Shown here piece by piece: positions 1 to 64,000 of a stretch of 64,000 bases of DNA. This DNA comes from Gloeocapsopsis sp. IPPAS B-1203 (GTDB taxonomy: Bacteria > Cyanobacteriota > Cyanobacteriia > Cyanobacteriales > Chroococcidiopsidaceae): NCBI RefSeq assembly GCF_002749975.1, contig NZ_PEIG01000006.1:310001-374000 (forward strand). Direction: 5' to 3'. Each line of letters opens with the position of its first letter. The stretch's first letter is position 1. The translations under genes were made by a program, and so were the position numbers. The notes under the pieces are model-generated. The model did no database searches. It was given only the letters and a program-made list of their open reading frames with translations, and was not told where the DNA came from.

Positions 1-2
1 TT

Positions 3-83
3 AAAGGTCTTGAGAAAGAAGGAGTAGAAGGATTATGGGAAGAGTCTTATCAGTTGCGTAGAATTGCCGCTAACGAACAGTAG
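3..83 (+). CDS. 3' end of an unidentified gene, cut by the window edge
   Basis: An open frame runs in from the left edge and stops at TAG (81-83), giving the last 26 residues of a protein ending RRIAANEQ. The tail is charged and looks helical (KGLEKEGVEGLWEE). It is too short to assign to a family. Roughly 195 bases with no gene follow before the convergent Mn catalase gene ends. Confidence 0.4.
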   Translation, partial: KGLEKEGVEGLWEESYQLRRIAANEQ

Positions 84-278
84 TTTTTAGTAGGTATATG
101 TGAATATACAAAGCTTTTGAATGGTTTTTGAATGCTCTAATTTATCGGCTACTAGTAGTTAATTATATCCAGAAGCTATTAGCAATTCTACCTGGATATT
201 CATAGCTCAAATATAAATGTTATGGAGAAGAAAATAGTTGTTATATTCGCTATTTTCCTCTCTCAACTTATGTATTAA

Positions 279-1163
279 CTATGCTAAACCAGCATTACCA
301 GGAACTTGGCTAGTTTTGCTTGTACCATGCAAACGGGGATCGGGTTGTGGTGGATTGGGTTCAGGTCCAATTGGTTGTGGATTTGCGATATATTCAAATT
401 CACCTTTTCCATCTGGTGTAGGACCTTTAGCCCAACGCCCTTCAGCACTTTGCGTACCTTCCGAGTGATTCCAGAACTGATAGGCATACTCGTTCTTGCC
501 ATATTCGTGGGCGACACTGGGAGCAACTGTTGCCTCTAGTCCTTCACTTTGTAGATCTTCAATTGCCGCTAACCACTGGTTTTGATGCATCGTATCGCGG
601 GCAATCATAAAACTGAGGTGGTCTTTCACTCCAGGGTCGTCTGTCATCTCATACAACCGTACAGCCTGCATCAGACCTTGAGACTCTGCATGGAGATTAG
701 AACGAAAGTCTGCAAGTAAGTTACCACTGGCAACAATAAAGCGACCATTCCAAGGAAAACCAACGCTGTCGGCTGGCATTGCACCTAATCCAGATACGAT
801 CGCATGTTGTGGGTTCATAGCGGCTGCCATGATCTCATCTCGGGGATTACTACCACCCATAACTGCACCCACGATCCGGTCTGCGGCTCCTTCTTCCTGA
901 AGTTTCAGCGGTGCCTTATCTAGTAAACACGCAATCATTGTAGCTAGCATCTCAACGTGACCGATTTCCTCAGTACCAATGTCTAGCAACATATCTCGAT
1001 ACTTAGCAGGTCCTCGGCAGTTCCAACCTTGGAATAAGTACTGCATCATGACGGTCATTTCTCCAAATGAACCGCCGATCAGCTCCTGCATTTTCATTGC
1101 ATATACAGGATCTGGTTTCTCTGGCGGAGTGAAGTATTGCAACCGCTTTTGATGATAAAACAT
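279..1163 (-). CDS. Manganese catalase (non-haem)
   Basis: This 294-residue protein disproportionates hydrogen peroxide at a dinuclear manganese centre inside a ferritin-like four-helix bundle. The ligand pattern of the family is visible: E35 (GGSFGEMTVMMQY), E66 and H69 (IGTEEIGHVEM), then E160 (LHAESQG) and H193 (RDTMHQNQW), with the expected 33-residue spacing between the last two. The C-terminal tail is rich in Pro and Gly (QPIGPEPNPPQPDP), as in long cyanobacterial forms. The start has an upstream AAGGAGAATT. It opens a block of minus-strand stress-type genes. The protein is cytoplasmic, with no signal peptide. Family assignment is firm; a role in desiccation or oxidative stress is inferred from context. 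Confidence 0.95.
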   Translation of the reverse strand: MFYHQKRLQYFTPPEKPDPVYAMKMQELIGGSFGEMTVMMQYLFQGWNCRGPAKYRDMLLDIGTEEIGHVEMLATMIACLLDKAPLKLQEEGAADRIVGAVMGGSNPRDEIMAAAMNPQHAIVSGLGAMPADSVGFPWNGRFIVASGNLLADFRSNLHAESQGLMQAVRLYEMTDDPGVKDHLSFMIARDTMHQNQWLAAIEDLQSEGLEATVAPSVAHEYGKNEYAYQFWNHSEGTQSAEGRWAKGPTPDGKGEFEYIANPQPIGPEPNPPQPDPRLHGTSKTSQVPGNAGLA

Positions 1164-1758
1164 CTAATTCTCCTTAATAAAATTTTTGCTCATAGCCATA
1201 TAAGACAGCAATCAAGGTGCCGCACTTAGAGACATCTAAATTAGACAATTGATATTTTTGTACTACCTTTAAGTATCTATCTAAAAAACTTTCTTTCATC
1301 ACCCATTGGAAAGACAAAATCCCATCCAATTTGTATAGGTATATATGCATCTTTTAACTAATGTTGTTAACTAGAATACTGCGTCACAATATATTTTGCT
1401 AATACTCACTTATTTGAGCAATTAGAGTCTTGTAAAATTCTAAAAAATTATTAGCAAAAAAAGATATCTTTCTATTAAACGCTGAATATAAAAGCTTTTA
1501 GCTTATTTTCTTAATAACTATTAAACTATATTAAAGCGATAAATTAATGATTTATCAACAAAGTTTATATGAGAATTAAATCAATAACTCTAAAATTAGA
1601 AGGATTAAAATATTGTTTAGAAAAACGAATAGCATCGTTGATTTAAAAAATGCAAATAAATTCGCTGCTATACAAACATTCACCTACGTGGAACTTGCTA
1701 AAAAAGCCGCTACTTTCTGAGTAACGGCTCAACAAATACTGCAAATATTTATGCAACT
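1164..1758. other. Gene-free AT-rich intergenic stretch (595 bp)
   Basis: No open frame with coding character, tRNA or obvious repeat is seen. The right part should hold the 3' end signals of the cupin transcript and the left part the promoter of the Mn catalase gene; no convincing -35/-10 pair can be singled out by eye. Confidence 0.5.
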
Positions 1759-2100
1759 TTAAGATTCGTCGCGTCCATGTACTTGAGCAGGTGGACTTGT
1801 TGCCTCAATTGCCGTAAAAGCCTCGAGTATTTTGTATGTATGAGATGCACCTTTGGGGACAACCCAAGAATCTCCAGGTTCGAGCAAAAGCTTTTGACCT
1901 TCTAGGTGTAATTCTGCGCGTCCTTGAATTACATAGCCGACAGTTTCATAATCGCGCGTTGCTTCAGGTTTTGGTTCGTCTGGTTGTTCGTTTTCCCAGA
2001 GTCGCATTGACACAGTTTTACCAGAAGCAAGGTACTTCTGACCCATCTCACCGTGTGGTGAATGTTGGGAACTGACTTTCATTACAGTAGTGTCACTCAT
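1759..2100 (-). CDS. Cupin-domain protein
   Basis: Small single-domain cupin of 113 residues. The two cupin motifs are recognisable: the first around residues 51-70 (YETVGYVIQGRAELHLEG), the second around 74-88 (EPGDSWVVPKGASHTY). The usual metal-binding His pair of motif 1 is not present, so a catalytic metal site is doubtful. The start is the ATG at 2100 because GGGAGGAAAG lies just upstream; a longer frame reaches 2205 but would run into the end of the dehydrogenase gene. It follows that gene by 34 bases on the same strand and is probably cotranscribed with it. Substrate unknown. Confidence 0.85.
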   Translation of the reverse strand: MSDTTVMKVSSQHSPHGEMGQKYLASGKTVSMRLWENEQPDEPKPEATRDYETVGYVIQGRAELHLEGQKLLLEPGDSWVVPKGASHTYKILEAFTAIEATSPPAQVHGRDES

Positions 2101-2134
2101 GCTAGCTTTCCTCCCAAAAGTATGCAATCTCGTT

Positions 2135-3304
2135 TTAAGGCTTGAGTACGACCTTAATACAATTATCTTTCTTATGCTTGAAGGTTTCATAACCTTTGGG
2201 TGCATCTTCTAGCTTCATGCGATGCGTAATCACAAAAGACGGATCGATATCGCCATTTTGGATGTGTTCAAGCAATGGCTTTAAATAACGATGGACGTGT
2301 GTTTGTCCCATCTTCATCGTTAAACCTTTATTCATCGCAGCACCCATAGGCATCTTGTCGATGAAGCCACCATAAACGCCAGGAATTGATACCGTACCAC
2401 CCTTACGACAGGCAACAATCACTTGTCTTAGCGCAGTTGGTCGATCAGTTTCTAATCGCAATGCTTGCTTTGCTTCATCATAGAATCCTTCTAAACCTGT
2501 CCCGTGGGCTTCCATACCGACAGCATCCATACAAGCATCAGGTCCGCGCCCACCTGTCATTTCTTTGAGGGCTTCCCCGACATCGACTTCTTCATAGTTG
2601 AGAACTTCTGCCTTACCCTGTTCTTTTGCCATTTGTAGGCGTTCAGGAACTCGATCAATGGCAATGACGCGGTCTGCACCTAACATATATGCACTTCTAA
2701 TCGCAAACTGTCCTACAGGTCCACATCCCCAAATCGCTACAGTATCACCTGGCTTGATGTCGCAATTTTCTGCCGCCATGTATCCTGTCGGAAAAATATC
2801 TGTGAGAAACAGTACTTGGTCATCAGTAAGTCCTTCAGGGATCTTGAATAAACCAACATCTGCAAAAGGAACGCGGGCATATTCAGCTTGACCGCCAGCA
2901 TAACCTCCTAGCATATGGGAGTAGCCAAAAAGACCTGAGGGCGAGTGTCCCATCAGTTTTTCGGCAATCCAAGCATTAGGGTTAGAGTTATCGCATAACG
3001 ACCATAAATCGCGGTTACAGAAAAAGCAGTTACCACAAGATATAGTGAAGGGAACGACAACGCGATCGCCTTTTTGCACATTTTTAACTGCACTACCCAG
3101 TTCGACAACCTCTCCCATAAATTCATGACCAAGGATGTCGCCTTTTTTCATCGTTGGGACATACCCGTCATAAAGGTGTAGATCAGAACCACAAATTGCT
3201 GTTGATGTAATTTTAATAATGGCATCGCGCGGATTCAGGATCTTGGGATCTGGTACATTTTTCACCTCAACCTTGTTAGTACCTTCCCAGCAAACTGCTT
3301 TCAT
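2135..3304 (-). CDS. Zinc-dependent alcohol dehydrogenase (MDR family, formaldehyde-dehydrogenase-like)
   Basis: 389-residue medium-chain dehydrogenase. Catalytic zinc ligands are seen at C38 (AICGSDLH) and H60-E61 (GHEFMGE). The structural zinc lobe is complete with C90, C93, C96 and C104. The Rossmann fold carries [13 protein letters not shown]. Length and the long second half resemble glutathione-independent formaldehyde or threonine-type dehydrogenases of this superfamily; substrate cannot be told from sequence. It lies between the cupin gene and the SRPBCC gene with short gaps (34 and 40 bases), suggesting one minus-strand operon. Start ATG has AAGGAGAAA upstream. Confidence 0.9.
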
Positions 3305-3344
3305 GAAATATATTTCTCCTTATATCAATTAACTTTTGGTCTTT

Positions 3345-4048
3345 CTATTCCCTTCCGGAAGGTTGACCTTCTGTTGTCGCAATCTCGCCCGCTTCCATCA
3401 ATTGTTTGAAACGACGGAGATCGTCACCAATTTGCTGTTCGGGTTCTTCACCAAAAAGTTTTGCTACTGCTGATGCGATCGCTCCACCTGGAGGGTTATA
3501 TTCCAAGACAACTTTAACTTCTGTACCGCGATTCTCTGGTGCAGGTTTAAAGCGGACAAAACCAGAATTCTCAATATCAGCGTCTTCTGCAGAAGCCCAA
3601 GCGATTAATTCGTTTTCTTTCTCTTGAATAATTTCTGCATCCCACTCAACACTAGTATCTAAAGGTGCTTTGGCAACCCAATGCGATTTTTTACTATCGA
3701 TTACCGTTACCGACTCTAGATGCTTCATGAATGTAGGTAATTTAGCAAAATCGTGCCAGTAGCTATAGAGTTCTGCAGCAGGTTTGTTAATTGTGACTGT
3801 TTTTTCAACTTTAATCGGTTGATTCAATCCGATTGCTTCTTGGGCTTGCTTCAAAGTGCTTTGTTTTTTGCCCCTTGATAAAGTAAACCACCACCTGCAA
3901 CTGCCATGAGCACGCCGCGTAGCGATCGCTGCCTTAAACCCATTAATACCATTGCACCGCCACCAATCAGCGATGTCCAACGCTCTTTATCGCCTGCTTC
4001 TATTGATTCTGACTGTTCGCTTGATTTATCTTGTGGAGTTAATTCCAT
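3345..4048 (-). CDS. SRPBCC (polyketide cyclase/dehydrase-like) membrane-anchored protein, split by an apparent -1 frameshift
   Basis: Two overlapping frames together make one recognisable protein. The first (4048 to 3851, 65 residues) is an N-terminal glycine-rich hydrophobic segment (RWTSLIGGGAMVLMGLRQRS, then LRGVLMAVAGGGLLYQG). The second frame continues from about 3870 to 3345 with QAQEAIGLNQPIKVEKTVTI and an SRPBCC fold (AAELYSYWHDFAKLPTFMKH). In cyanobacterial relatives, as I recall them, these parts form one polypeptide. The crossing point is an in-frame A_AAA_AAC (3869-3863, minus strand), a classical -1 slippery site; equally, a single lost A in the run would explain it. The protein probably binds a hydrophobic ligand or acts at the membrane. 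It belongs to the cupin/dehydrogenase gene set. Confidence 0.75.
3863..3869 (-). promoter_or_regulatory. Candidate -1 ribosomal frameshift site A_AAA_AAC
   Basis: Read on the minus strand in the frame of the N-terminal ORF, the codons are GCA AAA AAC, so the heptamer is correctly phased for tandem slippage. A -1 slip puts the ribosome exactly into the downstream SRPBCC frame; without it translation stops at TGA 3853-3851. A G-rich stretch (AAGGGG) lies just upstream. Programmed use is inference; a homopolymer mutation or sequencing error is the simple alternative. Confidence 0.4.
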
Positions 4049-4145
4049 AGCAACTTAATCAATTTAGACTTATATGTACAAACTTTCAGATGAAAGTCAT
4101 AAGAAAAGAACAAAGTTAGTTGAATCTCTCTTTTTACTGCTACAT

Positions 4146-4182
4146 AGAGTTGAGTTTTGAGTAAAAAACAAAACTCAACTCT
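4146..4182. terminator. Perfect 14-bp inverted repeat between two minus-strand genes
   Basis: AGAGTTGAGTTTTG (4146-4159) pairs perfectly with CAAAACTCAACTCT (4169-4182) around a 9-base loop. It lies just downstream of the DJ-1-like gene and 98 bases before the SRPBCC gene starts. No T-run follows the stem on the minus strand, so it is not a canonical intrinsic terminator, though it could stabilise a 3' end. Confidence 0.5.
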
Positions 4183-4190
4183 CAAATCTT

Positions 4191-5291
4191 TTACTGAGCA
4201 GCGATCGCAGGTCCTGTTGTCGGCTTACCTGGCTTGACTTCATTTCCTACTCGCGCCCGATACAGTTTTACTAAATGCTGTTCCTGCTGCATCAAGTCTT
4301 GAACGATATCTTGGATCAAGGCTGTAGTTACGGGATCTGTGGTACTTACCATTAAGGTAGAAAGATCGTTGATACCTGTTTGCAAGTCACCTAATGCACT
4401 ACGGATTTGATAAATATCATCGCTACCGTGAAGTGCAGCTTTGACTTTAGCGTACTTATCCGCAATATTTGCGCTCAATGACGGCTTTTCACCCAAAGCA
4501 GCTAAACGTGCTTCTAACTTTTGAATGTGCTGCAACTTACTTTGCATCATTTGTTGAAAGAGCGATCGCACTTCACCATCAGATTCTTTTTCTGCATAGT
4601 GTTCTAATGCTTCTTGAGCATATCGCTCACCTGCTAAAGCAGTATTTAAGGCTTGAACAACTTCGCTCTTTTTCGAGCCACCCCATGCATCTGCTAATTT
4701 CCACCACTCTGCGTTATTGTCAGTTTCGTTTGGCAATGCAGCTTCTTTGCCACCGTAACCTAAACGGCTCAAAATCGCTGTCGTAAAGATTGCTAAGTCT
4801 CCAGGTTGACGCGAGGTAATGAGATTACCATCAACTGCTAATGGTTCATCTACATAATTTGCACCAGCGTTGATCATGTCCTTGCGCACTGCAATAAAGC
4901 CAGTAGCTGTTTTACCTTTAAGCAAATCACCTTCAATTAAAAGTTGTGGTCCGTGACAAACTGCAGCGATAAGTTTTCCTTGTTCCATTGCTTCTTGAAC
5001 AAAGCGTACAGTATTCGGATTGCGACGCATTCTATCAGGAGCCATTCCGCCTGGAACAATGATTGCATCAAACTGGGAAGCCATAGCTTCTGTTGTTGTT
5101 CCATCAGCTTCTTTGGCAAGCTTACCTTGTTTGCCTTTGTACTTTTCGTTTGTGCGCGAACCTAGAATGGTGACATCGAATCCTGCTTGCTTCAACGCAT
5201 TGTATGGCACTTGAAATTCAACATCTTCAACTCCATTTTCGATGAGTATAGCGACTTTTTTACTATTGTAAGAATTATTAGAAATTGTCAT
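4191..5291 (-). CDS. DJ-1/PfpI family protein fused to a C-terminal ferritin-like domain
   Basis: 366 residues from the ATG at 5291, chosen because AGGAGG lies directly upstream; an earlier in-frame ATG at 5324 lacks this. Residues 11-185 are a DJ-1/PfpI (class I glutamine amidotransferase-like) domain with the conserved Glu (LIENGVED, E19) and the nucleophile elbow AAVCHGPQLL (C112, H113). Residues about 200-345 form a second, helical domain resembling ferritin-like bundles (TALAGERYAQEALEHYAEK; MQQEQHLVKLYRAR), but the usual E-x-x-H iron motifs are incomplete. The tail is low-complexity (KPGKPTTGPAIAAQ). DJ-1/PfpI members act as deglycases, chaperones or proteases; which applies here is unknown. 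The context is a stress gene block. Confidence 0.85.
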   Translation of the reverse strand: MTISNNSYNSKKVAILIENGVEDVEFQVPYNALKQAGFDVTILGSRTNEKYKGKQGKLAKEADGTTTEAMASQFDAIIVPGGMAPDRMRRNPNTVRFVQEAMEQGKLIAAVCHGPQLLIEGDLLKGKTATGFIAVRKDMINAGANYVDEPLAVDGNLITSRQPGDLAIFTTAILSRLGYGGKEAALPNETDNNAEWWKLADAWGGSKKSEVVQALNTALAGERYAQEALEHYAEKESDGEVRSLFQQMMQSKLQHIQKLEARLAALGEKPSLSANIADKYAKVKAALHGSDDIYQIRSALGDLQTGINDLSTLMVSTTDPVTTALIQDIVQDLMQQEQHLVKLYRARVGNEVKPGKPTTGPAIAAQ

Positions 5292-5745
5292 TTGACCTCC
5301 TGAACTAATGTGATTTGTACTCAATTTGCTTTGAAAATGGTGTAATATCTTCTGCTCTGAATAACTTTTTTTAGCTACGTTGGTGCTGTATGCTGCTAAG
5401 TTTTGCAGTAGTCGTGACTTGCACTGCCTAAAGGACTACCTTTGCATAATTTAAACTGAGGACCTTGAATCGATAAATATCCTTTTTCGTTTGAATCTCC
5501 ATTCAAGATTTGCGCTCTCACGTAGCTTTACTTCAGTGTGTTTTGAACAACGTAGCTTCGCACCAGTTCCTTTCTCTAGGTTATGTAGCTTGCTTTAACT
5601 TCTCTTCACTCCAAAGGGATATATTTTGGCGAGCGCGGGGGATACTACCTAAGAAATAGATTGCCAAGGGTGCAAAAGCGTTATTCTGAAAAGATAGGCG
5701 TCAATTTTTATTAGGTTTTACAGCAATTTATCAGGACGAAAGATT
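5292..5745. other. Divergent intergenic region (454 bp)
   Basis: It separates the minus-strand DJ-1 fusion gene from the plus-strand DUF6335 gene, so it must hold promoters for both. No coding frame, RNA gene or long repeat is evident. Specific promoter hexamers were not assigned. Confidence 0.5.
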
Positions 5746-6156
5746 ATGGCTGAAAAAATAAATAAAGCTGATAAAGATACCCATGAATTTATAGACGAAG
5801 TAGAGCAAGAAAGTACTGCATCTTATGGCACAGGAGTACACACACCACCTGGCGTAAATTCTGGCAGAAAGACAGTGCGCGATCGCCTGAATGATTACAA
5901 CGATGTCAGCCCAGAGTTATCAGGAGGCGACTTAGATGCAGCCTGGGATCAAGCTGATGTTGCTGGTGAAGAAGCGGTAGGAGGAACTGCACCGACTCCT
6001 GATCAAAATGTTGTTGATGAAATAGGATCAGCAGTAGGGCTAGATATGGCAGAAGAAGAATATGTTCATACTACCGAAGTACTAAATGTCCGTGACGATC
6101 GCCGTTGGGAGTTAGATCCGCAATCTTCTGAAGATTATCAAGAACACAGTGATTAA
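5746..6156 (+). CDS. DUF6335 family protein
   Basis: 136-residue acidic, hydrophilic protein with no membrane segment. The pattern SPELSGGDLDAAWDQAD, then GEEAVGGTAPTPDQNVVDE, matches the cyanobacterial DUF6335 family as I know it. These proteins have no established function; composition suggests an intrinsically disordered, stress-associated protein. It is transcribed away from the DJ-1 fusion gene and sits among stress-type genes, which supports that idea only by context. Confidence 0.8.
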   Translation: MAEKINKADKDTHEFIDEVEQESTASYGTGVHTPPGVNSGRKTVRDRLNDYNDVSPELSGGDLDAAWDQADVAGEEAVGGTAPTPDQNVVDEIGSAVGLDMAEEEYVHTTEVLNVRDDRRWELDPQSSEDYQEHSD

Positions 6157-6197
6157 GTCAATTGGTAATTGGTAATCGGTAATGGGTCATTGGGTTA
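6156..6197 (+). repeat. Heptamer-type intergenic repeat (TTGGTAA family)
   Basis: Directly after the DUF6335 stop codon the sequence runs through variants of ATTGGTAATTGGTAATCGG. Similar strings occur near 39254-39332 and 59224-59248. This is the short tandemly repeated type common between cyanobacterial genes. Confidence 0.6.
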
Positions 6198-6266
6198 GAA
6201 AAGTTTTGAGTTTAAATATTTTTCTCAATTCAACGCTCGCCCAGTCACCCATCTTGCACAGTAGTG

Positions 6267-7142
6267 CTACTTAATTGCTTGAGTGTCTTTATTATCTAAT
6301 CCTTCTTGCTCGTGTTCTAAACGTAATTCTCCCTGAGGTTCTGATCGGAACCACATAGGAGTATCTGAACCAACAGCACCTTTAGCGACAGTAACGCCGC
6401 CATCAACTAACCACAATGCACCTGTGACGTAGCTTGCTTCAGAAGACGCAATAAACGCATAAACATTTGCCACTTCTTCAGGTGTACCGCGTCGCGCCAT
6501 GGGTGTTCCCTGAATCAGCATTTTCTCCATTTTGCTATCCATTGGTCCTTTTTCTTTGCGCGTCCATGCTGTATCAATTGCACCAGGACAAACACAATTA
6601 GCACGGATACAATATTTTGCTTGCTCAACTGCAACGCCTTTCATAAAAGAATGCATCCAGCCTTTAGTACCACCGTACGGGGTGTTTTGGGCAATGCCAT
6701 TAAAACCAGCTTCTGAGCCAGCAGAAACGATATTACCACGGGATTTTTGCAAGTGCGGTAGAGCATACTTAGTCATCAAGAATGCAGAACGAATGTTCAT
6801 CCGCACGGTGTCATCAAAAACGTCAACTGGGTAGTCTTGCGTTTCTGCTGTAGCTAGAAATACACCTGCATTATTAATGAGGATATCTAATTGCCCATAA
6901 GCAGTAATCGCAGTTTGAACGCAGTTTTGAGCGTGGAATTCTTGAGAAACGTCACCAGCATAGGGAACTGCTTCACCACCGTACTTTTTAATGGCATCGA
7001 CAACATCCTGAATCGGATCGTCGGGTAAGCTGTTGACGATGACTTTTGCTCCTTCTTTGGCAAATTTATGAGCGATCGCCTCTCCAATTCCTGTCGCTGC
7101 TCCTGTCACAATGGCAACTTTTCCTTCTAGACGTCGATCCAT
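6267..7142 (-). CDS. Short-chain dehydrogenase/reductase (SDR), general-stress type
   Basis: 291-residue classical SDR. It has the cofactor motif TGAATGIG near residue 14, the NNAG motif (ILINNAGVF), a catalytic Ser in NIVSAGSEAG and the Y-x-x-x-K pair in TPYGGTKG. The C-terminal extension past the core (LRLEHEQEGLDNKDTQAIK) is longer than usual. The length resembles bacterial SDRs of the general-stress group (YhdF/YdaD-like). The upstream AGGAGGTGACAAC is a strong ribosome binding site. It is divergent from the HCP genes across 202 bases. Confidence 0.88.
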   Translation of the reverse strand: MDRRLEGKVAIVTGAATGIGEAIAHKFAKEGAKVIVNSLPDDPIQDVVDAIKKYGGEAVPYAGDVSQEFHAQNCVQTAITAYGQLDILINNAGVFLATAETQDYPVDVFDDTVRMNIRSAFLMTKYALPHLQKSRGNIVSAGSEAGFNGIAQNTPYGGTKGWMHSFMKGVAVEQAKYCIRANCVCPGAIDTAWTRKEKGPMDSKMEKMLIQGTPMARRGTPEEVANVYAFIASSEASYVTGALWLVDGGVTVAKGAVGSDTPMWFRSEPQGELRLEHEQEGLDNKDTQAIK

Positions 7143-7344
7143 GTTGTCACCTCCTGATTGTTTTGCGATCGCAAGTCGTGCAGATATTTATTTCAATTTG
7201 TCCACCATAAAGTTGATATACATCTGTCTTGGGTGGGGTTCATCAAAATCATGACCTTTGATACCTTTCGGTTAGGCAGTTTTCTAAATTCTGTGAAGAA
7301 GACTGAACTTGCAATTTACTTGAGCAATTTGAGCCGAGGTTTTT

Positions 7345-7830
7345 ATGGCAACTACTAATGATGAGACAGTAACCCAAGTCGTCAAAGCTTTTCAAAGCTT
7401 GGGTGTAGATGAGCAATTAGCTTTATTCTGGTTTATTTACAAAGAAATGGGTGACTCAATTACACCAGCTGCTCCTCAAGCTAGCACCGTTTCACCTGAT
7501 ATTGCAGAAGGGCTTTTCAATCAGATCAAAGAAAAGTCTCACGAAGAACAGCTACAGTTTCAGCGTGACTTGATTAATAATGCCGATACTGAATACACCC
7601 GCATGTATGGCTCAATGAGTGATACCACTAAGCTATTAGTTTGGTATCGTTTAGCTCAAGGAATGGACAGTGGTACAATCATTCCTATGCCACCCAATTA
7701 TGAACTTTCCTCAGAAGCAAAAAAAGTTCTTGAGCAGGTGAAAGGACTTGAATTTGAGCAGCAAATTACAACAATGCGTGACTATGTATCACCGATGGGC
7801 GCAGAACCCAAGGCTGGGGCAGAAGTATAA
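7345..7830 (+). CDS. Helical carotenoid protein (HCP, homologue of the OCP N-terminal domain)
   Basis: 161 residues, the size of a stand-alone orange carotenoid protein N-terminal domain. It aligns with OCP over VDEQLALFWFIYKEMG and TKLLVWYRLAQGM. W29 and Y32 correspond to OCP W41/Y44 and W100 to OCP W110, the residues that contact the carotenoid. Family members bind a ketocarotenoid and quench singlet oxygen or phycobilisome excitation. There is no C-terminal NTF2-like domain. It is the first of two tandem paralogues. A ketolase gene (crtW) needed for such pigments lies about 7 kb downstream. Confidence 0.93.
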   Translation: MATTNDETVTQVVKAFQSLGVDEQLALFWFIYKEMGDSITPAAPQASTVSPDIAEGLFNQIKEKSHEEQLQFQRDLINNADTEYTRMYGSMSDTTKLLVWYRLAQGMDSGTIIPMPPNYELSSEAKKVLEQVKGLEFEQQITTMRDYVSPMGAEPKAGAEV

Positions 7831-7979
7831 GCTTAATAGCATTGAAGTGATTGATCAGATTGAGCGCAGTTGTCAAATGTCAATCTAATGTATTCTCAGC
7901 CATCAAGCATCACAATTGCGTTGCGATGCGTTTTTCTTGTTCGAGAACGTCAGACAAAATAAACAAATACGAGGGTGCA

Positions 7980-8483
7980 ATGACTTCTACGAACATGGAT
8001 AGTGTTAATAAATCTGTAGCAGCTTTCAAGCAATTAGATATTGACGATCGCTTAGCTGCCTTAGCCTTAATTTATCAAGAAGTAGCTAGTGCAGTACCAG
8101 CGAACGCCTTACAAGCATCACCCCAAGTAAGTGGGTTAGTTGCAAAAATTCAGAAACTATCTCAACAAAGACAGGTTGATGCGTTGCGAGATCTCTTACC
8201 TGCAACAAGAAACGATCAAAACGAGACAACTCTCGATCCAAATCCTAGTAAAGCATTAACTGAACTCATTTCTGGTGGCAATACTGTTCCTACAAGTGAG
8301 TATGGCTCAATGCCAACTGAGTCAAAATTAGCATTTTGGTATCAAATAGCACAGAAACTAGGTAATGGTGTTGTAGGAATCCCCAGTGATTATCATCCTT
8401 CAGCGCAAGTAACTGAATTGTTAAGCTCGCTCAAATCGCTAGACACTGATCAGAAAGTGAGTTTTTTAACACAAGCACTTTAA
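7980..8483 (+). CDS. Second helical carotenoid protein (divergent HCP)
   Basis: 167 residues from the ATG at 7980, which matches the first HCP residue for residue at the N-terminus; an earlier in-frame start at 7851 adds 43 unrelated residues and is unlikely. It shares YGSM-x-x-x-K and FWYQIAQKLGNG with the first copy and keeps Y32 and W120. The position of the carotenoid-contacting Trp (W29 in the first copy) is Ala here (LAALALIYQEV), and a 15-20 residue linker (ATRNDQNETTLDPNPSKAL) is added mid-protein. It lies 149 bases behind the first HCP gene and ends at a strong terminator, so the two probably share a transcript. Pigment binding may differ from that of the first copy. Confidence 0.88.
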   Translation: MTSTNMDSVNKSVAAFKQLDIDDRLAALALIYQEVASAVPANALQASPQVSGLVAKIQKLSQQRQVDALRDLLPATRNDQNETTLDPNPSKALTELISGGNTVPTSEYGSMPTESKLAFWYQIAQKLGNGVVGIPSDYHPSAQVTELLSSLKSLDTDQKVSFLTQAL

Positions 8484-8532
8484 GTTGCATGTGTTGACTC
8501 AGCACTAGCGTTATCAGTGAAATATTCGTAAT

Positions 8533-8573
8533 GGAAGTAGATGGCAATTCACAATTGCACTACTTCCTTTTTT
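8533..8573 (+). terminator. Rho-independent terminator after the HCP pair
   Basis: GGAAGTAG (8533-8540) pairs with CTACTTCC (8560-8567), and inside it GCAATT pairs with AATTGC; a run of six T follows immediately. Spacing and T-run are those of a classical intrinsic terminator, 50 bases behind the second HCP gene. Confidence 0.85.
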
Positions 8574-8776
8574 ATATGTAAGTCTTGTTGTACTGATTCT
8601 AAAAACAGTTGCAATTCCCCTGTACATCCGTGCTCACTTCGTTGTAGCAACTCTCAGCTAAAAAAAATGTAACTCATGCTGCTCTGAGGGAGATACTGTT
8701 ATTAGTACAAATTCGCACTAGTAAGCATCACAATGATGAAATCTGCTACTACCCCAGGGGAGTTGATACATTACAC

Positions 8777-10069
8777 ATGGTAGATTTTTATACTGTACTA
8801 CGCTGGTTAGCTGTGTTGTTCTTAGTGATTGCTAGTGTAGTGATATTTATTATGTACTTTCGGGGAACGTTTCGCGATCGCATCGAGTACAAAATCAAAA
8901 ATGTCCCTGCACCAGGCGATCCGCGTTTTCCGTTAGCACTTGCTAGTCTCTCAAATTCGGTAACAACTAGCGGACGGTTAACAGGTTTCTGGATAGAAGC
9001 TGAAGCGATCAATGCGGCTAGAATCGCTGCAATTCACAGCGCTGAGCATACAATCCATTTTGAAACTTTTTTCATGACTCCAGGGCGTCGTGTCAATGAC
9101 TTAGCCGACGCACTGATCGAACGAGCACAAGCTGGTGTTGAAGTTGAAATTGTTGTCGATCAATATGGTGCAAAAGAATTATCGCGGCGCTATTGGCAAA
9201 GATTACGTTCTGCAGGAATTAATATTCATTTCTATAATGATTTCAACTGGAAAGCTCCTGTTGATTACTTTGCTCGTACTCACCGTAAATTGTTACTCAT
9301 TGATGGCAAGGTATGTTTAATTGGTGGTGCAGGAATTTCTGATTACTGGGATGGATTAGACAATATCAAAGATACTGGTCCTTGGTACGATTTTGAAATG
9401 CGTTGGGAAGGTGAAGTTGTTGCTGTACTTGAAGGAGTATTTATGCAGCATTGGACTTATGTGCGTGGTACTGCGGACTTAGATCCGCGTGTTTTTCATC
9501 CTTCACCCAACAATGATGCAATTGTTTTAGTTACAGCAGGCGACGATCCTTCCTATCGCGCCTCTAGTGTCAGAGCATTATTTCAAGTTAGTATCTCTTC
9601 AGCAAAACGGCGGATTTGGATTGCTAGTCCTTATTTTTTACCCGACAAAAACTTGCAACGAGAGCTTATTATTGCAAAAAATAATGGAATTGATGTGTGT
9701 GTTCTCACTAACGGCAGTCAGTGTGATAAAAAATTTGTTTATTATGCCTCGTGTGAACTGTATGGCGATTTGCTCAAAGCTGGCGTACAAATTTATGAAT
9801 ATCAGCCTAGTATGATGCACGCCAAAGCCTTGCTGCTAGATAACTACTGGGTAAGTAGTGGTAGTGCTAATTTTGATCCGCGCAGTTTCTTCCATAATGA
9901 CGAGCTTGATATATCCTCTGCAGATGAGCAGCTAGTGCCCAATATTGAGCAGATGTTTCTTAAAGGATTTGCTAAAAGTAAAAAGCTCGATCAAACTCAG
10001 TGGCGTAAGCGTTCTATTTGGCAACGAGTTCTAGGTAGAGTTGTCTTGTTCTTTCAGTCTCAACTCTAG
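8777..10069 (+). CDS. Phospholipase D-like protein, probable cardiolipin synthase
   Basis: 430 residues with an N-terminal membrane segment (about 7-28, rich in L, V and I) followed by two HKD domains. The first HxKxxxxD motif is H169, K171, D176 (THRKLLLIDGKV) with the downstream GG; the second is H348, K350, D355 (MMHAKALLLDN) followed by GSANFDPRS. This two-motif layout is that of bacterial cardiolipin synthases, which condense two phosphatidylglycerol molecules at the inner membrane. Other PLD-type phosphatidyltransferases cannot be excluded. It is preceded by an intergenic stretch with the HCP terminator and stands as a single gene. Confidence 0.88.
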   Translation: MVDFYTVLRWLAVLFLVIASVVIFIMYFRGTFRDRIEYKIKNVPAPGDPRFPLALASLSNSVTTSGRLTGFWIEAEAINAARIAAIHSAEHTIHFETFFMTPGRRVNDLADALIERAQAGVEVEIVVDQYGAKELSRRYWQRLRSAGINIHFYNDFNWKAPVDYFARTHRKLLLIDGKVCLIGGAGISDYWDGLDNIKDTGPWYDFEMRWEGEVVAVLEGVFMQHWTYVRGTADLDPRVFHPSPNNDAIVLVTAGDDPSYRASSVRALFQVSISSAKRRIWIASPYFLPDKNLQRELIIAKNNGIDVCVLTNGSQCDKKFVYYASCELYGDLLKAGVQIYEYQPSMMHAKALLLDNYWVSSGSANFDPRSFFHNDELDISSADEQLVPNIEQMFLKGFAKSKKLDQTQWRKRSIWQRVLGRVVLFFQSQL

Positions 10070-10166
10070 CGATGTTGAGGGAAGGTGTAATTTTTTCTTA
10101 ATGTTAAACTTTCAATGTTAAATTCGATCCAATAATCAATAATGCAAATACAGTAGGACACACTCG

Positions 10167-11603
10167 ATGCCAGTTGCTGGAAACGCAATCAAATTCGGAA
10201 CAGACGGTTGGCGAGGAATTATTGGTGATGAATTCACCTTTGACAATCTCTCGCGAGTTGCGCCGCTTGCGGCGAAAGTCTTATCGCAAACCTATGGCGA
10301 TACTACAAGTAGTAATACTGTGATTGTAGGTTATGACCGTCGTTTTATGGCAGAAGTGTTTGCTCAAAGAGCTGCACAAGCCGTTACTGAGGCTGGTTTT
10401 GATGTTTTGCTTTCAAAAAATTACGCTCCTACTCCAGCTTTTAGCTTAGCGGCAAAACAACATGATGCGTTAGGTGCATTAGTCATTACGGCAAGTCATA
10501 ATCCTGGTAGCTATTTAGGATTAAAAGTCAAGGGTGCTTTTGGTGGTTCGGTTCCTCCAGAAGTGACACAAAAAATTGAAACATTGCTGAGTGAAGCATC
10601 ACATACTCAGACAAAAAGTGGTAAATTATCGTACTTTAATCCCTGGGAAAATTACTGTGAAGCACTGCGAGCTAAAATAGACATCGAACAAATTCGCGCT
10701 TGTATAACTCAAGGCAAACTTACAGTATTCGCTGACGTCATGCATGGTGCTGCATCTGGGGGACTGTCACAGTTACTAGAAGTTTCTGTACAAGAAATTA
10801 ATAGCGATCGCGATCCTCTATTCGGTGGAGGTGCGCCAGAACCTTTACCACGCTACTTATCACGTCTATTTCGTTTGATGCGATCTCATCGCAGAACTAC
10901 TAAAGCAGCTTTGGCTGTTGGCTTAGTTTTTGATGGCGATGCCGATCGCATTGCTGCAGTCGATGGACAAGGTAATTTTTTAAGTTCACAAGTGCTGATC
11001 CCAATCTTAATCGAACATTTAGCTGTCAAGCGCGGATTGAGGGGCGAAATTGTCAAAACAGTAAGTGGTTCCGATTTAATTCCCAAAGTTGCCGCATTAC
11101 ATCAGTTATCAGTCCACGAGACTCCTGTCGGGTACAAATATATTGCCGATCGCATGTTAGAAGCTCAAGTGTTATTGGGTGGTGAGGAATCAGGCGGAAT
11201 TGGTTATGGAACGCATATCCCTGAACGCGATGCTTTATTATCGGCGTTGTATGTTTTAGAAGCGATCGCAACATCGAACATGGATCTTAGCGATCTCTAT
11301 CGAGACTTACAACAGCAAACCGAATTTACTTCCGCCTACGATCGCATTGATTTACCCCTAGCAAGTATGGAAGTGCGATCGCGTCTCTTAAATCAGTTAC
11401 AAAGTCAACCACTGACAGAGATTGCTGGACAAACTGTCATAGATTGCCTCAGCATTGATGGTTATAAATTCCGTTTAGCAGATAGCAGTTGGCTGATGAT
11501 TCGTTTTAGTGGTACTGAGCCAGTTTTACGCCTATATTGTGAAGCGCCTACAATGCAGCAAGTTCAGCAAACTTTGGCTTGGGCGCATCAGTGGGCGTCG
11601 TAA
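10167..11603 (+). CDS. Phosphoglucomutase/phosphomannomutase family protein
   Basis: 478-residue alpha-D-phosphohexomutase. The N-terminal GTDGWRGIIG, the phosphoserine loop VITASHNPGSYLG (S110), the metal loop VFDGDADR and the sugar-binding loop GEESGG are all present, as is the C-terminal phosphate-binding RFSGTEPVLR. It interconverts hexose 1- and 6-phosphates, feeding glycogen, sucrose or polysaccharide synthesis; the exact sugar is not decidable here. The next gene (rdgB) starts 11 bases after the stop codon, so the two are probably cotranscribed. Confidence 0.93.
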   Translation: MPVAGNAIKFGTDGWRGIIGDEFTFDNLSRVAPLAAKVLSQTYGDTTSSNTVIVGYDRRFMAEVFAQRAAQAVTEAGFDVLLSKNYAPTPAFSLAAKQHDALGALVITASHNPGSYLGLKVKGAFGGSVPPEVTQKIETLLSEASHTQTKSGKLSYFNPWENYCEALRAKIDIEQIRACITQGKLTVFADVMHGAASGGLSQLLEVSVQEINSDRDPLFGGGAPEPLPRYLSRLFRLMRSHRRTTKAALAVGLVFDGDADRIAAVDGQGNFLSSQVLIPILIEHLAVKRGLRGEIVKTVSGSDLIPKVAALHQLSVHETPVGYKYIADRMLEAQVLLGGEESGGIGYGTHIPERDALLSALYVLEAIATSNMDLSDLYRDLQQQTEFTSAYDRIDLPLASMEVRSRLLNQLQSQPLTEIAGQTVIDCLSIDGYKFRLADSSWLMIRFSGTEPVLRLYCEAPTMQQVQQTLAWAHQWAS

Positions 11604-11614
11604 GCAAAAATAAT

Positions 11615-12199
11615 ATGAAGAAACACGATCCAAAATTACTTGTGGTTGCGACAAGCAATCCTGGTAAACTGCGAGAAATGCAACTGTTTTTAATTGACTC
11701 TGGTTGGGAATTAACTCTCAAACCTGATGATTTAGATGTTGAGGAGACAGGTGAAACTTTCAGTGAAAATGCTTGTCTTAAAGCATCTGTTGTTGCAAAA
11801 TTAACGGGTAAATGGGCGATCGCGGATGATTCTGGTTTAGCAGTTGATGCCCTCAATGGTGCTCCTGGCGTATACTCTGCACGTTATGGTAAAACTGACA
11901 CCGATCGCATTCAGCGAGTTTTACGAGAACTACAAGACACATCAAATCGCCAAGCACAGTTTGTTTGTGCAATTGCGATCGCTCGTCCTGATGGAGAAAT
12001 TGCTCTGCAAACTCAAGGAATTTGTCGAGGTGAAATTCTCTTAGCGCCTCGTGGAAATAAAGGTTTTGGTTACGATCCCATTTTCTACGTACCAACTCAC
12101 CAAATGACTTTTGCCCAAATGCCTCCAGAACTCAAGCAGCAAGTCAGCCATCGCGGTCAAGCCTTTAAAGCTTTACTTCCCCAACTGACACAACTTTGA
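11615..12199 (+). CDS. rdgB: RdgB/HAM1 family XTP/dITP diphosphatase
   Basis: 194 residues starting at the ATG at 11615; a longer frame from 11579 would overlap the mutase gene. Family motifs are VVATSNPGKLREM at the N-terminus, WAIADDSGLAVDALNGAPGV with the SARYG motif, GFGYDPIFYVP and SHRGQAFKAL near the C-terminus. The enzyme removes non-canonical purine triphosphates (XTP, ITP, dITP) from the nucleotide pool in the cytoplasm. Length is normal. Confidence 0.95.
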   Translation: MKKHDPKLLVVATSNPGKLREMQLFLIDSGWELTLKPDDLDVEETGETFSENACLKASVVAKLTGKWAIADDSGLAVDALNGAPGVYSARYGKTDTDRIQRVLRELQDTSNRQAQFVCAIAIARPDGEIALQTQGICRGEILLAPRGNKGFGYDPIFYVPTHQMTFAQMPPELKQQVSHRGQAFKALLPQLTQL

Positions 12200-12227
12200 G
12201 CTGAACTTGCAATATTATACAGCAGAG

Positions 12228-12336
12228 GAGCAGAGGAGTTATGAGTGTTGAGTTATGAGTTAAGACTCTTCTGCAATTCAAAACTCGCGCACTAGTCACT
12301 AGCCACTTGCTCCTCGCCCCACGCTCCTCGCCCCTC
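12228..12336. repeat. Intergenic short-repeat cluster
   Basis: Tandem variants of TTATGAGTGTTGAGTTATGAG are followed by inverted-looking CAATTCAAAACTCG and by CTCCTCGCCCCACGCTCCTC. The same word families recur near 58680-58760 and 63413-63448. They separate the convergent rdgB and glnB genes. Confidence 0.55.
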
Positions 12337-12337
12337 A

Positions 12338-12694
<357 letters not shown>

Positions 12695-12947
12695 TTAAGT
12701 TCTTTTAGCATCAAAATAAACGCTACCACCACATAAGCTCTCAAACAAAGTCAATTATAGGACGATGTTACATTCAGTCAATCTATTCTTTAGCATCTAC
12801 GGTATATCTAGCTTCAATACCCACAACTTTCCTATGAGACATGAACTTTTAAATAGCATTCAATAGTCTTGGTATTTAGTAACAAATAATACATTCAGCG
12901 AGCAACTGACGACTGCTTAACGTTGTTTTGTTTCTTTTAGTCAGATG

Positions 12948-13499
12948 CTAACGATTAGATCGCAATGGTCCCACAATTAAATAGCCTGCACCGAACGCTG
13001 ATATGATAATAAGTAGAATAGCGATCGCTAAACCCCAACCATTGACTTCTGATGCACTAGCAGATACACGGCGGCGATATCTACTGTCTTCTTGTTCGGT
13101 GTGTAAACGCGGTGTACTAGATTGCTTTAGTGGTAGATCAATAACAGGCGTTTTGATTGTCTTTTTGCGGCGATGCATTGCCCGCGCTGAGGAAGGTTGA
13201 TTAGTCTGGTGAGATCTACGATGGTACGGTACAGTACTATCAACAATTTGCTGCAGTCTAATCACAGACTGTACGGCTTTTTCAATTTCTTGTCGCAGTT
13301 GATGGTTTTGCTTGGCTAATGCATAGTTTTCTGCATTGAGCAATTTAAGCTTGGCTTGTGATGCTTGTAGTTGTGCAGCAAGTTCCTTATATACCGAAAT
13401 CGGTACTGAAGGAGAGTAATAATGCGTTCCAGAAGAGGAATTATGGCTGGATGTTGTAGTTGATCGCATCGATGGCTGGGCATAAAGAACGAACTTCAT
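12948..13499 (-). CDS. Conserved-type membrane protein with a coiled coil and C-terminal anchor, function unknown
   Basis: 183 residues; the start may instead be M11 (MRSTTTSS). A predicted coiled coil covers about residues 38-90 (LAAQLQASQAKLKLLNAENY, then QLRQEIEKAV). It is followed by a basic low-complexity linker (HRRKKTIK, RYRRR) and one transmembrane segment near the C-terminus (about 155-177, GLAIAILLIIISAFGAGYLI). This is a tail-anchored layout. I do not recognise a named family. It stands between glnB and thiD on the same strand with gaps over 100 bases, so no operon link is clear. Confidence 0.75.
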   Translation of the reverse strand: MKFVLYAQPSMRSTTTSSHNSSSGTHYYSPSVPISVYKELAAQLQASQAKLKLLNAENYALAKQNHQLRQEIEKAVQSVIRLQQIVDSTVPYHRRSHQTNQPSSARAMHRRKKTIKTPVIDLPLKQSSTPRLHTEQEDSRYRRRVSASASEVNGWGLAIAILLIIISAFGAGYLIVGPLRSNR

Positions 13500-13623
13500 C
13501 AGTTTAGCCAGATCTGTATTAATCAGCTATCAGATTTAGCCATCCTGTAAGGTTATGCACAAGAATAGTCGATTTTGCACTTCTTTTCTAGCTACTTAGA
13601 CAAAAGTAAAATAATTGGCTTCG

Positions 13624-14436
13624 CTATGATTTGGCTAACAAAGGAAAAAAATGTCCTATGGGTCCTTGTCCCTTACCAATATCTAAAGCATATTGCAAGG
13701 CAGTAGTGACATACTCTTTAGCTCGACGTACAGCAGTCAATACATCACAATCTAGCGCTAAATTAGCGGCGATCGCCGCTGCTAAAGTACAACCAGTACC
13801 GTGTGTATTGTCTGTATCTACCTGTGTTGTTGTCAGAGTCTCCCAACGTTGTCCATCAAACCAAACATCGACACCGCGCAAATTACCACTCATTGCGCCA
13901 CCTTTAATTAAAACTGCTTTAGCGCCAAGTCGATAAATTTGCCCAGCAGCAGCCCGCATATCGTCTATATTATGAATTTCTAAACTGCTGAGTAGTTGTG
14001 CTTCGTACTTATTTGGTGTGACAACAGTCGCTAAGGGAATCAAGAGTTCTCGTAAACTCGCAACTGCTGTGTCATCAATCAGTTGTGCGCCTGTACGCGA
14101 TACCATAACAGGATCGACAACTACATTCTGAATATCTAACTGTTTTATCTGCTGTGCAACAACAGCAATGATTTCTTGATTCAGCAACATTCCTGTCTTA
14201 GCCGCTTGAACACCAATATCTTCAACTACTGCTTGGATCTGCGCCATAACAGCCGCTGCTGGTAAAGCATCAACACGCTTGACTCCTAATGTGTTCTGTG
14301 CCGTTACACAGGTTATTGCACTCGTGCCGTGAACGCAATGAAAAGCAAAAGTGCGTAAGTCTGCTTGAATTCCTGCACCACCACCACTATCTGAGCCAGC
14401 AATAGTTAAAGCAACAGGTATGCTTGATTTAGTCAC
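13624..14436 (-). CDS. thiD: Bifunctional hydroxymethylpyrimidine kinase/phosphomethylpyrimidine kinase
   Basis: 270-residue ribokinase-fold enzyme of thiamine pyrimidine synthesis. Family signatures are the N-terminal GSDSGGGAGIQADLRTF, QNTLGVKR, the central VVDPVMVSRTGAQLI and the C-terminal anion hole THGTGCTLAAAIAA. It phosphorylates HMP and HMP-phosphate in the cytoplasm. Length is normal. No TPP riboswitch is evident in the short upstream region. It lies 44 bases upstream of the end of crtW's region on the same strand, but a functional link is unlikely. Confidence 0.94.
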   Translation of the reverse strand: MTKSSIPVALTIAGSDSGGGAGIQADLRTFAFHCVHGTSAITCVTAQNTLGVKRVDALPAAAVMAQIQAVVEDIGVQAAKTGMLLNQEIIAVVAQQIKQLDIQNVVVDPVMVSRTGAQLIDDTAVASLRELLIPLATVVTPNKYEAQLLSSLEIHNIDDMRAAAGQIYRLGAKAVLIKGGAMSGNLRGVDVWFDGQRWETLTTTQVDTDNTHGTGCTLAAAIAANLALDCDVLTAVRRAKEYVTTALQYALDIGKGQGPIGHFFPLLAKS

Positions 14437-14480
14437 AGCCGTAGTTTGAATTATGTCCTAGCAAGTATTATAAATAGCAA

Positions 14481-15254
14481 TTAATTTTTGAGTGCTGCTC
14501 TTTGACGTTGATACACTCCTGGCAACATCCACCAAGGTACATTAGGGTACTCGTGATGCTCTTGGTGATAACCAAAATGGTAACAGGTAATAAATGACCA
14601 AAAGATAGGTAATGGGTTACTCTGAGCATTGTGAATGTTTTTATAACCCCCTATTGGCTCTTTGTGTGGCAGGAAAGTACCAAAATAAAATAGCTGTACT
14701 GAGCTTAAAATTGATGGCAATATCCAAAATAATGTTAAGTTTTTCTCAGGTAAATGAACGACATAGCTAGCCAAATAAAAGATGCTAATTAACCCTAATA
14801 ATCTCCACCAGCTCCAGTATTTTTTCATAAACTGAAAGTACCAGCCTAAGAAGCTTGTTTGTTTGCCATTATGAAAATCTGGATCTAACTCCGTGGCAGG
14901 GTTTTGATGATGCTGCCAGTGAGTTTTTAGGAGTTTTTTGTATGAGAAAAGAGCGTATAATCCTACGGCTAGCCCCCCAACAAAGTTATTGATTTTCATA
15001 TTTTTAGGGAAAACTACACCGTGCATTGCGTCATGCGCAGTAATAAATAGTCCTGTATATAAGAATGTTTGTACAAGTATCAATGGTAATAACTGAATGA
15101 TAGGAGTACTTGAGATATCTATAGAGATTAAGTAGCTTAGACAAGCTGCCCAACAGCATATGACTAGAGTCGCAATCAATAAGCAACGCAATGCATACTT
15201 GTTTGCTGTATTCTGTGTAAAAAAGTTTGGCTGTATAGCAGCAGATTGAATCAT
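14481..15254 (-). CDS. crtW: Beta-carotene ketolase of the CrtW type
   Basis: 257-residue membrane di-iron oxygenase. The three histidine boxes are present: HDAMH, HWQHH and HFGYHQEHH. The stretch FGTFLPHKEP and the terminal YPNVPWWMLPGVY are characteristic of CrtW ketolases rather than fatty acid desaturases. Four hydrophobic segments surround the boxes. It adds the 4-keto group to beta-carotene (giving echinenone and canthaxanthin), the pigments bound by OCP and HCP proteins, and two HCP genes lie about 6-7 kb away. No crtO-type enzyme is seen in the window. Confidence 0.92.
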   Translation of the reverse strand: MIQSAAIQPNFFTQNTANKYALRCLLIATLVICCWAACLSYLISIDISSTPIIQLLPLILVQTFLYTGLFITAHDAMHGVVFPKNMKINNFVGGLAVGLYALFSYKKLLKTHWQHHQNPATELDPDFHNGKQTSFLGWYFQFMKKYWSWWRLLGLISIFYLASYVVHLPEKNLTLFWILPSILSSVQLFYFGTFLPHKEPIGGYKNIHNAQSNPLPIFWSFITCYHFGYHQEHHEYPNVPWWMLPGVYQRQRAALKN

Positions 15255-16046
15255 TTTATGTGTTGTAAACAGTATTTTTTGATGAATATCAAATATTCAA
15301 GTTTGAGAGATAAATGGTGTGTTTATTAAATCTAAAACAGTAGAGCCAGTTGTAGAAGTGAAGCTACTGTTGAACATCGACCGCATAAAAGGCTTGTGTA
15401 CTCTTTTCTTGCTAACTTCGTTTTGTAGATTTTACCTATGGAATATCAAATTAATAGGTTCATTATCATATTTTTACGAGCAGCATTTTTCTTGCTTAAT
15501 CTAAGACAATTCACTATTGTTGAAGCTTTGAAAGTGATGCACTAATTACAATTTTTTAAGCAAAATTTTCTTCTGTATCTAATGCAACTAAGCACAACTA
15601 ACTAAAGCTTTCCAGGATATAACCTATAAGCTTTGTTGCCTGCTATTGATATGGTAAAAGATACCTCAATTATGGCTGTTTGTCTCTTAAGCGTCCTTGT
15701 TACAGTAACTTTACATTTCTTATCATAGCATCAAAGAAAGCTTTGAAGTCTTTCTTTGGTAATAAAAAAAGCTAAATCAAAAAATGACTTGTATCGTAAA
15801 AATAGTTTCCTACACTAGCTCAAGATTTTTGTCAAGAATCAAAAACAACAAGAATTGTCAGAGTGTTGAGGAAGCGATCGCTTGCACTTTTACTAACAAC
15901 AAATAACGCAAAAACTTAAGTTATTACCTGAGTGAGTGAACAAAATAACGTGCAATGAGATAGATAATTCTATCAACAGAGAGAGGTACTCTGACAACAG
16001 AATCTAACTAATAGATATGTGAGTACAGCATCAAAATTGCACAATT
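15255..16046. other. Long gene-free intergenic region (792 bp)
   Basis: It lies between divergent crtW and an SDR gene. No plausible coding frame was found; a 61-codon frame at 15319-15504 has no family resemblance or ribosome binding site. A 9-bp stem CAAAGAAAG (15732-15740) pairs with CTTTCTTTG (15750-15758) but has no following T-run. The region may hold a small RNA or long leader; nothing specific is recognisable. Confidence 0.5.
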
Positions 16047-16862
16047 ATGGCTGCTACAGTTTTAATTACAGGTGCCTCGCAAGGTATCGGTAAAGCAACG
16101 GCACTATTGTTTGCTCGCAAAGGCTATGATTTAGTATTAGCGGCAAGACAACCAGAACCGCTACAAGCAACAGCAGAAGAAATTCAAAAACTTGGTCGTC
16201 AGGCGATCGCAATTCCTACTGATGTCCGAGATCCAAATCAGGTAAAATCACTTGCCAGTAAAGCAATCGAGCATTACAGTACAATTGAAGTACTAGTTAA
16301 TAATGCCGGAATTTATATTTCTGGTCCTGTAGAAGAATTTTCCCTAGAAGACTGGCATCAAACCATTGATACTAACCTATGGGGATACATTCACACAATT
16401 CATGCACTACTGCCCCACTTCCTCGCCCAAAGATCTGGCAAAATTATCAATATCAGTTCTATTGGTGGCAAAGTCCCGATTCCCTATCTTGTCCCTTACA
16501 CGACAAGCAAGTATGCCATCACAGGGTTAACTGAAGCCTTGCATTCTGAACTCAAACCAAAGGGAATTCACGTTGGTGGCATCTATCCTAGTATTATTAA
16601 AAGCAACTTTGTCGAACGCGCAATACTTCGAGGTAAAGATCAACAAGATGCACAAGCGCGTCTTGATCAACTTAACCAAGTGCTGAATACTCCAGTGATA
16701 GAAAAACCGGAAGATGTTGCTGAAGCTGTTTGGGAAGCAGTCAAACATCAGCGAGAAGAAGTTTTAGTTGGTTCTGCTAATCTTTCAAAAGCTGCATATG
16801 GACTATTTCCTGGATTGATGCAGTCAGTTTTCCGGAGAGGGCTAAAGCAACAGAAAGACTAG
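16047..16862 (+). CDS. Short-chain dehydrogenase/reductase (SDR)
   Basis: 271-residue classical SDR with the cofactor motif TGASQGIGKAT (residues 7-17), NNAG (VLVNNAGIY), the catalytic Ser in INISSIGGK and Y-x-x-x-K in YTTSKYAITG. The C-terminus ends with a hydrophobic-basic helix (YGLFPGLMQSVFRRGLKQQ). Length and the VEEFSLEDWHQTIDTNLWG region fit NADP-type SDRs of unknown substrate. It is convergent with the repressor gene downstream, 9 bases away. Confidence 0.88.
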   Translation: MAATVLITGASQGIGKATALLFARKGYDLVLAARQPEPLQATAEEIQKLGRQAIAIPTDVRDPNQVKSLASKAIEHYSTIEVLVNNAGIYISGPVEEFSLEDWHQTIDTNLWGYIHTIHALLPHFLAQRSGKIINISSIGGKVPIPYLVPYTTSKYAITGLTEALHSELKPKGIHVGGIYPSIIKSNFVERAILRGKDQQDAQARLDQLNQVLNTPVIEKPEDVAEAVWEAVKHQREEVLVGSANLSKAAYGLFPGLMQSVFRRGLKQQKD

Positions 16863-16871
16863 TGTTAACAA

Positions 16872-17282
16872 TTATTCGCCAATCTCATCGAGATGTTCAG
16901 CGACAGAGTGGTAAAGATTGAGTACGTGACTATCTTGAAGGTTGTAGAAAACGTTGCGTCCCTGCTTGCGGTAGCTGACTAGGCGCATTGTTCTTAAAGT
17001 GCGTAATTGATGTGAAACTGCTGACTCACTCATATCTAGAGTTGCAGCTAAGTCACAGACACAAAGTTCTTTTTCTGCCAGAAGTGAGAGAATTCGCAAT
17101 CGGTTGGGATCTCCTAGTAAACTAAAAAACTCTGCCATGCGTTGAGCTTTTTCAGTGTTGAGGCTTTTGAGTTGCAAGTGGTGTACGCTATCTACATCAA
17201 CAGGATGTGGTGGATTGCATTTAAGTCCTTCCTCCTGGGTAGAAGTTGTTAAACCAGAATTAGTAATACTAGTTGGTGACAT
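16872..17282 (-). CDS. ArsR/SmtB family metal-responsive repressor
   Basis: 136-residue winged-helix regulator. The recognition helix region is [20 protein letters not shown]. Two metal sites can be proposed. The alpha-5 site is complete in the SmtB spacing: D117, H119, H130 and E133. The alpha-3 site has C74 and C76 (ELCVCDLA) plus an N-terminal arm with C22 and H26. That combination suggests a zinc (ZiaR/SmtB/AztR-like) sensor. It is divergent from a zinc-type ABC permease gene, so it probably controls that gene and itself from the shared 249-base region. Confidence 0.92.
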
Positions 17283-17473
17283 TTGGCAATCAAGTATTTG
17301 GTCTGAACTATTCTAAGTATAGCTTGGGCTACTAATAAGACTTTTTTCAACTAATACATCAAAGTTAGCTGTTATTTTGTCGTCTGAATAGTTGCGATCG
17401 CCCAAAAAGTAAAATATTGATTCCCGAAATCTGGCGATCGCAACTCTGGTAAACAAATTGTCTAACTGAGGTT

Positions 17474-17489
17474 TAAACTTTATAGTTTA
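17474..17489. promoter_or_regulatory. Candidate operator upstream of the ZnuB-type gene
   Basis: TAAACT and AGTTTA form a perfect 6-bp inverted repeat around TTAT, about 43 bases before the permease start codon. A second, widely spaced inverted pair (GAACTATTC at 17305 and GAATAGTTG at 17386) lies nearer the repressor gene. Neither matches a known SmtB operator exactly, so assignment is tentative. Confidence 0.3.
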
Positions 17490-17531
17490 GTTGACTTCAT
17501 ACTTACGCGCTCTTTTTGAGAATCTAACAAA

Positions 17532-18398
17532 ATGGATTGGTTCTTTTACGGGATACAACAACTAGCCTTTGTAGGAAATAATGATTTATGGAATTTACTG
17601 CAATTTCCATTTATGCAGCGTGCGATCGCTGGTAGTTTATTAATGGGGTTACTCGGTGGTTTACTTGGTAGTTTCGTAACTCTGCGACAATTGTCTTTTT
17701 TTAGTCATGCTGTAGGTCATGCTGCTTTAGTCGGTGTGACTTTAGGGGTAATATTACAATTGAATCCTACTTGGATGTTATTGCCTTTTACCTTAGTGTT
17801 TGGCTTGGTTGTCCTATACTTGATCGATCAAACCGACTTGGCAAGTGATAGTGTTTTAAGTATTGTCTTATCCGGTGCTCTGGCGATTGGTGTCATTCTT
17901 AGTAGCTTAATCCAGGGATATCGCGGTAACTTGATGTCAGTGTTGTTCGGCGATATTTTAGCCATTGGGACAACCGACTTGGTATTAACACTGCTAGTAC
18001 TTGTCGGTAGCAGTACTTTTTTACTGCTGACACTACGACAACAAATCCTTTTGACTCTTAACCCTGCAGTTGCTCAAGTTCAAGGTATTCCAGTTCAATT
18101 GTATCGTTATGCTTTTGTTGTGCTGCTTTCTTTTGCTGTTGCAGTTGCGATTAAAGCTGTTGGTGTTTTGCTAGTTAACGCTTTTCTCGTCATTCCCGCA
18201 GCGACGGCTAAACTGACAAGCGATCGCTTTATGCGGTTTCTTGTGACTTCTGTATTGTTTGGTGCCATCAGTAGCATTGTAGGTATGCTTGTATCAGGGA
18301 TCTTTAATTTTGCTTCAGGTCCCAGCATTGTGATCGTGCAATTTTTCCTCTTTGTCAGCATTTTCTGTTGGACAAAGTTATCCCTCAAAGTTGCCTAA
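17532..18398 (+). CDS. znuB: ABC-3 family metal transporter permease (ZnuB-like)
   Basis: 288 residues with about eight hydrophobic segments. The family pattern is clear: GGLLGSFVTLRQLSFFSHAVGHAA in the first half, with the characteristic SHAVGHAALVGV, and AVGVLLVNAFLVIPAATA plus ASGPSIVIVQ in the second. It forms the inner-membrane channel of a zinc or manganese importer together with a ZnuC ATPase and a ZnuA binding protein. Neither partner gene is adjacent: tRNA-Phe follows, and an SmtB-like repressor is divergent upstream. The partners must be encoded elsewhere. The metal is inferred to be zinc from the repressor. Confidence 0.88.
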   Translation: MDWFFYGIQQLAFVGNNDLWNLLQFPFMQRAIAGSLLMGLLGGLLGSFVTLRQLSFFSHAVGHAALVGVTLGVILQLNPTWMLLPFTLVFGLVVLYLIDQTDLASDSVLSIVLSGALAIGVILSSLIQGYRGNLMSVLFGDILAIGTTDLVLTLLVLVGSSTFLLLTLRQQILLTLNPAVAQVQGIPVQLYRYAFVVLLSFAVAVAIKAVGVLLVNAFLVIPAATAKLTSDRFMRFLVTSVLFGAISSIVGMLVSGIFNFASGPSIVIVQFFLFVSIFCWTKLSLKVA

Positions 18399-18464
18399 TT
18401 CTCAAAATGTACTTGCCAACACAATACGAATTTGCTACATTAGTTAAGCGCAAAAAGTCAACCT

Positions 18465-18537
<73 letters not shown>

Positions 18538-18541
18538 TTCG

Positions 18542-18578
18542 TCTAGATGAGTGTTTCCACGCTCCACCCTCATCTAGA
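18542..18578 (+). terminator. Hairpin just downstream of tRNA-Phe
   Basis: TCTAGATGAG (18542-18551) pairs perfectly with CTCATCTAGA (18569-18578) around a 17-base loop, beginning five bases after the tRNA. There is no T-run, so termination is probable from position rather than form. Confidence 0.5.
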
Positions 18579-18732
18579 GATCAGATATTCATCTAATTGA
18601 ATAAAATTAAGCGCAGCTTAAGCTTCACTGCAAATGCTCAGTGTAGGGTCATCATAGATATTTTCTGATGCAAACTGCTCAAAGCATCGCAGTTGCGTCA
18701 TTCCACAATCAGCTAGTCCAAATTTAGTCCAG

Positions 18733-18846
18733 ATGAATTTTGAGCGACAACTTAATCAAGCTAACGGCAGACTCAAAGCTGCTAATGTCGGCGTTGCGCT
18801 CGAAGCGCGAGGTATATGGCTGTGTTTCCGTGCTAATACCTGCTAA
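18733..18846 (+). pseudogene. Remnant of a cyanobacterial tyrosine-type site-specific integrase
   Basis: A 37-codon frame reads LNQANGRLKAANVGVALEAR near its start. This resembles the N-terminal arm of cyanobacterial phage-type integrases (pattern N-x-R-L-K-A-A-N-V-G-V with a following E-x-R-G). The frame then stops at TAA and no catalytic domain follows. It lies about 200 bases downstream of tRNA-Phe, a typical integration target, so it is most likely the relic of a lost integrated element. The match is from memory of the family and moderate in strength. Confidence 0.5.
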
Positions 18847-18927
18847 GAATGTCTGGTTTAAACAACAAAATTGAGTAACCAACACAATAGATTGCTAGTA
18901 GTGTTGAGTCTTCAATCTTAAGGTAAT

Positions 18928-19353
18928 TTAAATTTGATCGTACTCTAAATATTTTTGCTGGAGTTCTGCGGGTACGGGAACCGGACGCCTTGTCGTTAAG
19001 TCAATAAAACAACCTGTTTGTTCAGCTGTAGCCATAACAATACCATCTATAGCTATTTCAGCATTAACAAACCACTTGAATGCTTTTAGCTTACTAATCC
19101 ACATTGTACCCATAGGCTTATCTGTCATAGTAATCGATTTTTTATAATCAATTTTAGTTTGGATTAGTAATGGAGCTATACCATTTTGTAATTGATCTGC
19201 AATAGATAAATGATTAACCAAAATTTCGCAGCGTAAATCTTCTAACCACCGAATAAATACAATATTACTAACAATCCCTGCAAAGTCTATATCGTAAGTT
19301 CTAACAACCAACGACAAAGAAGTCTCAAAGGGTAAAAGCTTTTCTTGATTCAT
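18928..19353 (-). CDS. Hotdog-fold acyl-CoA thioesterase (4HBT type)
   Basis: 141 residues with the hotdog pattern VRTYDIDFAGIVSNIVFIRW (D-x-x-G-x-V-x-N/Y-x-x-Y-x-x-W) near residue 17 and an E-containing helix (WLEDLRCEILVNH). The beta strands QTKIDYKKSI and VNAEIAIDGIVMATAEQTGC complete the fold. Such enzymes hydrolyse acyl-CoA or acyl-ACP thioesters in the cytoplasm; the 1,4-dihydroxy-2-naphthoyl-CoA thioesterase of phylloquinone synthesis is one cyanobacterial possibility, but nothing here proves it. It stands alone. Confidence 0.82.
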   Translation of the reverse strand: MNQEKLLPFETSLSLVVRTYDIDFAGIVSNIVFIRWLEDLRCEILVNHLSIADQLQNGIAPLLIQTKIDYKKSITMTDKPMGTMWISKLKAFKWFVNAEIAIDGIVMATAEQTGCFIDLTTRRPVPVPAELQQKYLEYDQI

Positions 19354-19533
19354 AACTTAATATGTTAAATGCAATACAATTTCTTCGCTATATATCAGTA
19401 TTTCCTGACGAGCAAGTTATGGCTTTTTAGCTTAAGCTTATTTGTAGGTGATGCGATCGCTATTTCAAACTATATATTTATTCTGCAAAAACTTAAATCA
19501 GTAAATAGATACCAAAAATAGAGCTACATCTAT

Positions 19534-20088
19534 GTGAAGAAGTCTAGATGGCACTGGATACGACAAGTTCGCAGTTTTTCTTGGCGCATACTACATGTCA
19601 GAGGAACTCCGCAATACATTGCACGAGGTTTAGCTGCTGGCGTATTTGCTGGATTATTTCCCTTATTTGGGCTGCAAACCATCGTGGGAGTAGCATTAGC
19701 AACTTTACTAAAGGGTCATAAGCTAATGGCAGCAGCAGGTACCTGGATCAGTAACCCGCTGACTTATGTGCCTATTTTGCTGTTTAATTTTCAGATTGGA
19801 CGTTGGCTGCTCAATTTTGATTTGACATTTACTACTGAAGCAATAGCAGATTGGCAGACATTTGTAGAGGTAGGGACTGAGTTTATAGTTGCACTGTTTA
19901 CTGGCTGCTTTGTTGTTGGGTTACTCTGTGCGATCGCTTGTTATTTTGTTTCCATACCTCTAATCCGCTATTTACGTCGTTATACAATCAACCAACAGCT
20001 GAGAAAAAAAATACGTCACGAGCAGTTATCCTTTGGTGCTAAAAGGCTTTCCCTAAAAAAAACTAATCAAAAGCACGTAGATAAATAA
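19534..20088 (+). CDS. DUF2062 domain membrane protein
   Basis: 184 residues with two or three membrane segments. The DUF2062 signature is present: GTPQYIARGLAAGVFAGLFP, then FGLQTIVG and TWISNPLTYVPILLF. The C-terminus is strongly basic (RRYTINQQLRKKIRHEQ). The start is GTG at 19534; the overlapping ATG at 19532 is followed at once by TGA. The function of the family is not established; it is often found near glycosyltransferases or lipid genes, but not here. Confidence 0.88.
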   Translation: MKKSRWHWIRQVRSFSWRILHVRGTPQYIARGLAAGVFAGLFPLFGLQTIVGVALATLLKGHKLMAAAGTWISNPLTYVPILLFNFQIGRWLLNFDLTFTTEAIADWQTFVEVGTEFIVALFTGCFVVGLLCAIACYFVSIPLIRYLRRYTINQQLRKKIRHEQLSFGAKRLSLKKTNQKHVDK

Positions 20089-20370
20089 ATGAATTTAATA
20101 GCTATAATAAATTCATTTTATTAGTTACCAAGTAAAATTATTTTAATTCTATCAAGTAGAGTAGATTGACTATATTAAATTGTAAGTATAGCAATTCTAA
20201 ATCATGTGTGAGAATCTCTCTCCTTCTCTTTTCTTTATGTACTACCCTGCGGGAAGGCTGCGCCAATGTGGTATGTATCTTGTCTGTTCATTAATTGAGA
20301 TATATTTAATACATATAGCAAACTTCTATTACTTTTATTACTGTAATTAATCAAGAACGAGGTCTTTAAA

Positions 20371-21015
20371 TTAACTCGATATCGGTTCATTCTGAAAAAT
20401 CTCTCTGACTACACCAGTCACTACTTCACCTAGTTTTAGATGTTCATTTGCATCCAAATGAATTCCATCTATACTACTTGAATTGATATATTTTGCTGCA
20501 TCTAAAAAAGCACATTTGGAGCTTTGAGCAACTGCTTCGTAAAGTCTACCAAACTCTTTTGACTTAGTTTCAGCTCCTCTGAATGTTTTACCATAATCTC
20601 CTAGTTCCCTTATTGATGGTGGTGCTATTAATAACACTGTTGGGGCAGTACCATTAGCTCCTGTTTTACTGCGTTGAACAATTTTCACTAAAACTCCAGC
20701 ACTTTTAGCAATATTCAATGCAGAAGCTGCAAAACGATGTTTCAAATCGTTAGTACCTAGCATAATAATGACTAGATCAATTGGCTTATGCGAGCTTAAG
20801 CAAGGAATCAAATACTCTTTACTACTGGTGTAACGCTCAAACATATCTTTGCGGAGAGTGGTTCGTCCGCATAATCCTTCTTCAATCAAATGATATTCGT
20901 TACCTAATTGACATTGTAAAACCCCAGTCCATCTGATATGACGAGGAAAACGTTGCTGTGTAATAGGGTTCCATCCCCAAGTATTCGAGTCACCAAAACA
21001 CAAAATAGTTTTCAT
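20371..21015 (-). CDS. SGNH/GDSL-family hydrolase
   Basis: 214-residue SGNH hydrolase. Block I is CFGDSNTWGW with catalytic Ser10, the oxyanion Gly is in LIEEGLCGRTT, block III is GTND (IIMLGTNDLK) and the catalytic Asp-His pair is DGIHLD near the C-terminus. The arrangement resembles the arylesterase/acyltransferase subgroup (GDSNTWG-x-N). There is no signal peptide, so it is cytoplasmic. The substrate is unknown. Single gene on the minus strand. Confidence 0.9.
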   Translation of the reverse strand: MKTILCFGDSNTWGWNPITQQRFPRHIRWTGVLQCQLGNEYHLIEEGLCGRTTLRKDMFERYTSSKEYLIPCLSSHKPIDLVIIMLGTNDLKHRFAASALNIAKSAGVLVKIVQRSKTGANGTAPTVLLIAPPSIRELGDYGKTFRGAETKSKEFGRLYEAVAQSSKCAFLDAAKYINSSSIDGIHLDANEHLKLGEVVTGVVREIFQNEPISS

Positions 21016-21363
21016 CTAATTGGTTAAGATTTAGCACGTTTTTGCTATTAGTTCATTTTTAAGTATTGTGATGCCCATGAATTGAACACATATAAATTGC
21101 AACCTGCTAGACATAAGACATCAACATTAAATTCTATGATTCGTCTATTTTTATACAAAAAATACGTGTATGTTATTGCTCAAACATACAATCTTAGCAA
21201 ATAAAGCCCTTGATTTCTCTTACTACTCACAGTCTTAAAAATCTGTCAAGTTAGGAGATCCTAATTGCTGTTTCCTCTGCTAAATGTTAGATATTGGCAA
21301 AAGTCAGCCAAAAACATACAAAGTTTCTCATTAAATATATCTAAAGGTGGTTGAGGAGTGACT
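21016..21363 (+). other. Upstream region of the outer-membrane protein gene (348 bp)
   Basis: AT-rich divergent region between the SGNH hydrolase gene and the barrel protein gene. It holds the promoters of both and ends in the GAGGAG ribosome binding site at 21353-21358. No RNA gene or repeat was recognised. Confidence 0.45.
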
Positions 21364-22176
21364 ATGAAAACAACTCATGCTCAGCGCGATCCTTCCCAAT
21401 TGAGAGCAATTTCTTTAGTACCATTGCTAGCAGGTATGGCTATAGTTGGAAGTGGTTTCGCTGTCTGCAATGCCGAGACGGTTGATGCGAACACTACTGC
21501 TGTTGAACCTGTTGCACATAAAGCATCTGTAGACCAGTCTAAATCTAGCAATAGTTTAGTAGAGAGAATCCAAAGTCAACAAACACGAACGTTGGCTACC
21601 CTAAAATCAGGAAATGTACCTGCTCCTGGAACAACTGTGACTTCATCTGCTCCTCTAACAGAGTCACCAGTTGCATCTCAGACAACAGAAAGCACGTCTT
21701 TAGAAGATTCCAAGGTTGCTCAAATCCTTATTGATCCTGGTCAACCAACAATTGGCGGCTCTAGCTATATAGGTGTTGCTGGTAACATTGGTTTGAGTGA
21801 TAATGGCAGCACTGCCCTAGGCGGTGGTAATTTTGCAATCATTAGCAAAATTGGTTTAACAAACACTCTATCAACACGTCCTTCTGTTGTGCTAGGGGAC
21901 AATGCAGTTATTTTAGTTCCTGTTACTTACGACTTCTCGTTTCAGTCTGTAGATGCTTTTACAGATCCATTGCCGATCGCTCCTTACGTAGGCGGAGGTG
22001 TAGCAATTTCTACAGGTGAAGATAGCACTTTTGGAGCTGTGTTAACAGGTGGCATAGACGTTCCTATTACCTCTCAACTCACAGCAACAGCGGCGCTTAA
22101 TGTGGCGTTTGTTGATAACACCGATCTTGGACTCTTAATTGGAGTTGGTTATAACTTCGGCGGATTGGGCTTTTAA
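21364..22176 (+). CDS. Outer-membrane beta-barrel-like protein with signal peptide
   Basis: 270 residues from the ATG at 21364, five bases after GAGGAG; the in-frame GTG at 21358 overlaps that binding site. An N-terminal signal segment (LVPLLAGMAIVGSGFAVCNAE) is followed by a Ser/Thr-rich, probably disordered stretch to about residue 120. The C-terminal 150 residues alternate hydrophobic and glycine-rich beta strands and end in GVGYNFGGLGF, a terminal Phe as in outer-membrane barrels. This resembles small OmpW-like or outer-membrane beta-barrel domain proteins. Specific function unknown. Confidence 0.78.
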   Translation: MKTTHAQRDPSQLRAISLVPLLAGMAIVGSGFAVCNAETVDANTTAVEPVAHKASVDQSKSSNSLVERIQSQQTRTLATLKSGNVPAPGTTVTSSAPLTESPVASQTTESTSLEDSKVAQILIDPGQPTIGGSSYIGVAGNIGLSDNGSTALGGGNFAIISKIGLTNTLSTRPSVVLGDNAVILVPVTYDFSFQSVDAFTDPLPIAPYVGGGVAISTGEDSTFGAVLTGGIDVPITSQLTATAALNVAFVDNTDLGLLIGVGYNFGGLGF

Positions 22177-22189
22177 GTAGAAAAGAGCA

Positions 22190-22293
22190 GAAGGGCAGAG
22201 GGTAGGCGGGTAGTAGAGTAGGTGGGTAGTTGGGTAAGAGAGAAAAATAGTAATTAGATCTCTTTCACACTCTCACTCTCCCACTCTCCTACT
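22190..22293. repeat. Intergenic repeat cluster (GGGTAG / CACTCTCC words)
   Basis: Degenerate heptamers GGGTAGGCGGGTAGTAGAG run on one strand and CACTCTCACTCTCCCACTCT follows. The reverse complement of the first part shares the 17-mer CTACTACCCGCCTACCC with 58801-58817 in front of dndE, and GTGTGGGAGAGTAGGAGTG-type words occur at 58629-58672. It separates convergent genes. Confidence 0.65.
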
Positions 22294-22307
22294 CATTTGC
22301 CTTTAAC

Positions 22308-23669
22308 TTACTTCGGGTTAACTTTGTCTGTGACTGCTAATTTTCCATCGTCATTGACCGTCCAAACATCATAAACGCCGACGACATCACCATTTTGATC
22401 GACATCGACATTACCACTCGCACCTTGGTAGTTAATGTCTTGACCTTCACGGAGTAATCTTAACCCTTCACAAACGTCACTAACTTCGGTTCCAGGTGCA
22501 TTTGCCACTTCACGAATTTTGCTTGCAATTCCTTCACCTGTGTTGGCTTGAGCTGATTGCGCTGCGAGAACGAGGAGTGCAGTAGCATCCCAAGCTTGAG
22601 GAACATACTCTCCAGGAGGTCCACCTTCTTTTGATTGCCATAGCTGCGTAAGCGCTTGTAAAGCTTGACCGTCAGCACCTGGCACTGTGCCGATCGCTCC
22701 CGATACAATATATTTGCCATCACTCGATTTACCTACTTTTGTGGGGAAGCCCGCCGACTTCACACCATCAGTCAGCATAACTTGTACTCCCTGACTAACG
22801 CCCTGCTGATAAGCTGATTTGAGGAGTAAACTACCCGTTTCTTCATAAAGTACTGCAACTACAGCATCAGGATCGCCATTAAAAGCTGCCGCAGCTTCAG
22901 TTTCAAAGGTTGTTGCTTTGGGATCGTAGCGCGTCGGGTTTGCTTCATTCACAACAGTTCCGCCGAGTTGCTTAAAAGCTTGAACAAATGCGCGTTCAAA
23001 ACCAACGCCATAGTCGTTATTAATTACTACAGTGGCAACTCGCTTAAATCCTCTTTGGTTTGCCAGTTGGGCTAAGGCTAGCGCTTGGTAGGTATCCGGT
23101 GGAGCAGTACGTGCCCAATAGCCTTGAAACTCGCCTTTACCCGCTCGTTCTGTAAATACCGGACTAGTACTACCAGGAGAAATTAACATAACTTTGTTGC
23201 GTACTGCAATCGGAACAGCAGCACTCGAAACACTACTAGCGAAAGATCCCACGACACCAGCAACGCGATCAACTTCGGCGAGTTTTGTCATTGCTGCTGC
23301 ACCAGCACGCGGATCAGTTTGATCGTCTTGTGCAATGAGTGTCACGGGCTTGCCATTAACTCCACCACATGCATTAACAGTTTCGACGACTAAAGGGACA
23401 GAATCTACCATCTGCTGTCCAATTGCAGCTAAGTCTCCAGTAGATGGTAATAACGAGCCAATCTTGAGTCCGTCATTACTGCTAGTTGCAGTTGTGGTTG
23501 TCGCTGCTGGAGAAGCGCTATTTGCTCCTGGATTATTCGCAGGAGGAGTATTTTCACAAGCAGCTAACAAAAAACCAGCACCCAAGGCAGTCAAGGTAAT
23601 CGATAAGGTACCAGGCTTTATTTGCCATTGAGGTCGATATAGACTTCTCACAGCATCAATTCTTTTCAT
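22308..23669 (-). CDS. ABC transporter substrate-binding lipoprotein (branched-chain amino-acid/urea type)
   Basis: 453 residues. The N-terminus has a signal segment ending in a lipobox (FLLAACEN, Cys38) and a Thr/Ser/Asn-rich linker. The mature part is a type I periplasmic-binding fold: KIGSLLPSTGDLAAIGQQMV, CGGVNGKPVTLIAQDDQTDP, and VINNDYGVGFERAFVQAF. These match the LivK/UrtA class that binds amino acids, amides or urea. No permease or ATPase genes are adjacent, so it works with transporter subunits encoded elsewhere or as a sensor. Ligand not decidable. Confidence 0.9.
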   Translation of the reverse strand: MKRIDAVRSLYRPQWQIKPGTLSITLTALGAGFLLAACENTPPANNPGANSASPAATTTTATSSNDGLKIGSLLPSTGDLAAIGQQMVDSVPLVVETVNACGGVNGKPVTLIAQDDQTDPRAGAAAMTKLAEVDRVAGVVGSFASSVSSAAVPIAVRNKVMLISPGSTSPVFTERAGKGEFQGYWARTAPPDTYQALALAQLANQRGFKRVATVVINNDYGVGFERAFVQAFKQLGGTVVNEANPTRYDPKATTFETEAAAAFNGDPDAVVAVLYEETGSLLLKSAYQQGVSQGVQVMLTDGVKSAGFPTKVGKSSDGKYIVSGAIGTVPGADGQALQALTQLWQSKEGGPPGEYVPQAWDATALLVLAAQSAQANTGEGIASKIREVANAPGTEVSDVCEGLRLLREGQDINYQGASGNVDVDQNGDVVGVYDVWTVNDDGKLAVTDKVNPK

Positions 23670-23809
23670 CTGCTCACTCCTGTGCTTATGCAGTTGTATC
23701 TTCTATACGATTTAGGGAATGAGCTTGATTGTACGGCAACCATTGAAATAATTAGAGTGAGAAATTGTTAAGTCTTCACTCAAAATTCGCAGTTTGATGA
23801 CTTAAATAA

Positions 23810-23901
23810 CGGAGAGGGAGGGATTCGAACCCTCGGTACAGCCTTACGTACTGTACAACGGATTAGCAATCCGCCGCTTTCGACCACTCAGCCACCTCTC
23901 C
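23810..23901 (-). tRNA. tRNA-Ser (GCU)
   Basis: Class II tRNA on the minus strand: acceptor GGAGAGG with CCTCTCC, anticodon arm with GGATTGCTAATCC (anticodon GCT), a long variable arm (TGTACAGTACGTAAGGCTGTA) and T loop GGGTTCGAATCCC. Discriminator G. It lies between the binding-protein and crtB genes. Confidence 0.96.
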
Positions 23902-23995
23902 AGGGTCACGAAACAATATACTATCACACTTAAAGGCAACAAGCAAAAGCTAGAAGTCGATTTTAAGATATATTTTCCTAAGTGCTAGCTCTTAA

Positions 23996-26366
<2,371 letters not shown>

Positions 26367-26592
26367 TCAGTGTTTTGATGTTTACTCGGTCTCATTATAC
26401 TTTGCATTCCTTTACATTTGTAGCCGCCAAGTGAGACGTAAGAGATTGGTACGCTGAGGTAATGTCATCAGAAATACGATGAAATAAAGGCTCAAACTAG
26501 GATTGATACGTTTCCAAAAGCAACTTTTTTGGTTGAATTTACACAAAAAATGTTTACATTGAAGTGCGATCGCATCTCGTGTAATGGTTTGC

Positions 26593-27512
26593 TCAAGCAC
26601 TTTCGCGCTCCAACCAAGTAACCAAATCAACACGATCTGAAAAATCCAACAAAGCTTCACCCAAATTTTCTAACTGCTCAATCGATAAATTGCGAATTCT
26701 TGCTGCGATTTCTGGCGCTATAGTTCCCAAACGACGGTTAAGCTGACGCATAATCAACGATACTTCTCCTTCTTGTCGCCCCTGCTCAATTCCTCGTTCC
26801 ATCCAACTGGTGACAATTTCCATAACTATTTGCTGCTCAACTGGTTCAATCCTACCAAGCTCAACCAGAAACCTCTGTTCTTCTGCTGCATTCAAACGTA
26901 GGTGTAAGTATCAATAAAGCCAGAAATCAATTTTGTCTTTGCTGGATTGAGCCTTAATGTTGCTAACAAGCGTAAACATTCTGCTTTCACTCTAGGGCGT
27001 TCTTCTGGAGTAATGTTCATTTTTGCCATCAGTGCGCTAGCTACCGGATTTGGCTGAGCGAGAAAATCCCGCCAGTTGAGGCGATTAAGCTGAATGACTC
27101 GAAAGTTGAAGCATAAGACCTCAAGGTCAGGAAAAATAACTTGATGGTAGCTTGGTTCTAGACGTTGGGGTGCATGATAAGAAAACAAGGCAATAGGGTA
27201 AACTGGTAAAGCAAATTTCTCGTATAACCGAGCAAAATAGCGGAACATTCGTCTACCAAAATTGCTTTGTGCTGTAGCTTGATTTTTGACATGGATGAGA
27301 AAATATGATTCTTGAGCGCGAAACTGCACTTTGGCAATCAAATCAGCTTCATATTGTTCTCCTTCTGTAACATCCGTAAAAACTTCTTTGTCTAGGAAAG
27401 TGAGCAATTCAGGTTCTATATAGGTAACAACTTCTGGTAAAAATAAAGCTAAAAACTCAAAGAAGAAAGTTGGTAGCAGCTCTTTGAATAGGCGGTCGTG
27501 GTCAATCTTCAT
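26593..27512 (-). pseudogene. Rpn/DUF4351 family nuclease-like gene, frameshifted
   Basis: The first frame (27512 to 26892, 206 codons) begins MKIDHDRLFKELLPTFFFEF and carries the PD-(D/E)xK-like core of Rpn recombination-promoting nuclease/putative transposase proteins (YEADLIAKVQF, HVKNQATAQ). It ends after GFIDTY. The family's C-terminal part (NAAEEQRFLVELGRIEPVEQ, then a DUF4351 segment LGEALLDFSDRVDLVTWL) follows in the other frame down to 26593. At the junction the sequence reads TTACACCTACG; removing one AC restores GFIDTY-LRLNAAEEQ. A two-base AC duplication thus explains the break. The second frame could start at a TTG overlapping the stop, so a split product is possible. Such genes are numerous and often decayed in cyanobacteria. 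Confidence 0.8.
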
Positions 27513-27645
27513 TAAAGTGTTCTACACCTTTTGCTTGAGCAAAACGCGATCGCTGCCTTATGTATCCCTCGCTAGCAAGATACAATTGATTCAGCAAAGG
27601 TTCTCAACAATAATTTATTAAAACGCGCGAGGAGAACATTCACGC

Positions 27646-29661
27646 ATGGGTAAAGTAGTCGGCATAGACCTTGGTACAACCAACTCAGTGGTAGCTGTCA
27701 TGGAGGGTGGCAAGCCGGTGGTGATTGCCAATGCCGAAGGAATGCGGACTACGCCCTCGGTGGTAAGCTTCAGCAAAGACGGAGAGCGAGTTGTTGGCGA
27801 AATGGCACGGCGACAAACCGTTCTTAACCCCCAAAATACCTTCTACGCTGTTAAACGCTTTATTGGTCGCAAATATGGCGAACTTAGCCCAGAATCAAAA
27901 CGAGTGCCCTACACTGTGCGCAGAGACGAAGCAGGTAACGTCAAAATTAAGTGTCCGCGTCTAGAGAAAGATTTTGCACCAGAAGAAATTAGTGCAATGG
28001 TGCTGCGTAAACTTGTAGAAGATGCTAGCCGATACTTGGGCGAACCAATAACTGGAGCAGTTCTTACGGTACCAGCATACTTTAATGATTCTCAACGGCA
28101 AGCCACACGCGATGCGGGACGAATTGCAGGGTTGGAAGTATTGCGGATATTGAATGAACCGACCGCTGCATCTTTAGCCTATGGTTTAGACAAGCAAGAA
28201 AACCAAACGATTCTGGTCTTTGACTTAGGTGGTGGCACATTTGACGTGTCAGTGTTAGAAGTCGGTGATGGTGTATTTGAGGTGAAAGCTACGAGTGGCG
28301 ATACTCAACTTGGTGGCAATGATTTTGATAAAAAAATTGTTGATTGGCTAGCAGATCAGTTTTTAGAAACAGAGGAAGTCGATTTGAGGCGCGATCGCCA
28401 AGCCCTGCAACGCCTTACAGAAGCCGCAGAAAAAGCCAAAATTGAACTTTCTGGCGTAACGGTCACTGACATCAATTTACCCTTCATCACGGCAACAGCA
28501 GATGGACCTAAACACCTAGAAACACGCCTAACGCGGACGCAATTTGAAGGGCTGTGTACTGACTTGGTGGCGCGACTGCGTACACCCGTAAAACGCGCAC
28601 TAACAGATGCCAATCTTCGACCTACAGACATTGAAGAAGTCGTTCTTGTTGGTGGCGGTACGCGCATGCCAATGGTACAGCAACTCGTCCGCGCCATGAT
28701 TGGTCTAGAACCGAACCAAAATGTCAACCCTGATGAAGTTGTTGCAGTCGGTGCAGCAATTCAAGCTGGAATTCTGGGCGGAGAAGTTAAAGATATTCTG
28801 CTGTTGGATGTGACGCCATTGTCGTTGGGGTTAGAAACAAGTAACGGCGTGATGAAGAAACTTATTCCCCGCAATACGACAATTCCAGTGCGGCGGTCTG
28901 ACATTTTTTCCACGGCAAGTAATAACCAAACTTTAGTGGAAATCCATGTCGTTCAAGGCGAGCGCGAAATGGCAGGTGATAATAAATCCTTGGGCAGGTT
29001 TAAACTCACGGGTATTTCTCCTGCACCGCGAGGTGTGCCGCAAATTCAAGTCGCATTTGACATTGATGCCAATGGTATTTTGTTAGTAACAGCCCTTGAC
29101 CGAACGACAGGTCGCGAACAGAGTGTGACGATTCAAGGCGCTTCTACCCTAAGCGAAGCAGAAGTCCGGCGAATGATTCAAGAAGCAGAACAATATGCCC
29201 AATCTGACCGCAAACGGAAAGAAAAGGTAGAAAAGCGCACTCGTGCTGAGGCTTTGATTTTACAAGCAGAAAGACAGCTTAAAGAAATTGGCTTGGACTT
29301 TGGGATGCAGTTCGCACGAAGTCGCAGACAACGCATTGAAGCAATTAGTCGAGAATTGCGCGAATATCTTGCTAAGGAAAACGATCGCGGAATTGATCAA
29401 GCTTACGCTGATCTCCAAGATGCCTTGTATGAACTCAACCGCGAAGTTCGACAATATTTTAGTGAGGACGAAGATGATGATTTGTTTGGCTCAATTCGTC
29501 GTATCTTCACTGGCGAAGATGACTGGGAACCACCAAGGCGAGAGACGCGTTCCCCTTACTCCCCTTACTATAATGACAGACCAACCTATAATGACAGGTC
29601 CAGTAGACCGCGTCCGTCTTATCAAGATAACTGGGATGAAAACGATGACAACTGGCTGTAA
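27646..29661 (+). CDS. dnaK: Hsp70 chaperone DnaK (DnaK1-like)
   Basis: 671 residues. The ATPase domain has [34 protein letters not shown] and [18 protein letters not shown]; the substrate domain begins near residue 385 ([14 protein letters not shown]). The C-terminus lacks the EEVD-like tail and is instead acidic and aromatic ([20 protein letters not shown], ending DENDDNWL), as in extra cyanobacterial DnaK paralogues. Upstream there is GCGAGGAGAAC but no CIRCE element. A DnaJ gene follows after 94 bases, so they likely form a chaperone pair. The paralogue number is inferred from length and tail. Confidence 0.93.
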
Positions 29662-29755
29662 CTCACTCGACTGTGACTGCTTGCGGCGATTAAACTAGTT
29701 TGAACTGACAACTTTGAAAGCTGATAGCTGAGGGCTGATAGCTGATCGCTAAACT

Positions 29756-30739
29756 ATGCAAAACGTGCAAAACTTTCGGGACTATTACGAAATTTTAGGA
29801 GTACCTAGAGACGCAACTAGTGAGGAGATAAAGAAGGTCTTTCGACGGTTAGCGCGACAATATCATCCTGACTTAAACCCAGGGAATAAAGAAGCCGAGG
29901 AGAAGTTTAAAGATATCAACGAGGCTTACGAAATTCTCTCTGACCAAACGAAAAGAGCGCAATACGACGAATACAGTAGTCACTGGAAAAAAGGGTTCTG
30001 GAGTAAGCAGACTGCTAGAGCAAAATCTTGGAGCGATCGCCGTAGTAGTACAGATGATGTTGATTATGGTCAATTTTCTGATTTTAATACCTTTATTGAC
30101 CAAGTACTAGGACGTCGCAAAGAAAGAAACGGCAAGAATTCTCCTCCACCTCCAAGTAGTCCACCTCGCGATCCTTTTCGTCCAGGAACAACGCGAACTG
30201 CTTACACTATTTCTTCACGTTCAAGTCGTCGCGATGTTGAAGCGAAGTTGACTTTACCCTTAGAAAAAGCTTATCAGGGTGGAATTGAGCGAATTCGCTT
30301 AGAGGATGGGCGATCGCTGGAAATTAATATGCCTTCTGGAATGGTTACAGGTCAAACAATTCGCCTGCGAGAGCAAGGTCTTGGTGGCGGTGACTTATAC
30401 CTGAAAATCACTGTGTCTCCTCACCATTTCTTTAAGTTAGAAGGCAACGATATTGCGATTCAAGTACCTGTTACTCCCAGTGAAGCAGCATTAGGAATTC
30501 CTGTGGAAGTACCAACTTTAGACGGTAGAGTAAAAATGAATATTCCTCCAGGAGTAAAGTCAGGTCAAAGATTGCGTTTGGCAAATAAAGGCTACCCCGA
30601 TGAAGAAGGTCAACGCGGTGACCAATTAGTAGAAATTCAAATCGTCGTTCCCAAAAATTTGAGTTCTCAAGAAAGAGAACTCTATGAAAAACTGCACAAA
30701 GCCACAGCTTACAACCCTCGTACTGATTTACCTATGTAA
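29756..30739 (+). CDS. dnaJ: DnaJ-type co-chaperone (J domain plus C-terminal domain, no zinc finger)
   Basis: 327 residues. The J domain occupies about residues 8-75 ([20 protein letters not shown]) with the HPD motif in [13 protein letters not shown] Ser/Pro-rich linker ([15 protein letters not shown]) follows, then the DnaJ C-terminal beta domains ([35 protein letters not shown]). The CxxCxGxG zinc repeats are absent, so it is of the CbpA/type II kind. It stimulates the ATPase of the neighbouring DnaK. Confidence 0.93.
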
Positions 30740-31143
30740 TTAGGGTTAACGGGTGTAGGAAACATGAGCTAAAAGAGGAATGTTCCTGGATACGTGCTAT
30801 GCTGCTGTCTCAAATAAGATATGCATAGCTAGTGAGCTGTTGGATATCAGAAAAAAAGACTCTTTAAAATCTTCGTTACTGCTCAAGCTAATACAAAAGC
30901 AGCTTTTTGCCAACCTTTACTTTAATGCAAGCTGTTATTAATAACTTGTCATATAATTAAGCGTATTAATTATCAATAGTCAAAAGGTAAAAATTTACAC
31001 TTAAGCCGATACATTTAGAAGAGAAATATTCGGCTAACAAGATTATTGTCATGCACGTGTCATTTTCTTTAAGGATTATTTTAAATAAATTTAGTGAATA
31101 ATTAAGATCAGGTTGCAAGCGTTATTGAGATAAGGAGGCAATA
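30740..31143 (+). other. Gene-free leader region of futA (404 bp)
   Basis: AT-rich stretch without a coding frame. It ends in the strong ribosome binding site AAGGAGG just before the GTG start of futA. AT-rich words such as AATAATTAAGATCA near 31098 could be a Fur site, but no clear Fur-box palindrome was found. Confidence 0.45.
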
Positions 31144-32217
31144 GTGAGACGTCGTAAGTTTGTATATTTGGTAGGACTAGCAACTGCAAGCGGAGGGATG
31201 GCGATCGCATGCGCAGATAACCAAACGACTACCACCACAACATCACCAGCCACATCACCTGCAACAACAGCTTCACCTGCAGGTCCTCTTGAGAACGAGT
31301 TGGTCATCTACTCTGGTCGCAATGAAGAATTAATTGGTCAACTCATCGAACAATTTAGACAAGAAACTGGCGCGAATGTTCAAGTTCGTTATGGAGACAC
31401 CGCAGAACTCGCCGCAACAATTTTAGAAGAAGGGAATAATAGTCCAACCGATGTTTTCTTTGGGCAAGATGCAGGGGCATTAGGTGCACTGCAACAAGAA
31501 GGTAGAACTGCGCAAATGCCAGAAAGTCTGTTAAATCAAGTTAACAGCCGTTATCGTTCGCCCGAAGGACAATGGATTGGTATTACAGGGAGAGTACGGA
31601 CAGTTGATTACAATACTAATTTGGTGCAACCAGGGGAACTACCACAATCAATCTTTGGCTTCACTGAACCTAATTGGAAAGGTCGAATTGGTTGGGCGCC
31701 GACTAATGGGTCATTTCAGGCTTTCGTCACGGCTCTACGCGTCTCTCAGGGAGAAGAACAAGCAAGAAAATGGTTAGAAGGTATTCGCGCTAATGAACCT
31801 AGAACTTTTTCAAACAATACTGCTATTTTAGAAGGCTTAACGCGTGGAGAAGTAGCTGTAGGATTTGTGAATCACTACTACTTAGAACGAATCAAGCAAG
31901 AAAACCCCCAAGTTCCAGTAGAACATCACTTTACAAACGATGTTGGTTCTTTAGTTAATGTTGCTGGTGTGGCAATTCTTAATTCAGCGAGGCATCCTAA
32001 TATTGCTCAGCGATTTGTAGAATACTTGTTGAGTTCTGATGCACAAAACTATTTTGCTACCGAAACTAGAGAGTATCCTTTAGCTTCAGGAGTCACACCG
32101 CAAGGAGAACTCGTGTCACTCAACCAAATTGAAAGTCAAACTCCCGAAATTGACTTGAGTAACTTGAGAGACTTGGAAGGAACATTGCAACTGTTGCAGC
32201 AAACACAAGTCGTTTAA
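31144..32217 (+). CDS. futA: Iron(III) ABC transporter substrate-binding protein (FutA type)
   Basis: 357 residues starting at GTG 31144 behind AAGGAGG. The N-terminus has an RRRKF twin-arginine-like start, a hydrophobic segment and a possible lipobox (MAIACAD, Cys23), then a Thr/Ser/Pro linker. The mature protein matches the ferric-binding family: LVIYSGRNEELIGQLIEQF, DVFFGQDAGALGALQQEGR, GITGRVRTVDYNTN and VGFVNHYYLERI with the Tyr ligands of the iron site. It delivers Fe(III) to FutB/FutC, which are not in the window. Fur regulation is expected for the family, but no site was confirmed. Confidence 0.93.
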   Translation: MRRRKFVYLVGLATASGGMAIACADNQTTTTTTSPATSPATTASPAGPLENELVIYSGRNEELIGQLIEQFRQETGANVQVRYGDTAELAATILEEGNNSPTDVFFGQDAGALGALQQEGRTAQMPESLLNQVNSRYRSPEGQWIGITGRVRTVDYNTNLVQPGELPQSIFGFTEPNWKGRIGWAPTNGSFQAFVTALRVSQGEEQARKWLEGIRANEPRTFSNNTAILEGLTRGEVAVGFVNHYYLERIKQENPQVPVEHHFTNDVGSLVNVAGVAILNSARHPNIAQRFVEYLLSSDAQNYFATETREYPLASGVTPQGELVSLNQIESQTPEIDLSNLRDLEGTLQLLQQTQVV

Positions 32218-32695
32218 AACAGGTTAGAGGTCAGGGATCGGAAAACAATTCCAATCTTTGATCTCTTCTGCGGTAAATTAAAACGAAGTTACCAAAAAAT
32301 GCGATCGCGACTTTTCAAGATGATTAACGCTAGCGAAATTGTTAAATACAAACCTCAGTAATCATTTGCCGATCCACAAGTAAAAACTATAGTTTTAGAA
32401 CAAGAAATCATCAACCCTGTTGCTTTAGTTAAGCTGAATGACAACACCCAAACAGTGGCTAAGTATTATATTTCATGAGCTTTAGTTTATCTTGACATTG
32501 ATGCAACCGTGCGAATTGGCACGAGTTTTGATAATGCCGAAGTCCTACAAGCAGCGATTTAAAGTGCAGCTATTAGACCTTTTGCATGAATCACAAATGC
32601 CTTCCTTCCGATTTTCTTCGGGGCTACTTAAATAAAGATTTAACAGTAAGTCCACCTCCGCGGACTTCGTTTGTATAGCGGCGAGTGCGATCGCG
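32218..32695. other. Non-coding stretch with probable decayed coding fragments
   Basis: No intact gene. Short stretches still read like protein, for example DATVRIGTSFDNAEVLQAAI ending at a stop near 32562, interrupted upstream by in-frame stops. The fragments could not be assigned. They lie next to a recognisable LysR relic, so the region appears to be a graveyard of one or two genes. Confidence 0.4.
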
Positions 32696-32860
32696 AGTGG
32701 AGAACTCCAACCGATTCTACGAAGCTACACGCCTCAGGCGGGATTACCGATCGCCGTTGTATTTCCCCAAAAACGATATCTATCAGCTAAAGTCCGCACT
32801 TTTGTTGAATTTATGACAGAATTGACCACCGCTTTGAAACGAGTTGGAATTGTAGACTAA
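32696..32860 (+). pseudogene. C-terminal remnant of a LysR-family regulator
   Basis: The last 54 codons of a frame ending at TAA 32858-32860 read SGELQPILRSYTP, then LPIAVVFPQKRYLSAKVRTF and VEFMTELTTAL. This is the typical end of a LysR effector domain (G-x-L-x-x-L, P-I-x-x-V-F/Y-P, R-x-L-S-x-K-V-R-x-F-V-x-F). No helix-turn-helix or effector-domain start is found upstream, so the gene is truncated and non-functional. Confidence 0.75.
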
Positions 32861-32933
32861 GGCAAAAAACATAGATTAACCCATAACACCTGTTGCAGAC
32901 TGATAGGATCGATATGGAAAATAAAAACGCTTA

Positions 32934-33425
32934 ATGACAACAGCAATTATGGCATTGAGTAATGTACGCGCTCTGTATCAACAGGTCATTTTAGAACACT
33001 ATAAAAAACCACGGCACAAAGGTAAAACAAATCCTGTGCATCGTCAGCAACGCGGGCACAATCCTTCATGTGGAGATACGATTGAACTTACACTTAAGCT
33101 AAACGACGCTGGTGACACAATTGAAGATGTGAAATTTGAAGGCGAAGGTTGTGCGATCGCAATGGCGTCAGCTGATTTAATGGCAGATGTGTTGCGTGGT
33201 AAGCAAGTTACTGAAGCATTATCAATGGTGCAGCGCTTTCAAAATATGATGAAAGGCGAAGATGAGTTTCCCAAAGAACTCCGTAAACTTAACGTCATGC
33301 AAGGCGTTTCGCAATTTCCTGTACGGATTAAATGTGCAAACCTCACTTGGCACACCTTGAAAGCTGCATTAGAATCGACTCACGATATTGCTCATACTGG
33401 GTTTGTCAGTAACGAAGGCACGTAA
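32934..33425 (+). CDS. sufU: SufU-type Fe-S cluster scaffold/sulfur acceptor
   Basis: 163 residues with the IscU/SufU fold. Ligands are C46 and D48 (NPSCGDTIEL), C73 (GEGCAIAMASADLM) and C134 (RIKCANLTWHTL). The insertion between helices (MKGEDEFPKELRKLNVMQGV) is the mark of SufU rather than IscU. SufU binds zinc and takes sulfur from the cysteine desulfurase SufS for the SUF pathway. The start could also be M6 (MALSNVRALYQQ). No other suf gene is nearby. The Ycf51 gene follows after about 70 bases. Confidence 0.92.
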   Translation: MTTAIMALSNVRALYQQVILEHYKKPRHKGKTNPVHRQQRGHNPSCGDTIELTLKLNDAGDTIEDVKFEGEGCAIAMASADLMADVLRGKQVTEALSMVQRFQNMMKGEDEFPKELRKLNVMQGVSQFPVRIKCANLTWHTLKAALESTHDIAHTGFVSNEGT

Positions 33426-33496
33426 ATTATGATACGTTTGCAGGATTTAGCTAATTGCTAAAAGCTAATCGCTTTATATTACACCTCACCAACGTC

Positions 33497-34015
33497 ATGA
33501 TCACAACATCTGAATTTTTTCAACTCACGCAATGGGCAGGGATCGCGACACTGATTGTCGCAGTGTTAGCGATCGCCGGTTTTCTCTTTAAATGGGGTGT
33601 GCGGTTTCAGTTGGTGGGAGTCACAGGTTTTATGGCAGTACTGACAGGAGGTTTGTTTGCCCTCAGTTTAGTCCCCATTATGCGCACAGTCGTTCCTGGT
33701 GCGGTACGGTTTTCGGTAATATATGACAATGGGGCAACACAAGCAGTCATTGCTGTACCGCCAACAATTACCGAGACAGAACTCGATGCGACGTTAAGAC
33801 AAGCAGCTAGCGACTTATTTTCATATGGTCGCTTAGGTCGGGAGCAAGATCAACTAAATATCCGCGCGCGGACAATTATTCATCCTGAATTGGGAGTTTC
33901 TCAACCACTATATTTGGGAAATGTTAAGCGATCGCTACGAAATCGCGAAGACGAGCAAATCCAGATCGAAATTTTTGCCGATAAATTCGCAAAATTACCT
34001 AAATCTTCAGCATAA
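33497..34015 (+). CDS. ycf51: Ycf51 family protein (DUF2518)
   Basis: 172 residues from the ATG at 33497; a longer frame starts at 33455 but adds residues not typical of the family. Two membrane segments lie near the N-terminus (about 12-34 and 39-62: WAGIATLIVAVLAIAGFLFK; VGVTGFMAVLTGGLFALSLV). A soluble part follows with VRFSVIYDNGATQAVIAVPP and LRQAASDLFSYGRLGR. The family is conserved in cyanobacteria and some red-lineage plastids and has no known function. Confidence 0.85.
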   Translation: MITTSEFFQLTQWAGIATLIVAVLAIAGFLFKWGVRFQLVGVTGFMAVLTGGLFALSLVPIMRTVVPGAVRFSVIYDNGATQAVIAVPPTITETELDATLRQAASDLFSYGRLGREQDQLNIRARTIIHPELGVSQPLYLGNVKRSLRNREDEQIQIEIFADKFAKLPKSSA

Positions 34016-34037
34016 TTCTAAGATAAACTAAGCTTCG

Positions 34038-35201
34038 ATGAATCAAAAGACTCAAACTGCTACTAACGTCCTGACGCTTGCTGTTGCACCCGCACGAGTG
34101 TTGCGGGGAGTGCAGATTTTGTCGCAATCAGGAGAAGAAATCGCCGCTTTGGGCAAACGTCCGTTACTTGTGGGAGGCGATCGCACGCTTGCTGTTACCT
34201 TACCCGTTCTACAACCTGTATTAGAACAACAGCAATTACAAATAGAAACAGCTAATTATGGTTCCGATTCAAGTGAAGCAACTTTAGTATCTCTAAAACA
34301 AGCCGTAGCCGCGCATCAAGCCGATCTAATCATTGGTGCGGGAGGTGGTAAAGCCCTCGATACAGCAAAACTGCTTGCACATCATTGCAATTTACCTGTA
34401 GTTACTATTCCAACATCTGCAGCAACGTGTGCTGCTTGGACAGCACTTTCTAACATTTATACTGACGATGGCGGCTTTCTTTACGACGTTAGCTTGTCGC
34501 GGTGTCCTGACTTGGTGCTACTCGATTATGACTTAATTCAGACTGCACCCCAACGTACCTTAGTTGCAGGCATTGGTGACGCATTAGCAAAGTGGTACGA
34601 AGCTTCTGTCAGTAGTGCCCATTCGGAAGATACTTTAACTATCGCTGCTGTACAACAAGCACGAGTATTACGCGATATTCTCTTTCAAAAATCTGTTGCC
34701 GCACTGCAAGCACCAGGAAGCGCGGTATGGCGTGAAGTTGTCGATGCAACCGTATTACTTGCTGGCGTGATTGGGGGACTTGGTGGCGCGCAATGTCGGA
34801 CTGTTGCTGCTCATGCTGTACATAATGGGTTAACGCATCTACATATCCACCACAGTATTCATGGTGAAAAAGTTGCCTATGGCATTTTGGTACAACTACG
34901 GTTAGAAGAAATGCTGCAAGGCAATCAACTCGCGGCTACCGCACGGCAACAATTACTCAAATTTTATGACGAAATTGGTTTACCAAAAACGTTGCATGAA
35001 TTGGACATGGGGAGTATTACAATAGAAGACCTGCAAAGGTGTGTTGAAATAGCCTGCGATCCAAAGTCGGACATTCACCGACTACCGTTTAAAGTTGCAA
35101 CCGAACAACTGATGGCGGCAATGGTTTCAACGACAGCACCTATTAGTAGTAACTCCCTCAATCCTCCAGCGAGGATGATTCCCGAAGAGGTAACTGAATG
35201 A
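34038..35201 (+). CDS. Iron-containing alcohol dehydrogenase family protein (GldA-like)
   Basis: 387-residue type III dehydrogenase. The nucleotide-binding GAGGGKALDTAKLLA and the metal ligands are visible: Asp in GIGDALAKWYEA, His in AAHAVHNGLTHL and His in HSIHGEKVAYG. The family reduces or oxidises glycerol-like polyols or sugar phosphates with NAD(P). The stop codon overlaps the start of the aminotransferase gene by four bases (ATGA), so the two are translationally coupled and may act in one pathway. Substrate unknown. Confidence 0.9.
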   Translation: MNQKTQTATNVLTLAVAPARVLRGVQILSQSGEEIAALGKRPLLVGGDRTLAVTLPVLQPVLEQQQLQIETANYGSDSSEATLVSLKQAVAAHQADLIIGAGGGKALDTAKLLAHHCNLPVVTIPTSAATCAAWTALSNIYTDDGGFLYDVSLSRCPDLVLLDYDLIQTAPQRTLVAGIGDALAKWYEASVSSAHSEDTLTIAAVQQARVLRDILFQKSVAALQAPGSAVWREVVDATVLLAGVIGGLGGAQCRTVAAHAVHNGLTHLHIHHSIHGEKVAYGILVQLRLEEMLQGNQLAATARQQLLKFYDEIGLPKTLHELDMGSITIEDLQRCVEIACDPKSDIHRLPFKVATEQLMAAMVSTTAPISSNSLNPPARMIPEEVTE

Positions 35202-36439
35202 GCTTGAATTGGATTCCAGCCGATCGCATCCAAAAATTACCCCCGTATGTGTTTGCCCGCTTAGACGAACTCAAAGCTAAAGCGCGGGAACAAGGGTTGG
35301 ATTTAATTGATTTGGGCATGGGAAACCCTGATGGTGCGACACCACAACCTGTCGTAGAAGCCGCGATCGCCGCCTTGCAAAACTCAAAAAATCACGGTTA
35401 TCCTCCATTTGAAGGAACAGCGAGTTTTCGGCGGGCAATTACCGATTGGTATCATCGTCGTTATGCAGTAAAACTCGATCCTGATAGTGAAGCACTACCA
35501 TTACTCGGTTCCAAAGAAGGATTAGGACACTTAGCGATCGCCTATATTAATCCTGGCGATGTTGTTTTAGTGCCTTCTCCTGCGTATCCGGCACACTTTC
35601 GCGCCCCTGTGATTGCAGGTGGTGACGTTTATAGCTTAAATTTGTCACCCGAAAACGATTGGCTCATCGATTTAGCAAAAATTCCCGAAGACGTTGCTCA
35701 AAAAGCCAAAATTCTATATTTCAATTATCCTAGTAATCCTACGGGAGCGACTGCACCCAGAGAATTTTTTACGGAAATTGTCGCCTTCGCGCGTAAATAC
35801 GAAATCTTACTAGTCCACGATTTGTGCTACGCCGAACTTGCCTTTGATGGTTATCAACCGACTAGCTTACTAGAAATTCCAGGTGCGAAAGACATCGGCG
35901 TCGAATTTCATACACTTTCTAAAACATACAACATGGCAGGCTGGCGCGTCGGCTTTGTTGTCGGAAATCGCCACATTATTCAAGGGTTACGCACGCTCAA
36001 AACTAATTTAGATTACGGTATCTTCGCCGCACTGCAAACCGCCGCCGAAACTGCACTACAACTCCCCGATGTCTACTTACACGAAGTCCAACAACGCTAC
36101 CAACAACGCCGCGATTTCTTGATTCAAGGATTAGCTGAACTCGGCTGGAATATCCCCAAAACAAAAGCAACAATGTATCTATGGGTACCTTGTCCCAAAG
36201 ACACAACATCAACAAACTTCGCACTAGATGTTTTACAGCAAACTGGCGTTGTCGTCACCCCAGGAAACGCCTTTGGTGCTGCGGGTGAGGGCTACGTGCG
36301 GATTAGTTTAATAGCAGAGTGCGATCGCCTCCAAGAAGTATTGAATCGCTTCAAACAAGCGGGAATTTGCTGTACGGAAGGGGTCAGGGGTCAGGGGACG
36401 CTTGCGCAGACCTACGGTTCAGAGGTCGGGGTAGGATAA
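35198..36439 (+). CDS. PLP-dependent class I/II aminotransferase (AlaC/DapL-like)
   Basis: 413 residues. Fold type I features: DLGMGNPDGATP near the N-terminus, YFNYPSNPTGATA, VHDLCYAEL with the pyridine-contacting Asp, and the Schiff-base Lys in HTLSKTYNMAGWRVGF. It resembles the aminotransferases annotated as LL-diaminopimelate or alanine/aspartate type in cyanobacteria. It overlaps the preceding dehydrogenase gene by four bases. The last 25 residues (from TEGVRGQGT on) are encoded by a GGGGTCA heptamer repeat and following intergenic-like sequence, so the native stop appears to have been lost and the tail extended. Confidence 0.9.
   Translation: MSLNWIPADRIQKLPPYVFARLDELKAKAREQGLDLIDLGMGNPDGATPQPVVEAAIAALQNSKNHGYPPFEGTASFRRAITDWYHRRYAVKLDPDSEALPLLGSKEGLGHLAIAYINPGDVVLVPSPAYPAHFRAPVIAGGDVYSLNLSPENDWLIDLAKIPEDVAQKAKILYFNYPSNPTGATAPREFFTEIVAFARKYEILLVHDLCYAELAFDGYQPTSLLEIPGAKDIGVEFHTLSKTYNMAGWRVGFVVGNRHIIQGLRTLKTNLDYGIFAALQTAAETALQLPDVYLHEVQQRYQQRRDFLIQGLAELGWNIPKTKATMYLWVPCPKDTTSTNFALDVLQQTGVVVTPGNAFGAAGEGYVRISLIAECDRLQEVLNRFKQAGICCTEGVRGQGTLAQTYGSEVGVG
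36379..36400 (+). repeat. GGGGTCA heptamer repeat inside the 3' end of the aminotransferase gene
   Basis: Three tandem heptamers (GGGGTCA, GGGGTCA, GGGGACG) of the kind found between cyanobacterial genes lie here within the reading frame. Confidence 0.7.
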
Positions 36440-36483
36440 AGATTCTCTCTATACCTGTGTCCTCTGCGCCGAAGTTCGGTTCG

Positions 36484-37416
36484 TTACAAATCTCCCACCT
36501 CCCGCACAACCTGCTGGGAAACGAACGGCAAAAGCTGCTGATTCTGACAGTGCGCCCTACCCTCCACAAACACCACCAAAAGAAAAGGCTGCTTTCCAGG
36601 AATCTCAACATAAGCTGCATCATTGCGTACTTGAGTTGTCCATCCCGCCTTCGACCACAACTGTGCATTATCCGGCAAACCCGCGCCCAAAAAACCTGTT
36701 ACTTGATTTTCTTCCACATCCGTCGCCAAATCTTTGAGATCGCGTTGCAGCAAAGCCATCATCGCCTGCGATCGCTCACTCGATACCGCCACGCCCCCAA
36801 TAATACTATGCAATAACCGCGCTGTTGCATTCGTCGTTAGCATATTGCGATTTTGCATCATCTCGCCTAAATACATTCTCTCGCGCCCGTAGGGACCTTC
36901 ACACCAAGTTTTTTGATTCACATTAATCTTTTCAATTTCTTCCCAACCCAACGACTGAAAGTAGCGGTTGACAATATTACGCTGCGATTTCCACGTTTCA
37001 AACGGACCTGGTGGCAATTCGGGACCACTTGTCGTCCCACTCAAAACATCTACAACCAAGCTTGTAGCATCATTACTCGAATCGACAATCATATCGCGCA
37101 TCGCGCGTTCCAACTCACTCGAAGTCTGCACCATGCCATTTTCTAACCATTCGTGGATCGCGACGAGATAGAATAACTTGACAACACTTGCAGGATAAAT
37201 CGGTTCATCACCACGATAACTACATCCTCGCACTTGGTAATTCCAAAAAGCATTAGGACTTAAAGCCCCACCAGTGTTTACCGGAACTGGAGAGTCGTAG
37301 ACAATCCATGTCAAAGCTAAAGAATTTTGAGGCAATTGCGGAAATTCTGCCCAGGTTGCTTGTAAAATGCGATCGCCGATATTTTTTAGTTGTTTGTCTT
37401 GTAAGAAAAAAGTCAT
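36484..37416 (-). CDS. Serine hydrolase of the class A beta-lactamase/PBP-like superfamily
   Basis: 310 residues from the ATG at 37416; a TTG nine bases earlier is in frame. The catalytic S-x-x-K is in YPASVVKLFYL, the second motif is like SDN (DSSNDATSLVVD) and the third region is near the C-terminus (WSKAGWTTQVRNDAAYVEIP) where a KTG-like triad would be. No signal peptide is visible. Such proteins may be carboxypeptidases, esterases or lactamases; the absence of a secretion signal argues against a classical lactamase. Convergent with the aminotransferase gene. Confidence 0.85.
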   Translation of the reverse strand: MTFFLQDKQLKNIGDRILQATWAEFPQLPQNSLALTWIVYDSPVPVNTGGALSPNAFWNYQVRGCSYRGDEPIYPASVVKLFYLVAIHEWLENGMVQTSSELERAMRDMIVDSSNDATSLVVDVLSGTTSGPELPPGPFETWKSQRNIVNRYFQSLGWEEIEKINVNQKTWCEGPYGRERMYLGEMMQNRNMLTTNATARLLHSIIGGVAVSSERSQAMMALLQRDLKDLATDVEENQVTGFLGAGLPDNAQLWSKAGWTTQVRNDAAYVEIPGKQPFLLVVFVEGRAHCQNQQLLPFVSQQVVREVGDL

Positions 37417-37502
37417 AAGTAGCAATTAGCAATTAGCGATTAGCTTTTAAGATGGGGAATTAGATTACTAGATTATAGGAAGTAGGTCAGAAAGCAACAA
37501 AA

Positions 37503-38228
37503 ATGACCGTAAAAGAGTTTCAAATAACTGAATATGAGTGTCAAACGGATCTGAATATTTATGATTCTCCACAGTGCGATCGCTTGGCGACGCAAGCAGC
37601 TACAGGGCGGCATTTGCAGATAATCTCGATTGAGGATGCGGCGATTGCGGTGTGTTTGTGTGAAGATAATTATCCTGGCTGGCTGTTGCGATCAGATCTT
37701 GGAAAATTGCAAGTTGCAACTCAGGCGTATCAAGCTAACTTGGTGACAGAAGCAGAAATTAGAAAGTTAATTCCGCAAGTCATTGCATTTACTCACGCGG
37801 CAATGCAGCAACCAAATTATTACCTTTGGGGTGGTACCGTAGGACCTAATTACGATTGTTCTGGTTTGATGCAGGCAGCGTTTACTTCGGTGGGTGTATG
37901 GTTGCCTAGAGATGCGTATCAGCAAGAAGGATTTACGCAAGCAATTACGGTAGAGGAAATGCTACCTGGAGATCTCGTGTTTTTTGGGATTGAGAGGGCG
38001 ACTCATGTCGGGCTTTATTTGGGGGATGGTTGTTATCTTCATAGTTCTGGGGAGAAGATGGGGCGCAATGGAATTGGCATTGATCGGTTGTCGGAACAAG
38101 GGGATGAGGTAAGTCGGTCGTATTATCAGCAGTGGAGGGGTGCGGGAAGGGTTGTGGAAAGTTATGAACCTCTTGTAGGTGAGCAGAGGGGCAGAGGGGA
38201 TTTGAGGAGCTTCAGGAGCAGGAAATAG
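37503..38228 (+). CDS. NlpC/P60 peptidase with N-terminal SH3-like domain
   Basis: 241 residues. An SH3-like domain (about 1-80, with YPGWLLRSDLG) precedes a C40 peptidase domain with Cys119 (YDCSGLMQAAF), His168 (ATHVGLYLGDG) and His180 (CYLHSSGE). It resembles the cyanobacterial gamma-D-glutamyl-L-diamino-acid endopeptidases that cut peptidoglycan stem peptides during recycling; no signal peptide agrees with that. The final 20 residues (VGEQRGRGDLRSFRSRK) come from a GCAGAGGG-type repeat, so the tail is probably a late addition. The next gene starts directly after its stop codon. Confidence 0.92.
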   Translation: MTVKEFQITEYECQTDLNIYDSPQCDRLATQAATGRHLQIISIEDAAIAVCLCEDNYPGWLLRSDLGKLQVATQAYQANLVTEAEIRKLIPQVIAFTHAAMQQPNYYLWGGTVGPNYDCSGLMQAAFTSVGVWLPRDAYQQEGFTQAITVEEMLPGDLVFFGIERATHVGLYLGDGCYLHSSGEKMGRNGIGIDRLSEQGDEVSRSYYQQWRGAGRVVESYEPLVGEQRGRGDLRSFRSRK

Positions 38229-39239
38229 ATGAAAAGTATTGTTGTGGCGGGGAGTGCTGGGCAAGATGGATTTTTGGTGGAGAATTGCCCTGATGTTTCG
38301 GTGGTAGTGCCAGTTTATAACGAGGTGGAGAGTTTGCCGCATTTAGTTGATGCGATCGCATCAACTTTAAGCAAGTCGCAGTACAGTTATGAGATTATTT
38401 GTGTTGATGATGGTTCGCGGGATGGTTCGGCTGACTGGTTGAAGCAGCAATGCTTGCTGCGCCCTGATTTGCGGGCAGTGTTGTTGCGGCGCAATTATGG
38501 GCAAACGGCGGCGATGGCGGCGGGGTTTAATTACGCTTTGGGTCAGGCAATTGTTACTTTGGATGGTGACTTGCAGAATGATCCGGCAGATATCCCACTG
38601 CTGCTTGCTAAGTTGGAGGAAGGATATGACTTGGTGAGTGGTTGGCGTCACAAACGACAAGATGCAGCTTTGACGCGGTTGTTGCCTTCTAAGATTGCCA
38701 ATTGGTTGATTGGGCGGGTAACTGGGGTGCAGTTACATGATTATGGTTGTTCTTTAAAGGCATATAATGCAGAACTTGTCAAGGATATGCATTTGTATGG
38801 GGAGTTACACCGCTTTCTGCCAGCGTTGGCTTTTATTGAGGGGGCGCGAATCACTGAATTACCAGTACGTCATCATGCACGGCGGTTTGGTAAAAGCAAG
38901 TATGGCTTGTGGCGCACCTTTCGGGTTTTGATGGATTTACTCACCATCTGGTTTATGAAAACGTTCCTGACGCGCCCGATGCACGTATTTGGTTTGTTTG
39001 GGCTGGCTTCAATGCTGTTGGGAACGGCGATCGGTCTGTATTTAACGTTTTTGAAACTGGGTTTGGGGCAGAGTATTGGGAATCGTCCGCTGTTGATTTT
39101 GGCAGTTGTGCTGTTTATCGCTGGGGTACAGCTATTTAGTTTTGGGTTGTTAGCAGAGTTGCTGATGCGTACTTATCATGAATCTCAAGGGCGACCTATC
39201 TATCGCGTGCGAGAGGTTGTAGGAAAAAATATTAAGTAA
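38229..39239 (+). CDS. Family 2 glycosyltransferase with C-terminal membrane segments (GtrB/DPM-like)
   Basis: 336 residues. The GT-A domain begins SVVVPVYNEVESLPHLVDAI; the nucleotide-sugar motifs are VDDGSRDGSADW and TLDGDLQNDPADI. Two C-terminal transmembrane segments (MHVFGLFGLASMLLGTAIGL; LILAVVLFIAGVQLFSFGLL) anchor it. This layout is that of polyprenyl-phosphate glycosyltransferases that supply lipid-linked sugars. It begins at the base after the NlpC/P60 stop codon, so the two are cotranscribed; a joint role in envelope building is plausible. Confidence 0.92.
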   Translation: MKSIVVAGSAGQDGFLVENCPDVSVVVPVYNEVESLPHLVDAIASTLSKSQYSYEIICVDDGSRDGSADWLKQQCLLRPDLRAVLLRRNYGQTAAMAAGFNYALGQAIVTLDGDLQNDPADIPLLLAKLEEGYDLVSGWRHKRQDAALTRLLPSKIANWLIGRVTGVQLHDYGCSLKAYNAELVKDMHLYGELHRFLPALAFIEGARITELPVRHHARRFGKSKYGLWRTFRVLMDLLTIWFMKTFLTRPMHVFGLFGLASMLLGTAIGLYLTFLKLGLGQSIGNRPLLILAVVLFIAGVQLFSFGLLAELLMRTYHESQGRPIYRVREVVGKNIK

Positions 39240-39253
39240 AGTAACAATGATAT

Positions 39254-39332
39254 GTGGGTAATAGGTAATGGGTAACGGGGAATGGGTAATAGCATTCTTT
39301 ACTAATGACCAATTACCAGTTACCAGTCTACA
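39254..39332. repeat. Intergenic TTGGTAA-type repeats in inverted arrangement
   Basis: GGTAATAGGTAATGGGTAA on one side and CAATTACCAGTTACCAG on the other can fold into an imperfect stem. The words belong to the same family as those at 6156-6197 and 59224-59248. Confidence 0.6.
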
Positions 39333-39375
39333 AATAAAACCCACAGACTTAATAACCTTACTCATTAGCTGAACT

Positions 39376-40598
39376 TTGAACGTTTTTCAGACGCTTGACC
39401 CTCAACCGCGCCGTAACTTACAGATCCTCTTTATTGCGGGTTTGTTATTTTGGTCTAGTTTGGCTTCGTTGTTGCCGACGCTACCACTTTATATCAACGA
39501 TCTCGGTGGGACGCCGCAGCAAATTGGCGTTGTGATGGGAAGTTTTGCGATTGGGCTATTAATTTGCGTCCCTGGCTAGCACAATTGGCAGATCTCCGCA
39601 GTCGCAAACTTGTGTTGATCATTGCCCTGAGTACGGTTGCTTTAGCCCCCTTAGGCTACTTAATGGTGAAATCTTTATGGCTGTTAATGGTGATTCGCGC
39701 ATTTCATGGAATTAGTATTGCAGCTTATTCGAGCGGCTACACTACCTTAGTTGCAGATATCGCCCCTGCAAAAAGTCGCGGGGAAATTATCGGTTACATG
39801 AGTCTAGTGAATCCGATTGGTATGGCGTTGGGACCTGCTTTAGGTGGTTATTTGCAAGCTAGCATTGGTTACACGGCTTTATTTTCGTTATCTGCTGGCT
39901 TGGGAGTGTTGGGAATATTATTTGCATCGCAAGTCTCTAACCCAGCTGCTAATTTGCTGAAATGCCAAGTGACTGACAACCGTTTTTGGCAACTGCTAGG
40001 TAGTCCTCGAATTCGGACTTTAGCACTGATCTTGCTGTTGGTTGGGTTAGCGTTTGGCACTTTGAGTACATTTGTGCCGTTGTATATCAAATCTGTTGGT
40101 GTAGATTTTAACGTAGGTTTGTTTTACACTGCAGCGGCGATCGCTAGTTTTATTATCCGCATTCCTACAGGGAGGGCAAGCGATCGCTATGGACGCGGTT
40201 TATTTGTTACTCTCAGCTTAATTTTTTACACCGTCTCGATGTTGCTGTTGTGGCTTGCTAATAGCGCTACTGCATTTTTAAGTGCTGGCTTTGTGGAAGG
40301 ATTGGGAGCTGGTATCTTAATTCCAATGGTGGCTACAGTCGTTGCTGATCGCACGCTACCTCAAGAACGCGGACGCATGTTTGGTTTATGTATGGTGGGG
40401 TTTGATGTCGGAATTGCGATTGCAGGACCTGTTTTAGGGGCGATCGCGCAATACATCGGTTATCGCCATCTTTTCGGCTTCGCGGCTGGTTTGACTACGC
40501 TTGCGATCGTCGTTTTTCTCACTCAATCGAGTAAAGATATGGCGCATTCTCTACGCTTTGCACTTGGTAAAGGTAGAGATGTTTATGCATTAAGGTAA
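39376..40598 (+). pseudogene. MFS transporter gene with an apparent frameshift
   Basis: The first frame (TTG 39376 to TAG 39579) gives the first helix and a half (LFWSSLASLLPTLPLYINDL, ending FAIGLLICVPG). The rest of the transporter (RPWLAQLADLRSRKLVLIIA onwards, about eleven further helices, 344 codons) continues in the -1 frame from about 39564 to 40598. In intact relatives, as I recall them, FAIGLL is followed directly by xxRPWLAxLAD, so a one-base loss in TTAATTTGCG explains the break. No X-XXY-YYZ heptamer is present, so programmed slippage is unlikely. It is a degraded gene or a sequencing error; the otherwise intact second frame favours a recent event. Likely function when intact: drug or metabolite export. 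Confidence 0.75.
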
Positions 40599-40602
40599 AA
40601 AA

Positions 40603-40676
40603 CGGGCGAGGAGGGATTCGAACCCCCGACACCGTGGTCCGTAGCCACGTGCTCTAGTCCACTGAGCTACACGCCC
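40603..40676 (-). tRNA. tRNA-Arg (ACG)
   Basis: On the minus strand: acceptor GGGCGTG with CTCGCCC (one T-T mismatch at position 6), D arm GCTCAGTGGACTAGAGC, anticodon stem GTGG/CCAC around CTACGGA giving anticodon ACG (read as ICG), and T arm CGGGGGTTCGAATCCCTC. Discriminator G. Confidence 0.94.
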
Positions 40677-40733
40677 TGAAAAAAGCTGTTCGCTTTATTC
40701 TTGCGAGTATCTATACTATCACGAAAAAGTGAA

Positions 40734-41231
40734 ATGGAACAAATTTCTCAAAATTCCTCTAATTTGACGCACTTGGATAACCAAGGACAAGCCCAAATGG
40801 TTGATGTCTCGCACAAAACGTCAACTGTGCGCCAAGCTGTCGCGGCGGCGAGTGTGCGAATGTCTAGCGAAACTTTTGCCACAATTCAAGCAGGAAACGC
40901 CCCTAAAGGTGATGTTTTGGGGACTGCAAGACTTGCAGGAATTATGGCGGCTAAACAAACATCAAATTTAATTCCGTTGTGTCACCCTCTACCCTTACAC
41001 AAAGTAGAAGTGCAGATTGAGCCTGATTCGCAGTTACCTGGTTATCAAATTACTGCGTTAGTCAAAACCAAAGCCGAAACGGGTGTTGAAATGGAAGCGT
41101 TAACAGCAGTTTCAGTTGCGGCGCTGACTTTGTACGACATGGCAAAGGCTTTAGAAAAGTCAATCTCGATTGAATTAATTCATTTAGTTAGTAAATCTGG
41201 TGGTAAATCGGGAGATTATCAAAGTGAGTAG
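40734..41231 (+). CDS. moaC: Cyclic pyranopterin monophosphate synthase
   Basis: 165 residues from the ATG at 40734; an earlier in-frame start at 40701 is less likely because the family begins near [16 protein letters not shown]. Signatures are [15 protein letters not shown] and [20 protein letters not shown], including the active-site His and Lys region. MoaC closes the pyranopterin ring in molybdenum cofactor synthesis in the cytoplasm. No other moa gene is near. Confidence 0.96.
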
Positions 41232-41308
41232 TACAAGCTCTAACTGAAACAACAGTAGAGCTTACGCTTGAGGAGTTCAAAATCTACACTAGATGGCACA
41301 GACAAAGC

Positions 41309-42046
41309 TTATTGTACTGCTGTATATCCACCATCAATGACAAGGTTGTGTCCAGTAATGAACGAAGCTGCATCAGAACATAACCAAACTGCTGCTTCTG
41401 CAATATCGTTAGGTTCGCCAATTCGTTGTAGTGGAATACCAGATGCTACTTGCTCAAGCATACTTGGCGGTGCGTCTGCCCATAATTCTGTTTTTACAGC
41501 ACCAGGACTTATCGTATTAACACGAATTTGCTCAGCATATTCTGCTGCGGCTGCACGCGAAAGCGAAATTACACCACCTTTAGCGGCTCCGTATGCAGAG
41601 TAATTGGCGACACCAACTAGCGCCCCTTGTGAGGAAACATTAACAATCGCTCCAGTTCCTGATTTCATCATTGCGGGAATCTCGTATTTCATGCATAGCC
41701 AAATTGACTTGAGGTTGACAGCTATTTCTGCTTCCCAGTCTTCTTCAGCCATTTCGATTAAAGGAATCGCTTTACCAGAACCTGCATTATTGAAGGCAAA
41801 GTCAAGGCGACTGTATGTCTCGATCGTGGTATTAACTAGGGCTTCTACTTCTTGCGCTTGCGTTACATCTGTTTTGACAAAAAGTCCTTCACCACCTGCT
41901 TGTTGAATTTGCTTGATTGTGTCTTCACCTTCTAAAGTGCGCCGCGCTGCAACAACTACTTTTGCACCTGCTTTAGCAAAGGCGATCGCTGTTGCTTTAC
42001 CAATACCAGAACTCCCACCAGTTACGATCGCAACTTTTTCTTTCAT
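41309..42046 (-). CDS. Short-chain dehydrogenase/reductase (glucose 1-dehydrogenase-like)
   Basis: 245 residues from M at 42046 (MKEKVAIVTG); a start three codons earlier is also in frame. The cofactor motif is TGGSSGIGKAT, the NNAG motif is AFNNAGSG, the catalytic residues are Ser in IVNVSSQGAL and Y-x-x-x-K in SAYGAAKGG. The terminal ITGHNLVIDGGYTAVQ is typical of FabG-like SDRs. Substrate unknown. It stands alone on the minus strand. Confidence 0.9.
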   Translation of the reverse strand: MKEKVAIVTGGSSGIGKATAIAFAKAGAKVVVAARRTLEGEDTIKQIQQAGGEGLFVKTDVTQAQEVEALVNTTIETYSRLDFAFNNAGSGKAIPLIEMAEEDWEAEIAVNLKSIWLCMKYEIPAMMKSGTGAIVNVSSQGALVGVANYSAYGAAKGGVISLSRAAAAEYAEQIRVNTISPGAVKTELWADAPPSMLEQVASGIPLQRIGEPNDIAEAAVWLCSDAASFITGHNLVIDGGYTAVQ

Positions 42047-42156
42047 AGAAATCATGCGGTTTCCTCACTGAAATTCATACAGTTGTTCTTAATTTACGCA
42101 ATCGGATAGTGAAGTTCATGAGCGATACTTGCGCCGTTTTATCAAAATCTTGCGGT

Positions 42157-42648
42157 TTATTCAGAATATGGTTCGCCAGGGAAAAAGCGATCGCTCAAAA
42201 TGTCCTCTAGTGTATAAGTACACTCAGCAGGAAAAGTTTTGTTAGGTAGATTGGTTTCTCCTACAGCTAAATCTTTGCCATTTTGGTAGGCTATTAATAC
42301 TGCTTCCTGAAGATAGGACTTTAAGCTAGGGTTTTCTTGCAAAAGCTGTTGAATTTCACGGCGCTGCACTCGAATTGTACTTAACCAACTACGACTGCGC
42401 CGTTGAGGTTGATATTCCACGGTTGATAAAGGGGACGGGCAACCCGTCCCCAACAACCTCCACTTGAGTAAATGTCCGATTAAAATACTCAATCGGTTTC
42501 GCAGTTCCTGGCGTTGTTGTTTTCCCAAAGACTCAATTTCCTCAATTAAATTTGGCAAGTCGAGTTCGTGCCATTGGCGATCGCGGAGTAACTTTGCTTG
42601 TTCTTGAGTCCAGGCGTAGAAATCAATTGCATAGAGATTATTGATCAT
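42157..42648 (-). CDS. DUF29 family protein with an in-frame palindromic insertion
   Basis: 163 residues. The cyanobacterial DUF29 pattern is clear: YAIDFYAWTQEQAKLLRDRQ, DLPNLIEEIESLGKQQRQEL, ILIGHLLKW and then QPQRRSRSWLSTI. Between LLKW and QPQRR lie about 16 extra residues (RLLGTGCPSPLSTVEY) that the family normally lacks; they are encoded by a perfect palindrome and its flanks. The reading frame is kept, so the protein may still be made. DUF29 has no known function and often occurs in many copies. Confidence 0.88.
   Translation of the reverse strand: MINNLYAIDFYAWTQEQAKLLRDRQWHELDLPNLIEEIESLGKQQRQELRNRLSILIGHLLKWRLLGTGCPSPLSTVEYQPQRRSRSWLSTIRVQRREIQQLLQENPSLKSYLQEAVLIAYQNGKDLAVGETNLPNKTFPAECTYTLEDILSDRFFPGEPYSE
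42431..42451. repeat. Palindromic element inserted in the DUF29 gene
   Basis: GGGGACGGG (42431-42439) pairs perfectly with CCCGTCCCC (42443-42451) around CAA. The whole insertion, judged from the protein, spans roughly 42417-42464. Confidence 0.7.
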
Positions 42649-42663
42649 TGGAGTAGTAATTGG

Positions 42664-43518
42664 TTATAAACAGTCGCGATATTGTTTTGGCGTGAATCCA
42701 GTGAGTTTGCGAAATTGTGCGGTGAAGTGACTTTGGTTATAGAAGCCAACACGATAGGCTACTTCTGCGATCGCCAGCCGCGTTACAGATAACATAATCT
42801 TGGCGCGTTCAATACGTCTTTGTGTTAGATAACGATGGGGTGATTCTCCGGTTGCAGTTTTAAAGGCGCGGGCAAAATGAAATTGACTAATATGAACAAC
42901 AGCCGCCATATCAGCAATTGTGATATCTTCTGCTAAGTTTTCTGCAATAAAATCTTTAACTTGCTTGAGTTTGATTGTATCTAGTAGTTTATTTCCTGAT
43001 TGAGGTTTTACCCGCACGCGATTGTAGTTGCGTAGTAGATGAACCATCAATAGATTTCTGAGTGACTCAGTGTAAATTTTTCCAGCTAACCCTTCATTGA
43101 GGATTTCCGCTTTGAGTAATTGCGCTACGTGAAGAATCGTTGTATCAGGAAAAATGACGCGGTGTTCAATTTCAACAGGAGTGGATACACTATTTTCTGC
43201 TGCTATTTGGTTGAGTAAATTTTGGTCAAGTGTGATGTTGATGTATTCACTAATATGTTCTCGATAGTGCCAAACAAAATCATGTTCACAATAGAGAAAC
43301 ACACTGCCTGGTGGTAAAGCTGTAGTTTGACTCGCAGTACCATCAACTGACCAAGTGACGCGATCGTGTGGTACAAACGCAACACTAATTGTGTTCTTAG
43401 GCATGGCAAAATCAAATTCACCAATCGCATTCATACAACTATGTTCAACTGCAATGCCTTCCCATTGTTGAGTAAGCGTTGATAAAGAAGGTAAGTTATG
43501 AATTGGTAGCGATCGCAT
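42664..43518 (-). CDS. AraC family transcriptional regulator
   Basis: 284 residues. The C-terminal 100 residues hold the two helix-turn-helix motifs of AraC: ITIADMAAVVHISQFHFARA and LAIAEVAYRVGFYNQSHFTA, ending FRKLTGFTPKQYRDCL. The N-terminal 170 residues form a cupin-like sensing domain (VFLYCEHDFVWHYREHI). The effector is unknown. It precedes the DUF29 gene by 15 bases on the same strand, so they may be cotranscribed. Confidence 0.92.
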   Translation of the reverse strand: MRSLPIHNLPSLSTLTQQWEGIAVEHSCMNAIGEFDFAMPKNTISVAFVPHDRVTWSVDGTASQTTALPPGSVFLYCEHDFVWHYREHISEYINITLDQNLLNQIAAENSVSTPVEIEHRVIFPDTTILHVAQLLKAEILNEGLAGKIYTESLRNLLMVHLLRNYNRVRVKPQSGNKLLDTIKLKQVKDFIAENLAEDITIADMAAVVHISQFHFARAFKTATGESPHRYLTQRRIERAKIMLSVTRLAIAEVAYRVGFYNQSHFTAQFRKLTGFTPKQYRDCL

Positions 43519-43790
43519 CCTATTTCTCCCAGCAAACTACCCTAAACAATTATTCATTGAAATACACTTTATTTCACTAAGTTTGTTATATAATATATTT
43601 TTTGCCACAAAATTTTATTTAAAATAATTTTATAGATTGATACATATAAATTCTTTATAAAATTGCTTTTCTTTGTGTTCTTTATGATCTGTTTAATAAA
43701 GTGACAATTACAATACAATTACTATTTTATTACTTTCACTTAACCCTTTAAAAGACAAGAGTGCACGGTGCCTAGATTGTAGCTAGAATA

Positions 43791-44516
43791 ATGACAAGAT
43801 GTGCATCAATTTTGGCTACGCAAATGAACAAGATATCTAGTAGCAAAATATCTTATCTGACTAAGCAAATATTCCTACTAAGCCTTGCAGTAGCTAATGT
43901 TTCTATCATTGGCATTGTACCTAGTCGAATAGCACAAGCAGCTCAGGAAATTCCCGTTGTTAGTTCCTCAGCGCTAGGGCAAAATATGGATGTTCCTTGG
44001 TCGCGCCCTGTGAAAATTAACGATCCATTCGAGGGAAGTTATCTAGGAGTTTTTGATCGCAACTACTTTTACCGCAGATTTCTCAATAACAACGTCAGAT
44101 TTGAAATTTTAAGTCTTTGGAGACCCAACTCAGTTCGTTTCTTGTTAGCTTCTAGAGAGCGAAATTGTGCGTATTCGACAAGATTTTCGTATAACCGCTT
44201 GTTAACACGCCGTGTTATTGCTTATCGCGGACGAAAATATTTATATACAGGATTTCCTTATACTAGTTTCCCCGTTTCAAGATGCGCGATCGCAAGTAAT
44301 ACTCAAAATGCTGTGAAGCTTTTTATCCGAACTGGCGAACAAGTCTATCAACTTGATGGCAGAAACAGTACATTTGCAATTAATCCCGATGTCGCAAACG
44401 CCTTAAGATCGACTCCGATTGAGAATGTGCAGATTAGGTTAGTGACAGAAAGCGGCGAAACAATTGATAGTGAAATTGGTAGGGGAACTGTTGAAGCTTG
44501 GAGAGATATTTATTAG
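43791..44516 (+). CDS. Secreted protein of unknown function
   Basis: 241 residues; M12 (MNKISSSKIS) is an alternative start. A signal peptide is likely (IFLLSLAVANVSIIGIVPSR, cleavage near AQA-AQE). The mature part is rich in Arg, Asn and Tyr, with three Cys (RNCAYS, RCAIAS). I do not recognise a family. It is preceded by a 270-base AT-rich region holding its promoter and followed by the 2TM protein gene. Confidence 0.7.
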   Translation: MTRCASILATQMNKISSSKISYLTKQIFLLSLAVANVSIIGIVPSRIAQAAQEIPVVSSSALGQNMDVPWSRPVKINDPFEGSYLGVFDRNYFYRRFLNNNVRFEILSLWRPNSVRFLLASRERNCAYSTRFSYNRLLTRRVIAYRGRKYLYTGFPYTSFPVSRCAIASNTQNAVKLFIRTGEQVYQLDGRNSTFAINPDVANALRSTPIENVQIRLVTESGETIDSEIGRGTVEAWRDIY

Positions 44517-44630
44517 TGATACCGTTCTACAAGACAGCTTTAGCATAACCCCATCTCAATTAGCAAAAACTCGTGGGAAAATCCTAGAATGAGTTAATAT
44601 CTCACTCATACACTTATAGATTAACGATTT

Positions 44631-44894
44631 ATGCCTCCTCGTTGGCCGCGTAAACCTGATCGCCGAGATCCAGCCTATCGTCGTTTGGACGATCGTATGA
44701 ATTTTGCGATGCACGTCGCAGTCTTTGCTGTGACAAATTCTGGGCTGTGGTTCTTCTACAATCTCAAGTCTATTACTTGGACTTGGCTTCCTTTGTTAAC
44801 GGCAAGTTGGTTACTGGTGTTGCTAGTACATTTAGTTTATATTTCGGCGATCGCTGATTATTCAGAACCAGGAAATCCCTCAAAATCTACTTAA
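44631..44894 (+). CDS. Small 2TM-domain membrane protein
   Basis: 87 residues: a basic, proline-rich N-terminus (MPPRWPRKPDRRDPAYRRLD) and two transmembrane helices (FAMHVAVFAVTNSGLWFFYN; WLPLLTASWLLVLLVHLVY) separated by a short loop. It fits the 2TM domain family of unknown function. The DUF3181 gene follows after 68 bases on the same strand. Confidence 0.8.
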   Translation: MPPRWPRKPDRRDPAYRRLDDRMNFAMHVAVFAVTNSGLWFFYNLKSITWTWLPLLTASWLLVLLVHLVYISAIADYSEPGNPSKST

Positions 44895-44962
44895 AGGTAG
44901 ATGAAAATTAATTGTTAATTAGAAATTGTGGCAGTGACAGCTTGCAAGTTGAGTTAAAGATT

Positions 44963-45271
44963 ATGGCTAACCAAAGTACGACAGAAATTCTCGAAGCGCT
45001 AGCATCTGAAATTGGCGAAAATGTTTATATTGATGTTGCTAAATGGCATCTTTACCTTTCTGATGCAAAGTTGCACAAGGTTTTAGCAGAAAAATTCTAT
45101 CCGCTACTTTCCGCTAATTCTGTTAATGAAGACGAAGTTTTAGCAATTTTAAAAGATATGCCAATTAAGATTGGTGGCGGGAGAAGCGAAATTCCTTTAA
45201 TCGATTTATTACCCATGCAATGTCAAGTTAACTTAATCGATATTGTCGAGAAATATCAAAGTCGATTTTAA
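44963..45271 (+). CDS. DUF3181 family protein
   Basis: 102 residues from the ATG at 44963 (MANQSTTEILEALASEIGEN); a longer frame begins at 44912 but is less like the family. The pattern NVYIDVAKWHLYLSDAKLH and KIGGGRSEIPLIDLLP matches the cyanobacterial DUF3181 family as I know it. Small, soluble, function unknown. It ends two bases before the convergent end of murJ. Confidence 0.85.
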   Translation: MANQSTTEILEALASEIGENVYIDVAKWHLYLSDAKLHKVLAEKFYPLLSANSVNEDEVLAILKDMPIKIGGGRSEIPLIDLLPMQCQVNLIDIVEKYQSRF

Positions 45272-45273
45272 TA

Positions 45274-46866
45274 TTATCTCGCAAAGCGTTGGCGCAGGCG
45301 TGATATTACCAGATCAACTTCGGGTAACTTCATTTGTAAGGCGATCGCTGCGAACACTCCAAGTCCAAATAAACCAGACATGCTAAGTTGCAACAACTGA
45401 ACAATTAAACCTTCACTACCGAGTAGGCGTTGAGAAGCCCAAAGCGTCGCCCAACTGGCAGTTCCAGCAACAAAACTACTAGCGGTTAAACCCAATATAG
45501 GTATACTCCACTGACGTAGCGGCAAACCATTAAGCCGACGGTTGAGAATGAGGAGGAACATAATCGTGGAAGCAAAATTCACTCCTACTGTTGCTAGCGT
45601 AATTCCTGGAGCACCAAAAGGCTTCACGAGGATATAATCAAGCCCCACATTAAGAATGATATTGAGCAAACTAACGCGAAACGGAGTCGTGCCATCACCT
45701 AACGCATAAAATACTCTGACGAGGACATCACGCGCTAAGTAGACAAACATACCAATCCCATAAGCCATAAGTACTGACGCAACTAACTGCGAACCGGCTT
45801 GCCCAAAAGCGCCACGTTCGTAAATTACACGGACAATCGGAACTGCTAAAGCAACAAACAACGCGCCCAATGGTAGCATTGTCACTGCTGTAATAAGTAA
45901 ACCTTGACGAATACGCAGTTTGAGATTTACCCAGTCTTCCGGTGCAGCTAATTGCGAAAGCATTGGGAGTAAGGGCAACAAAATCATGTTGGAAATAATG
46001 CCTAAGGGCGTTTGCACGAGTAAACCAGCGTAGCTAAATGCTGCTGCTGCACCTGCAATTCCTGAAGCAAAAAAGAGATCGGTATAGAGATTGATCTGCA
46101 TCATTCCTGATGAAAACGTTGCAGGACCCATAATATTAATGACTTCGCGGACTCCAGGAGAGCGAAAATCAAATCTCAAGCGCAGAGTACCTAAGCCTAA
46201 CCGCCACTGTGTAATAAGTTGGGCAAGCCATTGTAAAATTGCACCAGCAAGAGTTCCCCAAGCTAAAACTTGTCCGCCTAGTAAAGCGTACCGTGGTAAA
46301 ACAATATCATCTCCCAGTTGAAAGGCTAAGATTCCCAGTCCAATAATGATTGTGATGCTAGAAAGTACTGGACTAATCGAAAGTAGCCAATATTGATTTG
46401 CTGTATTTAAAGTACCAAAGCCTATACCTACTAACCCCGCGAGTAATGCCATTGGTGCCATAATTTGCAGTTGCACAGTAGCGATCGCCTGCGTTTGTGA
46501 ACTGAGTTGTGGACCTAGTAAGCTAATAAAAAAATCGGCAAAGACGACTAGAATGATAGTAATAAAAATAAGTAATCCACTCACCAGTGTGGTTGTTGTT
46601 TCGACTAACTGCGCAGATTCTTGTTTGCTACGTTTGGATAAAACACTGACTATGGCACTATGAATCGGTCCATTGACACCACCGAGTAGCACCCAGAAGA
46701 AGCTAGGAACAACGTAAGCATAGCTATAAGCATTCGCCACCACACCAACACCAAACGCCGCTGCGATCGCTTGTTGGCGCACGAGGGCTACGAGTTTACT
46801 CAGCAAAGTTGCAACTGCAACGATTCCAGCAATTCCAGCTAACGAACGAGAAGGTTTTTCAGACAC
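45274..46866 (-). CDS. murJ: Lipid II flippase MurJ
   Basis: 530 residues with about 14 hydrophobic segments. The N-terminus (GIAGIVAVATLLSKLVALVR, then AAAFGVGVVANAYSYAYVVP) is the MurJ/MVN signature, and charged cavity residues are retained. It flips lipid II across the inner membrane for peptidoglycan synthesis. Start is GTG at 46866. Length is in the usual 510-560 range. Confidence 0.94.
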   Translation of the reverse strand: MSEKPSRSLAGIAGIVAVATLLSKLVALVRQQAIAAAFGVGVVANAYSYAYVVPSFFWVLLGGVNGPIHSAIVSVLSKRSKQESAQLVETTTTLVSGLLIFITIILVVFADFFISLLGPQLSSQTQAIATVQLQIMAPMALLAGLVGIGFGTLNTANQYWLLSISPVLSSITIIIGLGILAFQLGDDIVLPRYALLGGQVLAWGTLAGAILQWLAQLITQWRLGLGTLRLRFDFRSPGVREVINIMGPATFSSGMMQINLYTDLFFASGIAGAAAAFSYAGLLVQTPLGIISNMILLPLLPMLSQLAAPEDWVNLKLRIRQGLLITAVTMLPLGALFVALAVPIVRVIYERGAFGQAGSQLVASVLMAYGIGMFVYLARDVLVRVFYALGDGTTPFRVSLLNIILNVGLDYILVKPFGAPGITLATVGVNFASTIMFLLILNRRLNGLPLRQWSIPILGLTASSFVAGTASWATLWASQRLLGSEGLIVQLLQLSMSGLFGLGVFAAIALQMKLPEVDLVISRLRQRFAR

Positions 46867-46976
46867 AAAGCATTACTACTATCTCAACCTCATAACATTT
46901 AACCGCGAATTGCGATTTTAGTGATTGAGCTTCGGCAATTGGCTGCAATGATTTTTTGTTCTGTGCTGTGCGATCG

Positions 46977-47216
46977 CTATTTCAACAAATCCTCAATTTC
47001 TTCATCTGTCAATCCGAACTGCCTAAAAATTCGCAATACATAAGCAGGAGACATTTCTTTTGCTCCCATATCAATTGGGACTACTCGTGTTTTACCTTCA
47101 ACAACACGGGTATAAAGACTATGATCTCCTTTACCCTCTCGGTAAAATATGCAACCTGCCTTCTCTAAAAGTTTAATTAATTGCTTTGGCTTGAGGGAGG
47201 GAATATTTTTAGGCAT
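46977..47216 (-). CDS. hicA: HicA toxin (type II toxin-antitoxin mRNA interferase)
   Basis: 79 residues of the double-stranded RNA-binding-like HicA fold: LKPKQLIKLLEKAGCIFYRE, then the catalytic His in GKGDHSLYTR, VVPIDMG and the C-terminal helix LRIFRQFGLTDEEIEDLL. It cleaves mRNA when not bound by HicB. It overlaps the antitoxin gene by eight bases and lies behind it (hicB-hicA order). Confidence 0.93.
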   Translation of the reverse strand: MPKNIPSLKPKQLIKLLEKAGCIFYREGKGDHSLYTRVVEGKTRVVPIDMGAKEMSPAYVLRIFRQFGLTDEEIEDLLK

Positions 47217-47475
47217 AAACTGCCCTAAACTCGTAAACTTCTGATCCTGGCTCCTTCGACTCTACAGTCAAAAACTCATGCAATTCCTTTATCGGAACAG
47301 GAGCGCAATAAACATCAGTTCTAGACTCGTAAATATCTTGAAAAGACTCAATTGCCTCTTTTAATTTTTCGATGGCGCTATCCTGCGTTTCTCCTTGACT
47401 GACAATCCCATTTTCTAAACATAAGGCAACCCAATAACCGGCACTTTGTCGCAGAATAACGGTGTAAAAATCCAT
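47209..47475 (-). CDS. hicB: HicB antitoxin
   Basis: 88 residues from the ATG at 47475 (MDFYTVILRQ); a frame from 47547 adds unrelated residues. The partial RNase H-like HicB fold is seen: GYWVALCLENGIVSQGETQD, AIEKLKEAIESFQDIYES. It lacks a clear C-terminal helix-turn-helix, as do many short HicB proteins. It overlaps hicA by eight bases, so expression is coupled. Confidence 0.9.
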   Translation of the reverse strand: MDFYTVILRQSAGYWVALCLENGIVSQGETQDSAIEKLKEAIESFQDIYESRTDVYCAPVPIKELHEFLTVESKEPGSEVYEFRAVYA

Positions 47476-47562
47476 GTTACTGGCTTTGTTGAAATAACCT
47501 TGTGTTGTTAATTTTAGTCTAGGGCTGTAATTTTGCTCGTTACCCACATAGCATAAGCTTAA

Positions 47563-48237
47563 TCAAGGTTCGCTGTGAATTGCTGGAGGCTGCACGGAAT
47601 CTTGAGGGGCTACATATGAACTCCAGAGATTGCGTAGCGAAGAAAAGGCAAGAAGTAAAAAGGCAATGGCACAAGCTCGGTAAGTTAACCGCGTCCAATC
47701 TCTTTGAGATCTTTGGAATACTTGAGTAACAAGTCCAGCACAAACGAATGACCAAAGAAAGGACGCAACCATAAAGCCAGTGAAAAAGATTAAATTGTGA
47801 CTAACTGTAGGATCGCTTACTCCGATAGCACCCATTGCACTACCTAAAGCTGCCCAGTACGCTATATTTTGTGGATTTGTGATTGATAGCAAAATACCAG
47901 AACGCAAAGCTTTTTTACTATAAGTGTTTGTCGGAGCGAGCTTGATACTGAATTCTTTATTTGCCTCTTGCCACGCATCCCCAGCTAGCCAAAGTAGATA
48001 GAGTACGCCAGCAAGCCCAATTGGTAGACGTAATAAGTCCCATTGCAAAAGTAATCCAACGCCTGTCAAACCCAGTACAGCCCAAAGCGCATCTCCTACA
48101 AGCGAACCAATTTGAACAGCTAACGCACCTTTGAAACCACCTCTGATTCCCTGTCGAATAGTCTCTGCAAAAACTGCTCCAGGTGCAGCATTGAAGATGA
48201 ATCCTAAAAACAGTGCAGTAAAGAAAAGTGCAAACAT
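47563..48237 (-). CDS. LysE family amino-acid exporter
   Basis: 224 residues with about six transmembrane segments. The LysE/RhtB signature is at the N-terminus (LFLGFIFNAAPGAVFAETIR, then GGFKGALAVQIGSLVGDALW) and NPQNIAYWAALGSAMGA in the centre. It exports small amino acids or related solutes. It stands at the edge of the Dnd island with 344 bases of AT-rich sequence before the first island gene. Confidence 0.9.
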   Translation of the reverse strand: MFALFFTALFLGFIFNAAPGAVFAETIRQGIRGGFKGALAVQIGSLVGDALWAVLGLTGVGLLLQWDLLRLPIGLAGVLYLLWLAGDAWQEANKEFSIKLAPTNTYSKKALRSGILLSITNPQNIAYWAALGSAMGAIGVSDPTVSHNLIFFTGFMVASFLWSFVCAGLVTQVFQRSQRDWTRLTYRACAIAFLLLAFSSLRNLWSSYVAPQDSVQPPAIHSEP

Positions 48238-48581
48238 TAAGTTTCCTCTATTGCAGTCACTTCATTAAGTGTGCAGTGAAATTGAAGATAAGAATAGGGA
48301 TAATTGTTATTGCTTATTTTGACAATCTAGAGTATATTTAAGATAATGGAAATATTTGTCTATTTTTAAAATTTGGTTAGATTTTTATTATGAAGAAAAT
48401 CATCAACTAACTTAGATATTACCAGAAAGCAGCCCCAAAAATAAAGCGATTTTTTACTAAATTTATCAAAAATAAATAATTCAAAGCTGTGCTAAAGAAA
48501 CAAAGTAAAAGTATCTTGATAGATGCGATCGCTTCAAATTACTGAGGTAAAATGTAGCATAGTAACTACGTAAAAACCCAG
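48238..48581. other. Divergent AT-rich region at the left edge of the Dnd island (344 bp)
   Basis: No gene, tRNA or direct repeat that could be an attachment site was recognised. It contains the promoters of lysE (minus) and of the first island transcript (plus). Confidence 0.5.
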
Positions 48582-48755
48582 ATGAATCTGCAAGATGACA
48601 TTAGCGATGTGCAAGAGCCAATTCTCACCGCGCCAGCAGAAGTCAGGCAAATTATTGAACAGGTGTGGAAGTTAGAAAAGAGCAGACTTGATAAAAAAAG
48701 TAACAGCCATATCAACGATGATATTTTGCGGATTGTCAAGGAAGCGGTGCGATGA
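48582..48755 (+). CDS. Small 57-residue protein heading the Dnd-associated ATPase operon
   Basis: An ORF of 57 codons (MNLQDDISDVQEPILTAPAE at the start, DDILRIVKEAVR at the end) whose stop codon overlaps the ATPase start in ATGA. The protein is charged and probably all-helical, without membrane segment or known motif. The four-base overlap with an intact downstream gene argues that it is real and translated in a fixed ratio with it. It may be a small subunit or regulator of the ATPase. No family recognised. Confidence 0.65.
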   Translation: MNLQDDISDVQEPILTAPAEVRQIIEQVWKLEKSRLDKKSNSHINDDILRIVKEAVR

Positions 48756-50821
48756 AGTTAACTTCAATTCGGCTGTGTAACTTTCGTTCGTTTTATAGCA
48801 AAACACCGGAAATTGTCCTTGCAGGTGGAACAAATCGCAATACGACAATCGTTCACGGTAACAATGGTGCAGGGAAAACGAGTTTCTTAAATGCATTTAC
48901 GTGGGTACTATACGAGAAGTTTAGTGCGGCGTTTGCTTCTGCTGAACAACTTGTCAATAAACGGGCGATCGCCGAAGCAAATATCGGAGAAGTCATCGAA
49001 TGCTGGGTAGAAATATTTTGGGAACATGATAACAAACGCTACCGCGTTAAACGCGAGTGTCGCGTGTATAAAAACGACACCAACTTTGATGCGGGTAAAA
49101 CCCAGTTATTTATGCAAATAGCTGGCGATGATGGGCGGTGGTATCATTCACCACAACATCCAGAAGACGTGATCAATCAGATTCTACCGTCAAGCTTACA
49201 TCAGTATTTCTTTTTCGATGGCGAACGAATCGAACAAATTGTGCGATCGGATAAGAAAGCAGAAATTGCTGAAGCAACCAAAATCTTTTTAGGCGTGAAA
49301 GTCATTGATAACTCAATCAAGCATTTAAGTGAAGCCAAAAAAACGCTAGAAAATGAATTAAAAGTGATTGGTGATGCCCAAACCAAACAACTTTTGAGAG
49401 AACGGCAAAAGATAGAAATTGAGATTGAACAAATTACACAGCGCCAAAGTGAGATTACTCAAGAGTTAGAATATCAAAACACTTTTAAAAAAGAAACAAG
49501 TCACCGTCTACGCGAACTTGCTGCGGCGCAAGAACTACAGGAAAGACGGCAAAATTTAGAAAACCAGAAAACAACAAATCAAGAAGAACTACGAAAAAGT
49601 AAAGAAACTCTCAAGAAAACTATTTCTACACGCGGTTACAGTGTACTACTACCGTCAACGACAAATCAATTTCGAGAAATTATTGCAGCATTAAAGCAGC
49701 GCGGCGAGTTAACCGCCAGAATTTCGCAAGAATTTGTGCAAGAAATACTGCGCGATCGCCGTTGTATTTGTGGTACACAACTAGACGATGGAAGTGATGT
49801 GCATCAAAACGTCAGCAACTTGTTAAATCAAGCTGGTTCTTCTGCTGTCCAAGAAACTGTTATTCGGACAATCGCCCAAGTTGACGAAATTGACAAACAA
49901 GCAACTGCTTTTTGGGAAGATGTCGATCGCGAACAATTACGTATTAATCAATTAAGAGAAAGTATATCACAAATCGAAGCTGAGTTAGATAATATTCAAG
50001 AACGTTTGCGTAAAGATCCCAGCGAAGAAATTCGCAATTTGCAACTTCGATTGGATGATATTGATAGAAAAATAGCTGAATTAAACATTGAACGCGGTGA
50101 AAAGAATCAGCGTGTTGATAGTTTAAAAACTGAAGCTGCTGAATTAGATAAGCAAATTGCCAAACAAAAATTTAATGAGGAAAGACAAGCATTAGCACAA
50201 AGACGGATTGCTGCAACTTTAGATGCAATTGAACGATTAAACGAAGTTAAACAACGCCAAGAGAAGCAGTTTCGTTTGCAATTAGAAAAACGAATTCAAG
50301 AAATATTTAATGAAATTTCTATCACGCCCTATATTCCTAAAATTAGTAAAAAATACGAACTCACATTAATAGAAAATACTTCTGGTGTAGAAGCACCCGT
50401 TGCGGCTTCTACAGGTGAAAATCAAATACTGAGCTTATCATTTATTGGTAGCATCATCGACAAAGTGCGCGAGTGGAGTGAAAGAAAAATGTTGATGGTA
50501 GCTGATGGTAGCACATTTCCCATAGTGATGGACTCGCCGTTTGGAAGTTTAGATGAAACTTATCGGCGACAAATTGCCAAGATTATTCCCCAATTAGCTA
50601 ATCAGTTGATTGTATTAGTGAGTAATACCCAGTGGCGCGGAGAAGTAGAAGCAGAAATGACTTCAAGAATCGGTAGGGAATATGTTCTAACTTACTATTC
50701 TTCTAAACCAGATTGCGAAGAGGATGCGATTGAAATTGTAGGACAAGAGTATCCTTTAGTTAGACAAAGTCCTAATGAGTTTGAGTATACTGAAATTCTT
50801 GAGGTAAATCGCAACGGTTGA
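48752..50821 (+). CDS. SMC/Rad50-like AAA ATPase, paralogous to DndD
   Basis: 689 residues. The N-terminal half-ATPase has Walker A GNNGAGKTS (36-44) and a YFFFDGERI motif (FDGERI at 155-160), the same position as FDGEQV in the island's DndD. Long coiled coils follow (about 185-295 and 375-510) around a central C-x-C (RRCICGTQL, C338 and C340) that could be half of a zinc hook. The second half has the signature STGENQILSLSF (553-564) and Walker B/D-loop MDSPFGSLDETYR (593-605). It is therefore a DndD-type SMC ATPase acting on DNA. The gene is coupled to the 57-aa ORF and followed after 42 bases by Dnd-associated protein 4. Role inferred: partner or restriction ATPase of the phosphorothioation system. 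Confidence 0.88.
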   Translation: MKLTSIRLCNFRSFYSKTPEIVLAGGTNRNTTIVHGNNGAGKTSFLNAFTWVLYEKFSAAFASAEQLVNKRAIAEANIGEVIECWVEIFWEHDNKRYRVKRECRVYKNDTNFDAGKTQLFMQIAGDDGRWYHSPQHPEDVINQILPSSLHQYFFFDGERIEQIVRSDKKAEIAEATKIFLGVKVIDNSIKHLSEAKKTLENELKVIGDAQTKQLLRERQKIEIEIEQITQRQSEITQELEYQNTFKKETSHRLRELAAAQELQERRQNLENQKTTNQEELRKSKETLKKTISTRGYSVLLPSTTNQFREIIAALKQRGELTARISQEFVQEILRDRRCICGTQLDDGSDVHQNVSNLLNQAGSSAVQETVIRTIAQVDEIDKQATAFWEDVDREQLRINQLRESISQIEAELDNIQERLRKDPSEEIRNLQLRLDDIDRKIAELNIERGEKNQRVDSLKTEAAELDKQIAKQKFNEERQALAQRRIAATLDAIERLNEVKQRQEKQFRLQLEKRIQEIFNEISITPYIPKISKKYELTLIENTSGVEAPVAASTGENQILSLSFIGSIIDKVREWSERKMLMVADGSTFPIVMDSPFGSLDETYRRQIAKIIPQLANQLIVLVSNTQWRGEVEAEMTSRIGREYVLTYYSSKPDCEEDAIEIVGQEYPLVRQSPNEFEYTEILEVNRNG

Positions 50822-50863
50822 AGGTAAACACAGTGCTACAAATTATTAAAAAGCTTTAAGAAA

Positions 50864-51334
50864 ATGGTAGAAACTGGCAGAATTAGAGTAGCAAAAGACA
50901 AAGCTGACTTAGTTAAATCTTTAATTTCAACTGACGGTGCAACAGGTCCTTTTCAAACCTTTGCAGATGCGATCGCCTTTGCTGCTGCTTTGGGTGCAAA
51001 GCACAATAGACGAGTACCTTTAGGAGAAATTTCAAAAAGAGAACCTTCTCCTATTAGATTAGAGTACTTTGCATCAATGGGACATGACTGCGTAATTAAG
51101 TTATTAGCAATTACGGAAACAAAAGACATTAAAATTCTATCGCTTACTGAGGAATCCGAAGCTAAACGTAACCTTATCTTTGAAGAATATGCCAATGGCG
51201 GACTAGAAATACTGCAAAATGAGTTACGTGGAGCAGTAGACTATTCTGAGCGAATTTTATTAATGCTTTGTCCTGAACGCGAACAGCAAGAACAGCAAAA
51301 TGAAGAGTTTGATTTAAGTAAATTTCTATCTTGA
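50864..51334 (+). CDS. Dnd system-associated protein 4
   Basis: 156 residues. The sequence follows the Dnd system-associated protein 4 pattern: RIRVAKDKADLVKSLI near the start, TFADAIAFAAALGAKHNRRV, and LIFEEYANGGLEILQNELRG. It has no membrane segment and ends in a Gln/Glu-rich tail (EREQQEQQNEEFDLSKF). The family is known only from its linkage to dnd genes. It is the third gene of the 57-aa ORF/ATPase unit and convergent with dndB. Function unknown. Confidence 0.8.
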   Translation: MVETGRIRVAKDKADLVKSLISTDGATGPFQTFADAIAFAAALGAKHNRRVPLGEISKREPSPIRLEYFASMGHDCVIKLLAITETKDIKILSLTEESEAKRNLIFEEYANGGLEILQNELRGAVDYSERILLMLCPEREQQEQQNEEFDLSKFLS

Positions 51335-51520
51335 ACTAATCAGTAAAATAATATCATCTCCGGTTAAATAACCTTGCTTTGTAGTTAGTGACTAGTGACT
51401 AGCTACCATTTTTGGTAACACTAATCAACCGGAATTGCTATCATTGTTTGCTGCAGAAACTTCGTATTTATTGTTAATGAATTAAATCTATATAGTTCAA
51501 AATCACTCTCAATGTATGAA

Positions 51521-53089
51521 TTACAACATAGGTGGTAATCCTATTGCTTTTGGTTCCACAAGCTGACCATCAAAGCCGATCGCCTGTTTTTCAATAGTTC
51601 TTGCATCTGCTACAGCCTTACGGAGTTCGGCGCGTTCCATTGGTTCTTGGATTCCGCCGAGAATGTAAATGAGTAGCTTTGCTGCTAAATCGCGCCCTGC
51701 AACTTGTACGCGCTTTTTGTTTGGGTCGTATAAGATACCGTACCAAAGCGATCGCGGATATTCCATGCTACTAAAACCACCTTCTAAGTCAAACTTGTGG
51801 AGTTTCTTAAAGATGTCTTTGAGTGAGAAACCTTTTTTGAAGACTAAAATTCCTAAAGCTTGCGCTAAAGCAACTTGTCCAACAGGGCGAAAAAGCATAT
51901 TTCCTTCACCGCCATCCTTCTCGAAACTAAAGCGTCGGAGTAACGGTGTTTCTTCCGCTTCGAGTACCCGATAACTTGGTAGAGTCGCTAAATAATCAAA
52001 TAACTGCTGAAATTCTACGATTCCCGCCTCTAGTTCTCGATCGTTTGGGCGTATCGGAATCAAACCTTTATCTAATGGTTTCCAGTGTAAGAACTTTTGT
52101 CCGAGATATCGCTCTGACATCTCTTTAAGTGCTTGCAGTGTTGTTAAAACCGTAGATTTAGTAGCAACTGTAGCGCTATTCCAATTAACGCGCGGCTTTC
52201 GCGTGCTTCTTTGTTCTAGAAGTGGATGCGTCGTCGCAATTTTTCTCGCCACGATCGCAAATCCATCATCCTCATTCAACTGCGCTAATTGACCTTTCGT
52301 CAAAGGTACAGCCATTAAGTTGACATGAACAAAAATTGATCTTACCCGTCGTCGTGCTTGTTCGCGAGTTTCACCTTTCTCGACTGCACAGATAAACTCA
52401 ATTCCTATTTTTTCTTGAGGTAAACTTTCTAAATAATCAACATTTACGTGATAATGCTCGATCAAGTCATTTAAAGTAATGACACTACCATCAGGAGTCT
52501 TGTCTTTGCGATAACGCTGAAGTTGATGCGTCTCAAGTAATTCCATCAACCCTTGTACTCCCATCAAGCGGTGTTGACCATCAAGTGCATAAATTGTAGC
52601 TTCAGGTGCAATATTGAGTAACCCAATACCTTCACGGTCTAAAGGCGTAAAATCGATAGTAGACTTTGTAGCGCATCCTTCACTATCCCATTCTGTTGCT
52701 TTAGGATTATCTACCCACGGTTGATGAATGACAACAAGCACTGGTGGAAACTTATGATTTTTCCATGCTGCTAAGTATTGTACCAGAGGTATTTGCCGCG
52801 ACCAATCAAGCGGGCGTTGTTGAATTTCTGCGATTGTATCCGCATCGACTTCTACATTATCTGTTGCAGGATTATGCTTAGGCTGAAGCAGCGGTAAACA
52901 TGATGCAAAGCGCACTTGTTGCGCAAACCACTCCAAGGTAACAGAGCCTAAGTAAGCTTGAGTACCACCCATCGTTGTTGTTTGCACGAGAATTCGAGCT
53001 TCTAAATATGGTGCTAACAACGAAGCCAATTCCTCTGGTTTGTTGTCCTTGCGATATTTACCAGTAGTATCAGCTACTCTCTTATTCAT
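51521..53089 (-). CDS. dndB: DNA phosphorothioation regulator/modulator DndB (DGQHR domain)
   Basis: 522 residues with the family-defining DGQHR motif at 170-174 (IYALDGQHRLMGVQGL). It also contains EFICAVEKGETREQARRRVR and KGQLAQLNEDDGFAIVARK, conserved in DndB. In studied systems DndB is not essential for modification but tunes it and can act as a repressor. Here it is divergent from dndC across 179 bases with several palindromes, which fits a regulatory role. Downstream 186 bases separate it from the convergent Dnd-associated protein 4 gene. Confidence 0.93.
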   Translation of the reverse strand: MNKRVADTTGKYRKDNKPEELASLLAPYLEARILVQTTTMGGTQAYLGSVTLEWFAQQVRFASCLPLLQPKHNPATDNVEVDADTIAEIQQRPLDWSRQIPLVQYLAAWKNHKFPPVLVVIHQPWVDNPKATEWDSEGCATKSTIDFTPLDREGIGLLNIAPEATIYALDGQHRLMGVQGLMELLETHQLQRYRKDKTPDGSVITLNDLIEHYHVNVDYLESLPQEKIGIEFICAVEKGETREQARRRVRSIFVHVNLMAVPLTKGQLAQLNEDDGFAIVARKIATTHPLLEQRSTRKPRVNWNSATVATKSTVLTTLQALKEMSERYLGQKFLHWKPLDKGLIPIRPNDRELEAGIVEFQQLFDYLATLPSYRVLEAEETPLLRRFSFEKDGGEGNMLFRPVGQVALAQALGILVFKKGFSLKDIFKKLHKFDLEGGFSSMEYPRSLWYGILYDPNKKRVQVAGRDLAAKLLIYILGGIQEPMERAELRKAVADARTIEKQAIGFDGQLVEPKAIGLPPML

Positions 53090-53268
53090 AAATTTCTCAA
53101 CTGAAGTTCTTACAAAGCTTAAGCTGTTAAGAAATTGAGCGCTAAAAGTTTTTAAAAACCTTTAAACTTGACAATACAGGGTTGCCCTTCACAAGAGTCG
53201 TTATATAGATGCGTAGTTTCGACTTGTGTAACCACACAACGGCATAAGTTTCAGAAGAGAAGGATAAA
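53090..53268. promoter_or_regulatory. dndB-dndC divergent promoter region with three palindromes
   Basis: Three exact inverted repeats lie in 179 bases: AGCTTAAGCT (53116-53125), GTTTTTAAAAAC (53148-53159) and TTGTGT-AACC-ACACAA (53224-53239). The last is 30 bases before the dndC start and could overlap its promoter or leader. A TTGACA (53168-53173) is present, but no well-spaced -10 follows. The sites are candidates for a repressor; none is a known consensus. Confidence 0.45.
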
Positions 53269-54843
53269 ATGTCTACAGCACAACAGCAACACAACCAAGG
53301 CGAGCAGGCACGTACTGTAGCAGATTTAGTTGCAGATATTCAAGCTCTTACCACTGAAATTCAAGAACTATACTGTTTAGACGAAATACCTTGGTGTGTA
53401 GGCTACAGTGGCGGAAAAGATAGCACCGCAACTTTGCAACTTGTGTGGAATGCGATCGCATCGCTCCCACCCGAAAAGCGTACTAAAACAATCCACGTCA
53501 TCACGACGGATACATTAGTAGAAAATCCGATTGTTTCTGCTTGGGTGCGTAACTCGCTCCAACAGATGAAGCTTGAGGCTGAAGCGCAAAAATTACCATT
53601 TCAACCGCATCTCTTACAGCCAGAGGCTAAGGAAACATTTTGGGTAGGTTTAATCGGTAAAGGTTATCCAGCACCTAGAGGAAAATTTCGCTGGTGTACC
53701 GAGCGTCTTAAGATTAATCCATCAAACCGTTTTATTCGTGATGTGATCAGAACAAACGGTGAAACCATTCTTGTTTTAGGTACTCGCAAAGCTGAAAGCA
53801 CAAAGCGTGCAAACAGAATGAAGAAGATGGAAGCTAAGCGGGTCAGAGATCGCCTCAGCCCAAACATGAATTTACCAAACTCGTTAGTTTATAGCCCCAT
53901 CGAAGACTGGCGCAACGATGAAGTATGGCTTTATCTGATGCAGTGGGAGAATCCTTGGCGATATAGCAACAAAGATTTATTCTCAATGTATCGCGGTGCT
54001 ACGGCTGATAATGAATGTCCCTTAGTGGTTGATACATCGACTCCTAGTTGTGGAAGTTCTCGTTTTGGTTGCTGGGTTTGCACACTGGTTAGCCAAGATA
54101 AATCACTAACAGCCATGATCCAGAATGATGATGAGAAAGAATGGATGCAACCACTACTTGATTTCCGTATGGAATTAGATGCAGAAGAAAATCGTGAAAG
54201 ACGCGATTTTAGGCGGAGGAATGGTAACGTACAACTTTACGAACGCAACCTAGATGGCGATATCTCTGTTGAACCAATTCCAGGTCCTTATGTTAAAGAA
54301 GCAAGAGAATATTGGCTTAGAAGACTCCTGACAATTCAAACACAAATTCAACGTACCGCGCCAGCAGAAATGCGCGAGCTTACCCTAATCACTCTAGAAG
54401 AGTTAAGCGAAATCCGCCGTATCTGGTTAGAAGAAAATCACGAGTTTGACGACAGTTTACCGCGAATTTATCAAGAAGTTACAGGCGAACCTTTTCGCGA
54501 TCCACGCCCAGGAAGCGATCGCACTTTGCTCGGTAGCGACGAATGGGCTGTACTCGAAGAAATCTGTGATGATGACGCAATGCATCTCGAATTAATGGCA
54601 AAGTTACTCGATACCGAACGACAATATCGCACCATGGCGCGTCGTAATGGCATTTTTGAGGCGTTAGAAAAGTGCTTTGAAACAAGTTCGCGTTCCAAAG
54701 AAGAAGCGATCGCTAATGCACATTACAAAAGAGACTTGAAAAATGCTGCTGAGCAAGGCAACGTTGAAACTGTCAAGCAGTTAACATGGGCAAGCCTAAA
54801 GTTTCAAGCTACATCCATAGATGACAATAGCTTAAGTGATTAG
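53269..54843 (+). CDS. dndC: DNA phosphorothioation protein DndC (PAPS-reductase-like, Fe-S)
   Basis: 524 residues. The ATP-pyrophosphatase loop is YSGGKDS (47-52 for SGGKDS). Cysteines C250, C261, C268 and C271 (CPLVV, SCGSSRFGCWVC) are placed to hold the 4Fe-4S cluster known for DndC; C143 is in RWCTERLK. The enzyme activates the DNA backbone with ATP for sulfur insertion together with DndD and DndE, taking sulfur from a cysteine desulfurase. No dndA is nearby, so a housekeeping IscS/SufS must supply sulfur. A good ribosome site (AGAAGAGAAGGA) precedes the ATG. dndD does not follow directly: two minus-strand envelope genes lie between. Confidence 0.95.
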   Translation: MSTAQQQHNQGEQARTVADLVADIQALTTEIQELYCLDEIPWCVGYSGGKDSTATLQLVWNAIASLPPEKRTKTIHVITTDTLVENPIVSAWVRNSLQQMKLEAEAQKLPFQPHLLQPEAKETFWVGLIGKGYPAPRGKFRWCTERLKINPSNRFIRDVIRTNGETILVLGTRKAESTKRANRMKKMEAKRVRDRLSPNMNLPNSLVYSPIEDWRNDEVWLYLMQWENPWRYSNKDLFSMYRGATADNECPLVVDTSTPSCGSSRFGCWVCTLVSQDKSLTAMIQNDDEKEWMQPLLDFRMELDAEENRERRDFRRRNGNVQLYERNLDGDISVEPIPGPYVKEAREYWLRRLLTIQTQIQRTAPAEMRELTLITLEELSEIRRIWLEENHEFDDSLPRIYQEVTGEPFRDPRPGSDRTLLGSDEWAVLEEICDDDAMHLELMAKLLDTERQYRTMARRNGIFEALEKCFETSSRSKEEAIANAHYKRDLKNAAEQGNVETVKQLTWASLKFQATSIDDNSLSD

Positions 54844-54927
54844 AATCACTGCCCATTTTAATGAGTTTGATACAGTTCAGATAGGGCTGAACTGTATTCG
54901 ACTGCTAAAAAAGTTGTTAGCTGCTAT

Positions 54928-55410
54928 TTACCAAAGAGCGCGAACACCCTCACCCGCAGGTTGCTCCACTCCAGTAGTGTCGTCGTTATCGTTGTCCGTG
55001 TCTGTAGGTGCTCCGACTCCTGGTGTAGTAGTATCTTCTGGTGTGGTAGTTGCATCCGGTGTCGTTGTCGCAGGAGCTGTGGGATCGGTTGGCGTACCTA
55101 ATCCTGGGGTAGTTGCATCTGGTGTTGTTCCAGGAGCTGTGGGATCGGTTGGTTGTCCTAATCCTGGGGTAGTTGCATCTGGTGTTGTTCCAGGAGCTGT
55201 AGGATCAGTTGGTTGTCCTACTCCTGGCGCAGTCGGATCAGTTGGTTGTCCTACTCCTGGGGTAGTTTGAGCAAGGATTTGATTAGAGCTACCAAGTTTG
55301 GCGTTGGAATTAATTTGCGTTAAAGCTGGAAGAGTCACAAGAGTCGCAGCACCAGCAAATCCCAATAGACTTGTCAGCTTGAGAAGCATTTGGCGTTTCC
55401 GTGCTTGCAT
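54928..55410 (-). CDS. Secreted Pro/Thr-rich repeat protein
   Basis: 160 residues from the ATG at 55410, chosen for GGAGAAATTA upstream; the frame extends to 55431. A signal peptide is likely (LLKLTSLLGFAGAATLVTLP). The mature protein is almost entirely a 20-residue repeat of the type PGLGQPTDPTAPGTTPDATT in two to three full and several shortened copies, then an Asp/Asn-rich end (DTDNDNDDT). It is probably an extended, disordered cell-surface or periplasmic protein. It sits between dndC and dndD but on the other strand and has no evident link to them. Confidence 0.75.
   Translation of the reverse strand: MQARKRQMLLKLTSLLGFAGAATLVTLPALTQINSNAKLGSSNQILAQTTPGVGQPTDPTAPGVGQPTDPTAPGTTPDATTPGLGQPTDPTAPGTTPDATTPGLGTPTDPTAPATTTPDATTTPEDTTTPGVGAPTDTDNDNDDTTGVEQPAGEGVRALW
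55061..55265. repeat. 60-bp tandem repeat within the Pro/Thr-rich gene
   Basis: The blocks 55081-55140 and 55141-55200 are nearly identical (differences confined to a few bases around 55093). Partial copies flank them. The high DNA identity points to recent expansion by slippage or unequal exchange. Confidence 0.85.
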
Positions 55411-55701
55411 TAATTTCTCCTCAAAATACACACTAAGAACAAGACGAACTAAAAGGTAAATATCAGTTTCGTCTATAGTTGGTTCCTGAATGTCAAACCA
55501 GGAATTTTTACTCAGTTTAGAGATGTGTGCTGGAGATTTTCTCTTCCTTGAGTCGTAGTTTGTTCTTTTGATACGTTTTGTTTATCAATGCTAACCCGCG
55601 TGTAGCTATGTTAATGTTTGACCTGCAAATCTTTATTTGAATACTCAGTGCTAGTATTTTTTTATACAGCACAGGCGAGCGCGATTTGTGTCATTTTTGA
55701 G

Positions 55702-56253
55702 TTATTCCACAACTGTGACAGGAGTTCCTAGACTGACTTGACTAAACAACTCTTCGACGTCTTTGTTGTACATCCGAATACAGCCATGCGAAGCTGCTGT
55801 ACCTACTGTTTCAGCATTAGGAGTACCATGAAAACCAATTGAATTTCTGCCATCACTCCAGAAGCCAATCCAATACGAACCTAGTGGATTTTCGGGGTGT
55901 CCTCCTGGAACTGTCTCATCTGTCAACGGACTAATCCAAGTAGGATTTTTTAACATTTGACCTACGCGAAAATTACCAGTCGGAGTTTCCCAACCAGGAC
56001 GCCCTACTGCGATCGGATAACTTTTTATCACTGTCTCTCCCTGATACAGAGTGACTTTGCGACTGTTTAGCTGAATCTTTAATCTCAAAGGCTCAGCGAC
56101 TTTGTTAGGTGTATTGTTAGCAGGAGCTTGAGGCATAACCGATTGTGTCACAACCGGTGGCGATTCTGATAAATTTTGCTGATGAGCAAACTGGTGAGCG
56201 ATTACATTGGCAGCTACTACTACGCCAGCTAGGGCAAACAATTGCTTGATCAT
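55702..56253 (-). CDS. L,D-transpeptidase (YkuD domain)
   Basis: 183 residues. After a signal-anchor (FALAGVVVAANVIAH) and a linker comes a YkuD domain: LNSRKVTLYQGETVIKSYPI, IGFHGTPNAET (H142) and the catalytic motif ASHGCIRMYN with H156 and Cys158. Such enzymes cross-link peptidoglycan 3-3 or attach proteins to it, outside the inner membrane. It lies on the minus strand between dndC and dndD, together with the repeat protein gene 291 bases downstream. Confidence 0.93.
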   Translation of the reverse strand: MIKQLFALAGVVVAANVIAHQFAHQQNLSESPPVVTQSVMPQAPANNTPNKVAEPLRLKIQLNSRKVTLYQGETVIKSYPIAVGRPGWETPTGNFRVGQMLKNPTWISPLTDETVPGGHPENPLGSYWIGFWSDGRNSIGFHGTPNAETVGTAASHGCIRMYNKDVEELFSQVSLGTPVTVVE

Positions 56254-56621
56254 CTGTAAAATCTAGCGTATGGGTAAAGAATACTATTTTACATACAAAG
56301 CTGTAAAGCATCCTTCCGAAGTCAGAAAATATAAAATTTATCCAATCAACTATTTGCTAAAATTACTTTTGCTCATTGCTTAGAAAATAATAACTTCATA
56401 TTTTTTATTTATTATATAGTCACTTTATTTGAGTTATGAAAATCTTTTTTAAAGAACTAAAGAGAGATGAAAAAGATCGCTGTATTGTCTGGAGTTTTTT
56501 CCATTACATCAATAACATGAAGTAGAGATAATGAATAGAAATGTTTGTAAATAATCCTAAAAGTTTATTCTAAAAATTAAGTATTTATAGCATTTGTAAT
56601 TGTTTAGCATAGATAAACACA
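56254..56621. other. AT-rich region upstream of dndD (368 bp)
   Basis: Divergent between the transpeptidase gene and dndD. It should carry a separate promoter for dndD-dndE, since the genes upstream point the other way. No coding frame or repeat was recognised. Confidence 0.45.
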
Positions 56622-58595
56622 GTGATATTTCTTGAACTCGTACTACAAAATTTTGGTCCTTATCTAGGGCGACAAGTGATTAATTTACGCCCTCAAGCAA
56701 ACGAAGATTGCCCGATTATTTTATTGGGTGGCATGAATGGTGGAGGAAAAACCACACTTATGGATGCGATTCGTCTTGCTTTGTATGGTCATCGTGCTCA
56801 ATGTTCTACGCGTGGTAACTTAAGTTATTCTGACTTTTTAACACAATCGGTAAACCGATATACTTCTATGGGCGAACCAACTTCGATTGAGTTAGCGTTT
56901 GAGAATATTTTAGATAATGTACAAGTCGAGTTTCGGATTAAACGAAGTTGGACTAAAAACCCTCGTAATGGTAAAGATACTTTAGGTATTTTAGTTGATG
57001 ATTGGCCTGATAATGCTCTGGCTCAAATTTGGGATGAACGGATCGAAGATTTACTACCTTTAGGAATTTCAAACCTATTTTTGTTTGATGGCGAACAAGT
57101 TCGAGAATTAGCAGAACAAGAGGCTCCTACCCCAATTGTAGTTGAAGCAATTCGTTCGTTACTTGGTTTAGAATTAGCTGAACGTTTAGCAACAGACATA
57201 GAAATTTTAGTTAATCGTCGGCGTAAAATTATTGCAGATAGTCAAGCACTCGTAACTCTAGAAGATATTGAGCAAAAACTGAGTCATCAGCAAAAAGAAT
57301 ATCAAAGTGCAAAAGCATATTTAGCAACAATTCAAGATCAATTAACTTACGCTCAAAAACACCAGCAAGAAACTTCAGATAAGTTCGTTTTAGAAGGTGG
57401 TAAGATTGCGGCTGAACGCAGTCAACTAGAAATTCAGCTACGTTACGAGCAGGAAGCAGTTACACAAAAGCGTGATGTGCTTACGGAATTAGCTAGTGGT
57501 ACTTTACCTCTAAATTTGATTTCACCTTTATTGATTCAAGCTCATAATCAAGCACAACAAGAAGATCAACAACAACAAGCGCAGATTACTATAAATATCT
57601 TATCTGAGCAAGAACAAAAGTTTTTGAAATATGTTGCTGCTTTAAAATTAGAGCAGGAGCAAATAGAAAAAATTAAATTGTTTTTTTACCAAGAAAATGA
57701 GGATTTAAAACAAAATATTTGCTTAGAAGAATTATGGTTACTAGCGGAGCAAGAAAGTGTTTATCAACTCCAGGAAATACTCAATAATTTACCAATTTTA
57801 CAAACTTTAGCAGAAAAGCAACTGAATGAATTAAAAAAACAAGAAGATAATTTAACAGCAATAGAAAGACGAATAGCTGTAGCACCAGCACCAGAAGTTT
57901 ACGAACAACTAGGAGATGCAGTTAAATTAGCTCAAATTGAACTTGCTAATGCGAAAGCCGCTTATGAGACAGCAAGAAAGCGTTGTGATGAGTTGGCAAT
58001 AGATATAGAAAAGACGAAAAAAGAGTTAGCGCAATATAGCGAAGAAAATATTGATAGAAAAAATGACGAACATATAATTACTGCATCAACTAAAGTACAG
58101 GCAACACTAAAACTATTTCGAGAAAAACTTACATTACGTAAACTAAATCAATTAGAATCGGTAATTACAGAATGTTTTTTATACTTGCTGCATAAGTCAG
58201 ATTTAGTTCATCGCGTTGCAATCGATTTGGATACTTTTAGTCTTTCACTTTATGATTTTCAAGGGCAATTAGTACCAAAACATCGCCTTTCCGCAGGAGA
58301 AAAGCAATTACTTGCGATCGCCTTATTATGGGGACTCGCACGAGTTTCAAGGCGTAACCTCCCTATTGCTATTGATACACCACTAGGGCGGCTTGATTCT
58401 TCGCACCGCAATAACTTAGTCGAACGCTACTTTCCTTCAGCTAGTCACCAAGTTATGCTATTTTCCACAGACACTGAAATTGGTAAAAATGAAGTTGAAC
58501 AACTCCGCAGTAACAATGCGATCGCCCGCGAATATCTTCTAAAGTACGATCCAGTAAAACGCTGTACCACAATCGAGCCAGGTTATTTTTGGTAA
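56622..58595 (+). CDS. dndD: DNA phosphorothioation ATPase DndD
   Basis: 657 residues from GTG 56622. SMC-type halves: Walker A GGMNGGGKTT (36-45), the Dnd-specific LFLFDGEQVRELAEQ (FDGEQ 155-159) with IRSLLGLELAERLA, long coiled coils in the middle (about 185-520), signature LSAGEKQLLAIALLWGLARV and Walker B AIDTPLGRLDSSHR. DndD's ATPase is thought to act on DNA structure during sulfur insertion by the DndCDE complex. No zinc-hook Cys pair is seen in the coil, unlike the second ATPase of the island. dndE follows after 243 bases rich in repeats. Confidence 0.95.
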   Translation: MIFLELVLQNFGPYLGRQVINLRPQANEDCPIILLGGMNGGGKTTLMDAIRLALYGHRAQCSTRGNLSYSDFLTQSVNRYTSMGEPTSIELAFENILDNVQVEFRIKRSWTKNPRNGKDTLGILVDDWPDNALAQIWDERIEDLLPLGISNLFLFDGEQVRELAEQEAPTPIVVEAIRSLLGLELAERLATDIEILVNRRRKIIADSQALVTLEDIEQKLSHQQKEYQSAKAYLATIQDQLTYAQKHQQETSDKFVLEGGKIAAERSQLEIQLRYEQEAVTQKRDVLTELASGTLPLNLISPLLIQAHNQAQQEDQQQQAQITINILSEQEQKFLKYVAALKLEQEQIEKIKLFFYQENEDLKQNICLEELWLLAEQESVYQLQEILNNLPILQTLAEKQLNELKKQEDNLTAIERRIAVAPAPEVYEQLGDAVKLAQIELANAKAAYETARKRCDELAIDIEKTKKELAQYSEENIDRKNDEHIITASTKVQATLKLFREKLTLRKLNQLESVITECFLYLLHKSDLVHRVAIDLDTFSLSLYDFQGQLVPKHRLSAGEKQLLAIALLWGLARVSRRNLPIAIDTPLGRLDSSHRNNLVERYFPSASHQVMLFSTDTEIGKNEVEQLRSNNAIAREYLLKYDPVKRCTTIEPGYFW

Positions 58596-58838
58596 CTAGT
58601 GATGAGTGACTAGTGGTGAGTAGCTAGTGAGAGTGTGGGAGAGTAGGAGTGTGGAAGTGTGGGAGTAGAGGTAATAGAGTTTTGAGTTTTGTTAGCGTAG
58701 CGGTGCGTTAGCACGTTTTGAATTATGAGTTATGAGAAGACTTTGATGGCATTCTTAACTCAACACTCAACATTCTTAATGAGTAACTCTCTTAGTCTCC
58801 CTACTACCCGCCTACCCAACTACCCAATCACTCCTCGT
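58596..58838 (+). repeat. Repeat-filled gap between dndD and dndE
   Basis: It contains GTGTGGGAGAGTAGGAGTG words (58629-58672), the motif GTTAGCGTAGCGGTGCGTTA at about 58691 (a common cyanobacterial palindromic repeat), TTATGAGTTATGAG words and CTACTACCCGCCTACCC (58801-58817), the last shared in reverse with 22190-22230. An open frame upstream of dndE through this stretch is an artefact of the repeats. Confidence 0.7.
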
Positions 58839-59225
58839 ATGGAACCACCACTTGAGCGCATTCATCTATCACAAACTGCAAAAGAGCAGTTAATCAAACT
58901 CAAACGAACTACTAAGATAGACCAATGGAATATCTTGTGTCGCTGGGCATTTTGTCGATCGCTTGCGGAACCTACAAATCCCTCCCCTGTTCCAATTCCT
59001 GCTGATAGTAACGTAGAAATGACGTGGCGCGTGTTTGGTGGAGAACTATCAGATGTGCTGGCGATCGCATTAAAACAGCGCTGCTATAACGATGGTTTGG
59101 GTACTGACAAAGAAACGCTAGCAACACAGTTTCGCCTCCACTTACATCGCGGGATTGCTTATCTTGCTGGCGATCCGAATATTAAGAAGATTGAGGATTT
59201 AATTAAATTAGCGATCAAAAATTAA
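58839..59225 (+). CDS. dndE: DNA phosphorothioation protein DndE
   Basis: 128 residues starting at the ATG at 58839 (MEPPLERIHLSQTAKEQLIK), the normal N-terminus of DndE; the frame extends upstream through repeats only. The pattern TKIDQWNILCRWAFCRSLAE and FRLHLHRGIAYLAGDPNI is typical of the family. DndE is a small, helical, basic protein that binds nicked DNA and works with DndC and DndD. No good ribosome binding site is visible before the ATG. Confidence 0.92.
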   Translation: MEPPLERIHLSQTAKEQLIKLKRTTKIDQWNILCRWAFCRSLAEPTNPSPVPIPADSNVEMTWRVFGGELSDVLAIALKQRCYNDGLGTDKETLATQFRLHLHRGIAYLAGDPNIKKIEDLIKLAIKN

Positions 59226-59248
59226 AATTGGTAACTGGTAATCGGTAA
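59224..59248 (+). repeat. TTGGTAA-type repeat after dndE
   Basis: AAAATTGGTAACTGGTAATC directly follows the stop codon; same family as at 6156-6197 and 39254-39332. Confidence 0.55.
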
Positions 59249-59312
59249 TAACTAATTGCTATTTGTCTTGAGTCTTACTGAATAATTAAGATTAACAATA
59301 CTAAAGCCAATT

Positions 59313-60815
59313 ATGACAGAAGCTCTAGAAATTGAACGTCATAGAGCCGCGATCGCGCGTACTGATTTATCACGTCCGGTGCGATTAGCCATAGAATGGG
59401 CAATCATAAACAACGATACCACGATCTTTGACTACGGTTGCGGCTATGGTGGTGATGTCGAACGCTTAGCGGCGCGGAATTACACCTGTGCAGGCTGGGA
59501 CCCTTACTACCGTCCTAATACGCCGCATACTTCGGCAGATATTGTTAATTTGGGCTATGTTCTCAACGTCATTGAAGATCCCGAAGAACGCCGCGCAGCG
59601 CTGTGTCAAGCTTGGAACTTGACACAAAAAGTTTTAATTGTCGCTGCCCAAGTTTTGATTCATGACCGCAGCAATGCCAAAATAGCTTATGGCGATGGGA
59701 TTGTAACTCGACGCAATACGTTTCAGAAATATTACGAGCAAGAAGAATTAAAATTATACATTGATGAAGTCTTGCAAGTTGATGCTGTCCCTGTCGCATT
59801 AGGAATTTACTTCGTCTTTCGCGATGAAACTGAAAAAGAAAGCTTTCGGGCTTTGCGTTTTCGTTCGCGGAGTTTAACACCGCGCGTCCGTACTCCAAGT
59901 AAACGCTTTGAAGATTATCAAGAACTCCTAACGCCACTGATTGATTTTGTTACCGAACGGGGTAGATTACCTGTTAAGGGTGAACTAGCGGAAACTTCGC
60001 GTCTTGGCGGTTCCCGTCACGATGCGAAAGTTTCCAAGACAGGTGCGCAAACCGAAATTCTACTCGAATTTGGGACTTTTCGCCGTGCCTATAATGTGAT
60101 TTTGCAAGCGACTGATGAAGCTGAGTGGGATGCGATCGCCTATCGTCGTTCGTTGGATATTTTGGTGTATCTTGCCTTAACGCAGTTTGGTAAACGTCCT
60201 AGCTTCAATCAACTCGCCTCAGAACTCCGTCAAGATATCAAAGCCTTTTTCGGTACGTATCAAGAAGCTTGCCAAGTTGCCGATAAAATGCTGTTTAGCT
60301 TAGGAAAACCTGGTGTTGTTGCCCAAACCTGCAAACAAAGTAAAATTGGCAAACACTTACCAACAGCGCTGTACGTCCATGTTTCGGCGTTACCCGAACT
60401 CGATCCTTTACTGCGTATTTATGAAGGTTGCGCTAGCCGCACGATTGGACGTATGGATAACGCAACATTAGTTAAATTTTACACTGATAAACCTAAAATA
60501 TCGTATCTTTTTTATCCAAATTTTGACACTGAGGCTCATCCTGCATTACATACAAGTATGCAAATTGACTTACAGAACCTTGGTGTGGTTTATCGCGAAT
60601 ATGACAATGTGGCGAACCCGCCAATTCTGCATCGCAAAGAAACTTTTGTGACACCAAGTTATCCGCTGTACGAACGGTTTGCTAAATTGACACGGCGCGA
60701 AGAGAAATTAGGGTTACTCAAGAATACGCGCACCATTGGAACGCGCGACGGTTGGCAAAAATGGTTAGAGGAAAACGGTGTGGAGATTAAAGGCGATCGC
60801 ATCGTTTCTAAATGA
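59313..60815 (+). CDS. DNA phosphorothioation-associated putative methyltransferase
   Basis: 500 residues. The N-terminal domain is a class I SAM-dependent methyltransferase with FDYGCGYGGDVERLAARN (motif I at about 39-47) and the family-specific continuation WDPYYRPNTPHTSADIVNLG. The remainder is a large, basic domain without known motifs (TPSKRFEDYQELLTPLIDF; LVYLALTQFGKRP-like segments) and ends VEIKGDRIVSK. Family members occur next to dnd genes; their target is unknown. No catalytic DPPY/NPPY motif is evident, so it is not a typical adenine or cytosine-N4 DNA methylase. Confidence 0.9.
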   Translation: MTEALEIERHRAAIARTDLSRPVRLAIEWAIINNDTTIFDYGCGYGGDVERLAARNYTCAGWDPYYRPNTPHTSADIVNLGYVLNVIEDPEERRAALCQAWNLTQKVLIVAAQVLIHDRSNAKIAYGDGIVTRRNTFQKYYEQEELKLYIDEVLQVDAVPVALGIYFVFRDETEKESFRALRFRSRSLTPRVRTPSKRFEDYQELLTPLIDFVTERGRLPVKGELAETSRLGGSRHDAKVSKTGAQTEILLEFGTFRRAYNVILQATDEAEWDAIAYRRSLDILVYLALTQFGKRPSFNQLASELRQDIKAFFGTYQEACQVADKMLFSLGKPGVVAQTCKQSKIGKHLPTALYVHVSALPELDPLLRIYEGCASRTIGRMDNATLVKFYTDKPKISYLFYPNFDTEAHPALHTSMQIDLQNLGVVYREYDNVANPPILHRKETFVTPSYPLYERFAKLTRREEKLGLLKNTRTIGTRDGWQKWLEENGVEIKGDRIVSK

Positions 60816-60851
60816 TGTATGGAGTTTACTCGTTAACAGCTAAAACGCTAA

Positions 60852-61457
60852 TCACTCCTCAAATCGTTCGACTTGTAGGGTAAACCCTGGTAGCACATCT
60901 TCACCCGACAGTTGCGTAGGCAGCGATCGCGTTTCTTTAACTTGTCCTAATCGATAAATTTCTACTTGTTGATCTTGGGGATTAAATAGCCAACCTAGGC
61001 GTACACCGCTATCAAGGTATTCTTGCATCTTAGCCTGAAGCATTTCCAGTGAATCTGTTGGAGAACGCAATTCTAATACAAAATCTGGTGCAATTGGCGG
61101 AAATTTTTGCCGTTGTTGTGGCGTGAGTGCTTGCCAGCGAGACAACTCGATCCATGCTGCGTCAGGAGAGCGATCGCCGCCACTAGGTAGCTTAAAAATT
61201 GTTGAAGAACTAAAAACTTTTCCAAGTTGCGTTTGACGATTCCAAATTGCCAAATCAGTACCAAGTTCGAGTTCGCGGTTGCCACTGTTGCCGCCCACAG
61301 GTGGCATGATAATTAAACCTCCATCGGCATTGCGTTCGACTCGAATCTCTGGATTCGAGATGCATAATTGATAAAACTGTTCATCAGTCAAATGAACTGA
61401 TTGCAGGTTCAGAGTAAGAGGCAGAGTGAGCATAGAAGTCATCTTGCTGATCTGCAA
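60852..61457 (-). CDS. Uma2 family (DUF820) restriction-endonuclease-fold protein
   Basis: 201 residues; starts at M6 or M9 are alternatives. The PD-(D/E)xK-like core is visible: SPDAAWIELSRW, FPPIAPDFVLELRSPTD and MQEYLDSGVRLGWLFNPQDQ. These proteins are numerous in cyanobacteria and of unknown role, with a predicted nuclease fold. It is convergent with the methyltransferase gene and marks the right edge of the Dnd island; whether it takes part is unknown. Confidence 0.92.
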   Translation of the reverse strand: MQISKMTSMLTLPLTLNLQSVHLTDEQFYQLCISNPEIRVERNADGGLIIMPPVGGNSGNRELELGTDLAIWNRQTQLGKVFSSSTIFKLPSGGDRSPDAAWIELSRWQALTPQQRQKFPPIAPDFVLELRSPTDSLEMLQAKMQEYLDSGVRLGWLFNPQDQQVEIYRLGQVKETRSLPTQLSGEDVLPGFTLQVERFEE

Positions 61458-61618
61458 CTATTTGCGGTAAAGTCGTGTATTTGAATTTAGCATATCGCGT
61501 CTGTACTTGAGATTAAGGACTTTTTGTGCAGAGAAGCAATTTCATTCCAAATAGTGAAATTAGTTAAACTACTTGCGATAACATTTGTTCTCAATCCAAA
61601 ATCCGAAGTTTATAGAAG

Positions 61619-62893
61619 GTGGAAAGAGTGGCTTATCGATCGCTGCTGCAAGTCTTTCAAAGCCGCAAGATGGTGGCTTTACTGTTACTGGGGGTTTCAT
61701 CGGGTTTGCCGTTGTTACTCACAAGTAAAACACTGCAAGCTTGGATGACTGTCGAAGGAGTCGATTTAACATCGATTGGGTTGTTTAGTTTAGTAACTTT
61801 ACCGTATTCTCTCAAATTTCTCTGGGCACCCATATTAGATCGCTTTGCCTTACCTTTTCTAGGGCGACGGCGCGGATGGTTAATTGTATTGCAAATTGGA
61901 TTGATTTTAGCGATCGCATTTATGGGGTTTCAACAACCCGCACAAGCATTACAACTACTAGCAATCAATGCCTTATTTGTGGCTTTTTTTAGTGCAACGC
62001 AAGATATTGCTGGTGATGCTTACCGCGCAGATGTGCTAGCAGAAAAAGAAATGGGTGCGGGTGCAGCGGTTTTTGTTCTCGGTTATCGCGTTGCGTTACT
62101 CATTACAGGTTCTTTAGCCCTCATTTTGGCAGATCGTATTTCATGGACGAGTGTTTACCTGATCATGGCATCAGTGATGATTATCGGTCTCATTGGTACC
62201 TTGATTGCACCTGAACCACAAGGACATGTTCAACTACCTGCCTCATTATCTGATGCTGTACTATTACCTTTTGGTGAATTTTTTCAACGTTTAGGCACAC
62301 TGACAGGATTCTTTATCTTGTGTTTCATTGTTCTGTATAAATTCGGTGATGCTTTAGTCAACAATATGTCTACACCCTTTTTATTACAAATAGGGTTCAC
62401 GCAAACTGACATTGGTGCGATTCAAGGAGGGATGGGGTTAATTGCCACAATTGTTGGAGCACTTGCAGGAGGTGCAATTTTAAGTAAAATCGGCATTAAT
62501 CGCTCATTGTGGGTTTTTGGGGGCTTGCAAGCTATTAGTAACCTGGCGTATTTGATGCAAGCGCAACTAGGAAGAAATTATCCATTTATGGTGCTAACGA
62601 TTAATATTGAGAACTTTTGTGCAGGCTTAGGTACTGCTGCTTTTGTTGCTTTCTTGATGAGTCTGTGTAACCAAAGATTCTCAGCAACGCAATATGCATT
62701 GCTCTCTAGCCTAATGGCTGTCAGTCGTGATATTCTCGTTGCTCCCGCTGGTGCCTTAGCACAAGCAACCGGATGGTCTTTCTTCTTTATGATTAGTATT
62801 GTTGCTGCCATACCAGGATTGTTACTACTTCCCGTCTTTGCACCGTGGAACCCAAAACCTATAGCTATACCTAAACCAGGCGCAGGAGACTAA
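61619..62893 (+). CDS. AmpG-like MFS transporter (muropeptide permease type)
   Basis: 424 residues with 12 hydrophobic segments. The AmpG signature is at the start: FSSGLPLL-type (LLLLGVSSGLPLLLTSKTLQ), AWMTVEGVDLTSIGLFSLV, LKFLWAPILDRF and RRRGWLIVLQ. Also SATQDIAGDAYRADVL. AmpG takes anhydromuropeptides into the cytoplasm for cell-wall recycling. The start is GTG at 61619; another GTG nine bases on is possible. Neighbouring genes give no clue. Confidence 0.88.
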   Translation: MERVAYRSLLQVFQSRKMVALLLLGVSSGLPLLLTSKTLQAWMTVEGVDLTSIGLFSLVTLPYSLKFLWAPILDRFALPFLGRRRGWLIVLQIGLILAIAFMGFQQPAQALQLLAINALFVAFFSATQDIAGDAYRADVLAEKEMGAGAAVFVLGYRVALLITGSLALILADRISWTSVYLIMASVMIIGLIGTLIAPEPQGHVQLPASLSDAVLLPFGEFFQRLGTLTGFFILCFIVLYKFGDALVNNMSTPFLLQIGFTQTDIGAIQGGMGLIATIVGALAGGAILSKIGINRSLWVFGGLQAISNLAYLMQAQLGRNYPFMVLTINIENFCAGLGTAAFVAFLMSLCNQRFSATQYALLSSLMAVSRDILVAPAGALAQATGWSFFFMISIVAAIPGLLLLPVFAPWNPKPIAIPKPGAGD

Positions 62894-63004
62894 CTCAATA
62901 ATTCAGTTGTAGGATGGAAGAAGAAACATATAATGACTAACTGCGACAAAAGTCACCACTACGCGGAGTTACGAATTATAAATAGGGTTAACTCAATTTG
63001 AAAT

Positions 63005-63223
63005 ATGAAGATCTTACGTGAATATATTGCTCCAGTCATTGCAGTAATAGGATTTTTGATTGCCCTTGCCGCAGTTAGCGCCCGTATTTTTTTACCCAGC
63101 GACATGGCTGCACCTGCACCAATTGAGGAACCGACAGCGATACCTAAACAAGCACAGTTATTGACAATTGATAGTACAGTCGCCCAAAATCCCCTGCAAC
63201 ACATCCCAACTTCCAGTGTCTGA
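63005..63223 (+). CDS. Small single-span membrane protein
   Basis: 72 residues with one transmembrane helix (APVIAVIGFLIALAAVSARI, about 9-29) and a Pro/Ala-rich tail. No family with a known function is recognised. The stop codon overlaps the GTG start of the GNAT gene by eight bases, so the two are coupled. Confidence 0.65.
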   Translation: MKILREYIAPVIAVIGFLIALAAVSARIFLPSDMAAPAPIEEPTAIPKQAQLLTIDSTVAQNPLQHIPTSSV

Positions 63224-63716
63224 ACTTATACCTGGATATACAATTCGTACTGGCGGTGTCGATCGGGCGTTGTTACTAAAATTCATGCAACGTACCTACA
63301 AGGAACTTTTTCCCGAACAGGATTTCTCACACCTAGCCCGCACTGTTGAACAATACTACTCAAAAGAAACCCCCTTATGGTGGGTAGATTTGGCAAATCA
63401 ACAAGAAAATTACCCCTCACCCCTCACTCCTCGCCCCTCGCCCCTCACAGTGGCGTGTCTTTGGGCGGGAAATGCTATCGATCAAGTTCAAGGCGATCGC
63501 TATACGCACATTTTTCTGCTTTACGTCGAACCTGAACATCGACGCAGAGGAATTGCTACTGCTTTGATGCACTATGCTGAAAACTGGGCAAAAAAAAGAG
63601 GCGATCGCCAAATTGGTTTACAAGTCTTTCAAAACAACCAATCAGCATTGAATCTTTACAACCAGATAGGCTACCAATCTACATCAATTTGGATGGTTAA
63701 AACGCTTGCTCCTTGA
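63216..63716 (+). CDS. GNAT family N-acetyltransferase with repeat-derived insertion
   Basis: 166 residues from GTG 63216 (SELIPGYTIRTGGVDRALL). The acetyl-CoA site is VEPEHRRRGIATALMHYAEN, followed by GLQVFQNNQSALNLYNQIGY, typical of GNAT enzymes. Around residues 65-80 the run YPSPLTPRPSPLT is encoded by CCCCTCA/CCCCTCG heptamers and looks like an in-frame insertion in the loop before the core strand TVACLWAGNAIDQ. Substrate unknown. It overlaps the small membrane protein gene by eight bases. Confidence 0.88.
   Translation: MSELIPGYTIRTGGVDRALLLKFMQRTYKELFPEQDFSHLARTVEQYYSKETPLWWVDLANQQENYPSPLTPRPSPLTVACLWAGNAIDQVQGDRYTHIFLLYVEPEHRRRGIATALMHYAENWAKKRGDRQIGLQVFQNNQSALNLYNQIGYQSTSIWMVKTLAP
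63413..63448 (+). repeat. CCCCTCR heptamers inside the GNAT gene
   Basis: Tandem heptamers CCCCTCA, CCCCTCA, CTCCTCG, CCCCTCG, CCCCTCA run in register for 35 bases, in frame. The same word family occurs in the rdgB-glnB gap (12310-12336). Confidence 0.8.
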
Positions 63717-64000
63717 ATATTCATAGCCGCGTAAAATAAGTAAGGCGGTTTTCACTGCAATTCGTAATCTTTCGGATTGATCAAGGATGAGTCAGAGCAC
63801 TTAGTCATAAGTAGCACTTTTCTACTGACGATTAAGGCTATTGGCTTTGGTTCAATTGCTAAATGCTAACTGCTAAGAGCTAACAGCTTTTTGATTACCG
63901 TTTACCATCAGTAAGAAACCCTGCGCTTAACAACTATACACACTAAATACCCTGTTAGATTGGCGGTAGGATACGATACTGTATCAGTATGTACGATGAA
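63717..64000 (+). other. Right-end intergenic sequence
   Basis: No gene is seen. The words GCTAAATGCTAACTGCTAAG and AGCTAACAGC near 63860-63890 are short intergenic repeats. A palindrome lies at 63976-63990 and an ATG at 63996 may be the start of the next gene. Confidence 0.45.
63976..63990. promoter_or_regulatory. Operator-like palindrome at the right edge
   Basis: ATACTG-TAT-CAGTAT is a perfect inverted repeat six bases before a possible ATG at 63996. Such placement is typical of autoregulated TetR-type genes, but the gene lies outside the window. Confidence 0.35.

What the first reader, a model, noticed from the sequence alone, without database searches (positions are those of the whole stretch)
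48582..51334. Second DndD-like SMC ATPase in a three-gene unit: candidate unknown partner arm of a phosphorothioation system
The island has dndB, dndC, dndD, dndE and the associated methyltransferase, but the window shows none of the known restriction genes (dndF/G/H, dptFGH). Instead a coupled unit (57-aa ORF, 689-aa SMC ATPase, Dnd-associated protein 4) lies next to dndB. The ATPase shares with DndD the Walker A region and an FDGE motif at the same position (155), but also has a central C-x-C in its coil that DndD here lacks. Duplication of the DndD core with a new hook suggests a DNA-sensing or cleavage complex that reads or uses the modification. Motifs and layout are seen; the role is inferred.
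Basis: partly seen in the sequence, partly recalled or inferred. Interest (0 to 1): 0.75.

Follow-up and report, generated by a model that had tools for sequence, protein, structure and literature searches.

The report
Scattered DNA-sulfur restriction system in cyanobacteria
The three genes are the known PbeB, PbeC and PbeD parts of a defence system that depends on sulfur-marked DNA; the fourth part, PbeA, sits elsewhere in the same genome, and in many related cyanobacteria the parts are kept together although they lie scattered over the chromosome.

Summary
The finding is real, but the unit is not unknown. 48582-51334 encodes PbeB (57 aa), PbeC (689 aa, CxC-type ABC ATPase) and PbeD (156 aa, TIGR04062; predicted fold nearest to DndE). 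These are three of the four parts of the published PbeABCD / "CxC-DndE" phosphorothioation-dependent defence system. PbeA lies on another contig, behind lexA (C15:38863-40434, TIGR04095 665.8 bits), and lacks the HKD nuclease domain. DndF was over cut-off in 0 of 386 cyanobacterial genomes (positive control).

What my searches did not find in print is the genome-wide picture. In 386 cyanobacterial genomes PbeA, PbeC, PbeD and DndC were found in 91, 92, 94 and 94; all four in 87, some in 12, none in 287. In 23 of the 87 all four lie apart, 13 of these on one contig. PbeC goes the way of PbeD in 6 of 6 independent pairs on an rpoB tree; loss of DndC is not significantly tied to loss of PbeA or PbeC. 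This speaks against papers that take cyanobacterial phosphorothioation for modification without restriction. The mechanism is inferred from the archaeal system and was not tested here.

The parts
48582..48755 (+). pbeB, 57-aa small protein; predicted three helices (8-16, 19-38, 45-56; mean pLDDT 77.9)
   Evidence: same gene order as in an annotated Pontibrevibacter locus. No family model matched it
48752..50821 (+). pbeC, 689-aa CxC-type coiled-coil ABC ATPase, paralogue of DndD
   Evidence: PADLOC PbeC PDLC02753 1145.2 bits; CxC 338-340; NCBIfam DndD TIGR03185 169.5 bits, below its cut-off 245.85
50864..51334 (+). pbeD, 156 aa, TIGR04062 dnd_assoc_4; DndE-like predicted fold
   Evidence: no PADLOC model matched
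51521..53089 (-). DGQHR / DndB-superfamily protein, 522 aa
   Evidence: relatives in 34 of 61 neighbourhoods
53269..54843 (+). dndC, sulfurtransferase
   Evidence: TIGR03183 722.8 bits, cut-off 290.4
56622..58595 (+). dndD, ABC ATPase of the modification core
   Evidence: TIGR03185 663.2 bits, cut-off 245.85
58725..59225 (+). dndE; the median length of 30 relatives is 131 aa, so the true start may lie inside this 166-aa ORF
   Evidence: TIGR03184 133 bits, cut-off 71.85; lengths
59313..60815 (+). DNA phosphorothioation-associated putative methyltransferase
   Evidence: TIGR04096 703.1 bits, cut-off 150

Best explanation
The unit is pbeBCD, the recognition part of a PbeABCD phosphorothioation-dependent restriction system that works with the neighbouring dnd modification genes and with a helicase-only PbeA encoded behind lexA on another contig. 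Shown here: the family membership of PbeA, PbeC and PbeD, the conservation of PbeB, intact ATPase and helicase motifs, a DndE-like predicted fold of PbeD, the absence of an HKD domain in this PbeA, and the joint presence of PbeA, PbeC, PbeD and DndC across genomes whether linked or not. Inferred: a PbeC dimer with DndE-like PbeD scans DNA as DndD-DndE is thought to do, reads the sulfur marks that the Dnd proteins leave on host sites, and on unmarked incoming DNA recruits the PbeA translocase with the help of PbeB, so that replication is blocked rather than the DNA cut.
For: PADLOC PbeC 1145.2 bits; TIGR04062 199.4 bits. PbeA: TIGR04095 'DNA phosphorothioation system restriction enzyme' 665.8 bits, cut-off 600, and PADLOC PbeA 546.2 bits, aligned only to profile positions 227-681 of 682. 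An annotated plasmid locus with a 'DNA phosphorothioation system restriction enzyme', a small protein, an AAA ATPase and 'protein 4' near dndD and dndE. Of 386 genomes all four genes in 87, some in 12, none in 287. DndF over cut-off in 0 of 386; the same search finds it in 2 of 2 plasmids annotated with dptF. PbeD model: the 9 best PDB matches are all DndE structures. Archaeal PbeABCD depends on phosphorothioation, needs PbeB, PbeC and PbeD absolutely and PbeA partly, and leaves viral DNA uncut (PMC6459918, passages).
Against: No function was measured. The PADLOC name PbeC is not clean: the window's DndD also scores best to a PADLOC 'PbeC' model (921.9 bits against 758.7 for the best DndD model), so the name rests on the CxC motif, the NCBIfam result and the context. 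Foldseek E-values for PbeD are weak (best 0.11, none at 0.001 or better) and a profile comparison of PbeD with DndE found nothing. G051 keeps an intact-looking PbeA without the other three. G070, G159 and G170 have PbeC and PbeD without DndC over cut-off. On the rpoB tree loss of PbeA or PbeC is not significantly tied to loss of DndC. Six genomes of the order hold a further, longer PbeA-like protein besides the short one (open frames of 668-698 aa); the one examined, in G197, matches PADLOC PbeA over its full length. Rakesh et al. argue that the system does cleave DNA, because most PbeA carry an HKD nuclease.
Confidence: 0.75

Rival explanations
1. A nuclease-based restriction system: PbeABCD directs cleavage, with the nuclease supplied in trans, for example by the HNH protein encoded between PbeD and the DGQHR gene in relatives.
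For: A family of about 313-aa HNH proteins lies in 18 of 61 neighbourhoods; the one scanned is NF045808 PT-DNA_restrict at 122.7 bits, below its cut-off of 180. Uma2-type putative endonuclease genes also recur in the cluster. Rakesh et al. favour cleavage.
Against: The HNH family is in only 18 of 61 neighbourhoods and was not found in the window's own genome. The short PbeA has no HKD domain.
Confidence: 0.2
2. The dispersed set is a housekeeping DNA-surveillance or oxidative-stress function of phosphorothioated chromosomes rather than defence.
For: All four genes in 86 of 105 genomes of one order, and not in one cluster in 59 of the 87 genomes that have all four. PbeA lies behind lexA in the window's genome and in 13 of the 61 neighbourhoods. 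Jian et al. propose an antioxidant origin.
Against: The archaeal relative restricts a virus. The Pbe genes are missing from several lineages that do without them.
Confidence: 0.2
3. The second ATPase is a spare DndD and TIGR04062 an unrelated neighbour.
For: Shared Walker A and FDGE positions with DndD.
Against: PbeC and PbeD co-occur in 92 of 386 genomes, PbeD without PbeC in 2, PbeC without PbeD in 0. The CxC is invariant in 13 relatives. The NCBIfam DndD score is below cut-off.
Confidence: 0.03

Closest known systems
PbeABCD (Xiong et al. 2019, H. jeotgali A29; PMC6459918)
   Same: Small PbeB, SMC-like ATPase PbeC, about 150-aa PbeD, helicase PbeA, coupled to dnd phosphorothioation.
   Different: Here PbeA is unlinked from pbeBCD and has no HKD domain.
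CxC ABC ATPase-DndE anchored systems (Rakesh et al. 2024, PMC10853773)
   Same: CxC hook in the coil, DndE-like partner, small protein, SF2 helicase.
   Different: [quoted passage not shown] Here the HKD domain is absent, PbeB is conserved and predicted helical, and the genes lie apart in many genomes.
TIGR04062 and TIGR04095 (ProPhylo paper 2011, PMC3226654)
   Same: The very families of this PbeD and PbeA, built as strictly phosphorothioation-dependent.
   Different: In the passages read that paper does not join them with a PbeC or PbeB; n = 25 and 26.
DndFGH
   Same: A restriction arm that goes with dnd modification.
   Different: DndF over cut-off in 0 of 386 genomes; DndH not found in the own genome, without a positive control.

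Membership tests
PbeABCD | PbeC-type ATPase | tested here: met
   PADLOC PDLC02753 1145.2 bits; the PADLOC PbeC set also catches DndD, so CxC and the NCBIfam result were used as well
PbeABCD | PbeD | tested here: met
   TIGR04062 199.4 bits; same place as in the Pontibrevibacter locus. That TIGR04062 is PbeD rests on gene order and fold; no PADLOC model matched
PbeABCD | PbeB small protein before PbeC | tested here: met
   57-aa ORF overlapping pbeC, conserved
PbeABCD | PbeA helicase in the genome | tested here: met
   G000:C15:38863-40434; PADLOC PbeA 546.2 bits, TIGR04095 665.8 bits
PbeABCD | PbeA in the same gene cluster | tested here: not met
   PbeA on contig C15, pbeBCD on C6. Among 87 genomes PbeA is within 15 kb of PbeC in 41 and all four genes are linked in 28
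PbeABCD | HKD nuclease domain fused to PbeA (as stated by Rakesh et al.) | tested here: not met
   PADLOC alignment starts at profile position 227 of 682; 98 residues before Walker A against 283 in G170
PbeABCD | Phosphorothioation-dependent virus restriction | not testable with these tools
   needs bench work
[quoted passage not shown]
   C338-I-C340, invariant in 13 sequences; that it is the apex is taken from Rakesh et al., PbeC was not modelled
CxC-DndE anchored system | DndE-like partner with two RHH units | tested here: inconclusive
   AlphaFold model pLDDT 87.6; the 9 best PDB matches are DndE, TM 0.38-0.51 by query length, E 0.11-0.80; profile comparison found nothing
DndFGH | DndF (TIGR03238) in the genome | tested here: not met
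   positive control
DndFGH | DndH (TIGR03237) in the genome | tested here: inconclusive
   no match, but nothing rang anywhere in that search
Ssp systems and DndI | SspE, SspFGH or DndI | not tested
   no search of the genome made

The most novel reading that the evidence does not exclude
In the window's order (probably Cyanobacteriales, inferred) the Dnd-Pbe system is not a mobile defence island but an old, mostly vertically inherited, near-core system whose parts can lie at four or more separate chromosomal places, still work, and are lost as a set. Its usual helicase has no nuclease domain, so it would guard the chromosome's sulfur marking without cutting DNA. 'Solo' phosphorothioation in cyanobacteria would then be an artefact of surveys that require adjacency or look only for DndFGH.
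Probability: 0.5. Interest if true: 0.75.

Novelty: new variant of a known kind. Interest (0 to 1): 0.55.

Why it matters
Jian et al. 2021 conclude that phosphorothioation restriction is absent from cyanobacteria and use this for an antioxidant-origin argument; a 2025 review repeats that solo modifiers are most frequent there. If PbeABCD is present in nearly every dnd-bearing cyanobacterium, that argument loses an important support, and restriction becomes directly testable in these organisms. A restriction system whose parts are unlinked yet kept together is also unusual, because linkage no longer guards against losing the protective arm first. The HKD-less PbeA offers a natural test of whether Pbe defence needs a nuclease at all, a point on which the two main papers disagree.

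Tried and rejected
PbeA was first sought among PLD-domain and ResIII proteins of the own genome. The hits on C9, C2, C12 and others were set aside from their sequence starts, lengths and neighbours (my reading; no family scan). The lexA-linked 524-aa helicase was recognised only after relatives showed its homologue upstream of pbeB. No PbeA-like ORF lies in C6:370000-389999, which overlaps and follows the window's end (my reading).

A profile comparison of PbeD with DndE gave no support; only the predicted fold did. The PbeB model was not searched for folds, and PbeC and PbeA were not modelled.

Relatives of PbeC in phages: 4 of 50,697 records, all under 60% identity, not followed. In plasmids: 24 of 72,556 records. 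Solved structures by sequence: only weak Rad50, SMC and ymcA matches for PbeC and one weak CorA match for the PbeD profile.

A comparison of pairwise distances among the four proteins in 44 genomes gives r 0.64-0.96, but relatedness of the species alone can give this, so I do not count it as evidence of interaction.

I first took a recurring protein of about 392 aa for a transposase (label 'IS392'). A late scan shows that it is a DndB-superfamily protein (Pfam DndB 284.3 bits; NCBIfam DndB 61.2 bits, cut-off 328); the report is corrected accordingly.
Full report
What is there. The window lies at G000:C6:310001-374000. Searches confirm the three ORFs at 48582-48755, 48752-50821 and 50864-51334. 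NCBIfam, PADLOC and Pfam scans give TIGR04062 (dnd_assoc_4, 199.4 bits, cut-off 74.25) for the third protein and PADLOC PbeC (1145.2 bits) for the ATPase. Its score to the NCBIfam DndD model (169.5 bits) is below the cut-off of 245.85, while the window's DndD scores 663.2. A caution: the window's DndD also scores best to a PADLOC 'PbeC' model (921.9 bits against 758.7 for the best DndD model), so the PADLOC name alone does not separate the two. One search does: FDGE at 155 in both ATPases, CxC at 338-340 only in the first. In the 13 PbeC aligned both cysteines and many ATPase residues are invariant. The two ATPases align at 22% identity.

What it is called. Xiong et al. 2019 (PMC6459918; passages and section 10 read) described archaeal PbeABCD: a helicase-like PbeA, a 66-aa PbeB, an SMC-like PbeC and a 152-aa PbeD. 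Rakesh et al. 2024 (PMC10853773; outline, sections 14, 16, 17 and passages read) state that this is the CxC ABC ATPase system with its own DndE homologue (PbeD) and an HKD-SF2 fusion as PbeA. The 2011 ProPhylo paper (PMC3226654, passages) had already built TIGR04062 and TIGR04095 as strictly phosphorothioation-dependent families.

Where PbeA is. It is not beside pbeBCD. I took regions of up to 20 kb around TIGR04062 in 60 of the 94 genomes over cut-off and the own locus, 61 in all. Clustering finds a helicase of 460-706 aa in 21 of the 61. In 17 it lies directly before pbeB, and in 13 directly behind a LexA-family gene (ORFs of 100 aa or more plus pbeB). The own genome's homologue is 524 aa, at C15:38863-40434, behind lexA (TIGR00498, 205 bits, cut-off 110.95) and an ornithine/aspartate carbamoyltransferase gene. 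It scores 665.8 bits to TIGR04095 and 546.2 to PADLOC PbeA, but only to the part behind position 226. GSGKT, DEAH, SAT and QRRGR are present (their meaning as helicase motifs is recalled).

The missing nuclease domain. Of 46 PbeA found by BLAST at E 1e-20 among the ORFs that I hold, 44 have 37-113 residues before Walker A and two have 283 and 298 (L094 = G170 and L258 = G193, both outside the window's order). The G170 protein has a PLD-like domain (PF13091) and an HxK motif. In the phylum search the 91 over-cut-off hits have open frames of 451-550 aa, except 714 and 733 aa in those two genomes. That BLAST cut left out one protein against the pattern: a 655-aa PbeA beside PbeD in G197, of the same order, which matches PADLOC PbeA over its full length. 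G197 also has a short PbeA elsewhere. Five more genomes of the order (G070, G116, G253, G312, G357) have a second PbeA-like protein of 688-698 aa below cut-off. So the short form is the rule in the order, and some genomes hold a long one besides.

PbeD and PbeB. The AlphaFold model of PbeD (mean pLDDT 87.6) has DndE structures as its 9 best matches in the PDB library of 350,542 chains, with weak E-values (0.11-0.80) and TM-scores of 0.38-0.51 by query length; no match reaches E 0.001. A profile comparison with DndE found nothing. I read PbeD as a very divergent DndE, as Rakesh et al. state. PbeB is predicted as three helices (mean pLDDT 77.9), with I24, V28, E32 and L36 invariant in 27 sequences.

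Genome-wide survey. The same 386 cyanobacterial genomes were searched for PbeD (TIGR04062), PbeA (TIGR04095), DndC (TIGR03183), PbeC (alignment A1, E up to 1e-100) and DndF (TIGR03238, E up to 1e-10). I counted hits over the curated cut-off for PbeA, DndC and PbeD, and all hits for PbeC. Of 96 genomes with a PbeD match this drops G268 and G349; it keeps G011, whose PbeD has stops, and G070, whose PbeD is in two pieces. Result: PbeA 91, PbeC 92, PbeD 94, DndC 94; all four 87; some 12; none 287. 'None' means none over these thresholds: below cut-off, G081, G094, G349 and G365, outside the order, have PbeA-like proteins of 731-757 aa, and broken PbeA remains in G054, G159 and G385. DndF was over cut-off in 0 of 386, with one match below it (G218, 41.1 bits). 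The same search rings in 2 of 2 plasmids annotated with dptF and not in the plasmid with the PbeABCD genes.

Linkage. Joining genes within 15 kb, the 87 genomes split into: all linked 28; all four apart 23; PbeA apart from a PbeC-PbeD-DndC cluster 18 (the window's type, also in its same-genus relative G005); PbeA-PbeC and PbeD-DndC 7; other 11. Draft contigs can fake separation, but 13 of the 23 have all four genes on one contig, with gaps of 122 kb or more. In 14 of the 23 I looked at DndC's surroundings: 10 have no DndD within the 12 kb fetched. Whether DndD and DndE lie elsewhere in those genomes was not searched. PbeB lies beside PbeC in 10 of these 14; in three of one genus (G002, G066, G298) a longer PbeB relative lies behind PbeA instead; in G145 none was seen.

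Is it more than shared ancestry? Within the window's order (105 genomes) 86 have all four, 9 none and 10 some, so part of the overlap is taxonomy. I made a quick rpoB tree of 64 genomes: 65 were asked for, chosen to hold all those of the order that lack parts, and G131 gave no match. 15 of its 61 inner branches are poorly supported. The fewest changes are 6 for PbeA, 7 for PbeC, 6 for PbeD and 8 for DndC. In independent pairs on well supported branches PbeC goes the way of PbeD in 6 of 6 (median p 0.03, range 0.03-0.06); PbeC goes the way of PbeA in on average 3.7 of 5, with none opposed (median p 0.125; too few pairs to reach 0.05). DndC does not follow PbeA or PbeC significantly (median p 1 and 0.625). 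A clear case is a genus in which G143 has all four, unlinked, and G147, G183 and G268 have none over cut-off (G268 with a broken PbeD remnant). DndC without the Pbe genes remains in G080, G211, G058 (partial) and G385 (broken). Against strict dependence, G051 keeps PbeA alone, and G070, G159 and G170 keep PbeC and PbeD without DndC over cut-off. G097 lacks only PbeC, which may be a gap of its draft assembly.

What the literature says about cyanobacteria. Jian et al. 2021 (PMC8569181, passages) report dnd enriched in Nostocales and vertical inheritance in Cyanobacteriales, note disordered operons, took dndFGH near dnd genes as the restriction arm, state that restriction systems are absent from cyanobacteria and argue for an antioxidant origin; 'pbe' does not occur in the text held. 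[quoted passage not shown] A Microcoleus paper (PMC8546630, passages) does notice a phosphorothioation type III restriction enzyme upstream of dndBCDE, and dnd genes spread over contigs, so parts of the picture are in print. My searches listed no paper whose title or abstract start reports PbeABCD as general or unlinked in cyanobacteria; the library is open access only, and most listed papers were not opened.

Mechanism. Shown: the parts, their motifs, the missing HKD domain and the joint presence. From Xiong et al.: archaeal PbeABCD depends on phosphorothioation, blocks virus replication, leaves the DNA uncut, and needs PbeA only in part. Inferred: PbeC-PbeD scans DNA like DndD-DndE, tells marked from unmarked sites and with PbeB recruits the PbeA translocase to stop replication. 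Whether a nuclease acts in trans is open: an HNH family lies in 18 of 61 neighbourhoods (one member scanned: PT-DNA_restrict, below cut-off) but was not found in the own genome.

Organism. The same-genus genome G005 has its locus on a contig of 72,205 bases, the length of Gloeocapsopsis crepidinum LEGE 06123 contig NZ_JADEWN010000022.1, whose PbeC is 89% identical to the window's. The window therefore most likely comes from a close relative of Gloeocapsopsis (inference).

Changes after checking against the calls: the PADLOC overlap of DndD and PbeC, the long PbeA copies in the order, the below-cut-off hits and the DndB correction were added.

Noticed in passing
window 51521-53089; L052, L059, L063, L075, L078, L100 and others: The gene read as dndB is a 522-aa DGQHR-domain protein. 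A second DndB-superfamily protein of about 392 aa (Pfam DndB 284.3 bits; NCBIfam DndB 61.2 bits, cut-off 328; one member scanned) lies in 15 of 61 neighbourhoods, the same-genus one included, but no relative of it was found in the window.
   Followed up: partly
window 54836-55270 and 55702-56253: A 144-aa protein without any family match and an L,D-transpeptidase gene on the other strand sit between dndC and dndD; relatives of both are also there in the same-genus genome.
   Followed up: no
neighbourhoods L052-L111, between pbeC, pbeD and the DGQHR gene: Uma2-type putative endonuclease genes (two clusters, in 15 and 13 of 61 loci; one member of each scanned) and an HNH gene recur inside the cluster.
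   Followed up: partly
G070, G116, G253, G312, G357 and L095 (G197): A further, longer PbeA-like protein (open frames of 668-698 aa, below the TIGR04095 cut-off) besides the short one, suggesting a second Pbe-type system.
   Followed up: partly
G081, G094, G349, G365: PbeA-like proteins of 731-757 aa in genomes outside the order, below cut-off; G349 also has a faint TIGR04062 match about 2.4 kb away on the same contig.
   Followed up: no
L232, Pseudanabaena galeata plasmid pPg_01: A plasmid-borne PbeA (1431 bases) - small protein - PbeC - PbeD set beside a type I-D CRISPR locus, without dnd genes in the stretch shown.
   Followed up: no
G051:C1:979015: An intact-looking PbeA behind OTC and LexA relatives in a genome in which PbeC, PbeD and DndC were not found.
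   Followed up: partly
window 8777-10069: A PLD-domain protein (the genome's best PF13091 match) about 38 kb from the unit; no sign of a link.
   Followed up: no
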